Of a stretch of 64,000 nucleotides of DNA, positions 1 through 64,000 are shown in pieces. The position numbers were made by a program, and so were the translations under genes. Each line of letters starts with the position of its first letter. The stretch's first letter is position 1. The notes beneath the pieces were generated by a model. That model was not told the DNA's origin and did no database searches. It worked only from the letters and a program-made list of their open reading frames with translations. The stretch comes from Candidatus Poseidoniaceae archaeon (GTDB lineage: Archaea > Thermoplasmatota > Poseidoniia > Poseidoniales > Poseidoniaceae): the NCBI GenBank assembly GCA_938075675.1, contig CALJHE010000006.1:1-64000 (forward strand). Reading direction: 5' to 3'.

Positions 1-1898
1 CCCGAGTTGCCGACCTTACCCCAAATATCTGGGCGACGAGCAGGGTCTCGACCGTAGAGCGTTACCGAGTCAAAAGCGGTGGACAATCGAACGTAGTCTT
101 GGCCTTGGCTCAAGTAATGGAATCGGCGGTTGGTACGCTCAGGCTCGCCTTCTCCTGCAAACATTCGGGCAGATAACTCATCGGTTCGTTTGAACGGGAA
201 TACGCCCGCTGTGAACGGGAAATGGCCTGGAGCGTTCTCTTTCTTGATGAACGAAAACAATTCGCCGTCATCAGCAAAGGTCGGTAGAGCAACACGAGGA
301 ATATCGGAATGTGAGAGAGATTCTGTTGTGGTTTTGACGGTGAACGGCTTGCCACGAACGTGGTAGGTGAACTCGCCGCTGGAGTATTGTTCAGCAAGGC
401 TACGGAAGGCAGCCAATTCCTCTCGGGCGGTTTCAATCGATTCAAGGATCTCATCTATTTGTTCTTGAAGGTCTGCAGCGATGGTGTTCGCACCTCGCTC
501 AGTAGCGTGGTTTGCAGCAGTCTCAAGGTGTTGGCACAAGCGCAATTGCTCAGCAACCGCTTCGTGTCCAGCATGGTATTCACGCACCGTTGCAGCAATC
601 TCGGACAGGTAGTAAATGCGTTCTGGAGGAATGACCCCCTTGGTCGTCCCCATCTCGTCCACCGGTTCTTTTGCTTCAAAGCCGACGATTTCCGAGAGTT
701 TGCACCACAATCGGTCAACCCCACCGTCAGCGAATTGGCTGGCGATGGTCGCTACGACAGGCAGTTCTTCATCCGCAACATCGAACATGTTTCTGTTCCT
801 TCGAACTTGCTTTCGAATCGCTCTGAAGGCATCTTCACTGCCTCGCTTTTCGTACTTGTTGAGCACGACAACATCAGCGACATCGAGCATCTCAATCTTT
901 TCGAGTTGTGTGTGAGCCCCGAACTCAGCCGTCATGACGTAGAGTGAATGGTCTGCAACAGAAGTGATGGCATCGCTGCCTTGGCCAATTCCACTTGTCT
1001 CGCAGAAAATCATGTCGAAACCAACTGCTTTGGCGACTTCGATGGCTCGGTCAAGGTTGGCACTGATTTCAGAACCAGAGCCTCGACTGGCGAGGCTGCG
1101 CATGAACAGGTCGTTGTTGGAAAGTGAATTCATTCGAATACGGTCGCCGAGCAGTGCGCCACCGGTGCGCTTTCGTGTTGGGTCAACGCACAGCAAGCAG
1201 ACTTTCTTACCAGGATTGTCTCGTTGAATACGAAGCATCAACTCATCGAGCAGACTTGATTTTCCTGCTCCGCCGGTTCCGGTGAAACCAATGACTGGTA
1301 CGTCCTTCTCCGAAGAACGTGCAGTTTCGACAGCGGATTTGAACGTTGCATCGTCCGCACTTTCTGATAGCGTCATCAGCAATCCGACTTTCGCCATGTC
1401 TTCAGCAGTCACAGGTCCATCGATGGAGGCGAGTCTCGCTTCGCCAATCAAATCGACTTCGGCAGCCATTCCCATGAGGTGGTGAATCATACCCATCAAG
1501 CCCATACTTCGGCCATCATCGGGTGAATAAATCTTGGAAATACCCGACTGATGGAGCGTTCGAATTTCTGGTGGAGTGATGGTACCTCCACCGCCACCAA
1601 AGATACGAACGTGCTCGCATCCTGCTTCATCGAGCAGTTGACGAATGTAGGTGAAGTACTCAAGATGGCCACCTTGATACGAAGTCAAGGCGATTGCGTG
1701 TGCATCTTCTTGCACAGCACAATCCACAACGGCTTGAGCCGATTGGTCGTGACCCAGATGAATCACTTCTGCACCAGAGGATTGAATCAACCTGCGCATC
1801 ACGTTGATGGCAGCGTCGTGACCGTCAAACAATGACGCTGCGGTTATGACACGGACCGGCCCGGTCGTCGTCTCGAATACGGGCTCTTCATCGGCCAT
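1..1898 (-). CDS. icmF: Fused isobutyryl-CoA mutase IcmF (N-terminal part, runs off the window)
   Basis: Adenosylcobalamin-dependent acyl-CoA mutase fused to its G-protein chaperone. IcmF enzymes interconvert isobutyryl-CoA and n-butyryl-CoA, or related branched acyl-CoAs, in the cytosol. Reading from ATG 1898, residues about 10-140 form a B12-binding domain (FDGHDAAINVMRR, SYQGGH, a glycine-rich FGGGGG stretch). A MeaI-type GTPase follows, with P-loop GFTGTGGAGKSS near residue 205 and NKYEKR further on. The start of the mutase domain is visible as FPFTAGVFPFKR, MFAGEGEPERTNRR and RPDIWGKVGNSG. The domain order is that of IcmF rather than of separate methylmalonyl-CoA mutase subunits. The C-terminal catalytic part lies left of base 1, and 632 codons are present. 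It is followed upstream by the ABC-F gene on the same strand. The exact substrate cannot be told from this half. Confidence 0.93.
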   Translation of the reverse strand, partial: MADEEPVFETTTGPVRVITAASLFDGHDAAINVMRRLIQSSGAEVIHLGHDQSAQAVVDCAVQEDAHAIALTSYQGGHLEYFTYIRQLLDEAGCEHVRIFGGGGGTITPPEIRTLHQSGISKIYSPDDGRSMGLMGMIHHLMGMAAEVDLIGEARLASIDGPVTAEDMAKVGLLMTLSESADDATFKSAVETARSSEKDVPVIGFTGTGGAGKSSLLDELMLRIQRDNPGKKVCLLCVDPTRKRTGGALLGDRIRMNSLSNNDLFMRSLASRGSGSEISANLDRAIEVAKAVGFDMIFCETSGIGQGSDAITSVADHSLYVMTAEFGAHTQLEKIEMLDVADVVVLNKYEKRGSEDAFRAIRKQVRRNRNMFDVADEELPVVATIASQFADGGVDRLWCKLSEIVGFEAKEPVDEMGTTKGVIPPERIYYLSEIAATVREYHAGHEAVAEQLRLCQHLETAANHATERGANTIAADLQEQIDEILESIETAREELAAFRSLAEQYSSGEFTYHVRGKPFTVKTTTESLSHSDIPRVALPTFADDGELFSFIKKENAPGHFPFTAGVFPFKRTDELSARMFAGEGEPERTNRRFHYLSQGQDYVRLSTAFDSVTLYGRDPARRPDIWGKVGNS

Positions 1899-1949
1899 GC
1901 CGATGCCACAGGCTGTTGGTTCATCAAATCAGCCCCTCCAAGTTGAGGC

Positions 1950-3626
1950 TCAAATGTTCGAGACTTCCCCGTCTGCCAGCGGCGGAAGGCCTCTTTTAGC
2001 ACGGATATAATCGGTATAGTTCCCGTAGTAGACGGTGACCACGCCATCTTGTAATTCCCAGATGCGGTTGACCACTTGGTCGAGGAACCAGCGGTCGTGA
2101 GAGACGGTGATGAGCGAGCCTTCGTAGCCCTTCAACGCTTCTTCCAACGTATCTTTGGAATCCATGTCCAAGTGGTTGGTTGGTTCATCCATCAGCAGTA
2201 AGTTGTTTTCCTCGAGCAGCAATTTGAGCAATGCTACACGAGCTCGCTCACCACCGGATAACTGTGAGAGTTTGGTTGTGACCTGGTCTCCAGTGAACTG
2301 GAAACGGCCCAAAGCAGCACGAATATCTCCATATTGGAAGTCGGGTCGTAGTTTTTGAATCTGTTCGACCGGTGAAAGATTGAAATCAAGCGTAGCGTGG
2401 TCTTGGTGGAAGTATCCAATCTCACAGCCGGGGGCTAAATCTCGGATACCGCTGGTGAGTTTTTCATCCCCGTTGATAAGTTTGAGAAGCGTCGTTTTCC
2501 CTTGGCCGTTACCGCCAACAATTCCGATTCTGTCACCCTTTCGGACCTCTAAATCTTGATTTTTCAAAATTGGCCGTTCTAGACCCTCATAGATTTTCGT
2601 TGCACCGTCGAGTTGTAAAACATCCATGCTGGCCTTGTCGGTTGCTTCTAATGTGAGAATGAGCGGCTTTCGCTTCTTTGGAACGCGTGCACGCAGCGCT
2701 TTCAATTCCTGTTGCATGCGCTCAATCATTTTCTGTTTAGCCGAAATCGACTTGTCGTACTTGTTGGCACGCTTCATTTGTTTGAGAGCACCAGTGGTTG
2801 CGGCAATTTTCTTTTCCACAGTGTGAATCATGTCGCCGAGAGCCGCCTCTGTAGCAATCTTTTGACGCAAAAATTGACTGTAGTTGCCCTTCCATGGCCA
2901 AGCACGGAGGTTGTCGACTTCAACGATTCGAGTGCACACTTGGTCGAGGAAATATCGGTCGTGTGAAACAATGAGTTGAGCGCCTTTGAAATCTTTCAAG
3001 AATCCTTCAAGCCATTCAGTCGTCTCGATATCGAGGTGGTTTGTCGGCTCGTCAAGGAACATGACATCGACACCAGCAAGTCCGACCAGTTGACGTGCGA
3101 GGGCCAACTTTGCTTTCTCACCACCAGAGAGTTTGTTGACTTGCATGTCCATTGGGTGCTTGTCAAGACCAAGCCGTGCCAGGGTCGCTTTCGCAATGCT
3201 GGCTACATTGCCACCGCCGCTTGCTCCAAGCGTCTGCTGTAGTTCAGAATAGCGCTCCATTACCGATTCCCAATCGCCATCGTAGAAGGCTGGGTCAGCC
3301 ATTTGAGATTCAATGGATGCAATTTCCTCTTCGAGTTCTTGAAATTGTCGACCCTTTCTACCGAGTTCTTCTTCAATGGTTGAATCCGATTCAATATCAC
3401 GAATTTGAGTCAAGTAAGCGATCCGGATTCCCGGGGCATATTCGATGTCTCCGACGTCTTGAGATTGTTCGCTGATGGTGTTGAGGAGTGTGGTCTTTCC
3501 AGCTCCGTTGTGTCCGACAATACCGATTCGGTCACCGTCTTGAACAAGGAGATTGATGTCGAGCAAGACATCAACAGGGCCGAAACTTCTGTCGACCCCT
3601 TCGATGTTGATGAGTTGGCGTGCCAT
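1950..3626 (-). CDS. ABC-F family ATPase (EttA/Uup-like translation factor)
   Basis: Soluble protein of 558 residues with two ABC ATPase domains and no membrane segment, the hallmark of ABC-F proteins that act on the ribosome. Domain 1 has Walker A GHNGAGKTT at residues 38-46, then signature LSGGEKAKLA and Walker B with FLDEPTNHLD. A charged, coiled inter-domain linker (about residues 245-325) follows. Domain 2 has Walker A GGNGQGKTT near 368, LSGGERARVA near 455 and LLMDEPTNHLD. The start codon is preceded by GGGGAG (3630-3635), a convincing Shine-Dalgarno sequence. A TTTATG box near 3664 could be its TATA element. The family call is firm; which member (throttle, rescue or assembly factor) cannot be decided from sequence alone. 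Confidence 0.92.
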   Translation of the reverse strand: MARQLINIEGVDRSFGPVDVLLDINLLVQDGDRIGIVGHNGAGKTTLLNTISEQSQDVGDIEYAPGIRIAYLTQIRDIESDSTIEEELGRKGRQFQELEEEIASIESQMADPAFYDGDWESVMERYSELQQTLGASGGGNVASIAKATLARLGLDKHPMDMQVNKLSGGEKAKLALARQLVGLAGVDVMFLDEPTNHLDIETTEWLEGFLKDFKGAQLIVSHDRYFLDQVCTRIVEVDNLRAWPWKGNYSQFLRQKIATEAALGDMIHTVEKKIAATTGALKQMKRANKYDKSISAKQKMIERMQQELKALRARVPKKRKPLILTLEATDKASMDVLQLDGATKIYEGLERPILKNQDLEVRKGDRIGIVGGNGQGKTTLLKLINGDEKLTSGIRDLAPGCEIGYFHQDHATLDFNLSPVEQIQKLRPDFQYGDIRAALGRFQFTGDQVTTKLSQLSGGERARVALLKLLLEENNLLLMDEPTNHLDMDSKDTLEEALKGYEGSLITVSHDRWFLDQVVNRIWELQDGVVTVYYGNYTDYIRAKRGLPPLADGEVSNI

Positions 3627-3650
3627 GTTCTCCCCAGTTCACGGCCCTCG

Positions 3651-3663
3651 TCAACCCCTCATA
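3651..3663 (-). promoter_or_regulatory. Candidate promoter element of the ABC-F gene
   Basis: On the minus strand this reads TATGAGGGGTTGA, with TTTAT just upstream, about 25-38 nt before the ABC-F start codon. The identical 13-mer occurs at 10532-10544 upstream of the Csl4-like gene. Placement fits an archaeal TATA/BRE region, but this is inferred from spacing and AT content only. Confidence 0.3.
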
Positions 3664-3709
3664 AACACCATGCCCACTTTTACGACACCCAGGGTGCATA
3701 TTGGTTTGC

Positions 3710-4042
3710 TTAATCGTACATTGTGAACGCATTCTTACGCCCACTGCGTGCCATTAGTTTTTGACGAGATTCTGTTTTAATGGCTTTGTGTTCAGCCAGT
3801 TCATTTCGCATTCCAGGGCAAGCAACTATGCAAACTGCTACGCCAAGAAGAACCCCAGCCGGCACGGAGAACAGCAAAGGTATCGAGAGGATCAATGAAT
3901 TGGCAATGCCGACAAGGAATCCAACGAAACTACCGACACCGATAGGTTTCTGAATGATTTTCGGTATAAGTCGTGAACCGTAGAGAGAGGCAGAACTTTG
4001 CTGCATGGCAAAAATCTCGGTCTCTGTAGATACATTTGACAT
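3710..4042 (-). CDS. Small two-helix membrane protein, unknown function
   Basis: A 110-residue protein not assigned to any family. The N-terminal ~35 residues are polar. Two hydrophobic segments follow, about residues 36-55 (containing VGSFVGFLVGIANSLIL) and 57-77 (LLFSVPAGVLLGVAVCIVA). The tail is basic and polar and ends in a lysine/arginine-rich stretch. The ATG at 4042 (MSNVSTE) is preferred over an in-frame GTG at 4048 because a palindromic TTATAA box is centred about 25 nt upstream, the spacing expected for a leaderless archaeal transcript. It sits alone between the ABC-F and acyl-CoA synthetase genes on the same strand. A C-terminal dilysine-like or cytoplasmic role is not supported by anything visible. 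Confidence 0.6.
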   Translation of the reverse strand: MSNVSTETEIFAMQQSSASLYGSRLIPKIIQKPIGVGSFVGFLVGIANSLILSIPLLFSVPAGVLLGVAVCIVACPGMRNELAEHKAIKTESRQKLMARSGRKNAFTMYD

Positions 4043-4062
4043 GAACACAGTTCATCTTGAGG

Positions 4063-4072
4063 GGTTATAACC
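4063..4072 (-). promoter_or_regulatory. Palindromic TATA box
   Basis: GGTTATAACC is a perfect 10-bp palindrome. Its TTATAA core is centred about 25 nt upstream of the ATG at 4042, matching the archaeal TATA-to-start distance for leaderless mRNA of the small membrane protein. Confidence 0.5.
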
Positions 4073-4133
4073 TCTTTGGCGTCAAAACAGCCGAGAATAC
4101 GACTTTTCCATTCGTGGGTTGGCGCGAATGTGC

Positions 4134-6062
4134 TCAAAAGGCCTTGATTTCTTCATCGTGAAGAGTGAGCAAGTTTCGCAACTTGACCTTCATGGAAGGC
4201 GTCAACATGTCGTTGTCGGTTGTCCACTCAACAGGATCGAGAATAAGGTTTGCAGCACGTTCATAGCCTTTCCAAGTTGGAGCTTGCATGTTCTTCTCTC
4301 TTAATTCTGCAAGAAGCCACTCACGGGTTGAAGCACGGGCACAAATTTCGGCATTGGTACCGGACGCATCGACTCCAGCATTGCTAAGCGCAGGCTTGAG
4401 GGCTTCCATGTTCGGGTGAACGATGAGGTAGGTCTTCAACATGTTTCGACCATCGAGAACAGCTTGTTCAACGAGCGGCGAAAGTTTGAGGTTTTCTTCC
4501 AATGGCGCAGGAGAAACGTATTTTCCATTTTCCAGTTTGAATTGGCTCTTGACACGGCCGGTAATCGAAAGGTATCCATCGGATGATAATTTACCCAAAT
4601 CGCCGGTCCTGAAGACTCCTGGTTCCATGATGACTTCCTTTGTAGCAGCCTCATTGTTCCAGTATCCTTGCATGACGTTTGGACCGTGGACAATGATTTC
4701 TCCTTCATCAGGTCGTTCAGGGTCGTCCCATGCATCGGTATCGATGGTGACTTTGACGCCGTTAGCAACTCGACCTACACAACGGAGTTTTGAGGTGCCT
4801 GGTCCAGCCCATCCGTTGGCAGAAACGAGCGGCGAGGTCTCGGTAAGACCGTAACCTTCGTAGCAACTGAATCCAACTTGTTGGATGAACGCTGCAACAT
4901 CTGGGGAAAGTGCGGCTGCACCGGACATACAGAAACGGATGTTTCCACCAAATCGGGCACGAACCTTTGACCAAACGAGCTTATCGTAGAGTTTGTCAAA
5001 GAAACCAGAAGCCGGAACTGCGTCACACTCGACACCAGCCTTTTCAATTCGCTTTGCAGCGGACTTCTTTGCCTTTCCGATCAAGAATTTCTTGACACCT
5101 GTTGCTTCGTTGAATTGACTGTTGACTCGGTCGTAGAACTTGTTCCATACACGAGGCACTGCAAGAAGAACTGCAGGTTTAATTTCGATGCATTCATCTG
5201 CGATGCGAGTGATTTCGGAAATGAGGTTGATGTGTACACCACAACGAATCATCCAGTGCAGGTCAAAGGTGCTTCCAAAGGAGTGAGCCCATGGAAGGAA
5301 CGCAGCGTTTTTATCACCGACATAGACCTTGAATGCCGATTGAACACACAGAACATTCGAGAGCGTGTTCCAGTTGGTGAGCATGACTCCCTTTGGGTTT
5401 CCAGTTGTACCAGAGGTGTAGATGAGTGTGTTGAGGGCAAACGGGTCGTCTGCGACTTCAAACGTGTTTTCACTTGCTCGGCCAGCAGCAACGAAGTCGG
5501 CCCATGCGTGGACTTCAATGCCTGCAGGAGGGATTTCATTTGCTGGTTCGTCACCGAGTAAAACCACACCGCACCGAGGCCATGCAGCAGCATCGCTTGG
5601 AAGGTGCTTGACAAGTTTGTCGAGGATTGTTGTGTTTGCAACAGCAAGCATCGAGGGGGTCGAATCGTTGAGGATATATGCCCACTCATCGCCGTGTTGA
5701 TGCGTGTACATGGCGGTGTATGCAGCACCGATTCCGTTTGCGCCGTAAGCCATTGCGGCCCACTCAACACTGTTGTCAAGAATCAAAGCGACTCGTTCAC
5801 CGGCTGCGACTCCAACATCTGCCAGTTGTTGGCCAACAGCGGTTGCAAGTTCTCCGAATTGGTTGTAGGTAATGTGGACACGTGAAGCGCCTTTAGCAGG
5901 GATGTAACCGAAGCAATCGTTTGACCCAAAGCGGCCGACACTCGTCATCAACATTTGGTAAACCGTTCGTGGGTCATCACCCTCGGGTGTTACCCATTGT
6001 CGGTCATCCGGTTGTCGCTCCCATGCCATCTGCAGTTCTGCCATGTACACTAAGTGTAGCAT
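4134..6062 (-). CDS. fadD: Long-chain acyl-CoA synthetase (AMP-forming)
   Basis: Activates fatty acids to acyl-CoA with ATP via an acyl-adenylate, feeding beta-oxidation or lipid remodelling in the cytosol. The 642-residue length is typical of the long-chain type. The AMP-binding P-loop LIYTSGTTGNPKGVM lies near residue 212. The later YGLTETSP motif, the GEIIVHGPNVMQGYW region and the RTGDLG hinge motif are all present, so the N- and C-terminal adenylation subdomains are complete. The Met at position 7 (ATG 6044, MAELQ) is an equally possible start. It lies on the strand and near the IcmF gene, consistent with acyl-CoA metabolism, but no direct operon evidence links them. Chain-length specificity cannot be read off. 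Confidence 0.92.
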   Translation of the reverse strand: MLHLVYMAELQMAWERQPDDRQWVTPEGDDPRTVYQMLMTSVGRFGSNDCFGYIPAKGASRVHITYNQFGELATAVGQQLADVGVAAGERVALILDNSVEWAAMAYGANGIGAAYTAMYTHQHGDEWAYILNDSTPSMLAVANTTILDKLVKHLPSDAAAWPRCGVVLLGDEPANEIPPAGIEVHAWADFVAAGRASENTFEVADDPFALNTLIYTSGTTGNPKGVMLTNWNTLSNVLCVQSAFKVYVGDKNAAFLPWAHSFGSTFDLHWMIRCGVHINLISEITRIADECIEIKPAVLLAVPRVWNKFYDRVNSQFNEATGVKKFLIGKAKKSAAKRIEKAGVECDAVPASGFFDKLYDKLVWSKVRARFGGNIRFCMSGAAALSPDVAAFIQQVGFSCYEGYGLTETSPLVSANGWAGPGTSKLRCVGRVANGVKVTIDTDAWDDPERPDEGEIIVHGPNVMQGYWNNEAATKEVIMEPGVFRTGDLGKLSSDGYLSITGRVKSQFKLENGKYVSPAPLEENLKLSPLVEQAVLDGRNMLKTYLIVHPNMEALKPALSNAGVDASGTNAEICARASTREWLLAELREKNMQAPTWKGYERAANLILDPVEWTTDNDMLTPSMKVKLRNLLTLHDEEIKAF

Positions 6063-6100
6063 TAAGCACTTGAAGGGTTCGCCGGTTTTTCAATGGGATT

Positions 6101-6868
6101 TTATCCTTCCAAGACCGAAATAACGTTTTCTCGCCAATCCGCTCCATCGTTGCGGTTGGCCAAAGGACTTGCAGGACTGGGGTGCCAACAGGTGTCAATA
6201 CGCACACTGCGCCCTTCTCTACTCGTTCCATCTCCAGATTTGCCAGCGCCAAGTGCCATTCTTGCTCGTTGTTCGGCATACTTTCCTACGCCAATGATCC
6301 GAGTAATCCCCATAATATCGACGACATCGAGGAGGTGTTCATCACAGGCCTCAAGAATTGGATTCATTATTGCTGTTGGAAGGTTATTCGGGGTGATGTT
6401 TTTCCCCGTCTCACCAAGAAGCAACAACGGGCAGTGATTGACTACGAAGATGTTGCTGAACGTCGATTCAGCCGAACCGTAGTGTTGCTTCATGAGATTC
6501 CATAACCGGGTTCCGGAGATTTCTTGCCGTTCCAGTGCCATTCCCTCTATCGGGCGTTTTGGGTGTGCATTCTCTGGAGTCCTCAATTCTCGGGCTTCAA
6601 TTTCAAGAAACGATTGCGCAACGGCAGTTGCGCCGAAAGGTACACCGGTTTGAGCCATGCCCCAAGGCCCAGGATTCATCCCGAGGAGCAGTGTATGGCT
6701 GCCGAGGTTTCCCCATTTGTGTAAGAATTGCTCATGGTGCGGCCAAGCATAGTCGAGTGGATTTGTTGCATGAGCAACAATGGTCTTTTTCTCCAGAATA
6801 GGAATTGCGTTATCGCAAACCTTTGACAAGCGCTGTGCAGCCTGTGCGAGTTGTTCGCTGATGTCCAT
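6101..6868 (-). CDS. SMUG1-type uracil-DNA glycosylase
   Basis: Base-excision repair glycosylase removing uracil and related oxidised pyrimidines from DNA. The 255-residue protein carries the SMUG1 active-site motif GMNPGPWGMAQTGVPFGA (near residues 63-80). It also has a middle motif NHCPLLLLG and the C-terminal DNA-intercalating motif HPSPASPLANRN. These motifs separate SMUG1 from UDG families 1, 2 and 4. The start MDISEQL fits the family's helical N-terminus, and length is similar to animal SMUG1. It overlaps no neighbour and stops 38 nt before the acyl-CoA synthetase start. SMUG1 is best known from animals and some bacteria, so its archaeal occurrence is notable. Together with MutY in this window it suggests active base-excision repair. 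Confidence 0.88.
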   Translation of the reverse strand: MDISEQLAQAAQRLSKVCDNAIPILEKKTIVAHATNPLDYAWPHHEQFLHKWGNLGSHTLLLGMNPGPWGMAQTGVPFGATAVAQSFLEIEARELRTPENAHPKRPIEGMALERQEISGTRLWNLMKQHYGSAESTFSNIFVVNHCPLLLLGETGKNITPNNLPTAIMNPILEACDEHLLDVVDIMGITRIIGVGKYAEQRARMALGAGKSGDGTSREGRSVRIDTCWHPSPASPLANRNDGADWRENVISVLEG

Positions 6869-6898
6869 GCTTACGGGAAGTAAAGACGCTACATGAGT

Positions 6899-7127
6899 CT
6901 ATTCTTCGTCTTCTCGTCGAATCGAGATGAGGAATCCTGCACTAATTGCAACAGCTGTCCCTACCATGCCGAGTGCTGGTAATGAATCGCCGTCTACGGC
7001 AATTGTCCCGTTGTCATCAATGGTAACCTCAAGGCCATCGCATGCTGTTCAAGTGGCCTGTGATGGCTTGCTCCAAGAGGAGGGTTATGAACAGAAGAGC
7101 TACTGAGGTTGCCGTCTTGGTTTGCAT
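6899..7127 (-). pseudogene. Frameshifted small secreted/membrane protein
   Basis: Two reading frames on the minus strand together look like one small exported protein. From ATG 7127 the first frame encodes a signal-peptide-like N-terminus (MQTKTATSVALLFITLLLEQA) and stops at 7029. The frame one base away encodes an acidic segment (CDGLEVTIDDNGTIAVDG), a transmembrane helix (ALGMVGTAVAISAGFLISI) and a charged tail RREDEE, ending at 6899. A single-base insertion or deletion near 7040-7070 would join them. This could be a real disruption or a sequence error. Apart from this, the stretch between the SMUG1 and radical SAM genes holds no recognisable gene; 7128-7229 is AT-rich with nothing identified. 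Confidence 0.5.
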
Positions 7128-7229
7128 AGACACGCTAAACTTCTCGGATTAAAAAATACCTCTTGAGTTGCTTTTTCACTTTTATTCGCTCCGCATATAT
7201 TATCATTCACTCTGGGTTTTTAGACGGCA

Positions 7230-9035
7230 TCAGTCGAAATAAAGTGAGTAATCTTCACTCCAATCGACGGCTGTCGCCCTGAACCACTCTTCGGCAGAAT
7301 CAAACGCTTCTTGCCCGGGATTCTTTCTTTTACGCTTGGCCCGCTGGGAAATGAGTTTCCAAGCTGTTTTCTCACCGATTCCTGGAATCGCTTCTAACTG
7401 CTTTTGAGAGACTTTTTCTGCATGAAGACCAGTTTCAACTCCAGTAATCGAACGTGCACCGTGTCCAGTGACGATGACTGAGGATTGAGTTTCGAGAGGA
7501 ATGTGGTATTCTACACCAATAAGGATCGGGTAAGCACCGATTTGCCGGCCAAAGGTGATGCCGGCTTTACCTCTACATGACTCCGCAGTGTGGTCTTCAC
7601 CGAGGTGTGCAGTGAGCCGTGTTCGTCCATCATGCGTCTCCCAATGCACATCGGATAATTTTTCACCCAAGGGGAATAACTCCTCGAGAAGTGGCCCATC
7701 AATGGTGTCTCGAACATTGGTTTTGAACATGTTGAATGCTTTTTGAGGTATGTCTTGGAATCCTTCGCCTTCGACCTGCCGAATGTTGATTCGGCGCAAC
7801 AACAGGCCTTCACGACGGATTTCATGGAGCAAATCAAGATTCATCTGGTAACTGGATTCGGTTTCTCCGTTCAATCCTGCAATGAAATTGAGTCCAGGTA
7901 GCAACTTTGGCAGCCCTCTTTCCCCACGAACCGATCCATACTTGTTGATCAATCGAATCGCTGACTTGAGTTGCGTGGGGTCGCAATTAAGCCAATTTGC
8001 CTCATGAACTGAAGGGTCTGCCGATTCAAGACCAAACGAAAGTACGGCGCCATCAGACAGCGTTTCCACGAGTGTTTTGGTTATTGCTTCGGATTCTTCG
8101 AGGTTTTCAGCGATTATGGAAGGGTTTCCGTTATCGGTATGGAGGATTCCCAGTCGCTCATCGTTACGCAACCCGTGTAAAAGCTGTGCAATCGGCTCAG
8201 GGTTTGGGACTGGATATTCCATTTCCTTAACGCCGTCTGCCATATAGGTGTAGGTATCGGTCATGCCTCCAAGTCGTACATGTTCGACGCCTACATCGTG
8301 CGCTCGACGTACTTCCTCGATGATATCTTCAGGTGTCCGCCATATCGGTATGCCCTTCTTTGGTTCTATACAGAATTTACATCCACGTTTGTAACGCACG
8401 CATCCTTGGTACACTTCCACTTCGTAGGTGAGCGGGCCTTTCTTGTCTTCAGTACCGAGGTCTGGGTGCGTAGTGACTGCTTTACTTGCTGCTCCAGCCT
8501 GGGCCCAATTTGTCCATTGTTCGGCATTTCTTCGAGTATGCTTCCATTCTCCGGTTTTGAGATACGTGTGCAGTGTAGCATCTGTATCTTGAACGGCCAA
8601 AAAGAGGTTTTTCCTCAACGGCGTCCAACCTTGTTGCCTCCAACCACGGATGGCCCATCCACCAAAGAGTGCAGGGATGCCATGTGGGAGGTCGCGAATT
8701 AAGTTTCGAGTCTCCTTCAAGGACAACGGTGTTCCACGAAGATAGCGGCCCGGAACGACTGCCCCAGCAATACAGGCAAAACCTTCCACCGCTGCAAGTC
8801 GATTTCTAGCCCAATCCTCGCCATGCTGGCGAATGAAGTCCCGCCATTGGTCGATGGTAAAGTAATCATAGTCGATTTTCGCTTCTTCGAGGACACCACA
8901 GAGATACCGGATATGAAATCCGACATAGGGCGGAACTCCAAATGCAGCCGGTTCGTCTTCATAGCCGTCAAGAATCAGCCATTTGGGTGAATGCTGTTCG
9001 ACCATGTTGGCTAACCTCGATTCGGTTGCCTTCAA
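7230..9035 (-). CDS. Radical SAM protein with C-terminal helix-hairpin-helix domain
   Basis: A 601-residue radical SAM enzyme of the group annotated as radical SAM superfamily enzyme with C-terminal HhH (COG1031-like). The N-terminal ~200 residues resemble a cobalamin-binding-like region that may lack the cofactor. The [4Fe-4S] site is CVRYKRGCKFCIEP near residue 213, with CX6CX2C spacing rather than the common CX3CX2C. The C-terminus has a DNA/RNA-type HhH (LEAIPGIGEKTAWKLISQ near 545) and a basic linker. The start overlaps the stop of the Csl4-like gene by four bases (ATGA, 9032-9035), indicating translational coupling. An inner Met (ATG 9005, MVEQHSPKW) is possible. The substrate is unknown; a nucleic-acid modification role is inferred from the HhH and neighbours. 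Confidence 0.85.
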   Translation of the reverse strand: MKATESRLANMVEQHSPKWLILDGYEDEPAAFGVPPYVGFHIRYLCGVLEEAKIDYDYFTIDQWRDFIRQHGEDWARNRLAAVEGFACIAGAVVPGRYLRGTPLSLKETRNLIRDLPHGIPALFGGWAIRGWRQQGWTPLRKNLFLAVQDTDATLHTYLKTGEWKHTRRNAEQWTNWAQAGAASKAVTTHPDLGTEDKKGPLTYEVEVYQGCVRYKRGCKFCIEPKKGIPIWRTPEDIIEEVRRAHDVGVEHVRLGGMTDTYTYMADGVKEMEYPVPNPEPIAQLLHGLRNDERLGILHTDNGNPSIIAENLEESEAITKTLVETLSDGAVLSFGLESADPSVHEANWLNCDPTQLKSAIRLINKYGSVRGERGLPKLLPGLNFIAGLNGETESSYQMNLDLLHEIRREGLLLRRINIRQVEGEGFQDIPQKAFNMFKTNVRDTIDGPLLEELFPLGEKLSDVHWETHDGRTRLTAHLGEDHTAESCRGKAGITFGRQIGAYPILIGVEYHIPLETQSSVIVTGHGARSITGVETGLHAEKVSQKQLEAIPGIGEKTAWKLISQRAKRKRKNPGQEAFDSAEEWFRATAVDWSEDYSLYFD

Positions 9036-10459
9036 TCCTTCTTCTCACGTCGACGTCGAGGACGCTTTTTTGAATCCTCTTCCTCTTCACGGAGTGCTTG
9101 GAGTTCACGGGATGATTTACCATCTGAGTTGTCAGAACCGCGCTTTCCACGGTTGTTGCCGCCTTTCTTACCGCCTTGCGACACATCAACCTTGATGCGC
9201 CGGCCGAGCAATTCAGAGCCGTTGAGTTTGGAGACGATTTCTTCACCCTTGTCCATTTCCTTGATGAAGGCAAATGCGAATCCCTTTGGTTTTCCGTCAC
9301 CACTGGTCGCAACAACAAGTCCGTTGACGGTTGCGATACCGTCAAACATGGCTCGAATGTTTTCTTCAGTTGCTTTGAACGGTAGATTTCCAATGTAGAG
9401 TTTGAGTCCTTCTGGGTCCTTGCGCTTTTCTCGCTTGCCCTTCTTGTCATCGCTGTCAGCATCTCGCACGCCGATCTTACGGCCGTTGATTTTGTGGCCA
9501 TTGAGTTTTTCAGCAGCAGCATCAGCTTGTGATTTTTCAGAGTAGGTGACGAAACCGAATCCTCGGTTGACACCGTTATCATCGGTCAACACAATACAGT
9601 CGGTCATATCGCCGTGCTCAGCAAACAATGCTCGGAGTTCTTCTGTTCCAACTTCACGTGGTAGGCCACCGACGAACAATCGGCAACCAGGTGCGTTTCG
9701 AGGACGGCGTCCTTTGCCACCGCTCTCGCCTTCGAACCGGAAGTATGTGCGCTCACGACCGTCTTCGCGTACATCTGCGGCGATGAAGGTTGCTCGACCT
9801 GCAGGTCCCTTGCCAAACATTGCTTCTGCAGCAGCGCCCCAGCGCTTGCCGGAGTTGTTGAGTGAACTTGCTCCTTGCTCTACTTCAGCCCATCCTGCGC
9901 CGTAGTTGTCGGCAAGGGCTCGATAAGATTGGTAATTGCATGTTGGGCATCGGACGTTCCAGTCGCCTTCGAGTTCAGGTATCAACACATCACCACACGG
10001 TGGGCAGATTGCATGGAGTACGCCGCAGTCATCACGGTCTCTGAAACTGATTCGAAGAACAGGAGATGTTTCTTTGACTTCAGCCCGACAGACATCCCGT
10101 CGTCGAACGGCGTCCGCAGTTTGATGCATGTATCGGTCCACAATTCCCGTAACGTGGAATTGACCGTAGAGGTGTTCAGGCAGAACGCTACCTGGCTTGC
10201 CTTCAATGCAAAGAACTTGAGCCTCTCCATTCTTTTCGTTGAGTTTGACAATTTCACAAAGTACGGTATCGCCGACTTCTGGTGTGACAATTTCTTTCTG
10301 AGCGGCAACGATTGCGATGCCGTCTTGAATTGAAAACATTCCAGTTGCGGTTGCTAAAATCGATCCATTGACTTCAATGGTTCCATCTCCAGCCTCGCAT
10401 TCTGATGAGGTAGATACTTGTGTTCCGGGAGTGACGAGGCTCGGCGTCATATTTTTCAT
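9032..10459 (-). CDS. Csl4-type exosome subunit fused to two RRM domains
   Basis: Starts like archaeal Csl4, the exosome cap protein that recruits RNA to the phosphorolytic core: VTPGTQVSTS and GTIEVNGSILATATG (N-terminal domain), then an S1-like barrel with VGDTVLCEIVKLNEKNGEAQV and RISFRDRD. A zinc ribbon follows, CPPCG ... CPTC. Unlike ordinary Csl4 the protein continues with two RNA-recognition motifs. RRM1 has RLFVGGLP and RGFGFVTY, RRM2 has LKLYIGNLP and KGFAFAFI. A basic, glycine/lysine-rich tail ends KRPRRRREKKD. ATG 10459 (MKNMTPSLVTPG) was chosen because this matches where Csl4 proteins begin. An upstream in-frame GTG at 10525 would add 22 unrelated residues and lies at or before the inferred transcription start; ATG 10450 is also possible. 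It is coupled to the radical SAM gene by an ATGA overlap. Confidence 0.82.
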   Translation of the reverse strand: MKNMTPSLVTPGTQVSTSSECEAGDGTIEVNGSILATATGMFSIQDGIAIVAAQKEIVTPEVGDTVLCEIVKLNEKNGEAQVLCIEGKPGSVLPEHLYGQFHVTGIVDRYMHQTADAVRRRDVCRAEVKETSPVLRISFRDRDDCGVLHAICPPCGDVLIPELEGDWNVRCPTCNYQSYRALADNYGAGWAEVEQGASSLNNSGKRWGAAAEAMFGKGPAGRATFIAADVREDGRERTYFRFEGESGGKGRRPRNAPGCRLFVGGLPREVGTEELRALFAEHGDMTDCIVLTDDNGVNRGFGFVTYSEKSQADAAAEKLNGHKINGRKIGVRDADSDDKKGKREKRKDPEGLKLYIGNLPFKATEENIRAMFDGIATVNGLVVATSGDGKPKGFAFAFIKEMDKGEEIVSKLNGSELLGRRIKVDVSQGGKKGGNNRGKRGSDNSDGKSSRELQALREEEEDSKKRPRRRREKKD

Positions 10460-10531
10460 TCCTGTAGCAAACATGGCCTGATGTAGGTCGCATGCTGTTT
10501 CGCTTGATTGAACCGGTGTGTTCACCCCTTT

Positions 10532-10544
10532 TCAACCCCTCATA
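10532..10544 (-). promoter_or_regulatory. Candidate promoter element upstream of the Csl4-RRM gene
   Basis: Reads TATGAGGGGTTGA on the minus strand, identical to the element upstream of the ABC-F gene at 3651-3663. If its AT-rich edge is a TATA box, transcription would start near 10520, leaving a leader of about 60 nt before ATG 10459. Inferred from sequence identity and position only. Confidence 0.3.
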
Positions 10545-10560
10545 CGGAGCGGTCGTGGCC

Positions 10561-11214
10561 TCAATCCTCTTCATCGGGTAACTTCGCATCCCCGGGAAGA
10601 TGAAAGCGCCAACACAGCACAGTGGTAGCAGCCTTGCGCTTTGTGTGGTGCTGGTAGGTTGGAGGGAGACGGAAATTTGATTCAAGCATCGCTTCTGATT
10701 CGTAGCCATATTCTCTTCCAAGTGCTTGCAGATGTTTGGACTTTGAACTGTGAAGCACATGGACGACCGGTGCACCGAGCGAAAAGGCGTATTCAAGCAA
10801 AGGCCGGTCAGCCTTTGGCGTTTGTACGCCCCATGGAGGATTCATCACAACAAGGTCTGGAATGGGCTTGACATGCTGCGTTTCCCTCGTCACGTGTTCA
10901 TGCATGACCTCACCTGTACCGTCACATCGTTGGTTGACTCTTTCTGTGTTTGTTCGTGCCACTTCCACGACTTCGAGGTCTGCCTCCATCATGGTCACAT
11001 GATTTGCTCCGAGAAACAGACATCCGCATCCAAGGATTCCATTGCCAGCGCCAAGGTCAAGAACTCTTTTTCCTTCAAACCCATCAACTTGGTCGATACC
11101 CAGAAGCCAGTATGAAGCAAGGTCGCCTTCGGTTGCGTATTGCTCAAGTTCAACCGAGGTGCAAGGATGGGGGGACAATTTGGACAATTCAATGGCCAAA
11201 TGTTTGGGACGCAT
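10561..11214 (-). CDS. METTL5-like RNA N6-adenine methyltransferase
   Basis: SAM-dependent methyltransferase of 217 residues related to METTL5 and archaeal COG2263 proteins, which methylate adenines in small-subunit rRNA. The N-terminal LEQYATEGDLASYWL region matches the family's Y/TP-type helix. The SAM site is VLDLGAGNGILGCG (near residue 51), followed by the acidic motif MMEADLE. The catalytic motif is NPPWGVQT near residue 126, where METTL5 proteins usually have NPPF. The aromatic residue is conserved in type, so activity is plausible. The start codon lies four bases after the zinc-ribbon gene, and the Csl4-RRM gene follows, placing it in an RNA-processing operon. The exact rRNA site is inferred from the family, not visible here. 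Confidence 0.82.
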   Translation of the reverse strand: MRPKHLAIELSKLSPHPCTSVELEQYATEGDLASYWLLGIDQVDGFEGKRVLDLGAGNGILGCGCLFLGANHVTMMEADLEVVEVARTNTERVNQRCDGTGEVMHEHVTRETQHVKPIPDLVVMNPPWGVQTPKADRPLLEYAFSLGAPVVHVLHSSKSKHLQALGREYGYESEAMLESNFRLPPTYQHHTKRKAATTVLCWRFHLPGDAKLPDEED

Positions 11215-11218
11215 TCAA

Positions 11219-11434
11219 TCACCAGCGGGGCTGTTGATTGTACTGGTTTTGCTGGTACTGCTGTTGTTGCTGTTGTTGCGCAAGAGCTTGGGCTTGTAGG
11301 CGCATGTAGTGAATTTGTTCTGCCTCGTGCCGAAGTCGAGCAAGCAACTGATCTCCGGGTTGTTGATTTCCACAAAATCTGCAGAACCGAATGCCATCTT
11401 GGTGTTGTTGTCCGCAACTGATACAGAATCCCAT
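11219..11434 (-). CDS. Small zinc-ribbon protein with glutamine-rich tail
   Basis: A 71-residue protein. The first 25 residues form a double CxxC zinc ribbon (CISCG and CRFCGNQ, residues 4 and 18 onward). A helical arginine/alanine region follows, then a glutamine/asparagine/tyrosine-rich tail with a run of seven glutamines. ATG 11434 (MGFCISC) is chosen because it starts directly at the zinc ribbon and sits after the preceding gene. A longer upstream extension in the same frame overlaps that gene and looks non-coding. It precedes the METTL5-like gene by four bases, so the two are probably co-translated. Zinc ribbons of this type bind nucleic acid or protein; the partner is unknown. The low-complexity tail is unusual for such a short archaeal protein. 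Confidence 0.65.
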   Translation of the reverse strand: MGFCISCGQQHQDGIRFCRFCGNQQPGDQLLARLRHEAEQIHYMRLQAQALAQQQQQQQYQQNQYNQQPRW

Positions 11435-11480
11435 GCGCTTGCCTCCATACTGTCCTTGGGTCGAATCAACTTGAACCTTC

Positions 11481-12584
11481 TCATTGCATGGATGCCAATT
11501 GCAGGAACACAGGCCATGTTTCGAATCCTTCCGCAGCTGCTCTTTCGTTGAGGTTTTCCCAACGAGGGTCATCCATGATATCAGACGCAGCAACACCAGC
11601 GGCCAACAGTCCAGTCACAAGTTCACGGAACTCACGCTCGACTTCAGACATTTCAGGTTCGGGTTCTGGCTTAGGTTCCGGAATTGGAATGCTTGTTGGA
11701 GTTTCTTCAACCGCAGTTTCAGCAGGCAGGTTCATTTCGACTGGCGTTGGTTCAGTTTCCGTCACCTGGGAGCCAGGTGGCAGAGGGACAAAGGCGTGTT
11801 CGACAACTTCCGGCGACGTTTCAACTTCAAGTTCTGCTGCCGGTAACTCCACGTGTTCAGTGCCTCCATGCCCCGTATCTTCAGTCATTTCAGCAAGCAT
11901 GTTTGTTGAGAAATCATCCATCATTTCATCCATGTTCGCTTCGGACTTTTTGGTCTTCACCGGTGGCGCAACTGGGATGTCTTCGGGTGCAGCTTCTGTT
12001 ATTTTCACCTTCTTTTGAAGTCGGCCAACACCCAATACTTCTGCTTGTTGTCGAGCAAGTTCCGCAGCTTGGCGCCGTGGCAGGCTGACGAAACATTTCC
12101 CCGGTACAGAGGCCGGAGGGAAGGGGAGGAAATAGGTCTCAAGAGGTGGCAAGGACGGGTGACGGAAGCATAGAATCCTCTGCGACTCGAAAGCCCGTTG
12201 ACTCGGCAAATTCATTGAGAACGGTACTGGAGAAATCTGAATCGAACTGCGTAACCACTGTTCGTTGGTGATGAGGTGCTGCATCCATGGCCCCAAATCA
12301 GGGCTTGCTAAGTCAACGAATTGAAACGAAGCATCTCGAGGGTTGAAGTTTTGCTTTTCAAGCAAAGGTGCCTCTTGCCGAGGTCGGTGGAATACGGTGA
12401 GTACGGGCTGACCATGCTCGACCATATCGCCGTGCAATTCCATGAGTTTGCGCTCTTTACGAGGGCACATGAGAAGAATGAGCATTCGAGCAGCATTCTC
12501 GTCCCAAATTTCTCCCCATCGAGCCTCAGCCTCGTTGGTGAGTTGTCCAAGTGTCATGTCTGGAATCATTGCAGTAATACCCAT
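11481..12584 (-). CDS. Uncharacterised protein with acidic proline-rich linker
   Basis: Not recognised. The 367-residue protein has a globular N-terminal half (about residues 1-185) containing ARWGEIWDENAARMLILL and an aromatic/proline-rich segment. A basic helix (RRQAAELARQQAEVLG) comes next, then a long acidic, proline/glutamate-rich low-complexity linker with PEPKPEPEPE. The C-terminal ~50 residues form a small helical module (FRELVTGLLAAGVAASDIM ... EGFETWPVFLQL). No signal peptide or membrane helix is visible, so it is probably cytosolic. ATG 12584 is preferred over 12617 because a GCATAAAT box sits near 12619. It leads the operon with the zinc-ribbon, METTL5-like and Csl4-RRM genes, which suggests, but does not prove, an RNA-related role. 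Confidence 0.6.
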   Translation of the reverse strand: MGITAMIPDMTLGQLTNEAEARWGEIWDENAARMLILLMCPRKERKLMELHGDMVEHGQPVLTVFHRPRQEAPLLEKQNFNPRDASFQFVDLASPDLGPWMQHLITNEQWLRSSIQISPVPFSMNLPSQRAFESQRILCFRHPSLPPLETYFLPFPPASVPGKCFVSLPRRQAAELARQQAEVLGVGRLQKKVKITEAAPEDIPVAPPVKTKKSEANMDEMMDDFSTNMLAEMTEDTGHGGTEHVELPAAELEVETSPEVVEHAFVPLPPGSQVTETEPTPVEMNLPAETAVEETPTSIPIPEPKPEPEPEMSEVEREFRELVTGLLAAGVAASDIMDDPRWENLNERAAAEGFETWPVFLQLASMQ

Positions 12585-12637
12585 GTCCGCACCAAACCGA
12601 GGGTGCGGTCGGGGCATTTATGCCTACTGATGTTTCG

Positions 12638-13729
12638 TTATGATTCTGAGAATCGCCCTTCGATAAGCGCGAGTTCAGCAAGCAGAAGTGTTCCACCAGC
12701 AGCGCCACGAACAGTGTTGTGAGAATATCCAGAGAAGGCGACCGTATTTTTTCGAACCAGTTCAATATCGCCAACCACAACGGCCATGCCGGTTTTCAAA
12801 TCGAGACTCGGGTCCGGTTTGGAGGCGAATTGGATACCGTTTGACCACAAATGTTCGGAGACATCGATGTGTTCGACCACATGCAACGGGCGAAGCGGTG
12901 CGCTTGGACAAGATTTTGTAATCTGGTCCCAATCATGCGAATGAAACGAATTGGTAACCGCTTCAATGGAAACAGATTCCGATAGCTCGACCTCGACGAA
13001 GACTTGATGACCATCAGTTCGTGAAACCCTCTGGCAGGTAACATCGACCTCAAATTCGGCGGGGATAACTCGCTCTTGTTCCATTGTACCAAACACATGA
13101 ATCAATTCATCTCTCACTTTCTCGGCCTCTCCCGGAATCTCAGGATCGACACGACCATCGTTCGCCTCTTGGTTGAAGAGAAGTCTCCAGCCTGCTCCAG
13201 AGAGCGCCTGTTCACTCCGCATGGTTACTTTTTGAATACCGAATTCACGTAGTGCAGCGAGCGGGACGGCCAATGGGATGAGGGTACAATTGGTTCCGCA
13301 TGCATGGTTTCCCTTGATGGTGCCAAAAACTGACAATTGTTCATGATTGATATCGGGGATGACCAATGGTATTCCTTCTTCAGCACGATGGTGGCTTGCA
13401 TTGGAAAAAACAGCGATTCCTGCCCGTGTGAGCGAGGACTCGATTCGAGCAGCAACATCGCTTGGGAGGCAAGAAAAGGCAACTTCAATGCCAATGTCAA
13501 GCATGTCTTGAACAAAAGAAGGGCTGAGCACATCTGCGACACGAAGTTCCGGGAGATGAGGGCGTGTCTCCTCAAGACGCCATGGGACATCGCTCAACAG
13601 TGTGCCAGCAGTTGACGCACTGCCCCCAACTGCCTTCAATTCAAACCAAGGGTGGTTGTTCAAGCGTTGTTGCATTCGCTGACCTACCAATCCCGATGCT
13701 CCAAGAATGACAGAAGGTCTGCGTCGCAT
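12638..13729 (-). CDS. asd: Aspartate-semialdehyde dehydrogenase
   Basis: Reduces aspartyl phosphate to aspartate semialdehyde with NADPH, the branch point to lysine, threonine and methionine. The 363-residue protein begins with the dinucleotide-binding motif ILGASGLVGQRM. The catalytic cysteine lies in GNHACGTNCT near residue 140, and the SGAGWRLLF-type region and C-terminal GDIELVRKN follow. Length and motif spacing match the archaeal/fungal ASADH branch. It directly follows the GT2 glycosyltransferase gene on the same strand, separated by about 40 nt, with no functional link evident. No aspartokinase gene is present in the window. Confidence 0.9.
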   Translation of the reverse strand: MRRRPSVILGASGLVGQRMQQRLNNHPWFELKAVGGSASTAGTLLSDVPWRLEETRPHLPELRVADVLSPSFVQDMLDIGIEVAFSCLPSDVAARIESSLTRAGIAVFSNASHHRAEEGIPLVIPDINHEQLSVFGTIKGNHACGTNCTLIPLAVPLAALREFGIQKVTMRSEQALSGAGWRLLFNQEANDGRVDPEIPGEAEKVRDELIHVFGTMEQERVIPAEFEVDVTCQRVSRTDGHQVFVEVELSESVSIEAVTNSFHSHDWDQITKSCPSAPLRPLHVVEHIDVSEHLWSNGIQFASKPDPSLDLKTGMAVVVGDIELVRKNTVAFSGYSHNTVRGAAGGTLLLAELALIEGRFSES

Positions 13730-13768
13730 GTTCTTTCCTCCCTTCCAAATGATTTGAGTCCTTGTCTC

Positions 13769-14503
13769 TCATTGGATGTTGAGATTACCATCACCAAGTC
13801 GAGTTTGATGCGGTGTTGTAAAGAGTCGTCGAACCAAAAGTTTTCTGAAAATGTTCCAGCCATCTTTGACTGAACCAAGTTTGGCTTCACCCAGCCGTTT
13901 ACTGTAGCGGATTGAAATGTGACTGATGTCCAGGTCCTCAGCAGCACATGAAGTGTACATCTCGGCTTCAATTTCAAATCGCATTGAGTTCAATTTCAAC
14001 AGCGAAATGGCTTGTCTTGAAAATCCCCAATAGCCCGAACAAAGGTCGTTCATAGGAACGCCATAGAGGGCGACTGCAATCCAAGTTAAAATGTGGTTTC
14101 CAAAGTAATTTGTCCGGGTCATGGCATCTGGGTCCATCGCTCCGCGCAACCGATCTCCGATGACGACATCGGCATTCTCAAGTTGCTTCAGGAAACGAGG
14201 AATCTCCTCGGGATGGTACGTCCCATCTGGGTCAAGCATGATGAGTGCATCATCACCGGATTGAAGGAATCTCAGAAAGCCAAGTCGCATAGCAGCTCCC
14301 TTCCCTTTACCCTGCTGTTTGAGCACCGGACACCCGTGTTTTTGTGCCACTGATGTTGTCAAATCCTCGCTACCACCATCGACGATGAGAATATTTGCTT
14401 CCCATCCGAGTTCAGCCATCTTCGATATCGGCAAGCGAGGTAATACATCAGCCAACCCTTCCTCCTCGTTCAAGGTAGGAAGCAGTATGGTGACTCGCTT
14501 CAT
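13769..14503 (-). CDS. GT2 glycosyltransferase (dolichol-phosphate sugar synthase-like)
   Basis: Family 2 glycosyltransferase of about 244 residues, probably moving a sugar from a nucleotide donor to a polyprenyl phosphate or similar carrier at the inner membrane face. The N-terminus MKRVTILLPTLNEEEGL is the classic GT2 opening. The DxD-type metal site is LDPDGTYHPEEI near residue 95, and VIGDRLRG follows as in DPM1-like enzymes. ATG 14503 was chosen because upstream in-frame sequence up to 14611 looks like non-coding translation. There is no clear transmembrane helix, consistent with single-domain DPM1. It sits just downstream of a large polytopic protein that could be a GT-C enzyme using the lipid-linked sugar; that partnership is inferred. 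Confidence 0.83.
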   Translation of the reverse strand: MKRVTILLPTLNEEEGLADVLPRLPISKMAELGWEANILIVDGGSEDLTTSVAQKHGCPVLKQQGKGKGAAMRLGFLRFLQSGDDALIMLDPDGTYHPEEIPRFLKQLENADVVIGDRLRGAMDPDAMTRTNYFGNHILTWIAVALYGVPMNDLCSGYWGFSRQAISLLKLNSMRFEIEAEMYTSCAAEDLDISHISIRYSKRLGEAKLGSVKDGWNIFRKLLVRRLFTTPHQTRLGDGNLNIQ

Positions 14504-14552
14504 ACATGGAGGATACACAGTTTGGTTTTCATGACTTCGCTCATTCTTCAGC

Positions 14553-16880
14553 CTACGGCTTTGTTTCCAGCCAATGCAGCCGTATTCCACTTGAATCCAA
14601 CAACACATCACTCCGTCCAGATAGCCCCAGTGGATTCAACCACAGTTGTGCTGACGCTGATTTTGGCCATTCAACCTCTAGTGTACCCGATGAAACGTTG
14701 ATGGCATCTTCAAAGCAAACGGAATGCCACCCTGCTGTAAAAGACCTCGAGATAGATGTCGTATTCGTTGCATCGGCTAACTGAAGGTTTACTTCATCGA
14801 GATTTCCAATCGCTTCAAGCGCCAAACACGTTTCTCCGTTCGCAGAACCAGTGGAACTAAACGCTAAGCCAGCGTTACTCCCTTCAGCAATAAATGCACG
14901 ATTAGAGCCAAGTTTGAGAGGGTCTCTAAACCGAAGCGCTGACCAAGGGTCCGGTCGCAGTTCACATCCATCGGAGCACGTCGATTCAGTGAAAGTTGTA
15001 AACGTTGAAACATCGGATGTGCCAGTGGGGTCAAGTGCCCACAACATGCTTCCGCGAACTTCAACAATCGAACTCCAATACGGTGACTGCGACAAGAACC
15101 AACCAACCGTTCCAAGTGGTGAAGACAATGCATGAGTGATGTTGAGTTTCTGAAGTGCTGCAATGGAATCCATGTAAACGGCTGTGGTTGCGTTGGCTTG
15201 GATGCTTGTCTCAATTTGGATTAAGCCAAGCGTTGGAATACTGGTCGTCGCAATATTTGATGGTGCAGCGTGAACGTATCCCCAGTGCGAGTTTTCGGTG
15301 TAAACAATACTTCCATCCGGCAATAATGCCATTTCGTCATACAGTGCTGAATCGCCTGCTGCGTAGGCTTTGAGTTCTTGATGCTCGGAAACCTGAAAGA
15401 GAATTATGTTACCAAACAAGACTCCCATCAGGAGCGCTACCGAAAGAGTGGCTGTGAGGTATCGATGCATGTGTGGGTCCCACCCAACGGTAAGCAGATT
15501 GTGCTTCTCATCGATTGAGGTGAGACACGTTGTTTGACTCCACCACAACGCAACCAGAGCCGCTAATGGGATATGGAATGCGTGCAGACCCATTGAATAC
15601 AGCGTGTATGAGAGCAACGAAAGCACAGGAATTTGTTCAAGCCCCTCAATCAGATGGATCGAAGTCAACAACCATAATCCAGTAAACCAAACTGCCAGTA
15701 AGCGTCCCTCAATCGTTTGACGCAACTTCCAAGCGCTGCATAATCCGAGGACAAGGAGAACGCCGTTGTACATGAGCATTGGACGACCACCTTGCCACCC
15801 ATACTCGGCAAAAACTGCAGCATCGAGCATACGCGGGGCAAGAATCACGAGGGCAATCGCAGCAGCGATGGTAAGCAGGATTGAACTGGTAAGGAGGAGT
15901 TTTTTGATGTTCTCACCGTGCTTCTCGCTCAAACTCAAACCAATCAAGAGATGCGCTAGCATGAGCATGCCGAGGTATGTAGCACCCGTTGGGTGAATCA
16001 TCAGCACACAGAAAAACGCCATGACAAATCCAGTTGTGTGATGCTTCCCTCGGGTTGAACTCGGCCTTAGTAACACCAACAATCCAACGACCAGTCCAAG
16101 TTGACTTGCGACGGTTGGATAGCCTGAATCAAAGGTTTTTGCAAAAAGTCCCGCCCCTAATGCCATCGCTAATATTCCATTTGCGCCGGCGCCGTGGCGG
16201 TCCATTGCCCCCCCGATGCCGAGAAGAAGAACAGCGAGCGTGTAGTGTCCGAGCGTGAACACTGCTTCACTTGGAGCGAGGTTCAAGGATTCCTGCAACC
16301 AAGCAGCGAGTGAAGGGAATCCGGGAGGATAGGTCCAAAATCCAGTGTTGGTGCCAGAGAGTGAGAGGTCACCGACCGAAGAAATTTGATGAGTGAGGGT
16401 CGAGAATCCAATCCAGTCAACGCCGAACGGCGAATCCATCAGCAGAGGGAGCGTGAAGCAACTGAGGATGACTGTAGAGGCGAACGCCAGCATCCATGGA
16501 CTCCGCTGATTTTGCAACCATCGTTGTGCGGCAACTTCGTCACTTATTGCTTCTTCAGGAGTACCGTAAACCTCTCCATGCATGGCCCGTTCCAACTTTT
16601 GCCAAGAAGTGAGAGACTGAGCCACTCTTTTTCTTGAACGTAGTTGGGTGATTGCAAGCGTGTTCAACAGTAAAAAAAGAGCACACATCAACCCCCAAGT
16701 CCACAACCCAGACAGCAGGACAATGCCAGATAATCCATACACAAGCAGCAGGCCGAGAGCTGGTGCGAGCGTAAATTTCCGAAGTTTGTCCGCACTTGCA
16801 TCGAGTACCCTGCACAGGGCGTACCCAGGTAGGAAGGTTACCGACAGCAGAAGGGCCGCTGTCAGGAACATAGCATTCAC
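14553..16880 (-). CDS. Large polytopic membrane protein, possible GT-C-type glycosyltransferase
   Basis: A 775-residue protein. From the N-terminus to about residue 490 it has roughly a dozen hydrophobic segments (for example FLTAALLLSVTFLPGYAL, LGLLLVYGLSGIVLLSGL, VIVLAPRM-type stretches). The last ~280 residues are a soluble, probably extracytoplasmic domain rich in serine/threonine and ending with beta-type sequence. The layout resembles GT-C glycosyltransferases and related membrane proteins of unknown function, with acidic residues after the first luminal loop (DSPFGVDWIGF) that could be catalytic. A hydrophobic N-terminus makes ATG 16880 or 16871 plausible. It is immediately upstream of the GT2 gene and divergent from the M23 peptidase. 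Function is inferred from topology and neighbour only. Confidence 0.55.
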   Translation of the reverse strand: MNAMFLTAALLLSVTFLPGYALCRVLDASADKLRKFTLAPALGLLLVYGLSGIVLLSGLWTWGLMCALFLLLNTLAITQLRSRKRVAQSLTSWQKLERAMHGEVYGTPEEAISDEVAAQRWLQNQRSPWMLAFASTVILSCFTLPLLMDSPFGVDWIGFSTLTHQISSVGDLSLSGTNTGFWTYPPGFPSLAAWLQESLNLAPSEAVFTLGHYTLAVLLLGIGGAMDRHGAGANGILAMALGAGLFAKTFDSGYPTVASQLGLVVGLLVLLRPSSTRGKHHTTGFVMAFFCVLMIHPTGATYLGMLMLAHLLIGLSLSEKHGENIKKLLLTSSILLTIAAAIALVILAPRMLDAAVFAEYGWQGGRPMLMYNGVLLVLGLCSAWKLRQTIEGRLLAVWFTGLWLLTSIHLIEGLEQIPVLSLLSYTLYSMGLHAFHIPLAALVALWWSQTTCLTSIDEKHNLLTVGWDPHMHRYLTATLSVALLMGVLFGNIILFQVSEHQELKAYAAGDSALYDEMALLPDGSIVYTENSHWGYVHAAPSNIATTSIPTLGLIQIETSIQANATTAVYMDSIAALQKLNITHALSSPLGTVGWFLSQSPYWSSIVEVRGSMLWALDPTGTSDVSTFTTFTESTCSDGCELRPDPWSALRFRDPLKLGSNRAFIAEGSNAGLAFSSTGSANGETCLALEAIGNLDEVNLQLADATNTTSISRSFTAGWHSVCFEDAINVSSGTLEVEWPKSASAQLWLNPLGLSGRSDVLLDSSGIRLHWLETKP

Positions 16881-16897
16881 TTTCAGTCTTAGGTTTT

Positions 16898-16916
16898 GAT
16901 TGTTCGGCTAACAATC
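16898..16916. promoter_or_regulatory. Inverted repeat in a divergent promoter
   Basis: GATTGTT (16898-16904) and AACAATC (16910-16916) form a perfect 7-bp dyad around a 5-nt centre, in the 38-bp gap between divergent start codons (16880 minus, 16919 plus). It could be an operator seen by a dimeric regulator, or a hairpin in the M23 leader. No direct evidence decides. Confidence 0.45.
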
Positions 16917-16918
16917 AA

Positions 16919-17563
16919 ATGAAAGTGGCCGGTCACAGTGGTATGGTCAAACCACCGTTGGGCTTTCATGAGATTATTGAACTCCCTGAAGAGTATTGGG
17001 TGTTTGATTTTTCCAAGGGCCCGCAAACAGATTTTGAAAATCCATTTCCGTATTCGATTGGCAAGTACGATGAGCGACGGCCAGGGATGTACACAGCACC
17101 TCTCTTTGGCGGGGTTAGAAACCATCACGTTGGTTTGGATATCGGTGCGCCAGCCCATACTCCGGTTTACGCCTTCAGTGACGGATTTATCCATTCTTTT
17201 GCGGACAATGCTGAAGATGGCTCCTACGGCCCAACCATCATCACAGAGCACATCGTCGCTCTTCCCCAGCATGTTGGTTCGAATCAGAGGGCTGAGGCTG
17301 CAAAGATTTGGGTGCTTCATGGGCATCTCTCAAGGGAGAGTCTTAACGGCCTAGAAAAAGGTCAGCACATCAATGGTGGTGAACAAATCGCCACGCTTGG
17401 TGGGAAGCATGAAAACGGGGGTTGGGCGCCACATCTCCACTTGCAATTGTCGAACTTTGAGCCGACTGAAAATGATTTACCAGGAGTCGTAGATGAGGAG
17501 GGACGGTCGCAAGCCTTGCTCGACTATCCTGACCCGAGACTGATTGTTGGGCCGGTTTATTGA
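16919..17563 (+). CDS. M23/LytM-type metallopeptidase-like protein
   Basis: A 214-residue protein with a LytM/M23 fold: HHVGLDIGAP (the HxxxD zinc-ligand motif, about residues 70-79), and later LHGHLS and HLHLQL (the HxH ligand, near residue 185). All expected zinc ligands are present, so it is probably an active metallopeptidase. Bacterial M23 enzymes cut peptidoglycan cross-links, which an archaeon of this type would not have. No signal peptide is visible, so it may act in the cytosol or leave by an atypical route. Possible roles are processing of glycine-rich peptides or attack on bacterial walls. It overlaps the convergent isomerase gene by 7 nt and has a dyad just before its ATG. Acquisition from bacteria is plausible but not shown. 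Confidence 0.8.
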   Translation: MKVAGHSGMVKPPLGFHEIIELPEEYWVFDFSKGPQTDFENPFPYSIGKYDERRPGMYTAPLFGGVRNHHVGLDIGAPAHTPVYAFSDGFIHSFADNAEDGSYGPTIITEHIVALPQHVGSNQRAEAAKIWVLHGHLSRESLNGLEKGQHINGGEQIATLGGKHENGGWAPHLHLQLSNFEPTENDLPGVVDEEGRSQALLDYPDPRLIVGPVY

Positions 17564-18690
17564 ACCGATTCCAAGTGCGCTTTGAGTGCAGTTATTGGAC
17601 CGATTGCTGCAGGATCTTTTCCGTGAAGAAAGGCGAGAGCAATCGAAATCCAATCCATCAAGATACACAAATGCAACATTGATTCAAGCAACGTGTTGCC
17701 TTCGCCAGCAATCTTCCATGCAAAATCTGTCGTTGCGTGAGCGACCATCCAATCCATGCGCTTGGAAACTTGGCGATGCATACCCTGCCATGTAAGCAAC
17801 ATCAACACGTGGTCGGAAGAAGACGCATCTTGGTCCGATCCGACTCCACCCCATGCTACACTTTCGTTGTGATTCATTTCAGGGATAACACCAACGCGGG
17901 CAAACCGAGCCGAATTCTCGTTGAGTTGATTTTTGAAGCGATTGAGAGCCGGCTGTAGTTCGGTTGGGCCTAGCAATGCAATTGGCCGTTCAAGCATGCA
18001 GAGCGCTAACTGAGCGACATCTCCTTCCGGGTCATTCACGATGTCAAAGCCCTCTACTGCCAGTTGGAGTCGGTCAAACATTGCCTCGTCTGCCCCTTCT
18101 CTGGGCTGTGGCAAAACGCCAATGTTTCTCAGTAAACCGAGTTGGCGACTGAAGATGTGTCCAAAAGCAGTACGGGGTGGTTGCCCACCCACTGAGGGCA
18201 AGAGGAAGCATTTTGGATAAATCTCTGGAAGCCCAGACAGGATTCCTCCGGTCGAAATGACAACGCTTGTGGCCCCCAGCTTCAGTGCAGTTTCAGTTGC
18301 TTCAAGTGCTTCTTCTGTATTGCCACTGTGAGATGTAGAAATGACCAGCCAATCTGTGTTCCACCATGACGGTAAAACATAATCGCGTTGTACGATTATG
18401 GGTACAGTTCCTTGGAAACCTGAAAGGGCCGAGATAAAATCTCCACCTGCTGCTGAACCGCCCATTCCCAAACAGAGAATACCGCTCCATTCGGTCTTTT
18501 CAAGGTCCTTCATCCATGGGAAATGTTCAGGTGTTGCGTGAACGATTCCACCGCGCAAGTCTTTGACAAACGCTCGGGTGAGGTCGACGATTCCTTGGTT
18601 GTCCAGCGCCTTTACCAGGTCGGCTAAACTCAATTCCTGTGGGGACTTATTGTTCTCCTCCATCGAGTCATGAGTATCGTTCTTCTTCAT
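17557..18690 (-). CDS. Bifunctional phosphoglucose/phosphomannose isomerase
   Basis: SIS-domain isomerase of 377 residues interconverting fructose 6-phosphate with glucose 6-phosphate and mannose 6-phosphate, feeding glycolysis and nucleotide-sugar synthesis. The first SIS domain has LCLGMGGSAAGGDFI near residue 75 and STSHSGNTEE near residue 118. The TAFGHIFSRQLGLL and NHNESVAWGG motifs (catalytic His/Glu region) follow, as in archaeal PGI/PMI proteins. The N-terminal 25 residues are variable, and Met9 is a possible start. The start codon overlaps the NMD3 stop by four bases (ATGA), so it is translationally coupled at the end of the ccm-NMD3 operon. Substrate range is a family inference. Confidence 0.87.
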   Translation of the reverse strand: MKKNDTHDSMEENNKSPQELSLADLVKALDNQGIVDLTRAFVKDLRGGIVHATPEHFPWMKDLEKTEWSGILCLGMGGSAAGGDFISALSGFQGTVPIIVQRDYVLPSWWNTDWLVISTSHSGNTEEALEATETALKLGATSVVISTGGILSGLPEIYPKCFLLPSVGGQPPRTAFGHIFSRQLGLLRNIGVLPQPREGADEAMFDRLQLAVEGFDIVNDPEGDVAQLALCMLERPIALLGPTELQPALNRFKNQLNENSARFARVGVIPEMNHNESVAWGGVGSDQDASSSDHVLMLLTWQGMHRQVSKRMDWMVAHATTDFAWKIAGEGNTLLESMLHLCILMDWISIALAFLHGKDPAAIGPITALKAHLESVQ

Positions 18691-19769
18691 ATCGACTTCC
18701 TCCCATCCTCTTCATCGCAACCGAGTTTATGCAGTGCCAACCAATCTCCATCGATTCGAGCAAGTCGGAGTTTCTGGCGTGGGACGTGGTCCCATGCGAC
18801 CCGTACTTCCGCCATGTTCCAACTTGTAGGGTCAAGAAATTCTGCAACCGAAGAATCTTCGTTAATGATGTCCGCAACAACATGGTCTTTCATTTGCGAT
18901 ACTACATTCGAGGATTCCAAATCCCTCCATGTAGCACCGGTTCTTTCTTGGCGGTCGATGCGTGACATAATCGCACCATCTTTCGTCCAAGTTGCCGGTC
19001 GCCAATACTTGTCTCTCCATCGCAAGACATCACCAAGGTCGTAGCCAGGTTTACGATACAGCAGCGTCAGTCGGGTCACGTCGATTCCATCTTTTCGCCC
19101 AACGGTTGAATTTGATTCTGCAACGTGCCCACCGTATTCGCTAACCAAGTGTCGCCCCCATGTTCGAGCGAGGCCTTTGCTGCCAAGAACGACATCGTAT
19201 CCTCCAGTGACAGGGCCTTCTGAAGTGATGAAGAACATTGGGTCGTCGGAGAGGTCTTCGATGACTTTGTCAAGTGTTTGTCGCAGTACGGTGAATTCTT
19301 CTTCTGAAAGACGACGGCCGGTTGAACGCAATTGCACGGTTGCTTCGAAATAGTTACCCGCCCTGCGGGTACATGTGAGGCATACGCCGTTTGCCATCCG
19401 CGCACGCATGGTATGTTCTTCCTGGAAAAGGAGGTCTTCAATGACCCCTTCAACCTGCAAGTGCAGTAGAGTATGGCGGTCGGAAACGGTCCTTGTCTCC
19501 AAAGCCAAACCAACATCTTCCGCATTCTTGTGGAACTGCACGTGCCGTTGAATCAGTTCATCCCAGATTTCTTCTTCTGAGATGTGAACCCACTTTCCTT
19601 GGATTTCGACAATTCCACACCGTGCGCAACGCACCCAAGGGATGTTTTCTGGGACTTGTACCAGTTTGATTCTCTTTCTGACGCACGGCTCACACATCCG
19701 GTCGCCGTACAGTGGAGGGTCGGCTCCACAGACCAAACAGAAATCTCGTCCTAGTCCTTCGATAGCCAT
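18687..19769 (-). CDS. NMD3-family protein (large-subunit maturation)
   Basis: A 360-residue archaeal homologue of eukaryotic NMD3, the adaptor that binds the 60S subunit during its late maturation. In archaea it is presumed to act in large-subunit biogenesis. The N-terminus carries two CxxC zinc pairs (CLVCGADPP and CEPC), then CARCG and a fourth motif VCLTCTRRAGNYFEATVQLR. These are the family's distinctive cysteine set. The middle region has an FFITSEGPVTGGYDVVLGS segment typical of the OB-like domain. The start ATG 19769 (MAIEGLGRDFC) places the first zinc site at the usual position. It lies between the CcmD-like gene and the PGI/PMI gene, all on one strand with short gaps, so it appears to share a transcript with cytochrome c maturation genes. 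Confidence 0.88.
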   Translation of the reverse strand: MAIEGLGRDFCLVCGADPPLYGDRMCEPCVRKRIKLVQVPENIPWVRCARCGIVEIQGKWVHISEEEIWDELIQRHVQFHKNAEDVGLALETRTVSDRHTLLHLQVEGVIEDLLFQEEHTMRARMANGVCLTCTRRAGNYFEATVQLRSTGRRLSEEEFTVLRQTLDKVIEDLSDDPMFFITSEGPVTGGYDVVLGSKGLARTWGRHLVSEYGGHVAESNSTVGRKDGIDVTRLTLLYRKPGYDLGDVLRWRDKYWRPATWTKDGAIMSRIDRQERTGATWRDLESSNVVSQMKDHVVADIINEDSSVAEFLDPTSWNMAEVRVAWDHVPRQKLRLARIDGDWLALHKLGCDEEDGRKSI

Positions 19770-19800
19770 CCCTCAAGTTGATGGGTGAATCCATCCGCTT

Positions 19801-20019
19801 TCAATCTGTAGCATCATCTGATGTCTCAGCAACGGATTGCTCGGCCACATTATCCGCTTGCTCAGCGTCCAATCCGATACTTGCTTCAACTGCTGCGAGT
19901 CGCTGCTCAATCGAGCGGCTACGAACCACGACCGTCCATGTCCAGATGGCAAGTCCAGCAATCATTCCAAGATAAGCGACAGTGAGATAGACAGTTCCTT
20001 CCAAATTAATTTCCTCCAT
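19801..20019 (-). CDS. ccmD: CcmD-like small membrane protein
   Basis: A 72-residue protein starting at ATG 20019 (MEEINLEGTV). It has one transmembrane helix (VYLTVAYLGMIAGLAIWTWTVVV) followed by RSRSIEQRLAAVEASI and an acidic, serine-rich tail. This is the layout of CcmD, which stabilises the CcmABC heme-handling complex. Its position right after CcmC, overlapping it by 14 nt, is the best support, since CcmD is too short and variable for sequence proof. In-frame ATG 20055 would overlap CcmC further and adds nothing helical. The acidic C-terminus is longer than in many bacterial CcmD proteins. Confidence 0.7.
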   Translation of the reverse strand: MEEINLEGTVYLTVAYLGMIAGLAIWTWTVVVRSRSIEQRLAAVEASIGLDAEQADNVAEQSVAETSDDATD

Positions 20020-20710
20020 CAAGTGATTTTTGAACGCTCTCAAGCCGTTGCTCAAGGTGAGTAATTCTCATGGAAATGAGCATGTGGCCGATGATGAATA
20101 CCGTAAACGACAGCGCCCCAATCAACAACACAAGAGACATCTCAGACTGCAATGAGCCACTGTCGTCACCGGCAGCAATCACTGGCCCAGGATGCCGAAT
20201 TTGCCAAATCCGGGTTGCGATATAGGTGAGCGGCACCAGCACAAAACCGAACAGACCAAACGTCGAAAACGTATCCCTTGTTTCAACACCGTCGGGTTGG
20301 CTTTGCCGTCCAAGCACTAAGAACAAGGCCAGAAGGGTAAGCAGTCCGAAGGTATTGAGTCGAACATCGGTCCAATCCCAAGGAGTCCCCCATTCTGCAG
20401 CGCCCCATACGCATCCCGACCAAACAGCCATCAGACCGCAGGCCAAACTTGCTTCTGTTCCTGCTACATGCAGGCGCCATCCCATTGGGCTGCGCTTGAA
20501 AAACCACAAAGCAGAGCCAACAAAGAGAACACCAAAGGCAATGAATGCTGCCCATGCGGATGGGACATGCCAGTAGAATATTCGCTGTGCAGCGGGTGAT
20601 TCGAAGGCATTGATTGAGACACTGGGTGCCCAGTTCAGGCCGAGATAAAGCGTGGTCATAATTCCGAGAAAACCCACGCCGAGCAACATTTCTGGAACTC
20701 GACCTCGCAT
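20006..20710 (-). CDS. ccmC: Heme exporter/handling protein CcmC
   Basis: Six-helix membrane protein of 234 residues in cytochrome c maturation, which presents heme at the outer face of the membrane for transfer to CcmE. Seen are helices starting LLGVGFLGIMTTLYLGL, then YWHVPSAWAAFIAFGVLF with the expected histidine. The tryptophan-rich loop CVWGAAEWGTPWDWTDVRL corresponds to the WWD heme-binding motif, and a second histidine occurs later in IRHPGPVIA. ATG 20710 (MRGRVPEML) was chosen; a longer reading up to 21028 lacks any hydrophobic pattern and overlaps the CcmA gene. It lies between the CcmA-CcmB-like gene and ccmD. CcmE, CcmF and CcmH are not in the window. Confidence 0.9.
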   Translation of the reverse strand: MRGRVPEMLLGVGFLGIMTTLYLGLNWAPSVSINAFESPAAQRIFYWHVPSAWAAFIAFGVLFVGSALWFFKRSPMGWRLHVAGTEASLACGLMAVWSGCVWGAAEWGTPWDWTDVRLNTFGLLTLLALFLVLGRQSQPDGVETRDTFSTFGLFGFVLVPLTYIATRIWQIRHPGPVIAAGDDSGSLQSEMSLVLLIGALSFTVFIIGHMLISMRITHLEQRLESVQKSLDGGN

Positions 20711-20748
20711 GGTAAACTCTCCGCGCTCTCCTTCTTGAACTTGGGTGT

Positions 20749-21963
20749 TTAGAGCGTTGCTGTATATTCGGTTACCAAGGCCCAAGGAAGAATCAGTATC
20801 GGCAAAAGAAGCCGCAGAAAGACGGCATTTGGTCGGGCAAGACGGAGGGTATTGATTTCGATGAAACGGACGCAGGCCATCGTAAACCAAAGCACAAATG
20901 CGCCGATGAGTGTTACTTTCCAATCGAACGCTTCGAGAAAAACCACTGTTCCAATGGCCGTAAAGGCTACACCCGTGAGCGGTGCGAACAAGTCTGCAGA
21001 TGGCAAGCGTTGAACATTTGCTCTCCACCAGTCAACAGCTCTCTGTTCTCGTAGCAAGAAAAGCACAGGGTCACCTGCAAGGCCAGCCGCAAACGGGGCA
21101 GAGAGCGTGAGACCTACGAGCAGTGTTCGATCTGAAATTGTACTCGGGTCGATGAAAGCCATCATTGTGCCGAGGACCAGCAATGCAGTGAGTCCGTTAC
21201 GGGCAATCCCTGCACGAGTCGAACGAAGATAGCGTTGACCAGCCTTTGATGCGACAAACGACTGCGGTTCGGGTTGCCCGATTGCCTTCCACGCAATATC
21301 ATCGGACGGTTTGTTCACGACCTCTTTTTTGAGGTCATGAAGCCGAGTTGCACACTCAAGCATTGCCGGATGGTGAGAGGCGATGAGGAATCCATGGCCG
21401 GCTTGACGCAGTTGCCCGATGGTGGACACCAGTGTGCGAACAGCGGATTGGTCAAGACCAGTTGCGGGCTCATCCAGCAAAACCAACCGAGGTTTTTCTG
21501 AGAGCATGGCGGGTAAAAGTCCAGCAATCACGGCCACCTTTCTCGCTTGACCACCAGACAGTTGCCCGATGCGGTCGTGCCTTCGGTGTGCAAGGCCGTA
21601 CGATTCGAGGAGAGGTGCAAGATCCGCTGTCATTTGAGAAAGTGCACAAACGGTCATGAGATGATTTTCAACCGTTTCATCTCCGACAAGTCCGTTGCTC
21701 TGCAAGGTGAGTCCGAACGGATGAACTGGACGATTCCGCCGCCCTTCGTGGTCAAGGACCAACGCCCCATGATGGGACACTGAGCCCTTCTCAAGTGGCA
21801 GAAGACGTGCGCTGCATTCGATGACCGTCGACTTGCCAGCGCCGTTTTCGCTGTGCAGTACAACGACGTCCCCGGATTTGATTTCAAGGTGGAACGCAGA
21901 CAAAACCTTGTTCATGCCCCGTGAGACCTCAAGGCCTTCGAGTCGAAGCAATGTTTCTGCCAT
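20749..21963 (-). CDS. Fused CcmA-like ATPase and CcmB-like membrane domain
   Basis: A 404-residue protein. Residues 1-205 form an ABC ATPase of CcmA type with Walker A SENGAGKST, signature LSGGQARKVAV and Walker B LVLLDEPATGLD. From about residue 240 the protein becomes hydrophobic, with five or so helices (NGLTALLVLGTMMAF, LLVGLTLSAPFAAGLAG, LFAPLTGVAFTAIGTVVFLE, VTLIGAFVLWFTMAC, LLLPILILPWALV). This is the expected place of CcmB. CcmA and CcmB are normally separate proteins, so this is a probable gene fusion with a diverged CcmB half. CcmAB drives release of heme-loaded CcmE. The gene heads the operon with ccmC and ccmD, which supports the call. The CcmB assignment rests on context and topology. 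Confidence 0.75.
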   Translation of the reverse strand: MAETLLRLEGLEVSRGMNKVLSAFHLEIKSGDVVVLHSENGAGKSTVIECSARLLPLEKGSVSHHGALVLDHEGRRNRPVHPFGLTLQSNGLVGDETVENHLMTVCALSQMTADLAPLLESYGLAHRRHDRIGQLSGGQARKVAVIAGLLPAMLSEKPRLVLLDEPATGLDQSAVRTLVSTIGQLRQAGHGFLIASHHPAMLECATRLHDLKKEVVNKPSDDIAWKAIGQPEPQSFVASKAGQRYLRSTRAGIARNGLTALLVLGTMMAFIDPSTISDRTLLVGLTLSAPFAAGLAGDPVLFLLREQRAVDWWRANVQRLPSADLFAPLTGVAFTAIGTVVFLEAFDWKVTLIGAFVLWFTMACVRFIEINTLRLARPNAVFLRLLLPILILPWALVTEYTATL

Positions 21964-22053
21964 GGATGTCCGAGATTGCGAACCGACATCAAACCTCCCA
22001 TTCCTCCGCAGATTCCCAATGGACTCAAATGAGTGGCCTTCCTAGCGTTTTCC

Positions 22054-23091
22054 ATGAGCACCACGATGTCCCTGTTCGGCGCATCGGAATGGTTCTTGCT
22101 CAGCGTTTGGTTCATCGCCCTTTTTTGGCCCATTTTTTACGCTCTTCGACATAAGACTTCTCTGGCTCTATCCATCACAGTGAGTCTGCTTCTTGGATAC
22201 CTCATCCAATATTTTGCAGTCTTCGCCATCACGAATGGATGGATTGGCGGATGGCTGTGGTGGGATTTTGTGCTCATCCCAAACAGAGCAGTGGATTTGG
22301 CGTGGTTTCACACGTTCTTCTCCGCAGGATTCCTTCACGGTGACGCACTGCATGTCTTGGGTAATATTCTCGTTATTGCACTGGTCGGCGTTCCCCTTGA
22401 GCAGCGGTTGGGTGTACGCCGATTTGCGACAGTCTATGCTGTTGGGTTGTTCGGAGGCTCATTCGCTTGGTATCTGTTTAATTCCGCATCAAGTACACCC
22501 TCGCTTGGCGCCTCAGGCGCAGCATTTGGTTTGTTCGGGGCATATTTGGCCGGATGGCCGAAGGACGAGATTCCCTTTCCATTGATTCTCATTCGCAAAT
22601 GGCCTGTGCTCTACATCGCAATGTTTTATTTCGGAATGGAAATTTATCGAGCCTACACCACAATGGGGCTTAATCAAGCCAGCGACGTTGCACATATGGC
22701 TCACCTTGGTGGCTTCCTTGCAGCATATTTACTTCTGCCAAGCATAGCCAAGAATGGCCCCTATGAACTCGGCGTCGAAGATGGCGGTCCATCCTCTACC
22801 GACAGCGAACGGTCGAGGCTGAATCGAATCAAGAGTTCGATGGTCGACATGTCGAATTTACAAGACCCATGGACATCCCGTGGATTGGAGATTCCACGTT
22901 CGGTGAGAGACCCGCTTCAAAGCCTCATGGCTTCATCTGACGAACCCGAAACCCGCATCGCTTGGATGGAACATCTTGCTGATACAGCGGAGTGTCCAAC
23001 CTGCAGTGCACCACTTGGCGTCGTAGAGCGCAAAAACGGTCCTCAGATGCAATGTTCCGATGAACCTGAACATTTTTTCTGGCCGGAGTGA
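22054..23091 (+). CDS. Rhomboid family intramembrane serine protease with C-terminal zinc knuckle
   Basis: Intramembrane protease cleaving transmembrane substrates. It has at least six hydrophobic helices. Catalytic serine lies in GASGAAFGLFGAYLAGW (GxSG), the catalytic histidine region is DVAHMAHLGGFLAAYL, and HGDALHVLGNILVI matches the conserved helix 2 histidine/asparagine motif. After the membrane core a polar linker leads to a C-terminal module with CPTC near residue 314 and a further cysteine in MQCSDEPEHFFWPE, resembling half of a zinc ribbon. ATG 22054 (MSTTMSLFG) was chosen over GTG 22033. It diverges from the ccm operon across a short gap and precedes the subtilase gene. Both encode membrane-linked proteases on the same strand. 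Confidence 0.88.
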   Translation: MSTTMSLFGASEWFLLSVWFIALFWPIFYALRHKTSLALSITVSLLLGYLIQYFAVFAITNGWIGGWLWWDFVLIPNRAVDLAWFHTFFSAGFLHGDALHVLGNILVIALVGVPLEQRLGVRRFATVYAVGLFGGSFAWYLFNSASSTPSLGASGAAFGLFGAYLAGWPKDEIPFPLILIRKWPVLYIAMFYFGMEIYRAYTTMGLNQASDVAHMAHLGGFLAAYLLLPSIAKNGPYELGVEDGGPSSTDSERSRLNRIKSSMVDMSNLQDPWTSRGLEIPRSVRDPLQSLMASSDEPETRIAWMEHLADTAECPTCSAPLGVVERKNGPQMQCSDEPEHFFWPE

Positions 23092-23101
23092 TGGTCAACC
23101 T

Positions 23102-23127
23102 CCCCTAGCCCCCATAGGGGGCTGGGG
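23102..23127. promoter_or_regulatory. GC-rich hairpin between rhomboid and subtilase genes
   Basis: CCCC-T-AGCCCCC pairs with GGGGGCT-GGGG around a 3-nt ATA loop, an 11-bp stem with one bulged base. No T-run follows, so it is not a typical bacterial intrinsic terminator. It may be an mRNA processing or regulatory structure in the leader of the subtilase gene. Confidence 0.45.
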
Positions 23128-23160
23128 AGTGGACAGTTGAAGGATAGGCTCAAAGGAGTG

Positions 23161-26100
23161 ATGCTGGTGCACAATACGGAAGTGAGTCAATTGCAACAGT
23201 CATTGTCATGGAAATCCCGACGAATTTCTTTCTTCTTGGTTCTCGTTTTTTTGATTGCAGACCTTGGCGTTTTAGCGAACGACACGGAACAAGATATTCT
23301 TGTAGAATTATCGCCAGAATATGCAGAGCCTATCCTTGTCGAAGGATTACCACCTTTGATGTGCGGCGAAGAAATCTGCCTTCGTCCGGTTCGAGACATT
23401 GATCGTAACGGTCGCATCTCTGCAGAAGCAGACCAGTGGTGGCAATCCTATGGCCCCGATTTGGACTGGAACGGAATGGACGACCGCCTCCAGAGGGTTC
23501 TCGCTGGCTCTGAATCCGTCTCTCCAACGGCGATCATTGGGCCAGATGGGCGTAAAACGGTCGCTGTTGTCGTCGATTACGCTTGGCGAGCAAACGATGC
23601 TGAAATCGAGACGCTGCGCTCAGTTCTTGATGCTCATGGCTGGGTTGGCGAAGACGGCGGCGCATGGTTTCAACAACTCGAAGACATCGATTCTGTTGCC
23701 GTCGATAAGGTGCCGGTGTCTGCGCTCATGGACCTCTATTCACTCCACGGAGTTGTCGTTATTGAAATGCAAAATGTCATGATTCCATCCAACGATGTTG
23801 CTGCTAAAGCCGCACGTGCACGCCCATCAGATGTCTATTCAGCAACCGCCTATGAGCGCGATTACATCGGCGATGGCGTTGTTGTTGCCGTTCTTGACAC
23901 CGGTGTTGACAATGAGCACGAATCACTCAATGATTTTGACGACGAAAACGATGCACCGGATGAAGACCCACTCTCCTACAATGACCACAAATGGGTGGCA
24001 GGATACGATGCTACTTCCTCAGCTTCAAGCGTCGATGGAACACAAGATCCTGATGATGGAAATGGGCACGGAACACACGTTGCAGGTTCAGCAATCGGCA
24101 CCGGTGACAGCAGCCGTGTTCACATGGGCACTGCTCCGGGTTCGTACCTTGTTGATATCAAGGTTCTAACCGATTCGGGAGGCACCAATTCACAAGCTTC
24201 ACTCAACGGAATCCAATGGCTCATCAACAACCAAAATACAGATTGGGGTCATAATTCCTCAACTCGAGGTATCCAAGTCGCTTCGATGTCGTTCGGCTCC
24301 GCTTCAACTCCATTGAACCCTGGAGATCAAGGAGACAACGGCAGCGGTTCCGAGGCTCGTCTCGTGAACGATGCAGTCAACGCATCCATCGTCTGCGTGG
24401 TTGCCATGGGCAACGACGGTTCGAACCGTGTACCTTCTCCCGCAAGTGCTGACAGAGCAATTTCTGTTGGTGCTGCTACAGACCGTGGCACCATCAACCG
24501 CACCAATGACAACGTCGCAGATTATTCGAATACCGGACCTCGCATTGACGATAACGATGACGATGAGTGGGACGAACTCAAACCCGACATCACTTCTTTC
24601 GGTTCGGGCATCATGTCAGCAACTGCACAAACCGGCGCCTCATTCCCAGGGCAGCCTGCGAGACCTCTGGCAGGCTCAGATTACGACGAGAAAGACGGAA
24701 CGAGTATGGCAACTCCAATCGCTTCAGGAATTGTAGCGCTCATGCTACAGGCAGACCGCTCTCTTGAACCACAGGAAATTAAAGACATCTTGCGCAATTC
24801 ATCTGAGGCACGAGGTACGGCATCTGAACCAAGCATCTCCGATCGATGGAACGACGAATGGGGCTTCGGACTTATCGATGCTTCATGCGCAATTGACACT
24901 GTTCTCAACAAGGCATGTACACCGCTTGATGGCGGCGGTGGCATCATCGACCCGCCACCATCTGGGAACGGGACCAGTTTCGACGTGGACATGTCGAAGC
25001 CTAACAACGGTACGTGGTGGATTGAAGGTGATTTTGCCCGCATTGCTGGGACAACAGATGAAAACCAAGACGGAGACGAATATACCAAGGTACAAGTTCG
25101 TATCGAACAATACCTTGAATCGGGAACCGTCCGTGAACTCCAAAATTGGGTGGATGCAGGTGGCGATGTCTCCTCATGGTATCTCGATGTTTCAGTGAAA
25201 GACAGTTGGGTTCGTCAAGACGAAGATTATGCTTTGGTTCTTGCACGGGCCGTCAACGATGAAGGAGAAGAGTCCGCCCTCGATGCACGTTGGATTAACA
25301 TTGCTCGAATGGCGGTAACCATTGCTGGACCTGCAGTCGGTACCGCACTCCAAGGATCTGTGGATTTCAGCGGAACGGTCGAAGGTGTAGAACACGATGT
25401 ACTGGAATACAAAATTGATAACGGCGATTGGCTGGTTGGTGAACAGCTTGATGAGATGGAAATTGGCACACAAGACTGGTCTTTTTCCTGGAACTCAAAC
25501 TCCGTTGATGACGGTTCACACCGCGTCAACTTCCGAATGGTCAATGAAAGCGGCGTTGCGACCGATGAAATACGTCGAACATACACTGTAGACAACCAGC
25601 CTGCTGCTCCCGATTTCCAGTTCCAAGGTAGCGTCGAAATCATGGACCAAGACCTTCCGGTTTACTCCGCAGTTGCCGGTACTGTACTCGAAGTCGATTT
25701 CACTGTAATCAACGTCGGCGATCTTGACGCAAACGATGTCTTTGTTCAACTCAGTGCAGTGGGTAGTCAATCGGAGACATATCCTCGAGAGACACGAATT
25801 TCCACGCTTGCAGAAGGCGAAAGCCAACAGGTTACCCTGTATTGGTGGGCCACACAAGCAGGCACTCAAGACGTTACAATTACCATCGATCCAAACAATC
25901 AGCAAGGAGACCCAAACCCTTCCAACAACGTTTACACTTTTTCGTTCGAAGTCGAAGAACGACCAGTAGAGGCAATGCTGAGGTTCTTGCCCGGTGCAGT
26001 CACAACCGACCCTCGAATCCCTCTTCCTGATACCCCATTCAATATTGATGTGCGAATCGATAACCTTGGTCAAACTGAAGCAACACAACTGAATGTTCGC

Positions 26101-28125
26101 TTGGAACGCTGGACTTCGAACGGTTGGGACCAAATTGCTACCGACCAGATATCGTTCATTGTCGGTTCTGAAACCGACTCCGGTAACGCTTACGTCGAAT
26201 TCTCAGAAGTGGGCCATTCGATTGGAAGTGTGAAGTATCGCGTTGTGATTGAGGGCAACGGTGTAGAACCCGAGTTTAGCGATCATCGATTTACGGTCGT
26301 CGTTGACGATGCAAGTTTAGGCTCAATAGTAGGCATCTCCCTTTCACAAGGTGAAGTACCGATTGATTTCATTGGAATGGCCGATGGTGGGCTGCTGTTT
26401 ACAACCCGTGACGGAGAACTTCATGTTCGTTCAATTACCGATAAAATGGTCCTGCAAGCAGATGTGCTGCTCGAAGAAAAATGGGGCGGTGAATTAGCCA
26501 CAACGCTCCGTGAAGATGGCCTTGTTCACGCTGTATGGAATCGAAAAACCATCAGCCCTGACGGCTATACCCTTACCGACTTATCGTTGACATCGCTGAC
26601 GCGTCTTGGAGAAACGACTCCAATCGTTCATCAAATGCCGGCAATCAAACTCTCCGAAGGCTCGTACTGGGGGCTTGCACTCACTGAATACGATGGAGAT
26701 ATGATACTCGCTGGATACCACCGAGATATCTCCACCGGTGGTTCTTGGCAAGACATCACATCGATTTTCACAATTGTGTCCTCAAATCCAGACAGCACTT
26801 CGTCATGGAACGCTCCGAACATTGTTCTCTCAGATATTGATATCCGACCGTCTCAAGGTGACAACTTAGCCATTGGCATGGGTGAAGAAAACATGCACAT
26901 TTTGTATCAAGAAATCAGAGACGATGTGACGGGACTCGACCGAGTCGGTTTGATGTACACCCACGGCGACCCGACTTTGACATCCTGGGGATTCCAATCC
27001 TCAGTGGGCGACGAGGCTCAAAATGCTCGGATGGTTGTTCTTGCCAACGGTAGCGATGATGTCTTGGTGGCTGCATGGATTGAAGGACGTGGCAAGAGTG
27101 CTTCCGTGGCTCATGTGGTAACCGATAATTCATGGTCAGATGACGCAGTTCGTATCAACGCCCCAGGCGTTCAAAATATCGAATTAAATCCGACTTCTGA
27201 CGGTATTCAAATCTACTATGATGAGATTAACATCTACGGTCCAGTTACGCGCTATGGCTTACTTTCTGATTCATCGAACGGGCAATCGATGGCTCTCTCA
27301 AACATTCTGGCTGAAGGCTTCCTGCAAGACCAAGCGGGCCTCGAGTTCGATGGCATTTTGCTGCTTTCAAGTGCCAGTGGTTCACTTAAGATGCGTACAG
27401 TTGCCGACATCAGCAACAACAACAACGACGAAGAAGAATCTCCGGGTTTACTTGACACGATTCTTGCACCTCTTCCAGGTTCTAAAGACACTAAAATGTT
27501 GATTCTTGCGGGTACTTCGACACTGTTCTTCATCTTCCTTCTCGTCATCGTTGTATCAGTACGCTCTTCTCGAAAGGAAGAGGAAGAATTACTCGCCGTG
27601 ATTGATTCAAGCGACGAGGAAATTGCAGATTCACTTGAGTTGATGATTTCTCCGGTTGGTGATCAAGGGCCTCTGTTGGCAATTGACACCGAAACAGAAG
27701 ACCTCGTAGTGGAAATGCCAACTCCCGAAGTGGAAGTTGAAGATGAAATCAGTTTAGCGGCCTCACTCGAAGCAAAGAGCGATGCTGGCGAAGGAAACTC
27801 TCGCCTTGAGCGCCGTATGAGGCGTAAGCAACAGCGAGAAGTTTCAGAGATGGTTCAAAAATTCCCTCTGCCGCCTTTGCCAAACGCTTTGCCTCTACCA
27901 GCGGAACAACCAGCGGTGATTATCGCCGAACTCGAACCTGTTTTGCCAGCTCTACCTGCATTGGATGGGTCGCTTCCACCGCTGCCGGGCCTTTTGCCGC
28001 TGCCAATGATAGCACCTCCTCAACGAGATGTAACATGTGAGGAATGTCAAGCTAAGTTCACTGTGAAGGACATGACATTGTCTCGAGTCAAATGTCCGAT
28101 TTGTTCGGCTAACGTTCAATTGTGA
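23161..28125 (+). CDS. Giant membrane-anchored subtilase (S8 peptidase) with cytoplasmic zinc ribbon
   Basis: Secreted, surface-anchored serine protease of about 1654 residues. Order: signal peptide (RRISFFLVLVFLIADLGVLA); a propeptide-like region; S8 domain with Asp in VVVAVLDTGVD, His in GNGHGTHVAGS and Ser in DGTSMATPIASG; several beta-sandwich modules, one CARDB-like (VGDLDANDVFVQL ... DPNPSNNVYTF). Then come a beta-rich repeat region, one transmembrane helix near the C-terminus (MLILAGTSTLFFIFLLVIVV), an acidic cytoplasmic region, a proline/leucine-rich linker and a terminal zinc ribbon (CEECQAKF ... CPIC). ATG 23161 with GGAG upstream was chosen over TTG 23137. All catalytic residues are present, so it should be an active extracellular protease. 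It is followed by glmS after 9 nt. Confidence 0.92.
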   Translation: MLVHNTEVSQLQQSLSWKSRRISFFLVLVFLIADLGVLANDTEQDILVELSPEYAEPILVEGLPPLMCGEEICLRPVRDIDRNGRISAEADQWWQSYGPDLDWNGMDDRLQRVLAGSESVSPTAIIGPDGRKTVAVVVDYAWRANDAEIETLRSVLDAHGWVGEDGGAWFQQLEDIDSVAVDKVPVSALMDLYSLHGVVVIEMQNVMIPSNDVAAKAARARPSDVYSATAYERDYIGDGVVVAVLDTGVDNEHESLNDFDDENDAPDEDPLSYNDHKWVAGYDATSSASSVDGTQDPDDGNGHGTHVAGSAIGTGDSSRVHMGTAPGSYLVDIKVLTDSGGTNSQASLNGIQWLINNQNTDWGHNSSTRGIQVASMSFGSASTPLNPGDQGDNGSGSEARLVNDAVNASIVCVVAMGNDGSNRVPSPASADRAISVGAATDRGTINRTNDNVADYSNTGPRIDDNDDDEWDELKPDITSFGSGIMSATAQTGASFPGQPARPLAGSDYDEKDGTSMATPIASGIVALMLQADRSLEPQEIKDILRNSSEARGTASEPSISDRWNDEWGFGLIDASCAIDTVLNKACTPLDGGGGIIDPPPSGNGTSFDVDMSKPNNGTWWIEGDFARIAGTTDENQDGDEYTKVQVRIEQYLESGTVRELQNWVDAGGDVSSWYLDVSVKDSWVRQDEDYALVLARAVNDEGEESALDARWINIARMAVTIAGPAVGTALQGSVDFSGTVEGVEHDVLEYKIDNGDWLVGEQLDEMEIGTQDWSFSWNSNSVDDGSHRVNFRMVNESGVATDEIRRTYTVDNQPAAPDFQFQGSVEIMDQDLPVYSAVAGTVLEVDFTVINVGDLDANDVFVQLSAVGSQSETYPRETRISTLAEGESQQVTLYWWATQAGTQDVTITIDPNNQQGDPNPSNNVYTFSFEVEERPVEAMLRFLPGAVTTDPRIPLPDTPFNIDVRIDNLGQTEATQLNVRLERWTSNGWDQIATDQISFIVGSETDSGNAYVEFSEVGHSIGSVKYRVVIEGNGVEPEFSDHRFTVVVDDASLGSIVGISLSQGEVPIDFIGMADGGLLFTTRDGELHVRSITDKMVLQADVLLEEKWGGELATTLREDGLVHAVWNRKTISPDGYTLTDLSLTSLTRLGETTPIVHQMPAIKLSEGSYWGLALTEYDGDMILAGYHRDISTGGSWQDITSIFTIVSSNPDSTSSWNAPNIVLSDIDIRPSQGDNLAIGMGEENMHILYQEIRDDVTGLDRVGLMYTHGDPTLTSWGFQSSVGDEAQNARMVVLANGSDDVLVAAWIEGRGKSASVAHVVTDNSWSDDAVRINAPGVQNIELNPTSDGIQIYYDEINIYGPVTRYGLLSDSSNGQSMALSNILAEGFLQDQAGLEFDGILLLSSASGSLKMRTVADISNNNNDEEESPGLLDTILAPLPGSKDTKMLILAGTSTLFFIFLLVIVVSVRSSRKEEEELLAVIDSSDEEIADSLELMISPVGDQGPLLAIDTETEDLVVEMPTPEVEVEDEISLAASLEAKSDAGEGNSRLERRMRRKQQREVSEMVQKFPLPPLPNALPLPAEQPAVIIAELEPVLPALPALDGSLPPLPGLLPLPMIAPPQRDVTCEECQAKFTVKDMTLSRVKCPICSANVQL

Positions 28126-28128
28126 GGT
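28124..28128 (+). promoter_or_regulatory. Shine-Dalgarno site of glmS overlapping the subtilase stop
   Basis: GAGGT starts inside the TGA stop codon of the subtilase gene (28123-28125), 6 nt before the glmS ATG at 28135. This suggests co-transcription and coupled translation of the two genes. Confidence 0.55.
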
Positions 28129-28134
28129 ATTGCT

Positions 28135-29955
28135 ATGTGTGGAATTTTTGGATATCTTGGTCCCCGACAAGCATCACCAATTCTTCTTGACGGATTGCGC
28201 CGTCTGGAATACCGTGGCTATGATTCCACTGGGATTGCAGTCAAAAATGGAAGTATTCGTATCCACAAGAAAGTTGGTAAAGTTGGTGACCTTGAATCCA
28301 TACTGCCAGATGAGATTCCAGGGACAGAAGGCATCGCACACACTCGATGGGCCACCCATGGGGGGGTCACGGACGCGAATGCTCACCCGCATGAATCCGC
28401 CCAACGAAAGGTGGTCATCGTTCACAACGGAATAATCGAAAACACTCGGCAACTGCGATCCTCGTTGACCGTTCAAGGTGTTGAACTCCAAAGCGATACA
28501 GATTCCGAGGCGCTCGCACACATTATCGAACGAGAGTTAACCGTCGACAACAATCCTGAGAATGCAGTTCGTAGAACATTGCATCAAGCTCGAGGGACAT
28601 GGGGATTGTGTGCTCTGTTTTTGGAACATGATGTCATCGTTTGCGCCCGCAACGGCTCACCTCTCATTATTGGGAAGGGGGACGGTGAGATGTTTGTTTC
28701 CAGTGACCCGCATGCGTTAACACCTTACACGCAGCGTGTTGTCTTCCTTGAAGATGGTGAAATGGCGACTCTAACTCGAGATTCGATGAAACTCTCAACC
28801 CTCAAAGGTAAAAATTTCGATGCCAGTATCACCGTTTTGGAGCAAGGTTGGGGCGAGACAGAACTCGGCGAATTCCCACATTTCATGCTCAAAGAAATTT
28901 ACGAACAGCCTGACGCTTTGCGCCATTGCATCAGCGGGCGACTCGACCGCGTTCGGGGAAACGGTCGTCTCGGCGGACTCAAACTTGAACCGCGCGACTT
29001 AGCCAATATCCCTCACGTCCGTCTTCTTGGCTGTGGCACTGCATACAATGCAGCAGAAATAGGACAAATAATGATTGAGAAGATGGCTCGTATCCCTGCC
29101 GTCGCCCACATTTCCAGTGAATTCCGGCATAACGATCCCGTGATTAATCCAAACGCTTTGCATTTTGCAGTAACTCAGTCGGGTGAAACTGCAGATACAT
29201 TGTCCGCAGTAAAAGAAATCCACCTCAAGGGAGGAAGTGTCTATGGCGTGGTCAACGTTGTCGGCTCGTCGATTGCTCGTGAATGCGGTAAAGGCGTGTA
29301 CATTCATTCCGGGCCTGAACAAGCCGTTGCTTCCACGAAAGCATTCTCAAATATGGTCGCAGCGCTCTCGATGTTTGCTTTACAAGTTGGGCGCTCAAGG
29401 GCAACGAGTAAGGAACAGGGTCGTGATTTGATCAACGGACTCCAAGAGATTCCTCACTTGATTGAAGAGTATCTTGATAACCAAGGCCCAATTCTTGAGG
29501 CAGTTGAAATGATTAAAGATGCCAAAAGCGTACTTTTCCTTGGAAGAGGTATTTCGGCACCCGTTGCTAAAGAGGGTGCTCTCAAGTTGATGGAAATCGC
29601 TTACATTCCCTGTTTGGCATATCCTGCTGGCGAGATGAAACACGGCCCAATCGCTCTGCTTGAGGAAGGAAGTCCGGTTGTTTTCATTGCTCCAAACGAC
29701 CATGTCAAAATCAAGACAATTTCTGCAATCCATGAATGCCGTGCTCGTGGGGCTAAAATCATCCTCATCCACGAAGAAGGCGATGAAATCGCCGAAGAAG
29801 CAGATATCAGCATTCCAGTGCCTCGAGTTCACTCGATGCTCTCACCGTTGCTTACCGTTATTCCGACGCAATTGATTGCATACCACACAGCGCTTGCGCG
29901 CAATTGTGATGTGGACCGTCCTCGCAATCTTGCCAAGTCGGTAACCGTTGAATGA
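28135..29955 (+). CDS. glmS: Glutamine--fructose-6-phosphate aminotransferase (isomerizing)
   Basis: Makes glucosamine 6-phosphate from fructose 6-phosphate and glutamine, the entry to amino-sugar synthesis for surface glycans. The 606-residue protein begins MCGIFGYLG, with the glutaminase nucleophile Cys2 exposed after Met removal. HTRWATHGG and HNGIIEN follow in the Ntn-hydrolase domain. Two SIS domains (GCGTAYNAAEIGQIM near residue 300 and LGRGISAPVAKEGALKLMEI near 475) form the isomerase half. The C-terminus ends PRNLAKSVTVE, the family's usual end, so the protein is complete. It follows the subtilase gene closely with a Shine-Dalgarno sequence overlapping that stop. Confidence 0.96.
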   Translation: MCGIFGYLGPRQASPILLDGLRRLEYRGYDSTGIAVKNGSIRIHKKVGKVGDLESILPDEIPGTEGIAHTRWATHGGVTDANAHPHESAQRKVVIVHNGIIENTRQLRSSLTVQGVELQSDTDSEALAHIIERELTVDNNPENAVRRTLHQARGTWGLCALFLEHDVIVCARNGSPLIIGKGDGEMFVSSDPHALTPYTQRVVFLEDGEMATLTRDSMKLSTLKGKNFDASITVLEQGWGETELGEFPHFMLKEIYEQPDALRHCISGRLDRVRGNGRLGGLKLEPRDLANIPHVRLLGCGTAYNAAEIGQIMIEKMARIPAVAHISSEFRHNDPVINPNALHFAVTQSGETADTLSAVKEIHLKGGSVYGVVNVVGSSIARECGKGVYIHSGPEQAVASTKAFSNMVAALSMFALQVGRSRATSKEQGRDLINGLQEIPHLIEEYLDNQGPILEAVEMIKDAKSVLFLGRGISAPVAKEGALKLMEIAYIPCLAYPAGEMKHGPIALLEEGSPVVFIAPNDHVKIKTISAIHECRARGAKIILIHEEGDEIAEEADISIPVPRVHSMLSPLLTVIPTQLIAYHTALARNCDVDRPRNLAKSVTVE

Positions 29956-29958
29956 TGC

Positions 29959-30678
29959 TCAAAGAATTGAGAAGCGCTGTTCTTCTTCTTTCCAATTAAA
30001 CGGCTTGTAACCGAGCCTGTGGTTTGTGTGGCGCATTTTGACGACACCTAGTTTCCGAGCAACATCATCTCCGGAGCGCTCCATCACCAGGTGGACAACG
30101 CCGTCGGCCAAGTAATCTTCAACGCCGTATTCTCCGAATTGCTTGTGGTCATCACCGGTCATTTCACAGATGAAGAACGATGTGAGTCCGAGCCGTCGGA
30201 CAGCTTCGAACAGTCTGAAGATTTCGTCACGGGGGTTCTCCATCTTTGTCAATGTAAAGAATGCACCAAGCGAGTCAAACACGAGCAGTTCAAATCCGAT
30301 CGATTCTCGATACGATGTCAATTGTTTGATGAGTTGCCCCATCCAATCTACACGGTTGCTCATTCCCTGTTCATCGAGTTGAACGCGCAAATCGGACAAG
30401 TCAATAATCGCAATTCGATTGCTAACTCGCTTGTCCTCGATGTTCATACCCATGTTGGACATATGTGATCGCAGCGAATCCTTTCCTTGCTCAAGCGTGA
30501 CATAAATCCCACTCGTTTCACCGTACAAAACGGCATTATAGAGCATTGAGAATGTGAGGCTCGATTTCATTGCACCGGACGCACCTGCGACAATACAGAT
30601 GTGCCCTTCAGGAATACCCCCTTGCATATTTTCATCTAATCCTTCGATATGTGTTGGGATTCTTGCAATCTCGCTCAT
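29959..30678 (-). CDS. RecA-superfamily ATPase of the KaiC/RAD55 group
   Basis: Single-domain RecA-like ATPase of 239 residues, similar to archaeal KaiC-like and ArlH/GvpD-like proteins that act as signalling or assembly ATPases. Seen are THIEGLDENMQGGIPEGHI (the family's entry motif), a Walker A variant GASGAMKSS near residues 33-41, a Walker B-like LLVFDSLGAFF near residue 128, and a C-terminal arginine/lysine-rich VVKMRHTNHRLGYKPF as in KaiC proteins. In the Walker A the glycine normally before lysine is methionine, but lysine and serine are kept. ATG 30678 is clear. The gene stops 3 nt after the convergent glmS gene and diverges from the Maf-like gene. Its pathway is unknown; no archaellum genes are nearby. 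Confidence 0.78.
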   Translation of the reverse strand: MSEIARIPTHIEGLDENMQGGIPEGHICIVAGASGAMKSSLTFSMLYNAVLYGETSGIYVTLEQGKDSLRSHMSNMGMNIEDKRVSNRIAIIDLSDLRVQLDEQGMSNRVDWMGQLIKQLTSYRESIGFELLVFDSLGAFFTLTKMENPRDEIFRLFEAVRRLGLTSFFICEMTGDDHKQFGEYGVEDYLADGVVHLVMERSGDDVARKLGVVKMRHTNHRLGYKPFNWKEEEQRFSIL

Positions 30679-30800
30679 GTCGGCACCAGTTGGTGGTATA
30701 CCGTATGGCTCTTCAACCTCACCCTTCGATTCGATGAAGGTAACGCTACGGAGTGCAAAATCCTAAGACATCACTTCATGTGGTAGAGTTGGGGAGTTTC

Positions 30801-31376
30801 GTGAACGTATGGCTTGCATCACAATCTGAGCGTCGTGCATCGATGCTTCAATCGCTTTTCACATCGCTGGAATGCAAAGGGTTTGTTGGACTCGATGAAA
30901 CGCCGCTTCCGGGAACCGTCGACCAACAAGTTCTGTCGATTTGTCATAAAAAAGCAGCAGCAGTCAAGGATGGGCATGGCTATGACATGGTCGTAGTCAG
31001 TGACACTTTGCTTGCAGACCCCGATGACATGGAGCACACTCTGGGCAAACCAAGTGATTCAGTAGAAGCAGCGATGATGCTTCACCGCCTTTCGGGACGG
31101 CGTCATCAAGTTTGGTCAGCAACAGGAATCCAACTTATGGGTAAATGGAGCTTCTTTGTAGAGCATTCGATTGTTGAATTTGAAGAGCTTTCCGATGAAC
31201 GTTTGGTTGAACTTGTTCTAAACGAATCATGGAAAGGCAAGGCAGGCGGCTATGATTTGGCTGGGCCAATGGGCTCCCATGCCTCGCTTATCGAGGGTGA
31301 CGAATCAACAGTCTTAGGTATCGCTGGTGAGGCAATGGAACTCCTTCACACCATCTCAAAGAGTAACTCACTCTAA
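30801..31376 (+). CDS. Maf-like nucleotide pyrophosphatase
   Basis: House-cleaning pyrophosphatase hydrolysing modified or non-canonical nucleoside triphosphates, related to Maf proteins. The N-terminus VWLASQSERRASML is the Maf entry motif, followed by a DETP segment, the VSDTLLADPDD acidic motif and GKPSDSVEAAMMLHRLSG, then VWSATGI. The protein is about 191 residues, the usual Maf size. The GTG at 30801 was chosen because GGGGAG lies just upstream and the conserved motif begins right after it. A further in-frame GTG at 30753 would add 16 residues. The gene overlaps the convergent SepF-like gene by four bases. Substrate preference is not readable. Confidence 0.8.
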   Translation: MNVWLASQSERRASMLQSLFTSLECKGFVGLDETPLPGTVDQQVLSICHKKAAAVKDGHGYDMVVVSDTLLADPDDMEHTLGKPSDSVEAAMMLHRLSGRRHQVWSATGIQLMGKWSFFVEHSIVEFEELSDERLVELVLNESWKGKAGGYDLAGPMGSHASLIEGDESTVLGIAGEAMELLHTISKSNSL

Positions 31377-31972
31377 TCTGAGAGCAGAGATTGCAAGCCG
31401 AGTTCATGCCGCCCGACATCGACAACAACGTCTTTGCCAGGCAAGAGGAGTAATTTATCTTCAGCGTCAAGGGCGAACACTCCAATTCCTGTTTCATTGC
31501 CCATTTGCTGCAATTCTCTGCGGCATACGTTTTGATGTGTATCCATGTGAACCATCGGTCTCAGGTCAACAATTACCGAATCGCCCTGTTGGACTCTTTT
31601 CGCCATCTCTCGGGTTGGAATGCGGTTCATTGAGTCTGGTGCAACATACCGCAAGGCGCGCCGAGGTATGGCGTTACGAAGACGTGTATGGGCACCAAGG
31701 TCATGAAACGGTTCACCTTCTGCAGTGACGGGCCCCTTCCAATTTGGAGGTGGTAATTTCACACTCATTTCAATGGCTGCAGTATCTTCGATACGGTTTT
31801 TCAACTGAGTCGGTGAAGGTGCAGTAGGTTGCTTAGTAATGCTCGGATGAGGCTTTTTTTGCAACGATGCAACCGTTGATGTAGATGCAGCTGGCGTTTG
31901 CCGTGCAGGCTTCGTTTCAGCAGTTGGGCCGTCTGGGTTTGGTAGTCCAAAGAATTGCCATAAACTTGCCAT
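31373..31972 (-). CDS. SepF-like cell-division protein
   Basis: A 199-residue protein whose last ~85 residues look like the SepF/DUF552 fold: RIPTREMAKRVQQGDSVIVDLRPM, then a helix, GVFALDAEDKLLLLPGKDVVV. SepF proteins tether FtsZ to the membrane and organise the division ring. The N-terminal ~110 residues are a disordered, proline/threonine/alanine-rich linker. The first residues MASLWQFFGLPNPDG could form the amphipathic membrane-targeting helix seen in SepF. That topology supports the call, but sequence similarity is weak and no ftsZ gene is present in the window. It lies directly downstream of the two surface giants on the same strand (12 nt gap). Confidence 0.6.
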   Translation of the reverse strand: MASLWQFFGLPNPDGPTAETKPARQTPAASTSTVASLQKKPHPSITKQPTAPSPTQLKNRIEDTAAIEMSVKLPPPNWKGPVTAEGEPFHDLGAHTRLRNAIPRRALRYVAPDSMNRIPTREMAKRVQQGDSVIVDLRPMVHMDTHQNVCRRELQQMGNETGIGVFALDAEDKLLLLPGKDVVVDVGRHELGLQSLLSD

Positions 31973-31984
31973 ACACTTTCACAC

Positions 31985-34900
31985 TCACAGGTCGAGATCA
32001 TCGAGGAATCCGGACATATCTGTGCTTGCAGAAGTGCTTGGGGTATTGGTAGTTGTCGGCTGAGTAGATGCCGATTGGCCCATTTGTGCAGACAGATACT
32101 GTTCACCATAATGCTGCCATTGTTCCATAGTCCAGCCTTGCGGTAAACCACTGGAAGGTAGCGGTGGACCAGCTTGTGGAGCAGGTGCTGCAACGGGTTC
32201 TACGGGTTGTTGAGCGACCGGTTCTGAAAAAGCAGACAGTGCTGCTAGAGCGTCATTGGCTTGTTGCGTTGGTGCTGGGTTGTAGGTTGCATAAGGATCG
32301 GCTGCAGGCTGCGCATAAGGATCGGCTATCGGCTGTGCCGCATACATGTCGGTTTGTGCAGGTGCTTCAGCAGCGTAACTCGGCTGTTGGGTGGCATAGT
32401 CTGGTTGTGTTGCAAGACCCGGTGGCTCCATTGTCGGTACGGCAGTAAATGCAGAATATTTGTCATCAACCTCTTCGGGCTTCGAACGGGTGATGAGCAA
32501 GAATGCTGCCAACACCACGACGATGAACGCAAGGATGCCGATGATTGCAGTAGGTACAGAACCAATCGCTTCACTTACGGTTTCAATGAATCCGTCTGCA
32601 GGTTGTTCTGTGACCGTGAGCGTAATGCTCGAAGATGATGCTTCTCCGTCATCATCGGTGACCGTTAGCGTAAATGTCCACTGGCCTGGTTCAAGATTTG
32701 TTAGCGTGTATTCCATGCCACTGTAATCAATTTCACCGGTCATTTGGCCATCAAGGTCACTGTCGATTAAATCACTGTCCCAGTCGTATTGGAGTGTGAG
32801 TTTGTCGCTCGTGGTTTCACGAGATGTTACACCTGAAAGCGTTATGTTGTCCCCTTCCATCAGTTCAAAAACGTTTGATGAATTGGTAATCGTGGCAGAT
32901 GGGGCAAGGTTCTGAACGCTTACATTCACTGATGTCAGTGCTTTAGCACCGTCATCATCAGTTACAGTTGCCGTGATTTGGCGTATGCCTCGAGTTGCCC
33001 AAGACATGGTCATCTCAGTACCTTGCGTTTCACAATCATTGACCATGTTACCATCGCTGTCACTGTCAATCATCGAATCCGTGTCCCAGCAAACTTCCAA
33101 TGAATCAAGGTCAGATGCTGTATCGCTTACCTCGACACTGAGCGTGAGGTTATCGTCCTCGAATATTGGAATGCTCGAGCCTAGCCCAGAGATGGTCGGC
33201 GCTACGTTGTTCACCTTGACCATAGCAGTTCGTACATCCGACCGTGCGCCATCGTTGTCGTATGCTGATACTTGAATGGTATGCACGCCCGAAAGAGGCC
33301 ACGAGACTGTTGCTGCGGAAGATGGTCCCTTGGTGACTTCGCTCCAATTCTCAATCAAATCGGATGGAATCCATTCAATGTTCAAATCGTCACGGTCAGA
33401 GAGCGTATCGCTTCCAACGATTCGCAGTAGAGCGACTTCGTCTTCATTGAGTTCCCACATCCCTGCGGAATCCGGTGTCATGTTCATGCCACCAAGGTAG
33501 AGTTCCGGATAGGCGAGTGTTGGGGCTATATTGAGGACATCCAGAGTGGTGTTGACGATTGTTGTTGCACCGTCATCGTCGGTTGCTACAGCAGTAATGA
33601 GCACCGGTCCTTCACCCATTGGAGTGAAGGTGCATGTTGGTTGAGTCAGTCCTTCTTGGCAGTTGAGATTTGGCCATGAGACCGTAACTTGTTGTCCAGA
33701 TGGAGAGATGCTGTCAATGTCTCCACTGTCGGTAGCATCAATGGTGATTTGGGTTTCGACATCTATGCTTTCAAGCATGCTGAGGTTGAGGTAAGGTGCA
33801 CGGTTGAGTATGGTTACGTTCGTTTCAATAATGTCTTCGTCGAGTTCTTCATCGAAGACGATGACTTTGACCATCCAATCACCGTCATCGCTCCAGTTCC
33901 AGTGAGTGACGCAGTTTGGTGCTTCAAGTACTTCAAACAAGCCAGGCTTGGACTCCAACTCAAATCGACAACTAACGCTGCCTCCGTCCTCGTCAAAACT
34001 TCCTGATGCATCGAGGGTAACGTTGTCAAAGGTATATTCGCCTTCATCGTAGGTAAACGACGCAGTTGGAGCGCGACCAATGAAAATGTCTACACTTGCG
34101 TCATTGTTTGACCGATTCGCATCTTCAGTTACCAGTTCATCAGGGTCGACAGTAAACGATAGAGATTGATCTCCAATTGCTGCATCTGCGGGGACAGTCC
34201 AGTTTACTGTTATGCGTTGTTCGCTGTACGAAGGAATTGCTGGTACAGATTCACGTATGTTCGTTCCATCTGGTGTGATGACTTCAATTTCTGTCGCAGG
34301 AGAACTAAGTACCCCTCGGTTTTGGGCTGGAATAGAAAACGTCAGTACATCTTCAGGAAGAGCCGCATATCCAATGGCTTGGTTCAGAGTGACAGTATCA
34401 TTTCCTCGTGTACGTGTGACAATTATTGAATCGGATTGTGCAACCAAGTCGATGGCAACCACATTGAGGTCAATGACAACGGTAGTAGCGCCGATTATTT
34501 TGTTTACAGGATCCCAAACGATGACCCCGTTGCTTGAATAATCATCGCTGGACGGCGTTGTATCCATACCATCGGATACATTCAGTGTATAATTTACAAT
34601 TCCAGAGCCATCTGTCATAGGATTGGCAAGAAGATTGTTAGATTCATAACGCACTTGCATGTTTGTATTTGCTTGTGGGACTGCTCCAGGAGACGTTTCA
34701 TAGGTTGCGGTAAGCATTTGCTCAGAATCAGGTAATGTGGCAAGGAATTGCAAATCAATGTCTACGGCCAAATTCCGTGTACCGGGTGTTGAGGTTTCGG
34801 TAAAACCGTAGGAATCAGCTGGGTTGTATGTTTTCAATAACCAATCTATTGTAAATCCAGCAGCATTTGAAACCCTCATCCAAGAGTTGTATCGGACGGC

Positions 34901-35734
34901 AGGGCAATACCAGTTGTATCCTTGGGCAACACCAGTTTCGTTCCATTCGTTAACTTTGAAAGAATCATCACATCCCGTATATTGAATGTTATTTGTTCCG
35001 TCTGTTGGCACACCCTCGGCAGTGATCTGCCAACTGTTGTTTTCGGGACCGGCAGTGTCAAATGTGTTCGGATCAAAGTAATCTGAAGTGCCACTCACTG
35101 TTGTGGAAGAGAAGAATGGCATGTACCATTGGTCTCCAACATGGAGTGGGAAATCATACTTTTCTTTTGCCGGAGAGTAACTTGTATCGAAAGTAATGAC
35201 GCCGATATCCTGAGTGAGGAACCCTGCAGGGAATCCAAATATACATGGCACGAATTTGACATCGAGAGTGAATTTGGAATTGATGACGCCGAGGTCTCGA
35301 ACACGAATTAAATCATCTCCACTGTAATCAATATCCAGCCTGCCTGTAGTTCCATCAAGACTCGCTCCACATGGGTCGCTGTTTGTTGAACTTGAGAATT
35401 GACCCTCAATCAACAACTGGTACGCCAAATTCTGTGTTCCGCTCGTAGAGATGAAGAGCGTATTGTTCAGCGTGTAGGTTGTGTCACCGGTAAGGGTGTT
35501 GAGGGATGCAGACACATTGGCTTGTGCAATCAGTTGAGCGACATCAAACTTGGTCTCATAGACCCACTCATCGCCAATACGCCATGTGGGGACATCGATG
35601 TCTTTGTCCCATCCTTCAGCGTGTTGGATGTTTTGTTCTGAAAGTTCCAGGGCTTGGAACGTTACCATGCTGGATAATGGGGCTGCAAACATGAGAAAAA
35701 TCAATCCAATGACAACTGGGCCTATTCGACTCAT
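31985..35734 (-). CDS. Giant surface protein with PKD/CARDB repeats (second of a tandem pair)
   Basis: Exported, membrane-anchored protein of 1249 residues. ATG 35734 (MSRIGPVVIG) is preferred over 35860 because a signal peptide follows at once. A conserved N-terminal domain starts with DVPTWRIGDEWVYE; a CARDB-like module (AQNRGVLSSPATEIEV ... EDANRSNNDASVDIFIG) follows; then PKD-type units (TLDASGSFDEDGG and several with VTDDDGAKA or TDDDGEASS) run on toward the C-terminus. One transmembrane helix (AIIGILAFIVVVLAAFLL) precedes a proline/glutamine/alanine-rich cytoplasmic tail with GLPQGWTMEQWQHYGEQYL. It is paralogous over its whole length to the upstream gene. Surface-layer or adhesion roles are inferred from the domain set; no enzyme motif was seen. 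Confidence 0.85.
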   Translation of the reverse strand: MSRIGPVVIGLIFLMFAAPLSSMVTFQALELSEQNIQHAEGWDKDIDVPTWRIGDEWVYETKFDVAQLIAQANVSASLNTLTGDTTYTLNNTLFISTSGTQNLAYQLLIEGQFSSSTNSDPCGASLDGTTGRLDIDYSGDDLIRVRDLGVINSKFTLDVKFVPCIFGFPAGFLTQDIGVITFDTSYSPAKEKYDFPLHVGDQWYMPFFSSTTVSGTSDYFDPNTFDTAGPENNSWQITAEGVPTDGTNNIQYTGCDDSFKVNEWNETGVAQGYNWYCPAVRYNSWMRVSNAAGFTIDWLLKTYNPADSYGFTETSTPGTRNLAVDIDLQFLATLPDSEQMLTATYETSPGAVPQANTNMQVRYESNNLLANPMTDGSGIVNYTLNVSDGMDTTPSSDDYSSNGVIVWDPVNKIIGATTVVIDLNVVAIDLVAQSDSIIVTRTRGNDTVTLNQAIGYAALPEDVLTFSIPAQNRGVLSSPATEIEVITPDGTNIRESVPAIPSYSEQRITVNWTVPADAAIGDQSLSFTVDPDELVTEDANRSNNDASVDIFIGRAPTASFTYDEGEYTFDNVTLDASGSFDEDGGSVSCRFELESKPGLFEVLEAPNCVTHWNWSDDGDWMVKVIVFDEELDEDIIETNVTILNRAPYLNLSMLESIDVETQITIDATDSGDIDSISPSGQQVTVSWPNLNCQEGLTQPTCTFTPMGEGPVLITAVATDDDGATTIVNTTLDVLNIAPTLAYPELYLGGMNMTPDSAGMWELNEDEVALLRIVGSDTLSDRDDLNIEWIPSDLIENWSEVTKGPSSAATVSWPLSGVHTIQVSAYDNDGARSDVRTAMVKVNNVAPTISGLGSSIPIFEDDNLTLSVEVSDTASDLDSLEVCWDTDSMIDSDSDGNMVNDCETQGTEMTMSWATRGIRQITATVTDDDGAKALTSVNVSVQNLAPSATITNSSNVFELMEGDNITLSGVTSRETTSDKLTLQYDWDSDLIDSDLDGQMTGEIDYSGMEYTLTNLEPGQWTFTLTVTDDDGEASSSSITLTVTEQPADGFIETVSEAIGSVPTAIIGILAFIVVVLAAFLLITRSKPEEVDDKYSAFTAVPTMEPPGLATQPDYATQQPSYAAEAPAQTDMYAAQPIADPYAQPAADPYATYNPAPTQQANDALAALSAFSEPVAQQPVEPVAAPAPQAGPPLPSSGLPQGWTMEQWQHYGEQYLSAQMGQSASTQPTTTNTPSTSASTDMSGFLDDLDL

Positions 35735-35766
35735 AGTACTCCGAAAGCGTCCTCCTACTTGAGAGG

Positions 35767-35798
35767 CTTGATTCTCCGTCCCGTAGGGACGATTCAAG
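35767..35798. terminator. Hairpin between the tandem surface-protein genes
   Basis: CGTCCC (35777-35782) pairs with GGGACG (35786-35791) around a 3-nt loop, extended by CTTGA/TCAAG arms. It begins at the stop codon of the upstream gene (35794-35796) and lies before the next start. It could be a processing or partial termination signal. No T-tract is present, so the terminator label is tentative. Confidence 0.35.
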
Positions 35799-38700
35799 GA
35801 TGAGATGCTTGCGCATCGAGATATTGTTGCCCGTAATGTGACCATTGTTCCGCAGTCCATCCTTCGGGCAACCCGGCATCTGGAATCGGTGGGCCTTGTT
35901 CGATGAGCGGCACGGTGGCCGGTTCTTCTGTTGCAGGAAGGGTTGGTATTGGATCGTTGATTTGAACAACCTCTTCTCCGGTTGAAAACATTTGAGTTGA
36001 AGGGGGAGTTGCTGGGCGTCGAGATTGCACTTGGTCGAGAAGTGCCTGAGTTTCAAATTCACGCTCAGTAGGGTCTTCACCAGCGATTTCTGCATTTTGC
36101 CATGGGTCGTCCGATTCCTTCTTTTTCCCCCGGCGTGTCAAGAGTGCCAAAACGAACAATGCTGAAAGCAGTAAGCCAAGTTGAGCAAGAGGATTTGCGT
36201 CTTCGCCGATGAATGCTGCACTTACCTCTTCAATTGATGTTCGTTCAGGTGCTGCAACAACAATCGACATGGTGGATTGTCCGGGACGTTCCGGATTTTC
36301 ATCCCACGCCATGGCTTTCACACGAACAGTGCCCGAATCTCGGAAGGTATGGGTCACTGAAGAGCCGATTAAATCTGCATCGTTATCTTTGATGCCGTCG
36401 CCGTTGCTGTCAACGGTGATGTCCAAATCCCATACAATGGTAAGACCGGCAAGGTCATTGAGTGAGTCGATGGTTCGGTCTGCACTCAAATAACATTCTC
36501 GGTAAGCGACACATTCTGTGTTTTGTAATCTCACTATTGGAGGCATGTTCAACACTTCGATGACAAGCACTTCGCTGGATTGTGCTCCGTCATCATCTGT
36601 AACGTGGTAGATGACGGTATGTGAACCGCTTCTGTTCCATGCATAGGTCAAGATATCTCCTGTGATGTCGCAATCATCGTCAGCACCTCCGATGTCATCG
36701 CTGTCGATACCAGGGTCGATGTCCCAGCATTTGACAAGAGAATCAATGTCGCTTGCTGTATCGGTAGAGTTGCCTTCAATCGTTATTGATTGCCCTTCAG
36801 CGATTGGGAGCAAGGATACCAGCGGTTGAATCACTGGAGGGACATTTCGAATGTTGATCCAGCGTTCCTCAATCGCACTGGCCTCTCCATCGTTATCACG
36901 AACTTCCAAGCGGATTGTGTGAAGTCCTGCAGTGTTCCACTGCATTGGGAACGTCGAGGTTCGTCCGCTGAACGTATACATCAACGACGGTTGCTCACCG
37001 TCAGGCCACCATGTATGCGTCAAAGATTCCAAATCATCAACAGAATCGAGACCTTGCCCTTTGACAACAATGGTTTCGTCTTCATCTAAATGCCATATTT
37101 GCTGTTCATCACTTTCGAGGAATTGGTTGTCTTTCTGCAATGCAATGGAAGTTCCGTGAGGCGCTATGTTGGAAAATTGGATTTCAATAGTGGCTGGTGT
37201 AATGGCGTAGTCGTCATCTGTGGCTACGGCTGTAAATGTGTGCAAACCTTCTGTCGGAGCAGTCGTGGTACAAACTCGAGTGTAATATCCTTCGTTACAA
37301 AGGGTGTCTGGCCAATGGACATCGACGGCTCCAGGCCACACATCTTCTGAATCCGAATCGTTGGCAAAGGCATAGAGAGTAATCGGGTGTTCTACTTTCA
37401 CCTCAGTTCTCGAACTGAGGATTTGAATTTCTGGATTTCTATTGGTGATGAGGACATTCATGATTGCAGTTTGTTCATCTTTTTCTTCATCAATGACAGT
37501 GATTTCTACTGGATAAATACCATCGTCAGTCCATGTCCAATTGACCGCACAAGATGCGGAAGGGACGGTTTCCCATGCCCAATTCCTTGAACCATCATCG
37601 TAGGGGATTTTGAATTCGCAGAACACAACACCTCCGTCCTCGTCAAAACTTTCACCGGCTGAGAGTTGAAGTTCCTCCAATGTCATTGCGATTGGGTCGC
37701 TGAACACTGGCGTTGGCAGTCGGCCAACAAACATGGAGATGAGTGCTTGGTTGTTGGTCGAGTTCGCATCTGCGCTGTTGATACCACTCGGGTCTGCTTG
37801 CCATGATACTGGGACAATTCCAATCGCTTGCCCGCTCGGGACCGTCCAAGTAAAGTTCACTTTGTGAGCCTCATAGGTGGCCAGTGAAGGGAGTGGATGG
37901 GATGAGGTCTGTCCATCTGGCTGTGTTATGGACATGGTCGTCGGAGTGCTGGAAGAAAGTCCTCTGTTTTGGACTGCGACTTCGATAAGCAATTCATCTC
38001 CCGGCAATATATTCCAACCTGAAAGGGAATTCAATTCAGTACGTACTCCACTTCGATTTCGCAGAACTTTGCCAAAATCCTCACTTGCAATCAAATCGAG
38101 TCCAATCAGATATTCATCAAGTGTGATTGTGGTCGAGCCAACAGCAGTTCCAAACGATGAAGTTGCACTTGGTTGGATTCTTGCTACGATACCGTGGCTT
38201 GCCCAATCAAATGCTGACTCTGAAGCATCTTTTTTATCGCCCATGTCTATTTCGAAAAAAGCACTCCCATTGCTTTCAGTAGTTGCTAATTGCACGAGGC
38301 CCGTTGCTTCATGATGGACCTCAACAGGTATTCCGTTCGTTGTTGAAAAGCAGCTTGCAGATGCATTCACCCAAACGCCGATGGGAGTATTGAGTGCGGT
38401 GATTTCGCTTTCCAGTTCGACCATCAAGCATTCGTCCCGAGTTCCAGGATTGTTGTACTGATCAACTCCTGTAGAATCGAGTGGGATGTATTGTTTAAGT
38501 CGGAAATCAATGACAAGCCCAATATCATCTTCAGTGTGTAACCAAGCAAAGTTCCTCGCTTCGGGGCAATACCAACGGTAACCACTTGCCTCGCCATCGC
38601 TGTTCACTGAGGTCAGTTCGTAGGAAGCGTTGCATCCGCCGTACCCGATTGTTTGCCCATAGTCGTTACGAGGTCTTCCTGTATCGGTGACTTCCCAAGT

Positions 38701-39393
38701 AGTGCTGTTGGTATCTGTTGTCGGGACTGGAAACGGTGTAATGTAATCGCTTGAGCCGGACCAAGCAGTCGATGCAGTCGTGGTTGTAGTCCATTGTTCA
38801 TTTGCTCGAATTGGGAAATCATAGACTTCGTTTACCGGACTGTACGTGTTGGTAATGGTGATGTCTCCAAGAATTTGGGCGAGGCTTGAAAGTCCGTAAG
38901 GGACGAACCGAATGTACAATTCCAAATCACTGCGCATGGATGAAAGATCGCTTACTCTGAGGTATTCAGTTTGTTTGAATGTGATAAACACGTTTCCAGT
39001 GTATCCCTCTAGTGATACACCCGACTTGTCATAGTTTGCGGAAGTCTGTAGGGTATACGCCAAGACAGACATGTTGTCAACTGAACGCTCTGTAATGGCC
39101 ATCACCTGTACAGTGGTATCACCGTAAATCTCGCCTACAGTTGCTTGAACTCCAGAATCGGTAACCAGTTTTGTTGGGTCAAAGGTTCCTGAATATATCC
39201 ACTTATCACCTACTCTCCATGTTGGTACATCACTCACTCCTGGGTTTTCTGATGAAAACTTCGGTGACTCGGCCTTGTCCAACAACGGTTGCGATAGCAT
39301 TGGTTGAGTTGTTGCTAAGCACAGCAAAGCCACAAGCATCAAAGGAGATGCCAAGCGGAGCGACCATGTGCCCATGTTGGGCCACAATCGCAA
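35794..39393 (-). CDS. Giant surface protein with PKD/CARDB repeats (first of a tandem pair)
   Basis: Exported membrane-anchored protein of 1199 residues with a signal peptide (LASPLMLVALLCLATTQPML). Start is ATG 39393, or Met7 at 39375. The order matches its downstream neighbour: N-terminal domain DVPTWRVGDKWIYSG, a region with NEVYDFPIRANEQW and GYRWYCPEARNFAW, a CARDB-like module (NRGLSSSTPTTMSI ... DANSTNNQALISMFVG), and PKD-like units (SAGESFDEDGG, VTDDDGAQS). One transmembrane helix (LGLLLSALFVLALL) is followed by a basic stop-transfer RRGKKK. The tail has a C-terminal GLPEGWTAEQWSHYGQQYL. Full-length similarity shows a tandem duplication. An enzyme activity is not visible; binding or surface-layer function is inferred. 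Confidence 0.85.
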   Translation of the reverse strand: MRLWPNMGTWSLRLASPLMLVALLCLATTQPMLSQPLLDKAESPKFSSENPGVSDVPTWRVGDKWIYSGTFDPTKLVTDSGVQATVGEIYGDTTVQVMAITERSVDNMSVLAYTLQTSANYDKSGVSLEGYTGNVFITFKQTEYLRVSDLSSMRSDLELYIRFVPYGLSSLAQILGDITITNTYSPVNEVYDFPIRANEQWTTTTTASTAWSGSSDYITPFPVPTTDTNSTTWEVTDTGRPRNDYGQTIGYGGCNASYELTSVNSDGEASGYRWYCPEARNFAWLHTEDDIGLVIDFRLKQYIPLDSTGVDQYNNPGTRDECLMVELESEITALNTPIGVWVNASASCFSTTNGIPVEVHHEATGLVQLATTESNGSAFFEIDMGDKKDASESAFDWASHGIVARIQPSATSSFGTAVGSTTITLDEYLIGLDLIASEDFGKVLRNRSGVRTELNSLSGWNILPGDELLIEVAVQNRGLSSSTPTTMSITQPDGQTSSHPLPSLATYEAHKVNFTWTVPSGQAIGIVPVSWQADPSGINSADANSTNNQALISMFVGRLPTPVFSDPIAMTLEELQLSAGESFDEDGGVVFCEFKIPYDDGSRNWAWETVPSASCAVNWTWTDDGIYPVEITVIDEEKDEQTAIMNVLITNRNPEIQILSSRTEVKVEHPITLYAFANDSDSEDVWPGAVDVHWPDTLCNEGYYTRVCTTTAPTEGLHTFTAVATDDDYAITPATIEIQFSNIAPHGTSIALQKDNQFLESDEQQIWHLDEDETIVVKGQGLDSVDDLESLTHTWWPDGEQPSLMYTFSGRTSTFPMQWNTAGLHTIRLEVRDNDGEASAIEERWINIRNVPPVIQPLVSLLPIAEGQSITIEGNSTDTASDIDSLVKCWDIDPGIDSDDIGGADDDCDITGDILTYAWNRSGSHTVIYHVTDDDGAQSSEVLVIEVLNMPPIVRLQNTECVAYRECYLSADRTIDSLNDLAGLTIVWDLDITVDSNGDGIKDNDADLIGSSVTHTFRDSGTVRVKAMAWDENPERPGQSTMSIVVAAPERTSIEEVSAAFIGEDANPLAQLGLLLSALFVLALLTRRGKKKESDDPWQNAEIAGEDPTEREFETQALLDQVQSRRPATPPSTQMFSTGEEVVQINDPIPTLPATEEPATVPLIEQGPPIPDAGLPEGWTAEQWSHYGQQYLDAQASHP

Positions 39394-39430
39394 TAGGACA
39401 TCAAGACTTCTCTCAAACTCTTAGGCGAAC

Positions 39431-40045
39431 TCAGAGAAGGTCAGCCAATTCGTCTTTGATAATTTCGACGGCTTCGAGGATTTCGTCCTTGTGACGTGCA
39501 CCGGTGATAACCATTTTTCCGCTGCCGAAAATCAAGCAGACAACCTTCGGATAGTCAAGTCGGTAAATCAAGCCTGGGAATTGTTCTGGTTCGTACTCGA
39601 CCTTATCGAAGGGCAAGTGGAAGGTGAGGTTGTTGAGGTTGAGTTTTCGAGGGACTCCAGCGAGTGGTTCGTTGGTAAATTTGTCGTTTCCATCGTAGTC
39701 TTCTGGGTAGTGAAGTGCATAGGTTGCAACCATGTTTTGAACTTCAATTTCGACTTGGTCCAAGTCCCAAGTTTCAATTCCAGCATTACGGAGGTCTGCA
39801 ATCATTCTTTCGATTCCAGTTTCGATGTTTGCTTCGTCTTTACCACCGGTACAAACTGCACGACCGGATCGGAACATGAGGATAGCAAGTTTTGGATCGG
39901 TGACTCGGTAAACGACACCAGGGAATTGCTCTGGCTCGTATTCACAATTGAGCTGGATTGCAATATCCGGCAAATCGAGTTCTTCAGCGACACGGGTGCT
40001 CGCTACAACATTCACTACAGTTAGACGTTCTTCATCGGTTGTCAT
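39431..40045 (-). CDS. tbp: TATA-binding protein
   Basis: Archaeal general transcription factor that bends promoter DNA at the TATA box to recruit TFB and RNA polymerase. Of 204 residues from ATG 40045 (MTTDEERLTVVNVVAS), two imperfect repeats of about 90 residues are visible. Each contains an EPEQFPGVVYR/EPEQFPGLIYR motif followed by a strand with FRSGRAVCTGG or FGSGKMVITGA. This two-fold repeat is diagnostic. The C-terminal helix ends ELADLL. An upstream extension in the same frame (to 40168) overlaps the promoter and is not coding. A strong TATA box lies about 27 nt upstream, so the mRNA is probably leaderless and TBP could influence its own promoter. Confidence 0.95.
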   Translation of the reverse strand: MTTDEERLTVVNVVASTRVAEELDLPDIAIQLNCEYEPEQFPGVVYRVTDPKLAILMFRSGRAVCTGGKDEANIETGIERMIADLRNAGIETWDLDQVEIEVQNMVATYALHYPEDYDGNDKFTNEPLAGVPRKLNLNNLTFHLPFDKVEYEPEQFPGLIYRLDYPKVVCLIFGSGKMVITGARHKDEILEAVEIIKDELADLL

Positions 40046-40066
40046 GATAGGCCCATATATAACGAC

Positions 40067-40076
40067 TATATAAAAA
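40067..40076 (-). promoter_or_regulatory. TATA box of the TBP gene
   Basis: On the minus strand this reads TTTTTATATA. Its centre is about 27 nt upstream of ATG 40045, the spacing of archaeal TATA to transcription start, which implies a leaderless tbp mRNA. A second AT-rich stretch lies at 40055-40061. Confidence 0.6.
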
Positions 40077-40128
40077 GAAGGCAGGCACCTTACCGCATTC
40101 TTGCAGCAAAAAGAGCCTACTGCGGCGG

Positions 40129-41313
40129 TTATTCTTTCCCAGTCGCCCACAGAGGCATATTCTCGCACTCGTCAATGGTTAAGCCGGCGTTGCCAAACCT
40201 AGAAATCAGTGTTCTTCCCCCTGCCAATTCAATCGCTTCACTGGTTTGTTTTGGGTATCGTGTGAGTGCAACCATGCATCCACCTCCACCCGCTCCAGTG
40301 AGTTTAGCGCCGAGTGAAGTGGGTGCTGCCGCCCGAATGAGTGATTCGAGTTCAGGACACGACACGCCAAGGCCTTGAAGCATAATCTGATTCTCCATCA
40401 TCGCTCTTCCCACTGCCTCGTAGTCACCCTCTTTGAGCGCTTGAATACCTCGCCGTGCAATCACTCCAATGGTTTGAATTTCTTTGATACGCTCAGGCTT
40501 TGCTGCGATGGCTGCAGCGACTTTTGCCACTTGGTTTGATGTTGGAGCGTAAACGCCTGTGTTTCCGATAACCAGATACAAGTCTTCAGTCGTGTTTGGC
40601 AAGTTGACCGAGTGAAGATGCCATGTCCGTTCTCCATCCTCCATGTTGAGGCTGCGTGTGTACAGGTACTCGACATCATTTTCCACGGTATCGCTTAGCA
40701 AAACTACGCCTCCATGAGCACACGTTGAGGCATCCATCGGTGAAGCCCTGCCGGCTTGAGCCACTGCTTCTACAGCGTGAGCGAGTAGGGCGCATTCATC
40801 GAGAGATGTGACTTCTTTGCCGTGAACATAATGCTTCACGGATGTTCCGGATTGTTGCGATGAGAGTTCGCGATTTTCTACCGTGTAAACATCGCTGTTG
40901 TCAATCGAACTCGCATAGCCTTCTGCCCATGTCGCTGGATTTTGCAAGTCATCGGTCGATGTGTACCAGCGACCACGAGCGCATCGCAATGCCGCACTTG
41001 CGGCAACTGAAAGTGCGGCTGATGAGCCAAGACCTGATGCTGGAGGGATGTCTCCATTGACTTGGATGGTGATGCCTGGTGCGCCCTGGGATGTTTGCCA
41101 GAGGCGATTACGTAGTGCCTGAACATGAGGGTGCTTTCTCGAATCAAATTGCATTCCATCAATTTTCCAAGGTGTTTCACCGGTTTGAACGGATTCGAGC
41201 GTCACAGAAATACGTTGCTCGATTGCCACCGCAACAGCGGGCTCGCCGTACACCACTGCATGTTCGCCGAACAGGATACATTTTCCTGGTGCGCTTGCTG
41301 TAACTCGGCCCAT
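40129..41313 (-). CDS. mvk: Mevalonate kinase
   Basis: GHMP kinase phosphorylating mevalonate in the mevalonate route to archaeal isoprenoid lipids. From ATG 41313 (MGRVTASAPGKCILFGEHAVVYGEP) it has 394 residues. The N-terminal motif APGKCILFGEHAVVYG is diagnostic. The ATP-binding GHMP motif is PPASGLGSSAAL, and the C-terminal GHMP motif is TGAGGGGCMVAL. The catalytic aspartate region is near MDASTCAHGG. An upstream in-frame start at 41367 would add 18 residues that do not match the family. It sits 83 nt upstream of the tbp gene start, on the same strand, and diverges from the Fe-S oxidoreductase. Length is slightly above the archaeal norm of about 320. Confidence 0.9.
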   Translation of the reverse strand: MGRVTASAPGKCILFGEHAVVYGEPAVAVAIEQRISVTLESVQTGETPWKIDGMQFDSRKHPHVQALRNRLWQTSQGAPGITIQVNGDIPPASGLGSSAALSVAASAALRCARGRWYTSTDDLQNPATWAEGYASSIDNSDVYTVENRELSSQQSGTSVKHYVHGKEVTSLDECALLAHAVEAVAQAGRASPMDASTCAHGGVVLLSDTVENDVEYLYTRSLNMEDGERTWHLHSVNLPNTTEDLYLVIGNTGVYAPTSNQVAKVAAAIAAKPERIKEIQTIGVIARRGIQALKEGDYEAVGRAMMENQIMLQGLGVSCPELESLIRAAAPTSLGAKLTGAGGGGCMVALTRYPKQTSEAIELAGGRTLISRFGNAGLTIDECENMPLWATGKE

Positions 41314-41457
41314 GATGTCCCCTTCGTGTTCACGAAGAACCTTCGCTTCATATCCCTTGTTCTTCATTCACTGCCATTGAACGAGAATTGTCGGTGCATT
41401 GAAGGGATGAGCGCGTCTGCCATTACCTACGGGAATCCTCCCTTGAGATGAGTTACC

Positions 41458-43497
41458 ATGGAACATCCGTTGACAATGAGTTATGGCCCAGTTTCTGGAT
41501 GGATACTTCTCTTGCTTCTCGGAGGTATTTCGGGAGGATTCTTCCTCTATCAAGTCGTTAAGGCTTCACGTTTGGTTCTCAAAGGGGCTCCAGACAACCG
41601 CTTTGACAACTGGGGTGCTCGAATTATGGAAGTCCTCACGGGATGGCTCGGTCAAAAGAAAGTCCTCAAAGACCGTGTTGCAGGCGGCATCCACGTCCTC
41701 ATGTTCTGGGGCTTCCTCATGCTATCAACCGATATGTTTGACCTTGCCACAGCGAACTGGTTTTCTCATAATGTTCTTCCAGATCTCATCCGAGGGCCGT
41801 GGAATCTTATTGTTGAGACGGGGTACACCATTGCATTGGTTGGTTGCGTTGCTGCGTTAACCCGGCGTGTTGCCTTCACTCCGGAGAAACTCAAAGGGAA
41901 GTCGCAGCTTGAAGGAAACGCTATCTTGTTACTCATCATGACCATCACGGTTACATCGTTCTTCGTCGAAGCAGGCGAATCAACGGTTTCCTCGACTTGG
42001 GAGCCAATCGGCTATTGGGTTGCTTCTACTATTGGACCAACAACATCGCTTGTTGTAGGCGCTTATTGGATGCACATGCTTGCCATCTCGACGTTTTTGT
42101 TCTTGATTCCACTGTCAAAACACATGCACTTGGTCATGGCGTTCCCGAATGTATTCTTCCACGACATGCGCCCAATGGGCACGATGGAGCCTCTCGCACG
42201 AGGCGAAGACGGCAAGGCTGTTTCGCTTGAAGAACTCGACATCGAATCCTTTGGTACGGTCAACTACACTGACTTGACCTGGCGCAATCTCATCGATGGA
42301 TGGGCCTGCACATCATGTGCTCGCTGTCAAGATGTCTGCCCTGCGTATGCATCTGGAAAAGCACTCAACCCAATGCAAATCATCCACGATGTGCGCCATT
42401 ATGCCAACGACAATTCCACAGTCCTTCTCGCCGGTGAAACTCCTGAACAGGATATTATTGCTCGATTCGGTGAAGACGCTATTTGGGCGTGCACGACCTG
42501 TCATGCATGTGTTGAAGCCTGCCCGATTTACATCGATCATGTTCCCAAATTGACCGATGCTCGCCGTCACTTGATGATGGAGAGAATGGAGTTTGATGAG
42601 TCCGTAGAGGATACCGTCATGCCACTCATGGCAACCATCGAAAACTTGGAGTCCGACTCCAACCCGTACGGTCTGCCTGCTCACGAGCGTGGCGATTGGG
42701 CTGCTGATTTAGACGTCAAGGTTGCAGAACCTGCAGAATACATCTACTTCGCAGGATGCGCTGCTTCGTTCGATGAACGCAACAAAAAGGTGGCTAGAGA
42801 CACAATTAGTGTGATGAAAGAAGCAGGATTAGATGTCGGTATTCTCGGAATGCAGGAAGGATGCAGCGGTGATGCTGCACGCCGTGCTGGAAACGAATAT
42901 CTTTTCCAGATGCTGGCTGAAACCAACCTTGAAACATTCGAAGAAATCGGTGTCAAAAAGATTGTAGCTTCTTGCCCACACTGTTTCCATACTCTTGGCA
43001 AAGAATACAAGGACTATGGCGGAGAGGACATCGAAGTTATGCACCACTCTCAACTCATCAACCATTTGCAAAAGGAAGGGAAGTTGCCTCAGCCTCAACA
43101 CGACGGCTCAGTTACCTATCACGATCCGTGCTACCTTGGTCGTATTGGCGGTGAACTCGATGCGCCTCGTGATGCAATTGGAGGCGTCGCAGTCGAAGCT
43201 GAACGGCACGGTAAGGATTCGTTCTGTTGCGGCGCAGGTGGCGCTCAAATGTGGATGGAAGAACACGTCGATGACGACCATGACCGGGTCAACATCATTC
43301 GTTCAAAGGAACTTGCTCAGACCGGTGCTGAAACCGTCGCAGTCGGTTGTCCATTCTGTTCGACCATGGTCACAGATGGACTCAGTGCCATCGGTTCTGA
43401 AATGGAAGTCAAAGATATCGCAGAAATTGTTTGGGAACAAATCAAAGCCAACGATGCTGCAATTGAAGCCAAAAAGGCCGAAACTGCTGATGCTTGA
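41458..43497 (+). CDS. Membrane Fe-S/heme oxidoreductase with CCG domains (ETF:quinone oxidoreductase type)
   Basis: A 679-residue membrane enzyme. The first ~235 residues hold five hydrophobic helices with histidines placed as in NarI-like cytochrome b domains (for example GIHVLMFWGFLML and YWMHMLAISTFLFLIPLSKHMHLVMAF). Two [4Fe-4S] ferredoxin motifs follow, CTSCARCQDVCP near residue 283 and CTTCHACVEACP near 344. Two CCG-type cysteine domains end the protein (GCSGDAARR with SCPHC; DPCYLGR, FCCGAGG and GCPFC), as in HdrD/GlpC. This architecture matches proteins shown in bacteria to pass electrons from ETF, reduced by acyl-CoA dehydrogenases, to menaquinone. It fits with FadD and IcmF in the window. 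The electron donor here is inferred, not seen. Confidence 0.85.
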   Translation: MEHPLTMSYGPVSGWILLLLLGGISGGFFLYQVVKASRLVLKGAPDNRFDNWGARIMEVLTGWLGQKKVLKDRVAGGIHVLMFWGFLMLSTDMFDLATANWFSHNVLPDLIRGPWNLIVETGYTIALVGCVAALTRRVAFTPEKLKGKSQLEGNAILLLIMTITVTSFFVEAGESTVSSTWEPIGYWVASTIGPTTSLVVGAYWMHMLAISTFLFLIPLSKHMHLVMAFPNVFFHDMRPMGTMEPLARGEDGKAVSLEELDIESFGTVNYTDLTWRNLIDGWACTSCARCQDVCPAYASGKALNPMQIIHDVRHYANDNSTVLLAGETPEQDIIARFGEDAIWACTTCHACVEACPIYIDHVPKLTDARRHLMMERMEFDESVEDTVMPLMATIENLESDSNPYGLPAHERGDWAADLDVKVAEPAEYIYFAGCAASFDERNKKVARDTISVMKEAGLDVGILGMQEGCSGDAARRAGNEYLFQMLAETNLETFEEIGVKKIVASCPHCFHTLGKEYKDYGGEDIEVMHHSQLINHLQKEGKLPQPQHDGSVTYHDPCYLGRIGGELDAPRDAIGGVAVEAERHGKDSFCCGAGGAQMWMEEHVDDDHDRVNIIRSKELAQTGAETVAVGCPFCSTMVTDGLSAIGSEMEVKDIAEIVWEQIKANDAAIEAKKAETADA

Positions 43498-43505
43498 GCA
43501 CCATT

Positions 43506-43511
43506 GAGGTG
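43506..43511 (+). promoter_or_regulatory. Shine-Dalgarno site supporting the GTG start of mutY
   Basis: GAGGTG lies 5 nt before GTG 43517, in the 19-nt gap after the oxidoreductase gene. It decides for the GTG start and suggests the two genes share a transcript. Confidence 0.55.
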
Positions 43512-43516
43512 GCACA

Positions 43517-44470
43517 GTGAGTGAACACCTGTCTCAGAGCAATCTTCTTGCTTGGTATGCTGAATCGAAAAGGGATTTGCCTTGGAGGCACACCAACGAT
43601 TCATGGAAGATTCTCCTCTCGGAGATACTTCTCCAGCAAACACAAGTAAGCCGGGGCATACACTACTGGGAGAAACTCGTCGAACGTTTTCCAACTCCCC
43701 AATCGATGGCGGATGCTGACGTCGATGAAGTACTGCACCTTTGGCAAGGAGCAGGTTACTACAGCCGAGCACGCCGACTTCACGCTCTTTCTATGCAGGT
43801 GTGCTTACCGATGGAGGATGGCGGATTTGGAGGTAGCCTGCCCAAGACCGCGGCTGAATTGCTGACCTTACCCGGTGTCGGCCCTTACACCGCTGCAGCA
43901 GTTGCAAGTATTGCTCATGGAGAGTCCGTCGCATGCGTTGATGGTAACATTCGGCGAGTGATGGCTCGCCAGTCGAAACGTGTTGAGCCGACAATGAAGG
44001 AAGTTGAAGTCTGGGCGAATGCTGTACTCTACAAGGATGATGCAGGGGATTGGAATCAAGCCTTAATGGAACTTGGAGCAACCGTTTGTACGCCTAAACG
44101 CCCGTTGTGTGAACAATGTCCAGTTTCCTCATCGTGTACCGGTATTGGAGAACCGCTTCTCTATCCACAGCCAAAGAAAGTCAAACGAAAACGGCTTGAC
44201 CTCAAATGCGCCCTTCGGTTTGATGCCAATGGCTTACCAGAGTTAGTCCAACGAGGCAGTGACGGTATTCTTGCAGGGATGTGGGGGCCACCAATGGACG
44301 AGAACCTCGATGTCACCGGACTGGATCTGATTGGCATTGTTGAACACACGCTTTCTCATCGGGACATCTTTGTCGAAGTGTGGCACGGTTCATGTCACCG
44401 AGGAACTGAACCATCAGATGTGGCGATTTCATCACTCGACCGGAAAATATTGGCTTTACGTGGGAACTAA
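43517..44470 (+). CDS. mutY: A/G-specific adenine glycosylase MutY
   Basis: Removes adenine mispaired with 8-oxoguanine. The 317-residue protein has the MutY/Nth helix-hairpin-helix (LPGVGPYTAAAVASIAHG near residue 116), the catalytic aspartate in VDGNIRR and the catalytic glutamate in SEILLQQTQV. The [4Fe-4S] cluster cysteines are spaced C-X6-C-X2-C-X5-C in VCTPKRPLCEQCPVSSSC. The C-terminal ~85 residues resemble a shortened NUDT1-like 8-oxoG recognition domain (GMWGPPMDE, HTLSHRDIFVEVW). The GTG start is supported by GAGGTG 5 nt upstream. It follows the Fe-S oxidoreductase gene by 19 nt and ends opposite a convergent membrane protein gene. Confidence 0.93.
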   Translation: MSEHLSQSNLLAWYAESKRDLPWRHTNDSWKILLSEILLQQTQVSRGIHYWEKLVERFPTPQSMADADVDEVLHLWQGAGYYSRARRLHALSMQVCLPMEDGGFGGSLPKTAAELLTLPGVGPYTAAAVASIAHGESVACVDGNIRRVMARQSKRVEPTMKEVEVWANAVLYKDDAGDWNQALMELGATVCTPKRPLCEQCPVSSSCTGIGEPLLYPQPKKVKRKRLDLKCALRFDANGLPELVQRGSDGILAGMWGPPMDENLDVTGLDLIGIVEHTLSHRDIFVEVWHGSCHRGTEPSDVAISSLDRKILALRGN

Positions 44471-44490
44471 ATACCCATTCACATTGTAAA

Positions 44491-45189
44491 TTAATTCCTT
44501 TGGAAATCTCGACCAATCGAAGCAAGCGTCACCATCAAGCCTACGATGAGAAGGTATTCGGCAGGTGCTGCAATGTTTATCGCAGGTTGAATTTGGTCAA
44601 GTATCTCGAATTTGGGGTCGATAAGGTCCAAACTCTCCCTCTTCCAAAAGATGTATGCTCCCAGTGAGAGGTTCATCGTAAGAATCCCTAGGCCAGTCAT
44701 CCACAACCCCGCTTTGCGTAGTTTTGGGGATTGAGAAACCATGTTTGAAGACATTTTATTCATCGATGCTCCCCAAATAAATCCGCCAATGAACACGAGA
44801 AGAGTTGTGATGCTGTGGAGCAGGAGTGCATCGTACATGTTTGCAAAAGCGAGTACAGACAGCGATAGACCCGATAAGATACCAGAAAAAAGAGATATTC
44901 TGTTCCATTTGGAATCTTGTTCTTCGACCAAGTGACTAAATCGGTACGCAAGAAAACATACGACGACGCCTGTGATCGCTAAACCTGTTGTGAACACCAC
45001 TCGCTCTGGTCCAGGATAATCCGATTCCGATACGAAGAAGGGGATTGCTCTGGCATTACCGCTGAATGCGTGAATCGACATTGAAGTTAAGACCGTCGCC
45101 AACGGGAGAAGCCATCCAAGGCGAATGAGCATTGAATCGGACACTTCGATCCCTGCAATTTGAATCCCGTTTTCCGTATTCAAACTCAC
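44491..45189 (-). CDS. Six-helix membrane protein, DRAM/Frag1/Sfk1-like
   Basis: A 232-residue integral membrane protein with about six hydrophobic helices (WLLPLATVLTSMSIHAF, VVFTTGLAITGVVVCFLA, LFSGILSGLSLSVLAFA, LLLHSITTLLVFIGGFIWG, KAGLWMTGLGILTMNLSLGAY, AEYLLIVGLMVTLASIG). The first loop contains IPFFVSESDYPGPERVVF, resembling the P-x-IS-D-x-PE signature of the DRAM/Frag1/Sfk1 family. Family members affect lipid or GPI-anchor handling in eukaryotes, but their archaeal role is unknown. Its start overlaps the stop of the SDR gene by four bases (45186-45189), so the two are translationally coupled. The similarity is seen by eye and needs a profile search. Confidence 0.5.
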   Translation of the reverse strand: MSLNTENGIQIAGIEVSDSMLIRLGWLLPLATVLTSMSIHAFSGNARAIPFFVSESDYPGPERVVFTTGLAITGVVVCFLAYRFSHLVEEQDSKWNRISLFSGILSGLSLSVLAFANMYDALLLHSITTLLVFIGGFIWGASMNKMSSNMVSQSPKLRKAGLWMTGLGILTMNLSLGAYIFWKRESLDLIDPKFEILDQIQPAINIAAPAEYLLIVGLMVTLASIGRDFQRN

Positions 45190-46217
45190 TGTAAGAAATC
45201 CTCCACGGTGTCTCGAATACAGGTTTCAAATGATTCCCACTCGATTCCGAGAACGTCTGTGGCCTTCTTTGATGAGAAATTAGCATCGCCTTCGAAATAG
45301 CCCTTGACAGCCTTACGGGTCATGCGGCGTTGTGCTCCAAACAGACCCATTATCCAATCCTGAAACACGACAATGAACATCAGTGAACGGGGAATTGCTC
45401 GTCGAGATGCCTTGGTTTGTGGGTATTGATTTTTTATTGCCTTGCAGACTTCGGCGATGGTTTTGTTTTTGTGTGGCGCTACGATAAATCGCCCTTCTGC
45501 TTCATCGATTTCGAAGGCGAGGCGGTGAGCCTTTGCCACATCTCGAACGTGAACAATCGGAATTGGTATTTTGGGGACGACTGGAAACTTACCTGCCATG
45601 GCATCGGGGAAGTAATCAATACTTGGTGTTGGCTTGACAAATCCACCACCCAAAACGCCTCCGGGGTTGATGACACGCAAATCTATTCCAAACTGCTTAG
45701 CCAGTTCCCAAGCCAGTTTTTCAGATTCCGTCTTGGCAACGGTATAGGGGGAATAGCTGCCGGATTGCCAATCGTTTTCGGTTTTTTCACGTCCTTTCGG
45801 AGTACTGCCAATTGCGGCAACACTCGATGTATAGATGACGCGAGGGATTTTTGCTTCGTGGGCAGCACGGAGCAGGTGGGTCGTTCCTTTGACAGCGGTG
45901 TCGATGATGATGTCGGCCTTGTCCGAGTTGGAGTAGATTGTGGCGGTGTGGAACAGCGCATCACAACCCAACATTGCTTCTCTCCATCCGTCAGCATCCA
46001 ACACATCTGCCTCAACCAACTCAAGTCGGTCTTCACAGTTCAAATCCACTGCATGTTGGCGGACATGGTCGACTTTAGACGGATCCTTCAAATCTCGAAC
46101 TGAGCCGATGACGTTGTAACCATGTTCGAGTAAATCTCGGACAATGTGATTCCCCACGTGACCGTTCACCCCGGTGACGAAAATCCTCTTCGAAGGTGCG
46201 GACTTGACTGCTGCCAT
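45186..46217 (-). CDS. NAD(P)-dependent epimerase/reductase (extended SDR, DFR-like)
   Basis: Cytosolic extended short-chain dehydrogenase of 343 residues, closest in pattern to dihydroflavonol-4-reductase and 3-beta-HSD-like proteins. The Rossmann motif is VTGVNGHVGNHIV (GxxGxxG, near residue 15). Then come the ADVLDADGW region that binds the adenine, FHTATIYS, and the catalytic YTVAK with the upstream serine in YTSSVAAIGS. The RVINPGGVLGGGFV and HVRDVAKAHRLA segments are typical. The substrate may be a steroid-like, flavonoid-like or sugar ketone; it cannot be assigned. Its stop overlaps the start of the DRAM/Frag1-like gene. Confidence 0.82.
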   Translation of the reverse strand: MAAVKSAPSKRIFVTGVNGHVGNHIVRDLLEHGYNVIGSVRDLKDPSKVDHVRQHAVDLNCEDRLELVEADVLDADGWREAMLGCDALFHTATIYSNSDKADIIIDTAVKGTTHLLRAAHEAKIPRVIYTSSVAAIGSTPKGREKTENDWQSGSYSPYTVAKTESEKLAWELAKQFGIDLRVINPGGVLGGGFVKPTPSIDYFPDAMAGKFPVVPKIPIPIVHVRDVAKAHRLAFEIDEAEGRFIVAPHKNKTIAEVCKAIKNQYPQTKASRRAIPRSLMFIVVFQDWIMGLFGAQRRMTRKAVKGYFEGDANFSSKKATDVLGIEWESFETCIRDTVEDFLQ

Positions 46218-46283
46218 GCTCTCCGGACATGAGATTTGGACTTAACTTTGAAGTGCGGTTGTTCACACCGTTGGTTGAATCCC

Positions 46284-47774
46284 ATGCCAATTCGCCTGTA
46301 CGACACTCGGAGGAGAGACAAAGTCGAATTCTCAACCATGGAGCCTGGGAAAGTCTCGATGTATGTCTGCGGCGTAACCGTCTACGATCGATGTCACTTA
46401 GGACATGCTCGTTGTTACCTCGCCTTCGATTTGATTCACAGGTGGCTTGAAAAATCCGGGTACGATGTTCATTATGTTCAAAATTTTACCGACATTGATG
46501 ACAAAATTATCAACAGAGCGAACGAAACGGGTGGCGATTGGAAAGCGTTGGTTGACGAAAATATTGTGACCTACTACGAAGACATGGACGCATTGAACAT
46601 TCTTCGGGCAGACGATTACCCGCGTTGTACCGATTATGTCGAGGACATGATTCGAATTACGCAAGACCTCATCGAAAAAGGCCATGCTTACCAAACCGAT
46701 GAGGGTGTCTATTTCCACATCGATTCTGCACCAGAGAAATACGGCATGCTTACCGGTCAAAACATCGAAGCAGTCCGCTCAGGTGCAGGCGGCAGAGTTG
46801 GCGCAACCGGTTCTGCAAAGAAAGATCACAAAGATTTCGCTTTGTGGAAATCAGCGAAACCAGATGAACCAACATGGGAATCTCCTTGGGGCCCAGGTCG
46901 GCCAGGTTGGCACATCGAATGTACCGCAATGTCGATGGATTATTTTGGTGCGCAATTTGACATTCATGGCGGCGGACATGATTTGCGCTTCCCTCACCAC
47001 GAAGCTGAAATTTTCCAGGGTGAATGTCATACTGGATGCAGTCCAGTTGTCCATCACTGGCTGCACAACGGATTTGTCAACATCGATGGCGAGAAAATGA
47101 GCAAATCATTGGGCAACTTTTGGACCATTCGAGACATCCTTGAGAAAATCGATGCCATGGTGCTTCGTTTCTCGCTCATCAATGCCCACTACCGTTCACC
47201 CATTGACATGAACGAAACCTTACTGAAAGATGCGGAAAGGAACTACAATCGATTGCTTGAGACGTATGTTCAAGTCTTGAAAGTTGCTTCAACTTCTCCA
47301 AACCCAGTGGACCTTCCTCACGCTGACATCACAAGCCAACAGCCTTTCTCCCGTTCACTCGGCCTGCTTGAAAAGATGGGCGAGGGATTTGCGCAAGCCA
47401 TGGACGATGATTTCAACAGCCGTGACGCCATAGGAAAGGTGCTTGGTGCTGTTCGTCAAATAACGAAAACCATGGACAGTGGCCTTGATGATACGGATCA
47501 ACACGCCTTTGCCCACTATGCTGTCGATTGGCTGGAAGAAACGGCAGGTTCAGTTTTAGGCGTGCTTCCAAGCCGTGAGATGGCACTGGCTGAACCAGTG
47601 GAAGACCCACGTCGAGCAGAGGTGGCCGAACAGGTTGAACAGTTGCTTGTTGCCAGAGGTGAAGCTCGTTCATCCAAAGATTGGGGCAAAGCCGATGAGA
47701 TACGTGATCAGCTCAACTCGATGGGAGTCGTTGTCGTTGATACACCTGATGGACCTTCGTGGAAGCTTGAGTGA
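46284..47774 (+). CDS. cysS: Cysteinyl-tRNA synthetase
   Basis: Class I synthetase charging tRNA-Cys, 496 residues from ATG 46284 ([13 protein letters not shown]). The HIGH box is HLGH in the [18 protein letters not shown] segment, with the zinc-binding cysteine just before it. [12 protein letters not shown] follows. The [13 protein letters not shown] region carries the second zinc ligand set with [13 protein letters not shown]. The KMSKS loop is [10 protein letters not shown] near residue 270. The C-terminal helical domain ends normally with a [11 protein letters not shown] segment, as in bacterial-type CysRS. A longer in-frame extension upstream to 46236 is not conserved. It diverges from the SDR gene and converges on the amidohydrolase gene. 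Confidence 0.96.
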
Positions 47775-47776
47775 AC

Positions 47777-50473
47777 TCACTCGTCTTCTTTCGCCGTCGA
47801 ACTCGACTTAAACTCCATTGGAGGTGGGGCTGGTACAAACCCTGTCGATTCCTTTTCAGTATTCACAGCGCCATCGAGTGCGTCGTCATCCCACATCTTT
47901 TCGATATGAGCCTCTTGACTCAAGTTCAGTTCATCGCCACCGTTTCGACTGAGGAAAAACAATCCAGCAGCAATCACGGCAAGAACTCCAACAAGCAAGT
48001 ACTTGGCATTACTTTCATCAGATTCTCCAGAGGTTGAATCTGCATCGGAGTCTCCAGATGTGTCGGTTGTGTCTGTGCCGTCAGTCGTGTCTGTTCCGTC
48101 GGTTGCGTCTGTGCCATCCGTCGTGTCTGTTCCATCGGTGGTGTCGGTGCCATCCGTCGTGTCTGTTCCGTCGGTCGTTCCGCCGCTGTTACCACTGTTA
48201 CCACCAGTATTGCCAGCGTTCGATGGGTCAGTTGTTAAGTCGACATTGACGCCGTCACGGTCTCCATCTGCATCCATTGAGATGTCATAGTAGGCGTAGA
48301 GTTTGGACAAGTCGACGTGCGTGTTGGCCCATGTCGAGCGGTTGATGACATCGAAGTAACGTTCATCTCCAGTGGTGAATATTGGGTCGACAGTCATGTT
48401 CTTCAATTGAGAGATTCCAGTGTTTGCAGCGTTCTTTCCGTCGAATTCTGTGTCGAGGTATGCTTGAACATCTGCATCGGTTTCCCAGGCGACGTTATCG
48501 GGCGCAGACCAGTGTTGGCGAATGTCAGATACATCGTTTCGCATTGCCATAGCCATTCCAGATTCGATGCTTTCCCAAGTTTGAGAGCCGTCGACTTCAG
48601 ACATCGAAGTCACATCGACAGCCTTTGAGACGCCTCCACCCGTAATTGGTTCCCAATCGTCTTGGTTGATGGCAGTCATGATGTCCGTATCTCCGAAGAC
48701 AGCCTTTCCTTGAACCACCGTTAGTCGGACATCTGCATCGATCGCTTCAATCAAGTTACGGTAAGGGTCATCGTGGAAGGTGTCCATCACGACGATGTCT
48801 GCATACATTCCTGCCTTGAGTTGTCCAACAAAGGGATCCCAATTTGCTGCTTTAGCAGGATTGCTGGTAACCATTTCAGCCAGTTCATAGTTTGTGAAAT
48901 ACGAATCCATGACGTCTTGATTCCACAGGTCTGCCACTTTGAGTTCATGCAGGTTGTTCTTCGAACCGCTTGGACCCCAGTCGGGCGCTAGAGAGATGGT
49001 GAGGCCTGCAGCATCTGCGGCCCGGACATTGGTCGTGTTACCGTAAAGGAGGAGGTTCGAAATTGGCGACCATACCAAATCTGCTCCGACGGTTGCCATC
49101 TTGTCGAATTGAGGGCGGTCAAGTGCAGTTCCGTGAATGACAACGGTTTCATCCATGATGAGTCCCTTGTTCCAGAGAGCGTCAAATTCGGACTTACTGC
49201 TGCTGTCCACACCTTCCGCCAAATGCACGAACCAAGCGTTCAATGAGCCTGATTGATTTTGAGAAATCAAATGGCTTCCAGTGTAGTCATCATCAGCAGC
49301 ACCGCACACAGCACAGGTTGAGATGCCATCTTGTCCGAAGTTGTACAATTCGACGTTGCGAGCCAACATGCTGTCCCATGCGGAAGTGCCTGAGCCCGGT
49401 GAGCCTTGAATTGCAGTCACTCCACCGGCAACGGCTTGAACTTCGGCATATTTCATTTGTTCACTTGCCATTCCCCATCGGTTGTTTTGTTGAATGTTGT
49501 TTTTCATCCAAGTGATACTTGGGCCGTAATCGTAGTTGTTGCCCCATTGGTATCGGTTGGTGTATCCACCTTCATCTGAGCGTTGACTTTCACTCAAGTG
49601 GACATTGAAGTCCCACAATGGGATGTGGTTGTAGTGAACGTGATTATGCAAGTCAATGAGGCCCGGATAGATGGTTCCGTTGGTTTCGATGATGACCGCA
49701 TTGGTGAGGTCAGCGGTAACTGGGACTGATGAACTCGATGACCACACGCCTTCGATTTTCCCGTCTCGAACCAATACATTTCCTTGGTTGAGAACACTGC
49801 TTTCGCTCTCCATGGTGACGACTCTGCCTTTGAGGATGTAGGCGTCGGAACCTGCTTCAGGGACCTTGAAGCATTTTACGATGTTGAGGGCAACGGTAGA
49901 ATCAGCGTCACCTGGGCCCCAACCTGGAGAAGGGTCGACTTCGATTGCGTTTCCTGAGGAATCAAGAACAATCGAATTGCCGTAAAATCCGAATTCTTTA
50001 GGAATCGTCATCGAGTTGACAAGTGTGTTTGAAGTATCGGTAATCGATACCGTTTCCTCTTCGAAATAATTGAGTACAATATCGGAATCTGCACTGAAAA
50101 CAACGATTCTCTGGTCAGGGTCGATCACTGTATTCCAAGCGAGTTGACATGGCGGACTGCCCGAAGTTGAACTGAGTACCCAATCCGACACGTTCACTGG
50201 TGATGAACCGGTGTTCCACAATTCGATAAATTGGTCGGAATACTTGCCATAGTCACCATCGTTGTTCCAATCAACGGCGTTGTAGATGTTCGCATTGGTT
50301 GCGTTGGATTTGAGTTGGTTCGGACTTCTGAAAAGTTCTGAGACTACGATTTCGGAATTTCTTGCATCAACTTCTGCGACGTTGGCTTGTTCAAGTGAAC
50401 TTCCATCGGCAGGAATCAAGGGTGCAAGAAACAAAACGAGGACAAGTAATGTCGTCAGTTGGGCTAGGCGCAT
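47777..50473 (-). CDS. Membrane-anchored ecto-amidohydrolase with N-terminal lamin-tail domain
   Basis: An 898-residue protein from ATG 50473, with a signal peptide (LAQLTTLLVLVLFLAPLIPADG). A lamin-tail-like domain (residues ~30-160: VSELFRSP, DQFIELWNTGSSPVNVSDWVL, DQRIVVFSAD) comes first. A metal-dependent amidohydrolase follows with GLIDLHNHVHYNHIPLWD (the HxH metal pair), HGTALDRPQFD and ISLAPDWGPSGSKNNL. A 6-residue Thr-Asp-Gly repeat (about residues 765-805) then makes a stalk before one transmembrane helix (YLLVGVLAVIAAGLFFL) and an acidic cytoplasmic tail ending with a proline-rich stretch. It should hydrolyse an amide or related bond outside the cell; the substrate is unknown. It ends 3 nt from the convergent cysS stop. 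Confidence 0.85.
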   Translation of the reverse strand: MRLAQLTTLLVLVLFLAPLIPADGSSLEQANVAEVDARNSEIVVSELFRSPNQLKSNATNANIYNAVDWNNDGDYGKYSDQFIELWNTGSSPVNVSDWVLSSTSGSPPCQLAWNTVIDPDQRIVVFSADSDIVLNYFEEETVSITDTSNTLVNSMTIPKEFGFYGNSIVLDSSGNAIEVDPSPGWGPGDADSTVALNIVKCFKVPEAGSDAYILKGRVVTMESESSVLNQGNVLVRDGKIEGVWSSSSSVPVTADLTNAVIIETNGTIYPGLIDLHNHVHYNHIPLWDFNVHLSESQRSDEGGYTNRYQWGNNYDYGPSITWMKNNIQQNNRWGMASEQMKYAEVQAVAGGVTAIQGSPGSGTSAWDSMLARNVELYNFGQDGISTCAVCGAADDDYTGSHLISQNQSGSLNAWFVHLAEGVDSSSKSEFDALWNKGLIMDETVVIHGTALDRPQFDKMATVGADLVWSPISNLLLYGNTTNVRAADAAGLTISLAPDWGPSGSKNNLHELKVADLWNQDVMDSYFTNYELAEMVTSNPAKAANWDPFVGQLKAGMYADIVVMDTFHDDPYRNLIEAIDADVRLTVVQGKAVFGDTDIMTAINQDDWEPITGGGVSKAVDVTSMSEVDGSQTWESIESGMAMAMRNDVSDIRQHWSAPDNVAWETDADVQAYLDTEFDGKNAANTGISQLKNMTVDPIFTTGDERYFDVINRSTWANTHVDLSKLYAYYDISMDADGDRDGVNVDLTTDPSNAGNTGGNSGNSGGTTDGTDTTDGTDTTDGTDTTDGTDATDGTDTTDGTDTTDTSGDSDADSTSGESDESNAKYLLVGVLAVIAAGLFFLSRNGGDELNLSQEAHIEKMWDDDALDGAVNTEKESTGFVPAPPPMEFKSSSTAKEDE
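48060..48180. repeat. 18-nt repeats encoding a Thr-Asp-Gly stalk
   Basis: About seven imperfect copies of an 18-nt unit, read on the minus strand as Thr-Asp-Gly-Thr-Asp-Thr/Ala, between the amidohydrolase domain and the membrane anchor. The units differ at third codon positions, so selection keeps the protein pattern. Confidence 0.75.
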
Positions 50474-50564
50474 AGAATGGCGTTCCACAGTGAGCACATG
50501 AACTCGTCGCTTCGGTGGTTTGGGACGAACATGTTGAAGTAGCGCCGATTTTGAAAGACAAAAT

Positions 50565-50948
50565 ATGGCCACAGTAGAGATTCACGAACCAAACTTTTCC
50601 GACATTATCGACAACAATTCACTCGTACTGCTCGACTTTTGGGCGGAATGGTGTGGCCCATGCAAAGCCTACGGTCCGGTCTATGAGCGAGTGTCAGAGG
50701 AGTTCCCAGACGTCGTTTTCGGTAAAATTGACACTGAAGCAGAGCCAATGCTTTCTCAATCGTTCAACATACGCTCGATTCCAACTACGGTTGCTTTCAA
50801 AGATGGCATCGGTGTTTTCCTGCAGCCTGGAGCTCTCCCGGAAGATGCTCTACGTGACTTGGTCGTTAAACTCGGAGAACTGGACATGGATGAAGTTCGT
50901 GCCGAAATGGAAGCACAAAAAGCGGCACAAGAATCTCAATCTGAGTGA
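50565..50948 (+). CDS. trx: Thioredoxin
   Basis: Cytosolic disulfide reductase of 127 residues. The active site WAEWCGPCKAYGPV (WCGPC) lies at residues ~29-42, followed by the cis-proline motif SIPTTVAFKDG near 75. Length and fold are typical, with a short alanine/glutamate/glutamine-rich C-terminal extension after residue 108. It diverges from the amidohydrolase gene over about 90 bp and precedes an S15-type lipoprotein peptidase on the same strand. It has no signal peptide, so it does not serve the exported proteins directly. A role in cytochrome c maturation is possible but not indicated. Confidence 0.93.
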   Translation: MATVEIHEPNFSDIIDNNSLVLLDFWAEWCGPCKAYGPVYERVSEEFPDVVFGKIDTEAEPMLSQSFNIRSIPTTVAFKDGIGVFLQPGALPEDALRDLVVKLGELDMDEVRAEMEAQKAAQESQSE

Positions 50949-51007
50949 TTCACCGGTCGATTCAAACAGCCGGTGTGTTCAAGAAACATACCCTGTCCCG
51001 TTGTATC

Positions 51008-52816
51008 ATGAACTTCCGCCCGTGGTTGATTTTGTTCGTAATGTTGACAACCAGTTTGTCCGGATGCTTTGGCGAACAACAGATTGACGAAGGCGGCATT
51101 GCCACATCATACGATGTTTATCCTGAACCTTGGGATCGCAGTCAAATGCAATACGATGATTCCGACATTTATTCTCGTGTGACACAAAACGGCTCATACC
51201 CCATCGATGCTGTACAGTCCGTCTATGTCGCAGTTCCAAGCATCACTGCTGCTGATGGCGGATCCGGTTTGACCGGTGGCGCTGAAGTCCACCTTGGACT
51301 TTGGATGCCGGTGATTGATGGATGCGACTGGACTGCTGCTAATCTTTCAGCAGAATGTCAAATCCCAGTCATTGCTGAAGTCGGGCCGTACTACAACGAT
51401 GGAGATGTTGACGCTCTCACTCCAGCCGACCGGCTTGGCAAGTTCCTCATCGAGAACTATGTGCCTCACGGATACGGAGTTGCACAAGTTTCTGTGTTTG
51501 GTACTGGAGAATCAAATCACTGCATGGACCTCATGGGAACCGACGAACAACGCGGAATCGACGCAGCTGTGACATGGCTTGGAACTCAACCATGGTCCAA
51601 CGGTAAAGTCGGAATGATTGGAAAATCATACGACGGCTCCACGCCTTGGCAAGCAGCAACGTTTGGCAATCCTCATTTGGCGACCATTGTTCCAATGTCT
51701 GGACTCATTGGTGTTCACGAACTCATGTGGCGTAACGGTAGTATGGAAGCCCGTGGTATGATTATGCACAACGGTGTTTACGGCTCGTTTGGTGTTGATG
51801 GTGACGCAGAAGACCCAGAGAATCTCTGTGAAGGATATCTTGAAGGCTATGTCAACGGACCTGCCGCCTATCTTTCTGGCGGCATGGTAGACTATGCAGG
51901 CAATACCTACTGGACTGAACGTTCGTTCCTTGATCGAGTTGTTGAGAACTATCAGGGTTCGATTTACATCATTCAAGGCATGCAAGATTGGAACGTTGAT
52001 CCACACATGGCCTTCCCGACGCACCAATTGGTAGAAGCCGCCGGTATTGAAACCAAAACGCTCGCAGGTCAGTGGGCCCACGATTATCCCGATCGCAAAG
52101 TCGGTCATGAAGCACTTCCATCTGGCGAAGGAGCTGAGGCTTACCCGTACACGCTCCGTTGGGATTGGGCTGATGAGATGCTCTACTGGTTTGATTGGTA
52201 TCTCAAAGGCGAGGGCCGTGCACCAACCCTGGGAGTTGAAATGCAAGACAACCGAGGTGGCTGGAGATTTGAAACCACTTATCCGGCTGAGGATACGTTC
52301 TACATGGAAATCGGTGCTGCAGACATGAATCCAAGCGGCGCTTCAATGGTTACGACCACAGAAACAATCACACTTTCCTACGGTCCATTCGAAGAGGATA
52401 TCTACATCGCAGGCATGCCTACCTTCCACATTCCAATTACGACACATACAACCAACGGGGCTCACGCTTATTTGGAGATGAGCGACGATTCAGGAATGCG
52501 CCTTGGTCATGCCGTCATGGATTTCAGATTCGCTGACGGTGGCCGTGATGGAGACGTCGCGCTCGGGGCGTTTGTTTCAGTGACTGGCCTAATGGAATTC
52601 ATGCCAATGGATATCTTCCTCTCGGCGGGGGAATCCATCCAAATTACAATGTCGCAAACCGGTCAGGATTACATTCCTTCTCCCGGTGCTATTGGCGGAT
52701 ATTCAGTTAATTGGGCGGGTGCTACGCTCACCCTGCCGTTGGTGAATCGGACTTGTGCTGATCTCTTCCAAGCTCCAATGCATGATTATTCGATCGATGC
52801 AGCACGGTTATGCTGA
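51008..52816 (+). CDS. S15/CocE-type hydrolase, lipoprotein
   Basis: Secreted, probably lipid-anchored serine hydrolase of 602 residues (Xaa-Pro dipeptidyl-peptidase/CocE family). ATG 51008 begins a signal peptide with a lipobox-like LSGCFGE, so Cys20 may carry a lipid. The catalytic serine is in GMIGKSYDGSTPW (GxSYxG), the aspartate in GMQDWNVDPHMA and the histidine in GQWAHDYPDR. A C-terminal beta-sandwich (YIAGMPTFHIPITTHTT ... HAVMDFRFADGG) closes the protein, as in CocE. It is paralogous to the gene at 54950-56821. Cleavage of proline-containing peptides or esters from the medium is the family role. It ends one base from the convergent MutS-like gene. Confidence 0.88.
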   Translation: MNFRPWLILFVMLTTSLSGCFGEQQIDEGGIATSYDVYPEPWDRSQMQYDDSDIYSRVTQNGSYPIDAVQSVYVAVPSITAADGGSGLTGGAEVHLGLWMPVIDGCDWTAANLSAECQIPVIAEVGPYYNDGDVDALTPADRLGKFLIENYVPHGYGVAQVSVFGTGESNHCMDLMGTDEQRGIDAAVTWLGTQPWSNGKVGMIGKSYDGSTPWQAATFGNPHLATIVPMSGLIGVHELMWRNGSMEARGMIMHNGVYGSFGVDGDAEDPENLCEGYLEGYVNGPAAYLSGGMVDYAGNTYWTERSFLDRVVENYQGSIYIIQGMQDWNVDPHMAFPTHQLVEAAGIETKTLAGQWAHDYPDRKVGHEALPSGEGAEAYPYTLRWDWADEMLYWFDWYLKGEGRAPTLGVEMQDNRGGWRFETTYPAEDTFYMEIGAADMNPSGASMVTTTETITLSYGPFEEDIYIAGMPTFHIPITTHTTNGAHAYLEMSDDSGMRLGHAVMDFRFADGGRDGDVALGAFVSVTGLMEFMPMDIFLSAGESIQITMSQTGQDYIPSPGAIGGYSVNWAGATLTLPLVNRTCADLFQAPMHDYSIDAARLC

Positions 52817-54817
52817 TCAGTCAAACATTGTTAGAATATCGCGGAACAGCGTTTGAGCATGTCCTTCACTGCGCTCAACCAATCGCTTGACAATCAATTC
52901 AGGCGTTGAACGTGCAAGGTGGTTTCGCTTCGGTGTTCGGTCGACCATCAGTTCCAAATTGGCATCTAAACCAGTGGCCTCAATACCGTCGACTCTCAAA
53001 TCATTGCGTCCCGTAGCCTTGAGTATTGCTGGAGCAAGGTGAGTTACCAGCATCATTGTCGTGTCGTTTTGGGCTTCTGCAGCAAGCAACATTCCTGCGA
53101 TGATACGAGCGCCTGCGCCCGGCTCAGTGATTGCTTCCAGTTCATCAGCAAGAATCAGTTTCGGCGTGGGGTCACTTACGACATTAGCGAGTTCTACGAG
53201 GGTTTGTTCAAGTGCACCCGCACTTTGAGTTCCACCTGCCTTAGCCAGAATATGCATTGCATCGACCTGCCCAACACGCGCAGATTTAGCAGGGACAGGA
53301 AGTCCCATGTGTGCAAGAATGCAGGTGTGTGCAAGCAGTTCAAGCAGCGTCGTTTTACCACCGGAATTCGCACCAGTGAGGAGAGCAAGTGACTGCTGGT
53401 CGCCGTTTTCACCGGCATCTCCTAATCCATAGGTGACCGGGTCTGGTTCACAGCCGAGCAACAGATGTCGTCCCTCTTCGATGTAGATTCCATGTTCCAC
53501 AAAATCCGGAAGTACACACTCCCTGGCTTTGGCCCATAGGGCGATGCAAACCCACTGGTCAAATCCGATAAGGGCGCGGACAGCATCTTCACATCGTGAA
53601 CGAAGTGGACCAAGTTTCCTTGCGAGCATGAGCATGTGTTCAGTCTCTCCACTCTTGAGTTTCTGCTCTAGTGCTTGGTCTATTTCATCGATGACTTTCC
53701 TGTTTATTTTGGCTGGCCATTGTGATGCAAAGATATCGTATGGGCATCGGACTCCTGTACCATCCAAAGTTTCAACCATCGATTGTTTCGCCTTCTGCAT
53801 CGCCTCAGTGATGACATCACTGGTTGCTTCCTGTAATTTTCTCTGGAAGGCTGCTCCATCTGAAAGTGCTTCAAGCAGTTCTGCACCACTCAAGTTCATT
53901 TTGGCATCATCCATGGCTTGAGCCACTTCATCGTTGACTTGCCCTTCCAGTCCTTTAGCGACTTTCCACAGCGTGTCCTTCACTTCTGCAATGATTTCGA
54001 GATCACCTTGGTCATCTATACTTTCGAGAATCTCTGGTAAGTGTTCGAGTCCAGTGACAATTGAGAATAATTCATCGATGAAGGGGTGAGTATCGGTCGA
54101 TTCACGAGACATTTTCACGACGTCCGCTACGACGGTTAGAGTACGAAGGTTCTGACGAAACCAGTCGATCGTTCGTTCAGGTAGAATCAACTCACTTGAT
54201 GCTGTTTTTGGGAGGATGACCCATCCATCTGGTGCTTCGTCAGGCGCGCCCGAGCCAATCCATGTTACTGATTTGAAGACGGTATAATCTTTCCATGTTT
54301 CTCCTTCTCCAGGTTGCAAGACCCTGCACCATTTCTTGAATGAGTCCAACGGTTCTTTACTGACGACCACTCGTTCATACCGTTCGTTTGCAAATCGTGT
54401 TTGACGCAGATTGTGAAACAGACCCGATAGTGTGGACATACGTTCGCTGTTTTGATGCTGATACTGCATGGAATGGCTGACTTTGAGCCGTCGTTCGGCA
54501 GGATTTTCCACAGGCATCAAGAGTTGCATTCTTTCACGGGTAGCGGCACACGATGCGAAGGTGACAATGTCTTGCAGCAGCGCACGGTGAAGTTTCTCTG
54601 CTTCTTTCGTGGCGAGAAAAGAACCGGATTGGCCCGCTATCATTCGAGCAAGACTCAAAGCCCTTTTTGGCGATACGCCATCGATTTCGGCAATACGGGC
54701 AATGTCACCCGACTTTAGTGATGCAATTGCTTCTTCCTCTCCACCAAAGTGTTCGGTGATTTTCTGTGCCAGTCGTTCGCCGACACCGGGCAGTTTACTG
54801 AGAACCATACGCAACAT
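52817..54817 (-). CDS. HhH-containing MutS-like ATPase (archaeal MutS2-related)
   Basis: A 666-residue DNA-binding ATPase. The N-terminus has two helix-hairpin-helix motifs (SKLPGVGERLAQKITEHFGG and IAEIDGVSPKRALSLAR). The middle is helical, like the MutS lever/clamp. The C-terminal ABC-type ATPase has Walker A LLTGANSGGKTTLLE near residue 475, then AKAGGTQSAGALEQTLVEL and Walker B LILADELEA, with THLA following. It matches archaeal MutS2-like proteins that have HhH in place of a mismatch-recognition domain and lack the MutS2 Smr nuclease. A role in recombination or DNA-structure processing is inferred from the family. It sits between the two S15 genes, with a zero-gap stop against one. Confidence 0.85.
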   Translation of the reverse strand: MLRMVLSKLPGVGERLAQKITEHFGGEEEAIASLKSGDIARIAEIDGVSPKRALSLARMIAGQSGSFLATKEAEKLHRALLQDIVTFASCAATRERMQLLMPVENPAERRLKVSHSMQYQHQNSERMSTLSGLFHNLRQTRFANERYERVVVSKEPLDSFKKWCRVLQPGEGETWKDYTVFKSVTWIGSGAPDEAPDGWVILPKTASSELILPERTIDWFRQNLRTLTVVADVVKMSRESTDTHPFIDELFSIVTGLEHLPEILESIDDQGDLEIIAEVKDTLWKVAKGLEGQVNDEVAQAMDDAKMNLSGAELLEALSDGAAFQRKLQEATSDVITEAMQKAKQSMVETLDGTGVRCPYDIFASQWPAKINRKVIDEIDQALEQKLKSGETEHMLMLARKLGPLRSRCEDAVRALIGFDQWVCIALWAKARECVLPDFVEHGIYIEEGRHLLLGCEPDPVTYGLGDAGENGDQQSLALLTGANSGGKTTLLELLAHTCILAHMGLPVPAKSARVGQVDAMHILAKAGGTQSAGALEQTLVELANVVSDPTPKLILADELEAITEPGAGARIIAGMLLAAEAQNDTTMMLVTHLAPAILKATGRNDLRVDGIEATGLDANLELMVDRTPKRNHLARSTPELIVKRLVERSEGHAQTLFRDILTMFD

Positions 54818-54949
54818 CGTTTGTCAAAGGCTTTTGAGGATATTGCTCAAACGACATCAAGATTCTCGAATTCTGAGCATCCGTCACCTCTGGCCAACCG
54901 CTCGTTAACCTCAAAAGATACAGGGCATAGGCAGAACTGGTGCGAGGGA

Positions 54950-56821
54950 TTGAATCAAGACGGTTCAGAGAATCAAGGTCGCTCGAGGTTTGAGTTCAAC
55001 ATCGTGTTGAGTTCAACCGTTGCCGTATCTCTTGTCTTCCTTTTTGTTTCCGCAGTATACAGCGGTGCGGTAATCGAAATCGTTGAAGATGATGACCAAC
55101 TGTCAGCGCTCCGTGTCCCAGTTTGGGAAAGAAACACCATGCCTTACCAGACCGAGGGCGAGTTTGGGGTTGCCCTTGAAGTCGGGCCGTATGAATTGCT
55201 ACCAACTGAAAACGAGTGGAGTTCAACGCACCACTTTGTCGAGTATGCTCTTCCAATTGAAGAAGGTGGAGCTGCTCCTGATGATGCAGTTATCAGTCTC
55301 GCTGTATGGCGCCCCAATGTTCCTGATGGTGTCAAAGTGCCAGTCATTGCGGAATTTGGACCTTACTTCCAGGAAGCATCGGTTGAGACGCCAACCATTG
55401 AAGTCCCAGGGACATGGCTTGGTCAGATGATTATTGACCAGATTCTTCCTCATGGCTTTGCCTTCGCTCAAGTCTCAGTTTCAGGAACAGGACGCTCGAA
55501 CCATTGCATGGATTTGATGGGTAATGCTGAGCAACTTGGTAACGATGCTGCAGTACGATGGCTGGCGGAACAAAATTGGTCGAACGGCGCAGTTGGAATG
55601 ATTGGAAAATCATACGACGGAAGCACACCTTGGCAAGCAGCCATGTTCGGTGCTGAGCACGATTATCTCAAGACCATCGTACCTATTTCTGGATTGATTG
55701 GTGTCAAGGAATTGATGTGGCGCAACGGTTCTTCCGAAGCGAGAGCTCCGATTATGCATAACGGCGTTTACGGTTCATACGGATTGGATGGCGATGAAGA
55801 GGATTACCAAAACCTCTGCCCGGATTACATCATCGGCCCAGGTACTGGCGTTGCTGCGTACATGTTCGGCTCGGAAGTGGCCGGTGATTACTGGGCTGAA
55901 CGATACTTCCTTGAACGGGTTTTGAACAATTATCAAGGCAGTGTTTATCTGATTCAAGGCATGCATGATTGGAACGTTGACCCACACATGGCGGTGCCGA
56001 CGATGAATGCTCTCAAAGACGCTGGTATAGACGCAAAGGGGTTGTTTGGCCAGTGGGACCATGACTATCCAGACCGCCCAGTTCAGTTGGATGACCGGTC
56101 GGATTTAGGGGGCCGTGGCGGTGAAGCGTTCCCCGAAATGATTCGCTATGATTGGATGCAAGACCTCCTCGAATGGTTCGATTTCTATCTGCGAGATGTT
56201 GGTGAACAACCGGGCCTTTACATCGAGATTCAGTCCAACCAAGGCTCATGGAGGCTCGAAGACCGGTACCCTCCAAGCGACACGGTCGAAATCACCTTTG
56301 ATTTAGGCGGTTCATTGGAGAACATAGGAGGCGGGACGACGGTATTCCCCGATGCGAATGCTGGACCGGTTTGGCAATCTGCTCCACTTTCTGAGACCAT
56401 GTATGTTGCAGGCACACCTCGACTGCACGTTGATGTCACCACTGCAACCGTCGGCGGACAACTGTATGCACTGCTCGAAGAATGTGATGATTCGGATAAT
56501 TGCATTCACATCGGTCATGCCATTATGGATTTGCGATACCATGCTGGCGGCGATGATATTCAATCATGGACACCTGTTGTTGAAACGATCAATGCAAAGA
56601 TGGAGTTCATGCCTCTCGATGCGGAGATTCTCGAAGGCCATACACTTCGATTGAGTTTACTTTCAACGGGTGAAGATTACTTGCCAGCAAGCACCTCATC
56701 TGTCGTATTTGTTCAAGAAGGTGAATCCTCGACGCTCCAAATGGATACATTCGTGCCTGCGGATAAAATCTACTTTACACCGCCTGAATGCCTTCACGAA
56801 CGATGTGTAACCGCTGAATGA
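54950..56821 (+). CDS. S15/CocE-type hydrolase, membrane-anchored paralogue
   Basis: Second S15-family hydrolase, about 623 residues from TTG 54950. No ATG lies near the start: an N-terminal helix (IVLSSTVAVSLVFLFVSAVYSG) follows TTG directly, with a GAGGG stretch just upstream, so this start is the best of the options and is uncertain. An alternative is a start further upstream (54749), which overlaps the divergent MutS-like gene. Catalytic serine is in GMIGKSYDGSTPW, aspartate in GMHDWNVDPHMA and histidine in GQWDHDYPDRP. It aligns over most of its length with the lipoprotein at 51008-52816, but keeps a transmembrane or signal-anchor helix instead of a lipobox. Duplicated from a common ancestor; substrates may differ. 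Confidence 0.82.
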   Translation: MNQDGSENQGRSRFEFNIVLSSTVAVSLVFLFVSAVYSGAVIEIVEDDDQLSALRVPVWERNTMPYQTEGEFGVALEVGPYELLPTENEWSSTHHFVEYALPIEEGGAAPDDAVISLAVWRPNVPDGVKVPVIAEFGPYFQEASVETPTIEVPGTWLGQMIIDQILPHGFAFAQVSVSGTGRSNHCMDLMGNAEQLGNDAAVRWLAEQNWSNGAVGMIGKSYDGSTPWQAAMFGAEHDYLKTIVPISGLIGVKELMWRNGSSEARAPIMHNGVYGSYGLDGDEEDYQNLCPDYIIGPGTGVAAYMFGSEVAGDYWAERYFLERVLNNYQGSVYLIQGMHDWNVDPHMAVPTMNALKDAGIDAKGLFGQWDHDYPDRPVQLDDRSDLGGRGGEAFPEMIRYDWMQDLLEWFDFYLRDVGEQPGLYIEIQSNQGSWRLEDRYPPSDTVEITFDLGGSLENIGGGTTVFPDANAGPVWQSAPLSETMYVAGTPRLHVDVTTATVGGQLYALLEECDDSDNCIHIGHAIMDLRYHAGGDDIQSWTPVVETINAKMEFMPLDAEILEGHTLRLSLLSTGEDYLPASTSSVVFVQEGESSTLQMDTFVPADKIYFTPPECLHERCVTAE

Positions 56822-56830
56822 ATCTCTAAT

Positions 56831-57139
56831 TCACTTGATGAAACGCCGGGCCACGTAGAACCCAGCTATGGCAGATAAACCGAATGAACTGGTTTCCAAG
56901 AGCGCATTTAGCATTGAATCAGCTTGTTGAATCAAATTGGTTTCTTCCAATAATCCGAAACTGAGTCGATGCCAATCGACAATGACAATTCCTCGTACTT
57001 CAAGCCATTTCAGCAGTAAAAATTGGGTGATAAAAAAGAACTTTACAGCGTTGCTTGCAATTTTGAAAAGGAAGGCTGCTAGGACTCCTAACACGAGCCC
57101 TTGCAGGGCAGAGTTACTGAGTTCGGCCGCTTCAATCAT
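56831..57139 (-). CDS. FUN14-like small membrane protein
   Basis: A 102-residue protein with two hydrophobic helices and the FUN14 pattern. LVLGVLAAFLFKIA is followed by FFITQFLLLKWLEVRGIVIVDWHRL, the family's helix and short hydrophilic turn, and the C-terminus ends GLSAIAGFYVARRFIK. FUN14 proteins occur in archaea, bacteria and mitochondria, and only the eukaryotic FUNDC1 has a defined mitophagy role. The archaeal role is unknown. It lies between the S15 gene (convergent, 9 nt gap) and the Asp-box lipoprotein gene on its own strand. Length is normal for the family. Confidence 0.65.
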   Translation of the reverse strand: MIEAAELSNSALQGLVLGVLAAFLFKIASNAVKFFFITQFLLLKWLEVRGIVIVDWHRLSFGLLEETNLIQQADSMLNALLETSSFGLSAIAGFYVARRFIK

Positions 57140-57189
57140 GCAGATAAATTAGGCTCGTGGTACAAGTGGTTTCCGTATGCCTCATGTTT

Positions 57190-58596
57190 TCATGAAGTGT
57201 ACGGTAATTCCAGTTCGACTGCAAACAATGGGTCGGGGTCGGTTGAATCATGGTATGCTACTATGACTCCACCGTCGTTGAGGATACCGAGTGAGGCAAA
57301 GTCAAAGCGAATATCGTTTCCAGCCCCAGAGGTAGAGTCAAGGTCGCCTTGACCAATGTAGGTCATGGAATCTGGAGACATGTCTTCAGAGTATCCACGA
57401 ACATGGTACAACATGTCTATGTCTGGTCCGCCAGTGCTTTGGTAACGGACATTCAGTACGAACAGGTCCAATTCACCGTTGGCTTGGAATTCCCATTCTT
57501 CAATCGATGACGATACCGAACTCATGTCATAGGTGTGGTTTTGCCATGTTAGCGCACCGTCGGTAGACATGTAGTGTGTGAATGAGGTGCCAGAATTGGC
57601 AACACAATGCAAGGTTCCAGCGGAGTCATAGTGGCAGTATTCCGAAGGGAATTGAACTTCTAATTCATTCCAGGATAGGGTTGTGTCCATATAAGCAGCG
57701 TTGCCATTGTTGTAATAACTCGGGAAAATGAGGCCGCCGCTTGGCATTGGGAAGGCTCGCATCTCTTTGTGAGGTTTGTTGACATCGTAATACGAAGACA
57801 ATCCTTCTTCAGTGAAATCAAGATTGAGTTCAATTGTTGGGTCGTTGGAGTCTCGGCCCGTGAATTGGAAAGGGACGTAATTGAGTCCATCGACGCTTAT
57901 CTGGCCTCCTGCATCAAGCGATTGATGCCAGAAATTGGAGACCACAATGCTTGCCCAATCTCCGTTACCGATTGATGACGTAATTGGGCCAACAACCTCG
58001 ACTTGCCAAGAGCGGTCGTAAAACGGCTCAGTTAAGCGGTTGTAGCACCATTTCCATTCGTCTTCCGACTCGTCATAGAGGATGGCATAGAATTTGTCGA
58101 TTTTACCATCCCCACCAACGTAAGGAAACCACGACATCGAGATGATGTCTCCATTGGTTGCTTGGACGATACTGCCTTCTCCAAGACCTTCTTGACCCGG
58201 ATTTGTTGGGACTGCAGTTACGCATTGGCCGAGTGCAGGTAAGACTCCGGGAATGTACGTGTCCCACGTGTGGCCTCGATCTTCACTGAATACCGGATAT
58301 TCTCCACCAATGTTGAGGATTTGTCCTTCAATGGTCGTGGCAAGGTAGTGTTCACAGCAGTTGCCGCCTTTGGATGCATCGAAAACAGCCCACGAGGTGT
58401 TGGTGGTCTCATTGGTTCTCAAATCAACGGTCATGAACATACGTGGATCTTCATGAGCAACGCTGTCGATGAGTTGGTATGACTCCCAAATCGAGGTCAT
58501 TTCCGACTCATTGTTCACGATTTCTTCACCGCCACCAAAACAGCCAGCCAAGACCATTGAGGCGACCAATAGAACAGAGAGCAAGACTCTTCGCAT
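57190..58596 (-). CDS. Secreted lipoprotein with Asp-box (sialidase-like) beta-propeller
   Basis: A 468-residue exported protein. ATG 58596 (MRRVLLSVLLVASMVLAGCFGG) starts a signal peptide with lipobox LAGCF. Two Asp-box-type motifs are visible, SEDRGHTW and STDGALTW, which mark BNR/sialidase-like propellers. The rest is beta-rich with tryptophans (WSFPYVGG-like, VSNFWHQS, WQNHTYD). Asp-boxes are structural and do not prove sialidase activity; the arginine triad of sialidases cannot be confirmed by eye. An upstream in-frame start at 58809 would overlap the IleS stop region and lacks signal-peptide character. It probably binds or hydrolyses carbohydrate at the cell surface. Confidence 0.7.
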   Translation of the reverse strand: MRRVLLSVLLVASMVLAGCFGGGEEIVNNESEMTSIWESYQLIDSVAHEDPRMFMTVDLRTNETTNTSWAVFDASKGGNCCEHYLATTIEGQILNIGGEYPVFSEDRGHTWDTYIPGVLPALGQCVTAVPTNPGQEGLGEGSIVQATNGDIISMSWFPYVGGDGKIDKFYAILYDESEDEWKWCYNRLTEPFYDRSWQVEVVGPITSSIGNGDWASIVVSNFWHQSLDAGGQISVDGLNYVPFQFTGRDSNDPTIELNLDFTEEGLSSYYDVNKPHKEMRAFPMPSGGLIFPSYYNNGNAAYMDTTLSWNELEVQFPSEYCHYDSAGTLHCVANSGTSFTHYMSTDGALTWQNHTYDMSSVSSSIEEWEFQANGELDLFVLNVRYQSTGGPDIDMLYHVRGYSEDMSPDSMTYIGQGDLDSTSGAGNDIRFDFASLGILNDGGVIVAYHDSTDPDPLFAVELELPYTS

Positions 58597-58657
58597 GAAG
58601 ATGCGTAACGGCACATCGCTTTGAAGCCGTCGATGAGTGTTAAGCAACGACTGAGTA

Positions 58658-61600
58658 TCATTGAACGGTGAACCAAACGGTTGTTCCGTCCACTTCAAAG
58701 TTTTCTGAATTTGATGGGGCACCGCTCGATTCCGAATGGAATACTGCAGCAGCAGCACGTGTTTCAGTGACAATCCATTGCCGGTCTTGTTCGAACATTT
58801 CCGGAGCATCTTTGGTCCATATTTCTAAATCAATAGTTGCTTCAATGGCGAGGTTGAGATCTTTCCTCATCGCTTGTATGCGTCGGGTGATGTCTCTGGC
58901 TAGGCCCTTGGACAACAAGTCAGGAGTGTCGTTCATGTCGAGAACCAAACTGATTTGTTGTGCATCGTCGCCTTGACCTATGGTTACGGTTGAGGCCGCA
59001 AAGCCTTCTCGCTCGATACGTCGAACTTCGACATCACCTTCTTCGATAGCAACGCCGAGAATTTCACAGGTGCCTGCCTGAATGGATGCCAGCAGAGCCG
59101 TTGGGTCTTCAGCATTCTTGATTTCTCCGGCTACAGCGTTGACTTCACTGCGTGCTTTCGGAGCTAATGCTCGGAAATTCGGTGCCAGTTCAATTTGCTG
59201 GAATCGGTCGAGGTCACTTTCAACTTCGATTGATTCGACGTTGAGTTCTTCGGCTAAGATCTCATGGAATTCTACCATGTCGGGGCCGGAAACAATCCAG
59301 CCTTGAGCGCAAGGAAGGCGCTGGCGTCGGCCGGCCTCAACACGGATGCGTCGACCTACTTCAGCGAGTTCACGAACCAGAGCCATCGTTGCCTCAAGCG
59401 ACACGTCTTGAGGCGGTAGGTTTGCGGTTGCTGCCGCTGCCTCTTCATCCCATTCATCAGCGGTGGCGCCGTCAAGTGAGCCGGGTATGCCAAGTGGCCA
59501 TGCTGCTTGATGTACTGTTTTTCCGGTCAAGTTCCGGTGGATGACGTCAACCATGAAAGGACTCACTGGGGCGACCAATCGGCAAACCGTAGTAAGTATC
59601 TCGTGAAGTGTGTGCTGACAAGCGACTTTGTCACTGGTCTCCGCATCGTCCCATAATCTGCGACGGCTTCGTCGCACATACCAATTCGACACATCGTTGA
59701 CGATGAATTCTTCGAGGTCACGGCATGCCTTGTGGAAATTCCACTGCTTGAAGTCAGCGTGGTAGTTGTTGGCGGTGGTCGCCAAGCGGGAGAGAATCCA
59801 TCGGTCGAGCGACGAGCGAGATGCCACATCAGATGTTGATTGCTCGGGGTCGAACCCGTCGAGAGCGGCATAATCTGCATGGAACTTGTAGACGTTCCAA
59901 AGCGTCAAGAACATCTTTGCATAGGTCTCACGAACGCCGTTTGAATCAAACTTCAATGGATTCCATGGTGCTCCTGCTGTGACCATATACCAGCGTGTTG
60001 CATCAGCACCTTCACGGTTGAAGTGGTCCCATGGATCAACAATATTACCACGAGATTTCGACATTTTCTTACCTTCTGCATCAAGAATCAAACCGAGGCT
60101 CAAGCAACGCTTGTATGCAGGTTGGTCAAACACGGTCGTTGAAACGGCAAGCAGCGTGTAGAACCATCCGCGAGTTTGGTCGACACCTTCGCAGATGTAA
60201 TCGACAGGGAATGAAGCATCGAATGTTTCCTCTCCTTCAAACGGATGATGCCATTGAGCAAACGGTGCACAGCCAGAATCAAACCAGCAATCCATGACAA
60301 AAGGTTCTCTGTGCATAGGTTTTCCGTGGTCGGAAACCAGTGTGTATCCATCGACGACTGGGCGGTGCAAATCAACATCATCAGGACATTCGGGATTTTC
60401 AAATCCAGCAGCAACTGCCTTCGCCACTTCGCTTTGAAGTTCAGCAATTGAACCGATGCACTTCATGTTGCCTTCATCGTCTCGCCAAACAGGCAGAGGC
60501 GTGCCCCAGTAGCGTTCACGGGAGATTGCCCAATCTTTGACGTTGCGCAGCCATTCACCAAATCGGCCCTCGCCAACCCAGTCAGGTGCCCATTCGACGC
60601 CATCGTTGAACTCCAACAACCGTTCCTTGACTGCAGTCATGCGAACGAACCATGAGTCCATGGCATAGTAGAGCAACGGGTGGTCTGTTCTCCAACAGTG
60701 CGGATAATCGTGGAGGTAGGATTTCTCTCTGTACAGCAGTCCGCTCTCTGGGCCTTTGCCGTTGCTTCCGCCTTTGGCAGAAAGCAGTTCAATGACAGTT
60801 TGATCGCATTCTTTGACGTATCGCCCGTCGAGTTGTGGATGCGTTCCAGCGAGGAACGCACCGTCCATGCCAACGGTGTGGTAAGCGGGAAGACCAGCAG
60901 CCATTCCGAGGTTGTAGTCGTCCTCACCGTACATGACTGCGGTGTGCACAACGCCCGTTCCATCGGTCGTGGTGACCCAATCGGCTTCAAGAACGGTCCA
61001 TGCAGTTGTAGATTCCCCTCGAGGTACGGCATCTGGGAACAGCGGTTCATAGGAACGACCTACCAGAGATGAACCAGGGAATTCCTCAATAATTTCTACG
61101 TTGTGACGCAGAACATCCTTCATCAATTCCTTTGCTAGTATTACTTCTTCACCATCGGATGCGCCTCCAGCACCGATCCAGTTTTCCGCTTGTTCAGTAA
61201 TGCGGACTCGCACATAGGTGACTTCTGGTCCTACCGCTAAACCGACGTTACCCGGTAGTGTCCATGGCGTTGTTGTCCAAGCAAGAATACTCGCATCATC
61301 ATCGATGAGTTTGAATTTCACATAAACGGAAGGCTCCTCGACTTCCTTGTATCCGAGTGCTACTTCGTGACTCGAATAGGAAGTGCCGGTTTGTGGGCAA
61401 TACGGTAGGACTTTGTGACCTCTGTACAACAAGCCTTTGTCGAACATTTGTTTCATTGCCCACCAACATGATTCAACATAATTGTTGTCGAGTGTAACGT
61501 AGGGGTTGTCGAGGTCGACCCAGTAGGCCATTCGCTCAGTCATTTCTCTCCATGCAGATTCATAGGTCCATACGGAATCACGGCAAGCTTGGTTGAAGTT

Positions 61601-62017
61601 GTCCATCCCATAGGCCTCAATTGCTTCATTTGACATCAAGTCCATACGCTTCTGAACTTCGATTTCCACGGGTAATCCGTGAGTGTCCCAGCCCCCCTTT
61701 CGTTCGACACGGAAGCCTTCCATTGTCTTCCATCTGCATACGAGGTCCTTGTAGGCTCGTGCTACGACATGGTGAATACCGGGTTTTCCGTTCGCCGTTG
61801 GAGGCCCTTCGAGGAAGATGAAAGGAGCGCCGCCACCGTTGGAATCGATTGAAGCACGGAATGCATTTTCTTGCTTCCATGTTTCCAATAACGCAGTCTC
61901 GAGTGCAACAGCATCGAGTTCACCTGCCGAATGAGGACGTGCCATAGCCATGCGAGAAGCCTTTTTGTCTTGAACCTCACCCCTCTCAAAGGTGGCATTT
62001 TGAGTTTCCTTTTCCAT
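58658..62017 (-). CDS. ileS: Isoleucyl-tRNA synthetase
   Basis: Class I synthetase charging tRNA-Ile, 1119 residues, complete. The HIGH-type box is GPPTANGKPGIHH near residue 75. The GGWDTHGLPVEIEVQ, CPQTGTSYSSHEV and WTTTPWTLPGNVGLAVG segments mark the catalytic and editing (CP1) domains. The KMSKS loop is KKMSKSRGNIVDPW near residue 655. The long C-terminal anticodon and tail region with EAGRRQRLPCAQ matches the archaeal/eukaryotic-type enzyme. ATG 62017 (MEKETQNATF) is at the far end. It diverges from the repeat-rich surface protein gene across a 63-bp gap. Confidence 0.96.
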   Translation of the reverse strand: MEKETQNATFERGEVQDKKASRMAMARPHSAGELDAVALETALLETWKQENAFRASIDSNGGGAPFIFLEGPPTANGKPGIHHVVARAYKDLVCRWKTMEGFRVERKGGWDTHGLPVEIEVQKRMDLMSNEAIEAYGMDNFNQACRDSVWTYESAWREMTERMAYWVDLDNPYVTLDNNYVESCWWAMKQMFDKGLLYRGHKVLPYCPQTGTSYSSHEVALGYKEVEEPSVYVKFKLIDDDASILAWTTTPWTLPGNVGLAVGPEVTYVRVRITEQAENWIGAGGASDGEEVILAKELMKDVLRHNVEIIEEFPGSSLVGRSYEPLFPDAVPRGESTTAWTVLEADWVTTTDGTGVVHTAVMYGEDDYNLGMAAGLPAYHTVGMDGAFLAGTHPQLDGRYVKECDQTVIELLSAKGGSNGKGPESGLLYREKSYLHDYPHCWRTDHPLLYYAMDSWFVRMTAVKERLLEFNDGVEWAPDWVGEGRFGEWLRNVKDWAISRERYWGTPLPVWRDDEGNMKCIGSIAELQSEVAKAVAAGFENPECPDDVDLHRPVVDGYTLVSDHGKPMHREPFVMDCWFDSGCAPFAQWHHPFEGEETFDASFPVDYICEGVDQTRGWFYTLLAVSTTVFDQPAYKRCLSLGLILDAEGKKMSKSRGNIVDPWDHFNREGADATRWYMVTAGAPWNPLKFDSNGVRETYAKMFLTLWNVYKFHADYAALDGFDPEQSTSDVASRSSLDRWILSRLATTANNYHADFKQWNFHKACRDLEEFIVNDVSNWYVRRSRRRLWDDAETSDKVACQHTLHEILTTVCRLVAPVSPFMVDVIHRNLTGKTVHQAAWPLGIPGSLDGATADEWDEEAAAATANLPPQDVSLEATMALVRELAEVGRRIRVEAGRRQRLPCAQGWIVSGPDMVEFHEILAEELNVESIEVESDLDRFQQIELAPNFRALAPKARSEVNAVAGEIKNAEDPTALLASIQAGTCEILGVAIEEGDVEVRRIEREGFAASTVTIGQGDDAQQISLVLDMNDTPDLLSKGLARDITRRIQAMRKDLNLAIEATIDLEIWTKDAPEMFEQDRQWIVTETRAAAAVFHSESSGAPSNSENFEVDGTTVWFTVQ

Positions 62018-62080
62018 TGATTCTCCGCAGTGTCTCCGGATTGGGCTTGGGTATGTTTCAAATCGTTAGACCGCTACGGA

Positions 62081-64000
62081 ATGCTGATGTCGGCAGGGTA
62101 TCGGTTAAAGTTGCTATGTTTTCTCATACTTTTTTTGATGTTGACCGGGCCACTGAGTACTTTTCTCGCATCCACTGCAGATACGGAAACTTCCGGTGAA
62201 CTGCAAGAATCTTCGGTTTCGTTGGCATCCGGTGGTGACCCAGCCACACAGTTGTTCCTAGACGGCTCAAGCCTCTACAACGAAGAGTTGACCCTCGATG
62301 TCCCTTCATCGCAACCCGTTACTGATGTTCATCTCTCAATGTCCCCCGGAATCGAGCCTTCATCGAACGGCTTGATGTGGAGCGGTACTTCTGCGTGGGG
62401 TCATAGCGATGCAGTCAGTGACGGTGCAACAATTGACGCAGACGGCTTCTTGACGGGCTCCCGTGCAGGCACTCACTGGGATTTCAACAGCGGGCTACAA
62501 GGTTGGACGGTGTCCAGTTCCTCTTATGTTGGCCTTTACACGAACACATGTGGTGTCAACGGGACTTCAGGAGGTTCAATCAAAACACAAGCACCCTCTG
62601 CCTCATCCTCTGAGCACGCAACCTCTCCAACCATCAATTTAGCAGGTGCAAATGCCGTTCCGATTCACATATGGATTCGCCAAGGTACTTCCAGCTGCGG
62701 AGAAGAACCGGACACCAACGAAGACCTTCAATTGCGATACAAAACCGCTTCAGGCTCTTGGACAACGCTCCAAACTTGGGCTGGCAGCACCTACAATCAA
62801 CCTCCGCTGCAATGGTCTGGGACGTTGCCTGCAGCAGCATTGCATTCAAGCACTCAAATCCGTATGTTGCAAACCGGTGGTACAGGTTCGACCTATGATT
62901 ATTGGTTCTTTGACGATGTACGTATCGCTTCTCCACCGGTCTCGAACTGGACAAGTCCGAGCATTGGCTGGTCCGCCTCGTCTTCTTTCCAAGTGGCGAA
63001 CACAATTTACGCACCGATGAACATTGACGCCTATGTACCTGCAGGTGCATCCCTCAACTGGACAGTCCTCGATGCCAACGGTGTTGAAATTCCCGGCTTT
63101 ACAGGCTCGAACACTTTCACTGTGCCGCTCCATCTGGTCGATGAGTCGGTGCATGATTCGATACGCATTCGCCTCTCCCTTTCGGCTGGATCAGATGGAA
63201 TACTTCCTCTCGTCTATTCGCTGACGGGTGATGGAACAATGTCGACAAGATACTCCGATTGGCAAAACCTCGGGAATTCTGAGTCGATGTGCGGGACAAA
63301 CGGCCAATTCGCTGCTTACGGCTCCGCAACAACAGTTGATGTTCTCGATCCCGGATGGGCTTACCTTGCTTCTTCTTCGGCCGCAACAACCAGTTCATAT
63401 GGCACCGGTTTAACCCTTCAAACCAGTCCCTTGCCTTACATTTTAAATGAAGTTGACGTGTTATCTGGCTTGACTTCTGTTGGTTCTCAGTACACCAGTA
63501 CCAGTAACGGTAGAGCGACCAGCGGTGGTAACGGGACTGGCCTCACTGTCTCTACGGTTGCCACCCCCATTACTTCAGGCATCGTGGACGGTTCAAGTCT
63601 TTCTGCAGGAGGTACAGGATACACTTCACAAATCATCTCACCAAACGGCGGAAGTGGTTCGGGTCTACAGATCCAGACGACAGCTTCGCCAATCACCGGT
63701 TCTGGCGCAGTATCTCTCTATACCTCTTTGAACGGCGGTTCAGGATACACTTCCTCAAACGACGTCGCATTGAGCGGCGGCAACGGTAGCGGTTTGAAAA
63801 TAGACTACACCGCCAGCCCGATTATCACCGGAATTCCGACCGGTTATTCACTTCTTAACGGCGGAACGAATTACTCGACGACGAGCTTTGCTTTCACAAG
63901 CGGCGGTTCAGGTTCGGGTCTGCGCGTCAGCATAGATTCAGTTTCTGGTGGCTCAATCAATTCAATAACCATCATTAGTGGCGGTTCAGGTTACGGTTTC
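62081..64000 (+). CDS. Repeat-rich surface protein with MAM/reelin-like domain (partial)
   Basis: Exported protein open to the window end, at least 640 residues. ATG 62081 (or ATG 62087) starts a signal peptide (LKLLCFLILFLMLTGPLSTFLAS). Residues ~125-285 form a MAM/reelin-type beta-sandwich (WDFNSGLQGWTVSS; later DYWFFDDVRIAS), a common ligand-binding module in secreted archaeal and animal proteins. A second beta-rich region follows. From about base 63470 the sequence becomes glycine/serine/threonine-rich repeats of 41-43 residues with a GGSGYTS ... GGSGSGL pattern. Adhesion or surface-layer function is inferred from this. The C-terminus, membrane anchor and total length are beyond the window. 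Confidence 0.8.
   Translation, partial: MLMSAGYRLKLLCFLILFLMLTGPLSTFLASTADTETSGELQESSVSLASGGDPATQLFLDGSSLYNEELTLDVPSSQPVTDVHLSMSPGIEPSSNGLMWSGTSAWGHSDAVSDGATIDADGFLTGSRAGTHWDFNSGLQGWTVSSSSYVGLYTNTCGVNGTSGGSIKTQAPSASSSEHATSPTINLAGANAVPIHIWIRQGTSSCGEEPDTNEDLQLRYKTASGSWTTLQTWAGSTYNQPPLQWSGTLPAAALHSSTQIRMLQTGGTGSTYDYWFFDDVRIASPPVSNWTSPSIGWSASSSFQVANTIYAPMNIDAYVPAGASLNWTVLDANGVEIPGFTGSNTFTVPLHLVDESVHDSIRIRLSLSAGSDGILPLVYSLTGDGTMSTRYSDWQNLGNSESMCGTNGQFAAYGSATTVDVLDPGWAYLASSSAATTSSYGTGLTLQTSPLPYILNEVDVLSGLTSVGSQYTSTSNGRATSGGNGTGLTVSTVATPITSGIVDGSSLSAGGTGYTSQIISPNGGSGSGLQIQTTASPITGSGAVSLYTSLNGGSGYTSSNDVALSGGNGSGLKIDYTASPIITGIPTGYSLLNGGTNYSTTSFAFTSGGSGSGLRVSIDSVSGGSINSITIISGGSGYGF
63470..64000 (+). 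repeat. GGSGYT-type protein repeats (123-129 nt period)
   Basis: About four units of 41-43 codons, the last cut by the window end. Each has a loop like GGTGYTS or GGSGYTS and, about half a unit later, GGNGTGL, GGSGSGL or GGNGSGL, at bases near 63524, 63647, 63775 and 63902. DNA copies are diverged, so this is a protein repeat rather than a recent tandem duplication. Confidence 0.75.

Follow-up and report, generated by a model that had tools for sequence, protein, structure and literature searches.

Introduction

To our knowledge, little is understood of substrate choice by the archaeal exosome, apart from a preference for poly(A) shown by Rrp4 and DnaG. In known exosomes, Csl4 is held on the Rrp41/Rrp42 ring by its N-terminal, ECR1_N-type domain. 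The Poseidoniales (Marine Group II), the subject of this work, are abundant archaea of the ocean surface. Canonical archaeal Csl4, as represented by AF_0206 of A. fulgidus (PDB 2ba1/3m7n), consists of an N-terminal domain, an S1 domain and a zinc ribbon, and stops shortly after the last of these.

Two described systems come closest to the arrangement reported here. According to Hou et al. 2014 (PMC4227792), DnaG requires Csl4 for its interaction with the exosome, and the C-terminal domain of DnaG plays an important part in its binding to the Csl4 exosome. When the RNA-binding domain of DnaG was artificially fused to the C-terminus of Sulfolobus solfataricus Csl4, the product bound poly(A) strongly and sped the exosomal decay of A-rich RNA (PMC4227792). 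In humans, the RRM of RBM7, a protein that binds U-rich RNA (PMC4417160), and a zinc finger of ZCCHC8 flank the RNA entry site of the NEXT complex and feed the exosome (PMC9278407).

The present analysis concerns a gene in a 64,000-nucleotide stretch of a Candidatus Poseidoniaceae genome (contig CALJHE010000006.1, positions 1 to 64,000; hereafter, the window), in which Csl4 is continued by two RRMs. This Csl4-RRM fusion is real, conserved and single-copy across one order of marine archaea. No description of RRMs in Poseidoniales or of a natural Csl4-RRM fusion was found in the literature searched, which took in only a minority of subscription journals, and the fusion is apparently undescribed so far. 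Below, f1 denotes the family containing the window, f2 the order's other family (probably Thalassarchaeaceae, the other family that NCBI lists in the order) and f3 a sister family in the same class.

Architecture of the Csl4-RRM-RRM gene

The gene, its parts and its two immediate neighbors are as follows:

9032 to 10459, minus strand: Csl4-RRM-RRM fusion gene of 475 codons and a stop; frame open to 10525, with the ATG at 10459 as the likely start
9899 to 10438, minus strand: Csl4 region (N-terminal domain, S1 domain and zinc ribbon); NF034126, 2ba1_A
10337 to 10438, minus strand: Csl4 N-terminal domain (ECR1_N, PF14382); all 78 sequences keep TPG and the G residues
9938 to 10006, minus strand: Csl4 C-terminal zinc ribbon, Cys152/155/171/174, all four conserved
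9689 to 9898, minus strand: linker; conserved GKRW..EAEA...DxRxDGR block, then a disordered Gly-rich stretch
9473 to 9679, minus strand: RRM1, PF00076 at 73.2 bits; RNP2 RLFVGGLP, RNP1 RGFGFVTY
9191 to 9400, minus strand: RRM2, PF00076 at 44.2 bits; RNP2 LKLYIGNLP, RNP1 KGFAFAFI
9035 to 9175, minus strand: basic Gly/Arg/Lys-rich tail with a conserved [ST]xRELxA..EE helix
10561 to 11214, minus strand: METTL5-like small methyltransferase gene (PF05175), directly upstream of csl4; conserved neighbor
7230 to 9035, minus strand: radical SAM + HhH protein gene (PF04055), directly downstream, abutting/overlapping csl4 by 4 bases

An initial sequence-only reading had proposed that one protein carries Csl4, two complete RRMs and a basic tail, and this is borne out by NF034126, by two PF00076 matches and by the fold. 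The frame is intact, encoding 497 aa from a GTG at 10525 or 475 aa from the ATG at 10459 (ORF check). NF034126, the NCBIfam equivalog for Csl4, matches aa 8-187 along profile positions 2-179 with 101.7-104.8 bits against a cut-off of 90. Both RRMs exceed the Pfam cut-off for PF00076 (20.7 bits) in a search of the DNA, a protein-level profile search returned two RRM_1 domains with E = 1e-31 for the whole protein, and the RNP2/RNP1 pairs quoted in that reading were located at aa 260-267/299-306 and 352-360/392-399. The tail has a net charge of +6.8 and the two RRMs of -3 and 0; as the RRMs themselves are non-basic, RNA affinity may depend on the tail.

The exosome-anchoring region at the N-terminus is likewise recognizable, as judged from the PF14382 match (23 bits in the window protein, below the 27-bit cut-off, and 28.9 bits in a same-family relative), the alignment with 2ba1 and the invariance of TPG/GxG/G in 78 sequences. 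A PDB sequence search aligned A. fulgidus Csl4 (2ba1_A) with window residues 8-189, nearly the full length of the Csl4 part, at 2.3e-15, and 2ba1_A was also the top Foldseek match of the predicted model (3.1e-16, TM 0.66 by target), followed by the tandem RRMs of Sxl, HuD, HuR and hnRNP A1. The AlphaFold2 model has a mean pLDDT of 76; the Csl4 domains and both RRMs are well ordered, and confidence is low at the joints (aa 223-255, 337-346 and 429-447); pLDDT falls below 50 in the linker at aa 223-255, and the tail helix is modelled at aa 450-465.

The METTL5-like, zinc-ribbon and radical SAM genes that had been named as neighbors are all present at the locus. The order METTL5-like, csl4, radical SAM recurs in the f2 loci examined and, in f1, at almost every one of 80 loci, and the canonical csl4 of f3 is also adjoined by a METTL5-like gene. 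This shared gene order indicates an ancestral csl4 locus to which an extension was added, not a new paralogue. The radical SAM + helix-hairpin-helix gene lies beside csl4 in both families of the order. Upstream of csl4, at 11219-11562 of the window, lies the gene for a small zinc-ribbon protein whose tail is Gln-rich (QAQALAQQQQQQQYQQNQYNQQPRW); this gene is found beside csl4 in 35/80 related loci.

Copy number and distribution

A second, ordinary Csl4 elsewhere in the genome combined with the lack of a recognizable exosome-binding domain at the N-terminus, or else an assembly fault, had been named beforehand as grounds for refuting the reading; the computational checks of these points did not refute it. 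A Csl4 profile search found no second Csl4 in the window's genome, where the runner-up is Rrp4 at 32.6 bits, and none in the single-contig chromosome CM001443.1 of a relative, where the next match is again Rrp4 (28.7 bits) and which carries the Csl4-RRM fusion itself. Neither genome has an RRM_1 match beyond the fused RRMs. The idea that assembly or gene calling merged two genes has next to no probability; nothing was found in its favor, and the identical fused frame is shared by all 78 f1 sequences of the alignment, recurs in f2 and is seen in CM001443.1 as well. The join is not an artefact, because it recurs across the order's genera and on one complete contig.

In a survey of 295 Thermoplasmatota genomes at least 80% complete, RRMs were found in 100/101 Poseidoniales genomes, comprising 55/55 genomes of f1, with at least two matches each, and 45/46 of f2, with one match in nearly all. 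The RRM matches listed for the order all lie inside long Csl4-type frames (256-598 aa), and in the Csl4 loci first inspected Csl4 runs on into the RRMs without a break in the frame, except where the contig ends. In the order's sole RRM-less genome (G015), the Csl4 model finds no more than a weak match (1.7e-9), and csl4 is therefore probably missing from that assembly. Beyond what the sequence-only reading had noted, the fusion is an order-wide, ancient trait, and it has two module layouts.

Outside the order, the listed RRMs are all solo frames of 81-136 aa. Such small stand-alone RRM proteins occur in 13/188 genomes outside the class and in 6/6 genomes of f3, so that the expected rarity of RRMs in archaea holds for Thermoplasmatota in the sense that they are uncommon, but not that they are absent. 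Stand-alone RRM proteins of f3 are seen at G295:C1:2220-2432 and at L050, L054, L057 and L060. Also as the sequence-only reading had supposed, Csl4 normally ends after its zinc ribbon outside the order within Thermoplasmatota, the canonical frames elsewhere in the phylum being mostly ~185-270 aa. Long Csl4 frames (369-511 aa) in other families of the phylum were considered as further fusions and rejected; the eight examined are products of upstream read-through, with Csl4 at the C-terminal end and an RRM in none.

A second layout in the other family

In f2, the linker block common to both families comes next after Csl4, then a treble-clef zinc finger of the pattern CxxC-x17-CxxC, and finally a helix and a single RRM. 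The zinc finger, lying between linker and RRM, corresponds to PF23477/TIGR04272 (e.g., aa 264-298 of the protein at L027:772-2070). A hidden second RRM in the ~120-aa spacer of f2 was considered and rejected, the spacer being this zinc finger. Common to the two families are the linker, which is confined to Csl4 of the Poseidoniales order, and an RRM, while the middle module differs.

Origin of the RRMs

The RRMs of the Poseidoniales fusion are of the same subtype as the stand-alone, bacterial-type RRM proteins described by NF058537 (Rbp_regulator), with the window protein scoring 92.2 bits, below the 100-bit cut-off, and a relative in another f1 genus scoring 144 bits. The NF058537 proteins are free and of ~80-130 aa, whereas the Poseidoniales RRMs are fused to an exosome subunit. 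In an unrooted tree of 62 RRMs over 83 columns, a short data set in which long branches meet, a supported branch (98/89) separates all RRMs of the order (f1 RRM1, f1 RRM2 and the f2 RRM) from the solo RRMs of archaea, those of bacteria and those of yeast PAB1. A eukaryotic origin was rejected on this separation from yeast PAB1 (98/89; tree unrooted, data short). It is plausible that the solo RRM protein of f3 represents the ancestor type of the fused domains. The simplest history, weakly resolved and with the root unknown, would be a single capture of an f3-like, bacterial-type solo RRM followed by duplication in f1.

Conservation and selection

In an alignment of 78 f1 sequences, numbered by the window protein, the RNP aromatic positions F262, F301, F303, Y355, F394 and F396 show no variation among the sequences that have the region. 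The anchor residues T10, P11, G12, G24, G26 and G40, the zinc-ribbon residues C152, C155, C171 and C174, and the linker motif GKRWG are all found in 78/78 sequences, and the tail residues R451, E452, A455 and E458 in 77/77 sequences having the tail. Order-wide, C152 and C171 are invariant, and C155 and C174 nearly so. One Csl4-RRM protein (L091:5112-6548, genome G064) has lost two of its four zinc-ribbon cysteines (CSNS...CHTS).

Median dN/dS against the window sequence, computed from unsaturated pairs only, is 0.035 for RRM1, 0.076 for RRM2, 0.073 for the Csl4 core, 0.066 for the linker and 0.30 for the tail. RRM1 is under no weaker selection than the Csl4 core, and the invariant RNP residues together with the low dN/dS imply that the RRMs are maintained as strictly as Csl4.

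The rest of the exosome machinery

Elsewhere in the window's genome, contig C14 encodes Rrp4, Rrp41 and Rrp42 in a row, as in the classical operon, with SBDS-like and proteasome alpha-like genes just upstream (read from their translations). Rrp41 passes its curated model, and Rrp4 and Rrp42 match their own models below curated cut-offs. The Csl4 of the order is also diverged, at 105 bits versus ~150-205 for the best phylum members listed. DnaG is encoded on contig C19 (364.5 bits against a cut-off of 300), keeps its N-terminal KY residues and is present in nearly all order genomes searched. In the window's genome the main match to the DnaG model covers positions 1-278 of 419, in most order genomes searched about the same stretch (L180:1551-2732), and in 2/3 f3 genomes positions 1-418; the shorter match indicates that the C-terminal domain has diverged. 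By these scores, the Poseidoniales exosome is present but diverging as a set.

The same genome encodes a third RNase PH-fold protein outside the window (G000:C10:34730-35554, plus strand; L086:1731-2555), which passes the bacterial-type RNase PH equivalog TIGR01966 (244.8 versus 141.5 bits). An RNase PH in addition to Rrp41 and Rrp42 is unusual in an exosome-bearing archaeon.

Proposed function and competing explanations

The fusion is probably the sole exosome Csl4 of Poseidoniales, permanently extended with a C-terminal RNA-binding arm that recruits RNA to the cap. From the features described above we infer cap incorporation, RNA binding and recruitment along the following lines. The N-terminal domain would seat the protein on the Rrp41/Rrp42 ring, and the S1 and zinc-ribbon domains would form part of the cap. 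The flexible linker would then give the RRMs reach, allowing them and the basic tail to capture single-stranded RNA and concentrate it locally at the pore, where the captured RNA could undergo 3'-5' phosphorolysis or tailing. With up to three Csl4 subunits per cap, up to six RRMs could be displayed. Such an arm, already suggested in the sequence-only reading, would fit all the evidence, with the artificial Csl4 fusion as its precedent.

It is conceivable that the extension instead docks the exosome on the ribosome, nascent transcript or RNA polymerase, where the RRMs would bind either a partner protein or an RNA of structural type. One of the best sequence matches is cS22 of the chloroplast 30S subunit (5x8p_v, 4.5e-20), which places an RRM pair on the ribosome, the conserved tail helix [ST]xRELxA..EE resembles a protein-docking motif, and contacts between proteins can also involve RRMs (PMC9887622). 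The invariant RNP residues, however, are of the RNA-contact type, and docking overlaps with recruitment in any case, since cytoplasmic archaeal exosomes are near ribosomes anyway; we regard it as unlikely. A different departure, in which Csl4 has left the exosome to become a free RNA-binding protein or RNA chaperone and the cap is homotrimeric Rrp4, would account for the strong divergence of the order's Csl4 and for a DnaG C-terminal domain that lies outside the main model match (1-278 of 419) in most order genomes, and exosomes with homotrimeric Rrp4 can be reconstituted (PMC4227792). This is decidedly unlikely, given that the anchor residues are invariant, that purifying selection acts strongly on the Csl4 core (dN/dS 0.073) and that DnaG is kept; moreover, the divergence of Rrp4 and Rrp42 points to a whole complex drifting together.

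An RRM arm and DnaG would share both job and place, and the RRMs could accordingly be imagined to bind poly(A) at the cap in place of a DnaG that has been lost. With the exosome core and DnaG all present, DnaG well above its cut-off (364.5 versus 300 bits) and with KY kept in the window's genome, and found in nearly all order genomes searched, replacement is refuted and highly improbable, though the two may overlap partially in function.

Recruitment by a built-in arm suggests that Poseidoniales choose the RNAs they destroy with it. A bolder extension, possible although we give it somewhat less than an even chance, is a self-targeting nuclease with a sequence-selective RRM arm in cis, the counterpart of RBM7/NEXT, whose modules were swapped between f1 (RRM-RRM) and f2 (zinc finger-RRM). 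As the modules differ in this way, the transcripts degraded may not be the same in the two families. Here, classical RNA-recognition domains are hard-wired into a core exosome subunit and are the only detectable RRMs of the genome studied, which makes for a clean, small test system for cis-acting RNA targeting to the exosome.

Comparison with known systems

Poseidoniales Csl4 shares the N-terminal domain, S1 domain and zinc ribbon of the canonical archaeal protein but continues for ~290 more residues. Like the Sulfolobus Csl4-DnaG(NTD) construct, it places an RNA-binding-type domain at the Csl4 C-terminus, and it can be regarded as nature's counterpart of what has been engineered in Sulfolobus. 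That fusion is a laboratory construct with an unrelated domain, whereas the one in Poseidoniales is natural and ancient, uses RRMs and coexists with DnaG. The resemblance to NEXT (RBM7, ZCCHC8 and MTR4), which pairs an RRM with a zinc finger as the f2 Csl4 does, is one of analogy and not homology, and is drawn for mechanism only. NEXT is a separate cofactor that acts in trans with a helicase, while the Poseidoniales architecture has no RRM-only adaptor and carries its domains in cis on a core subunit of the cap.
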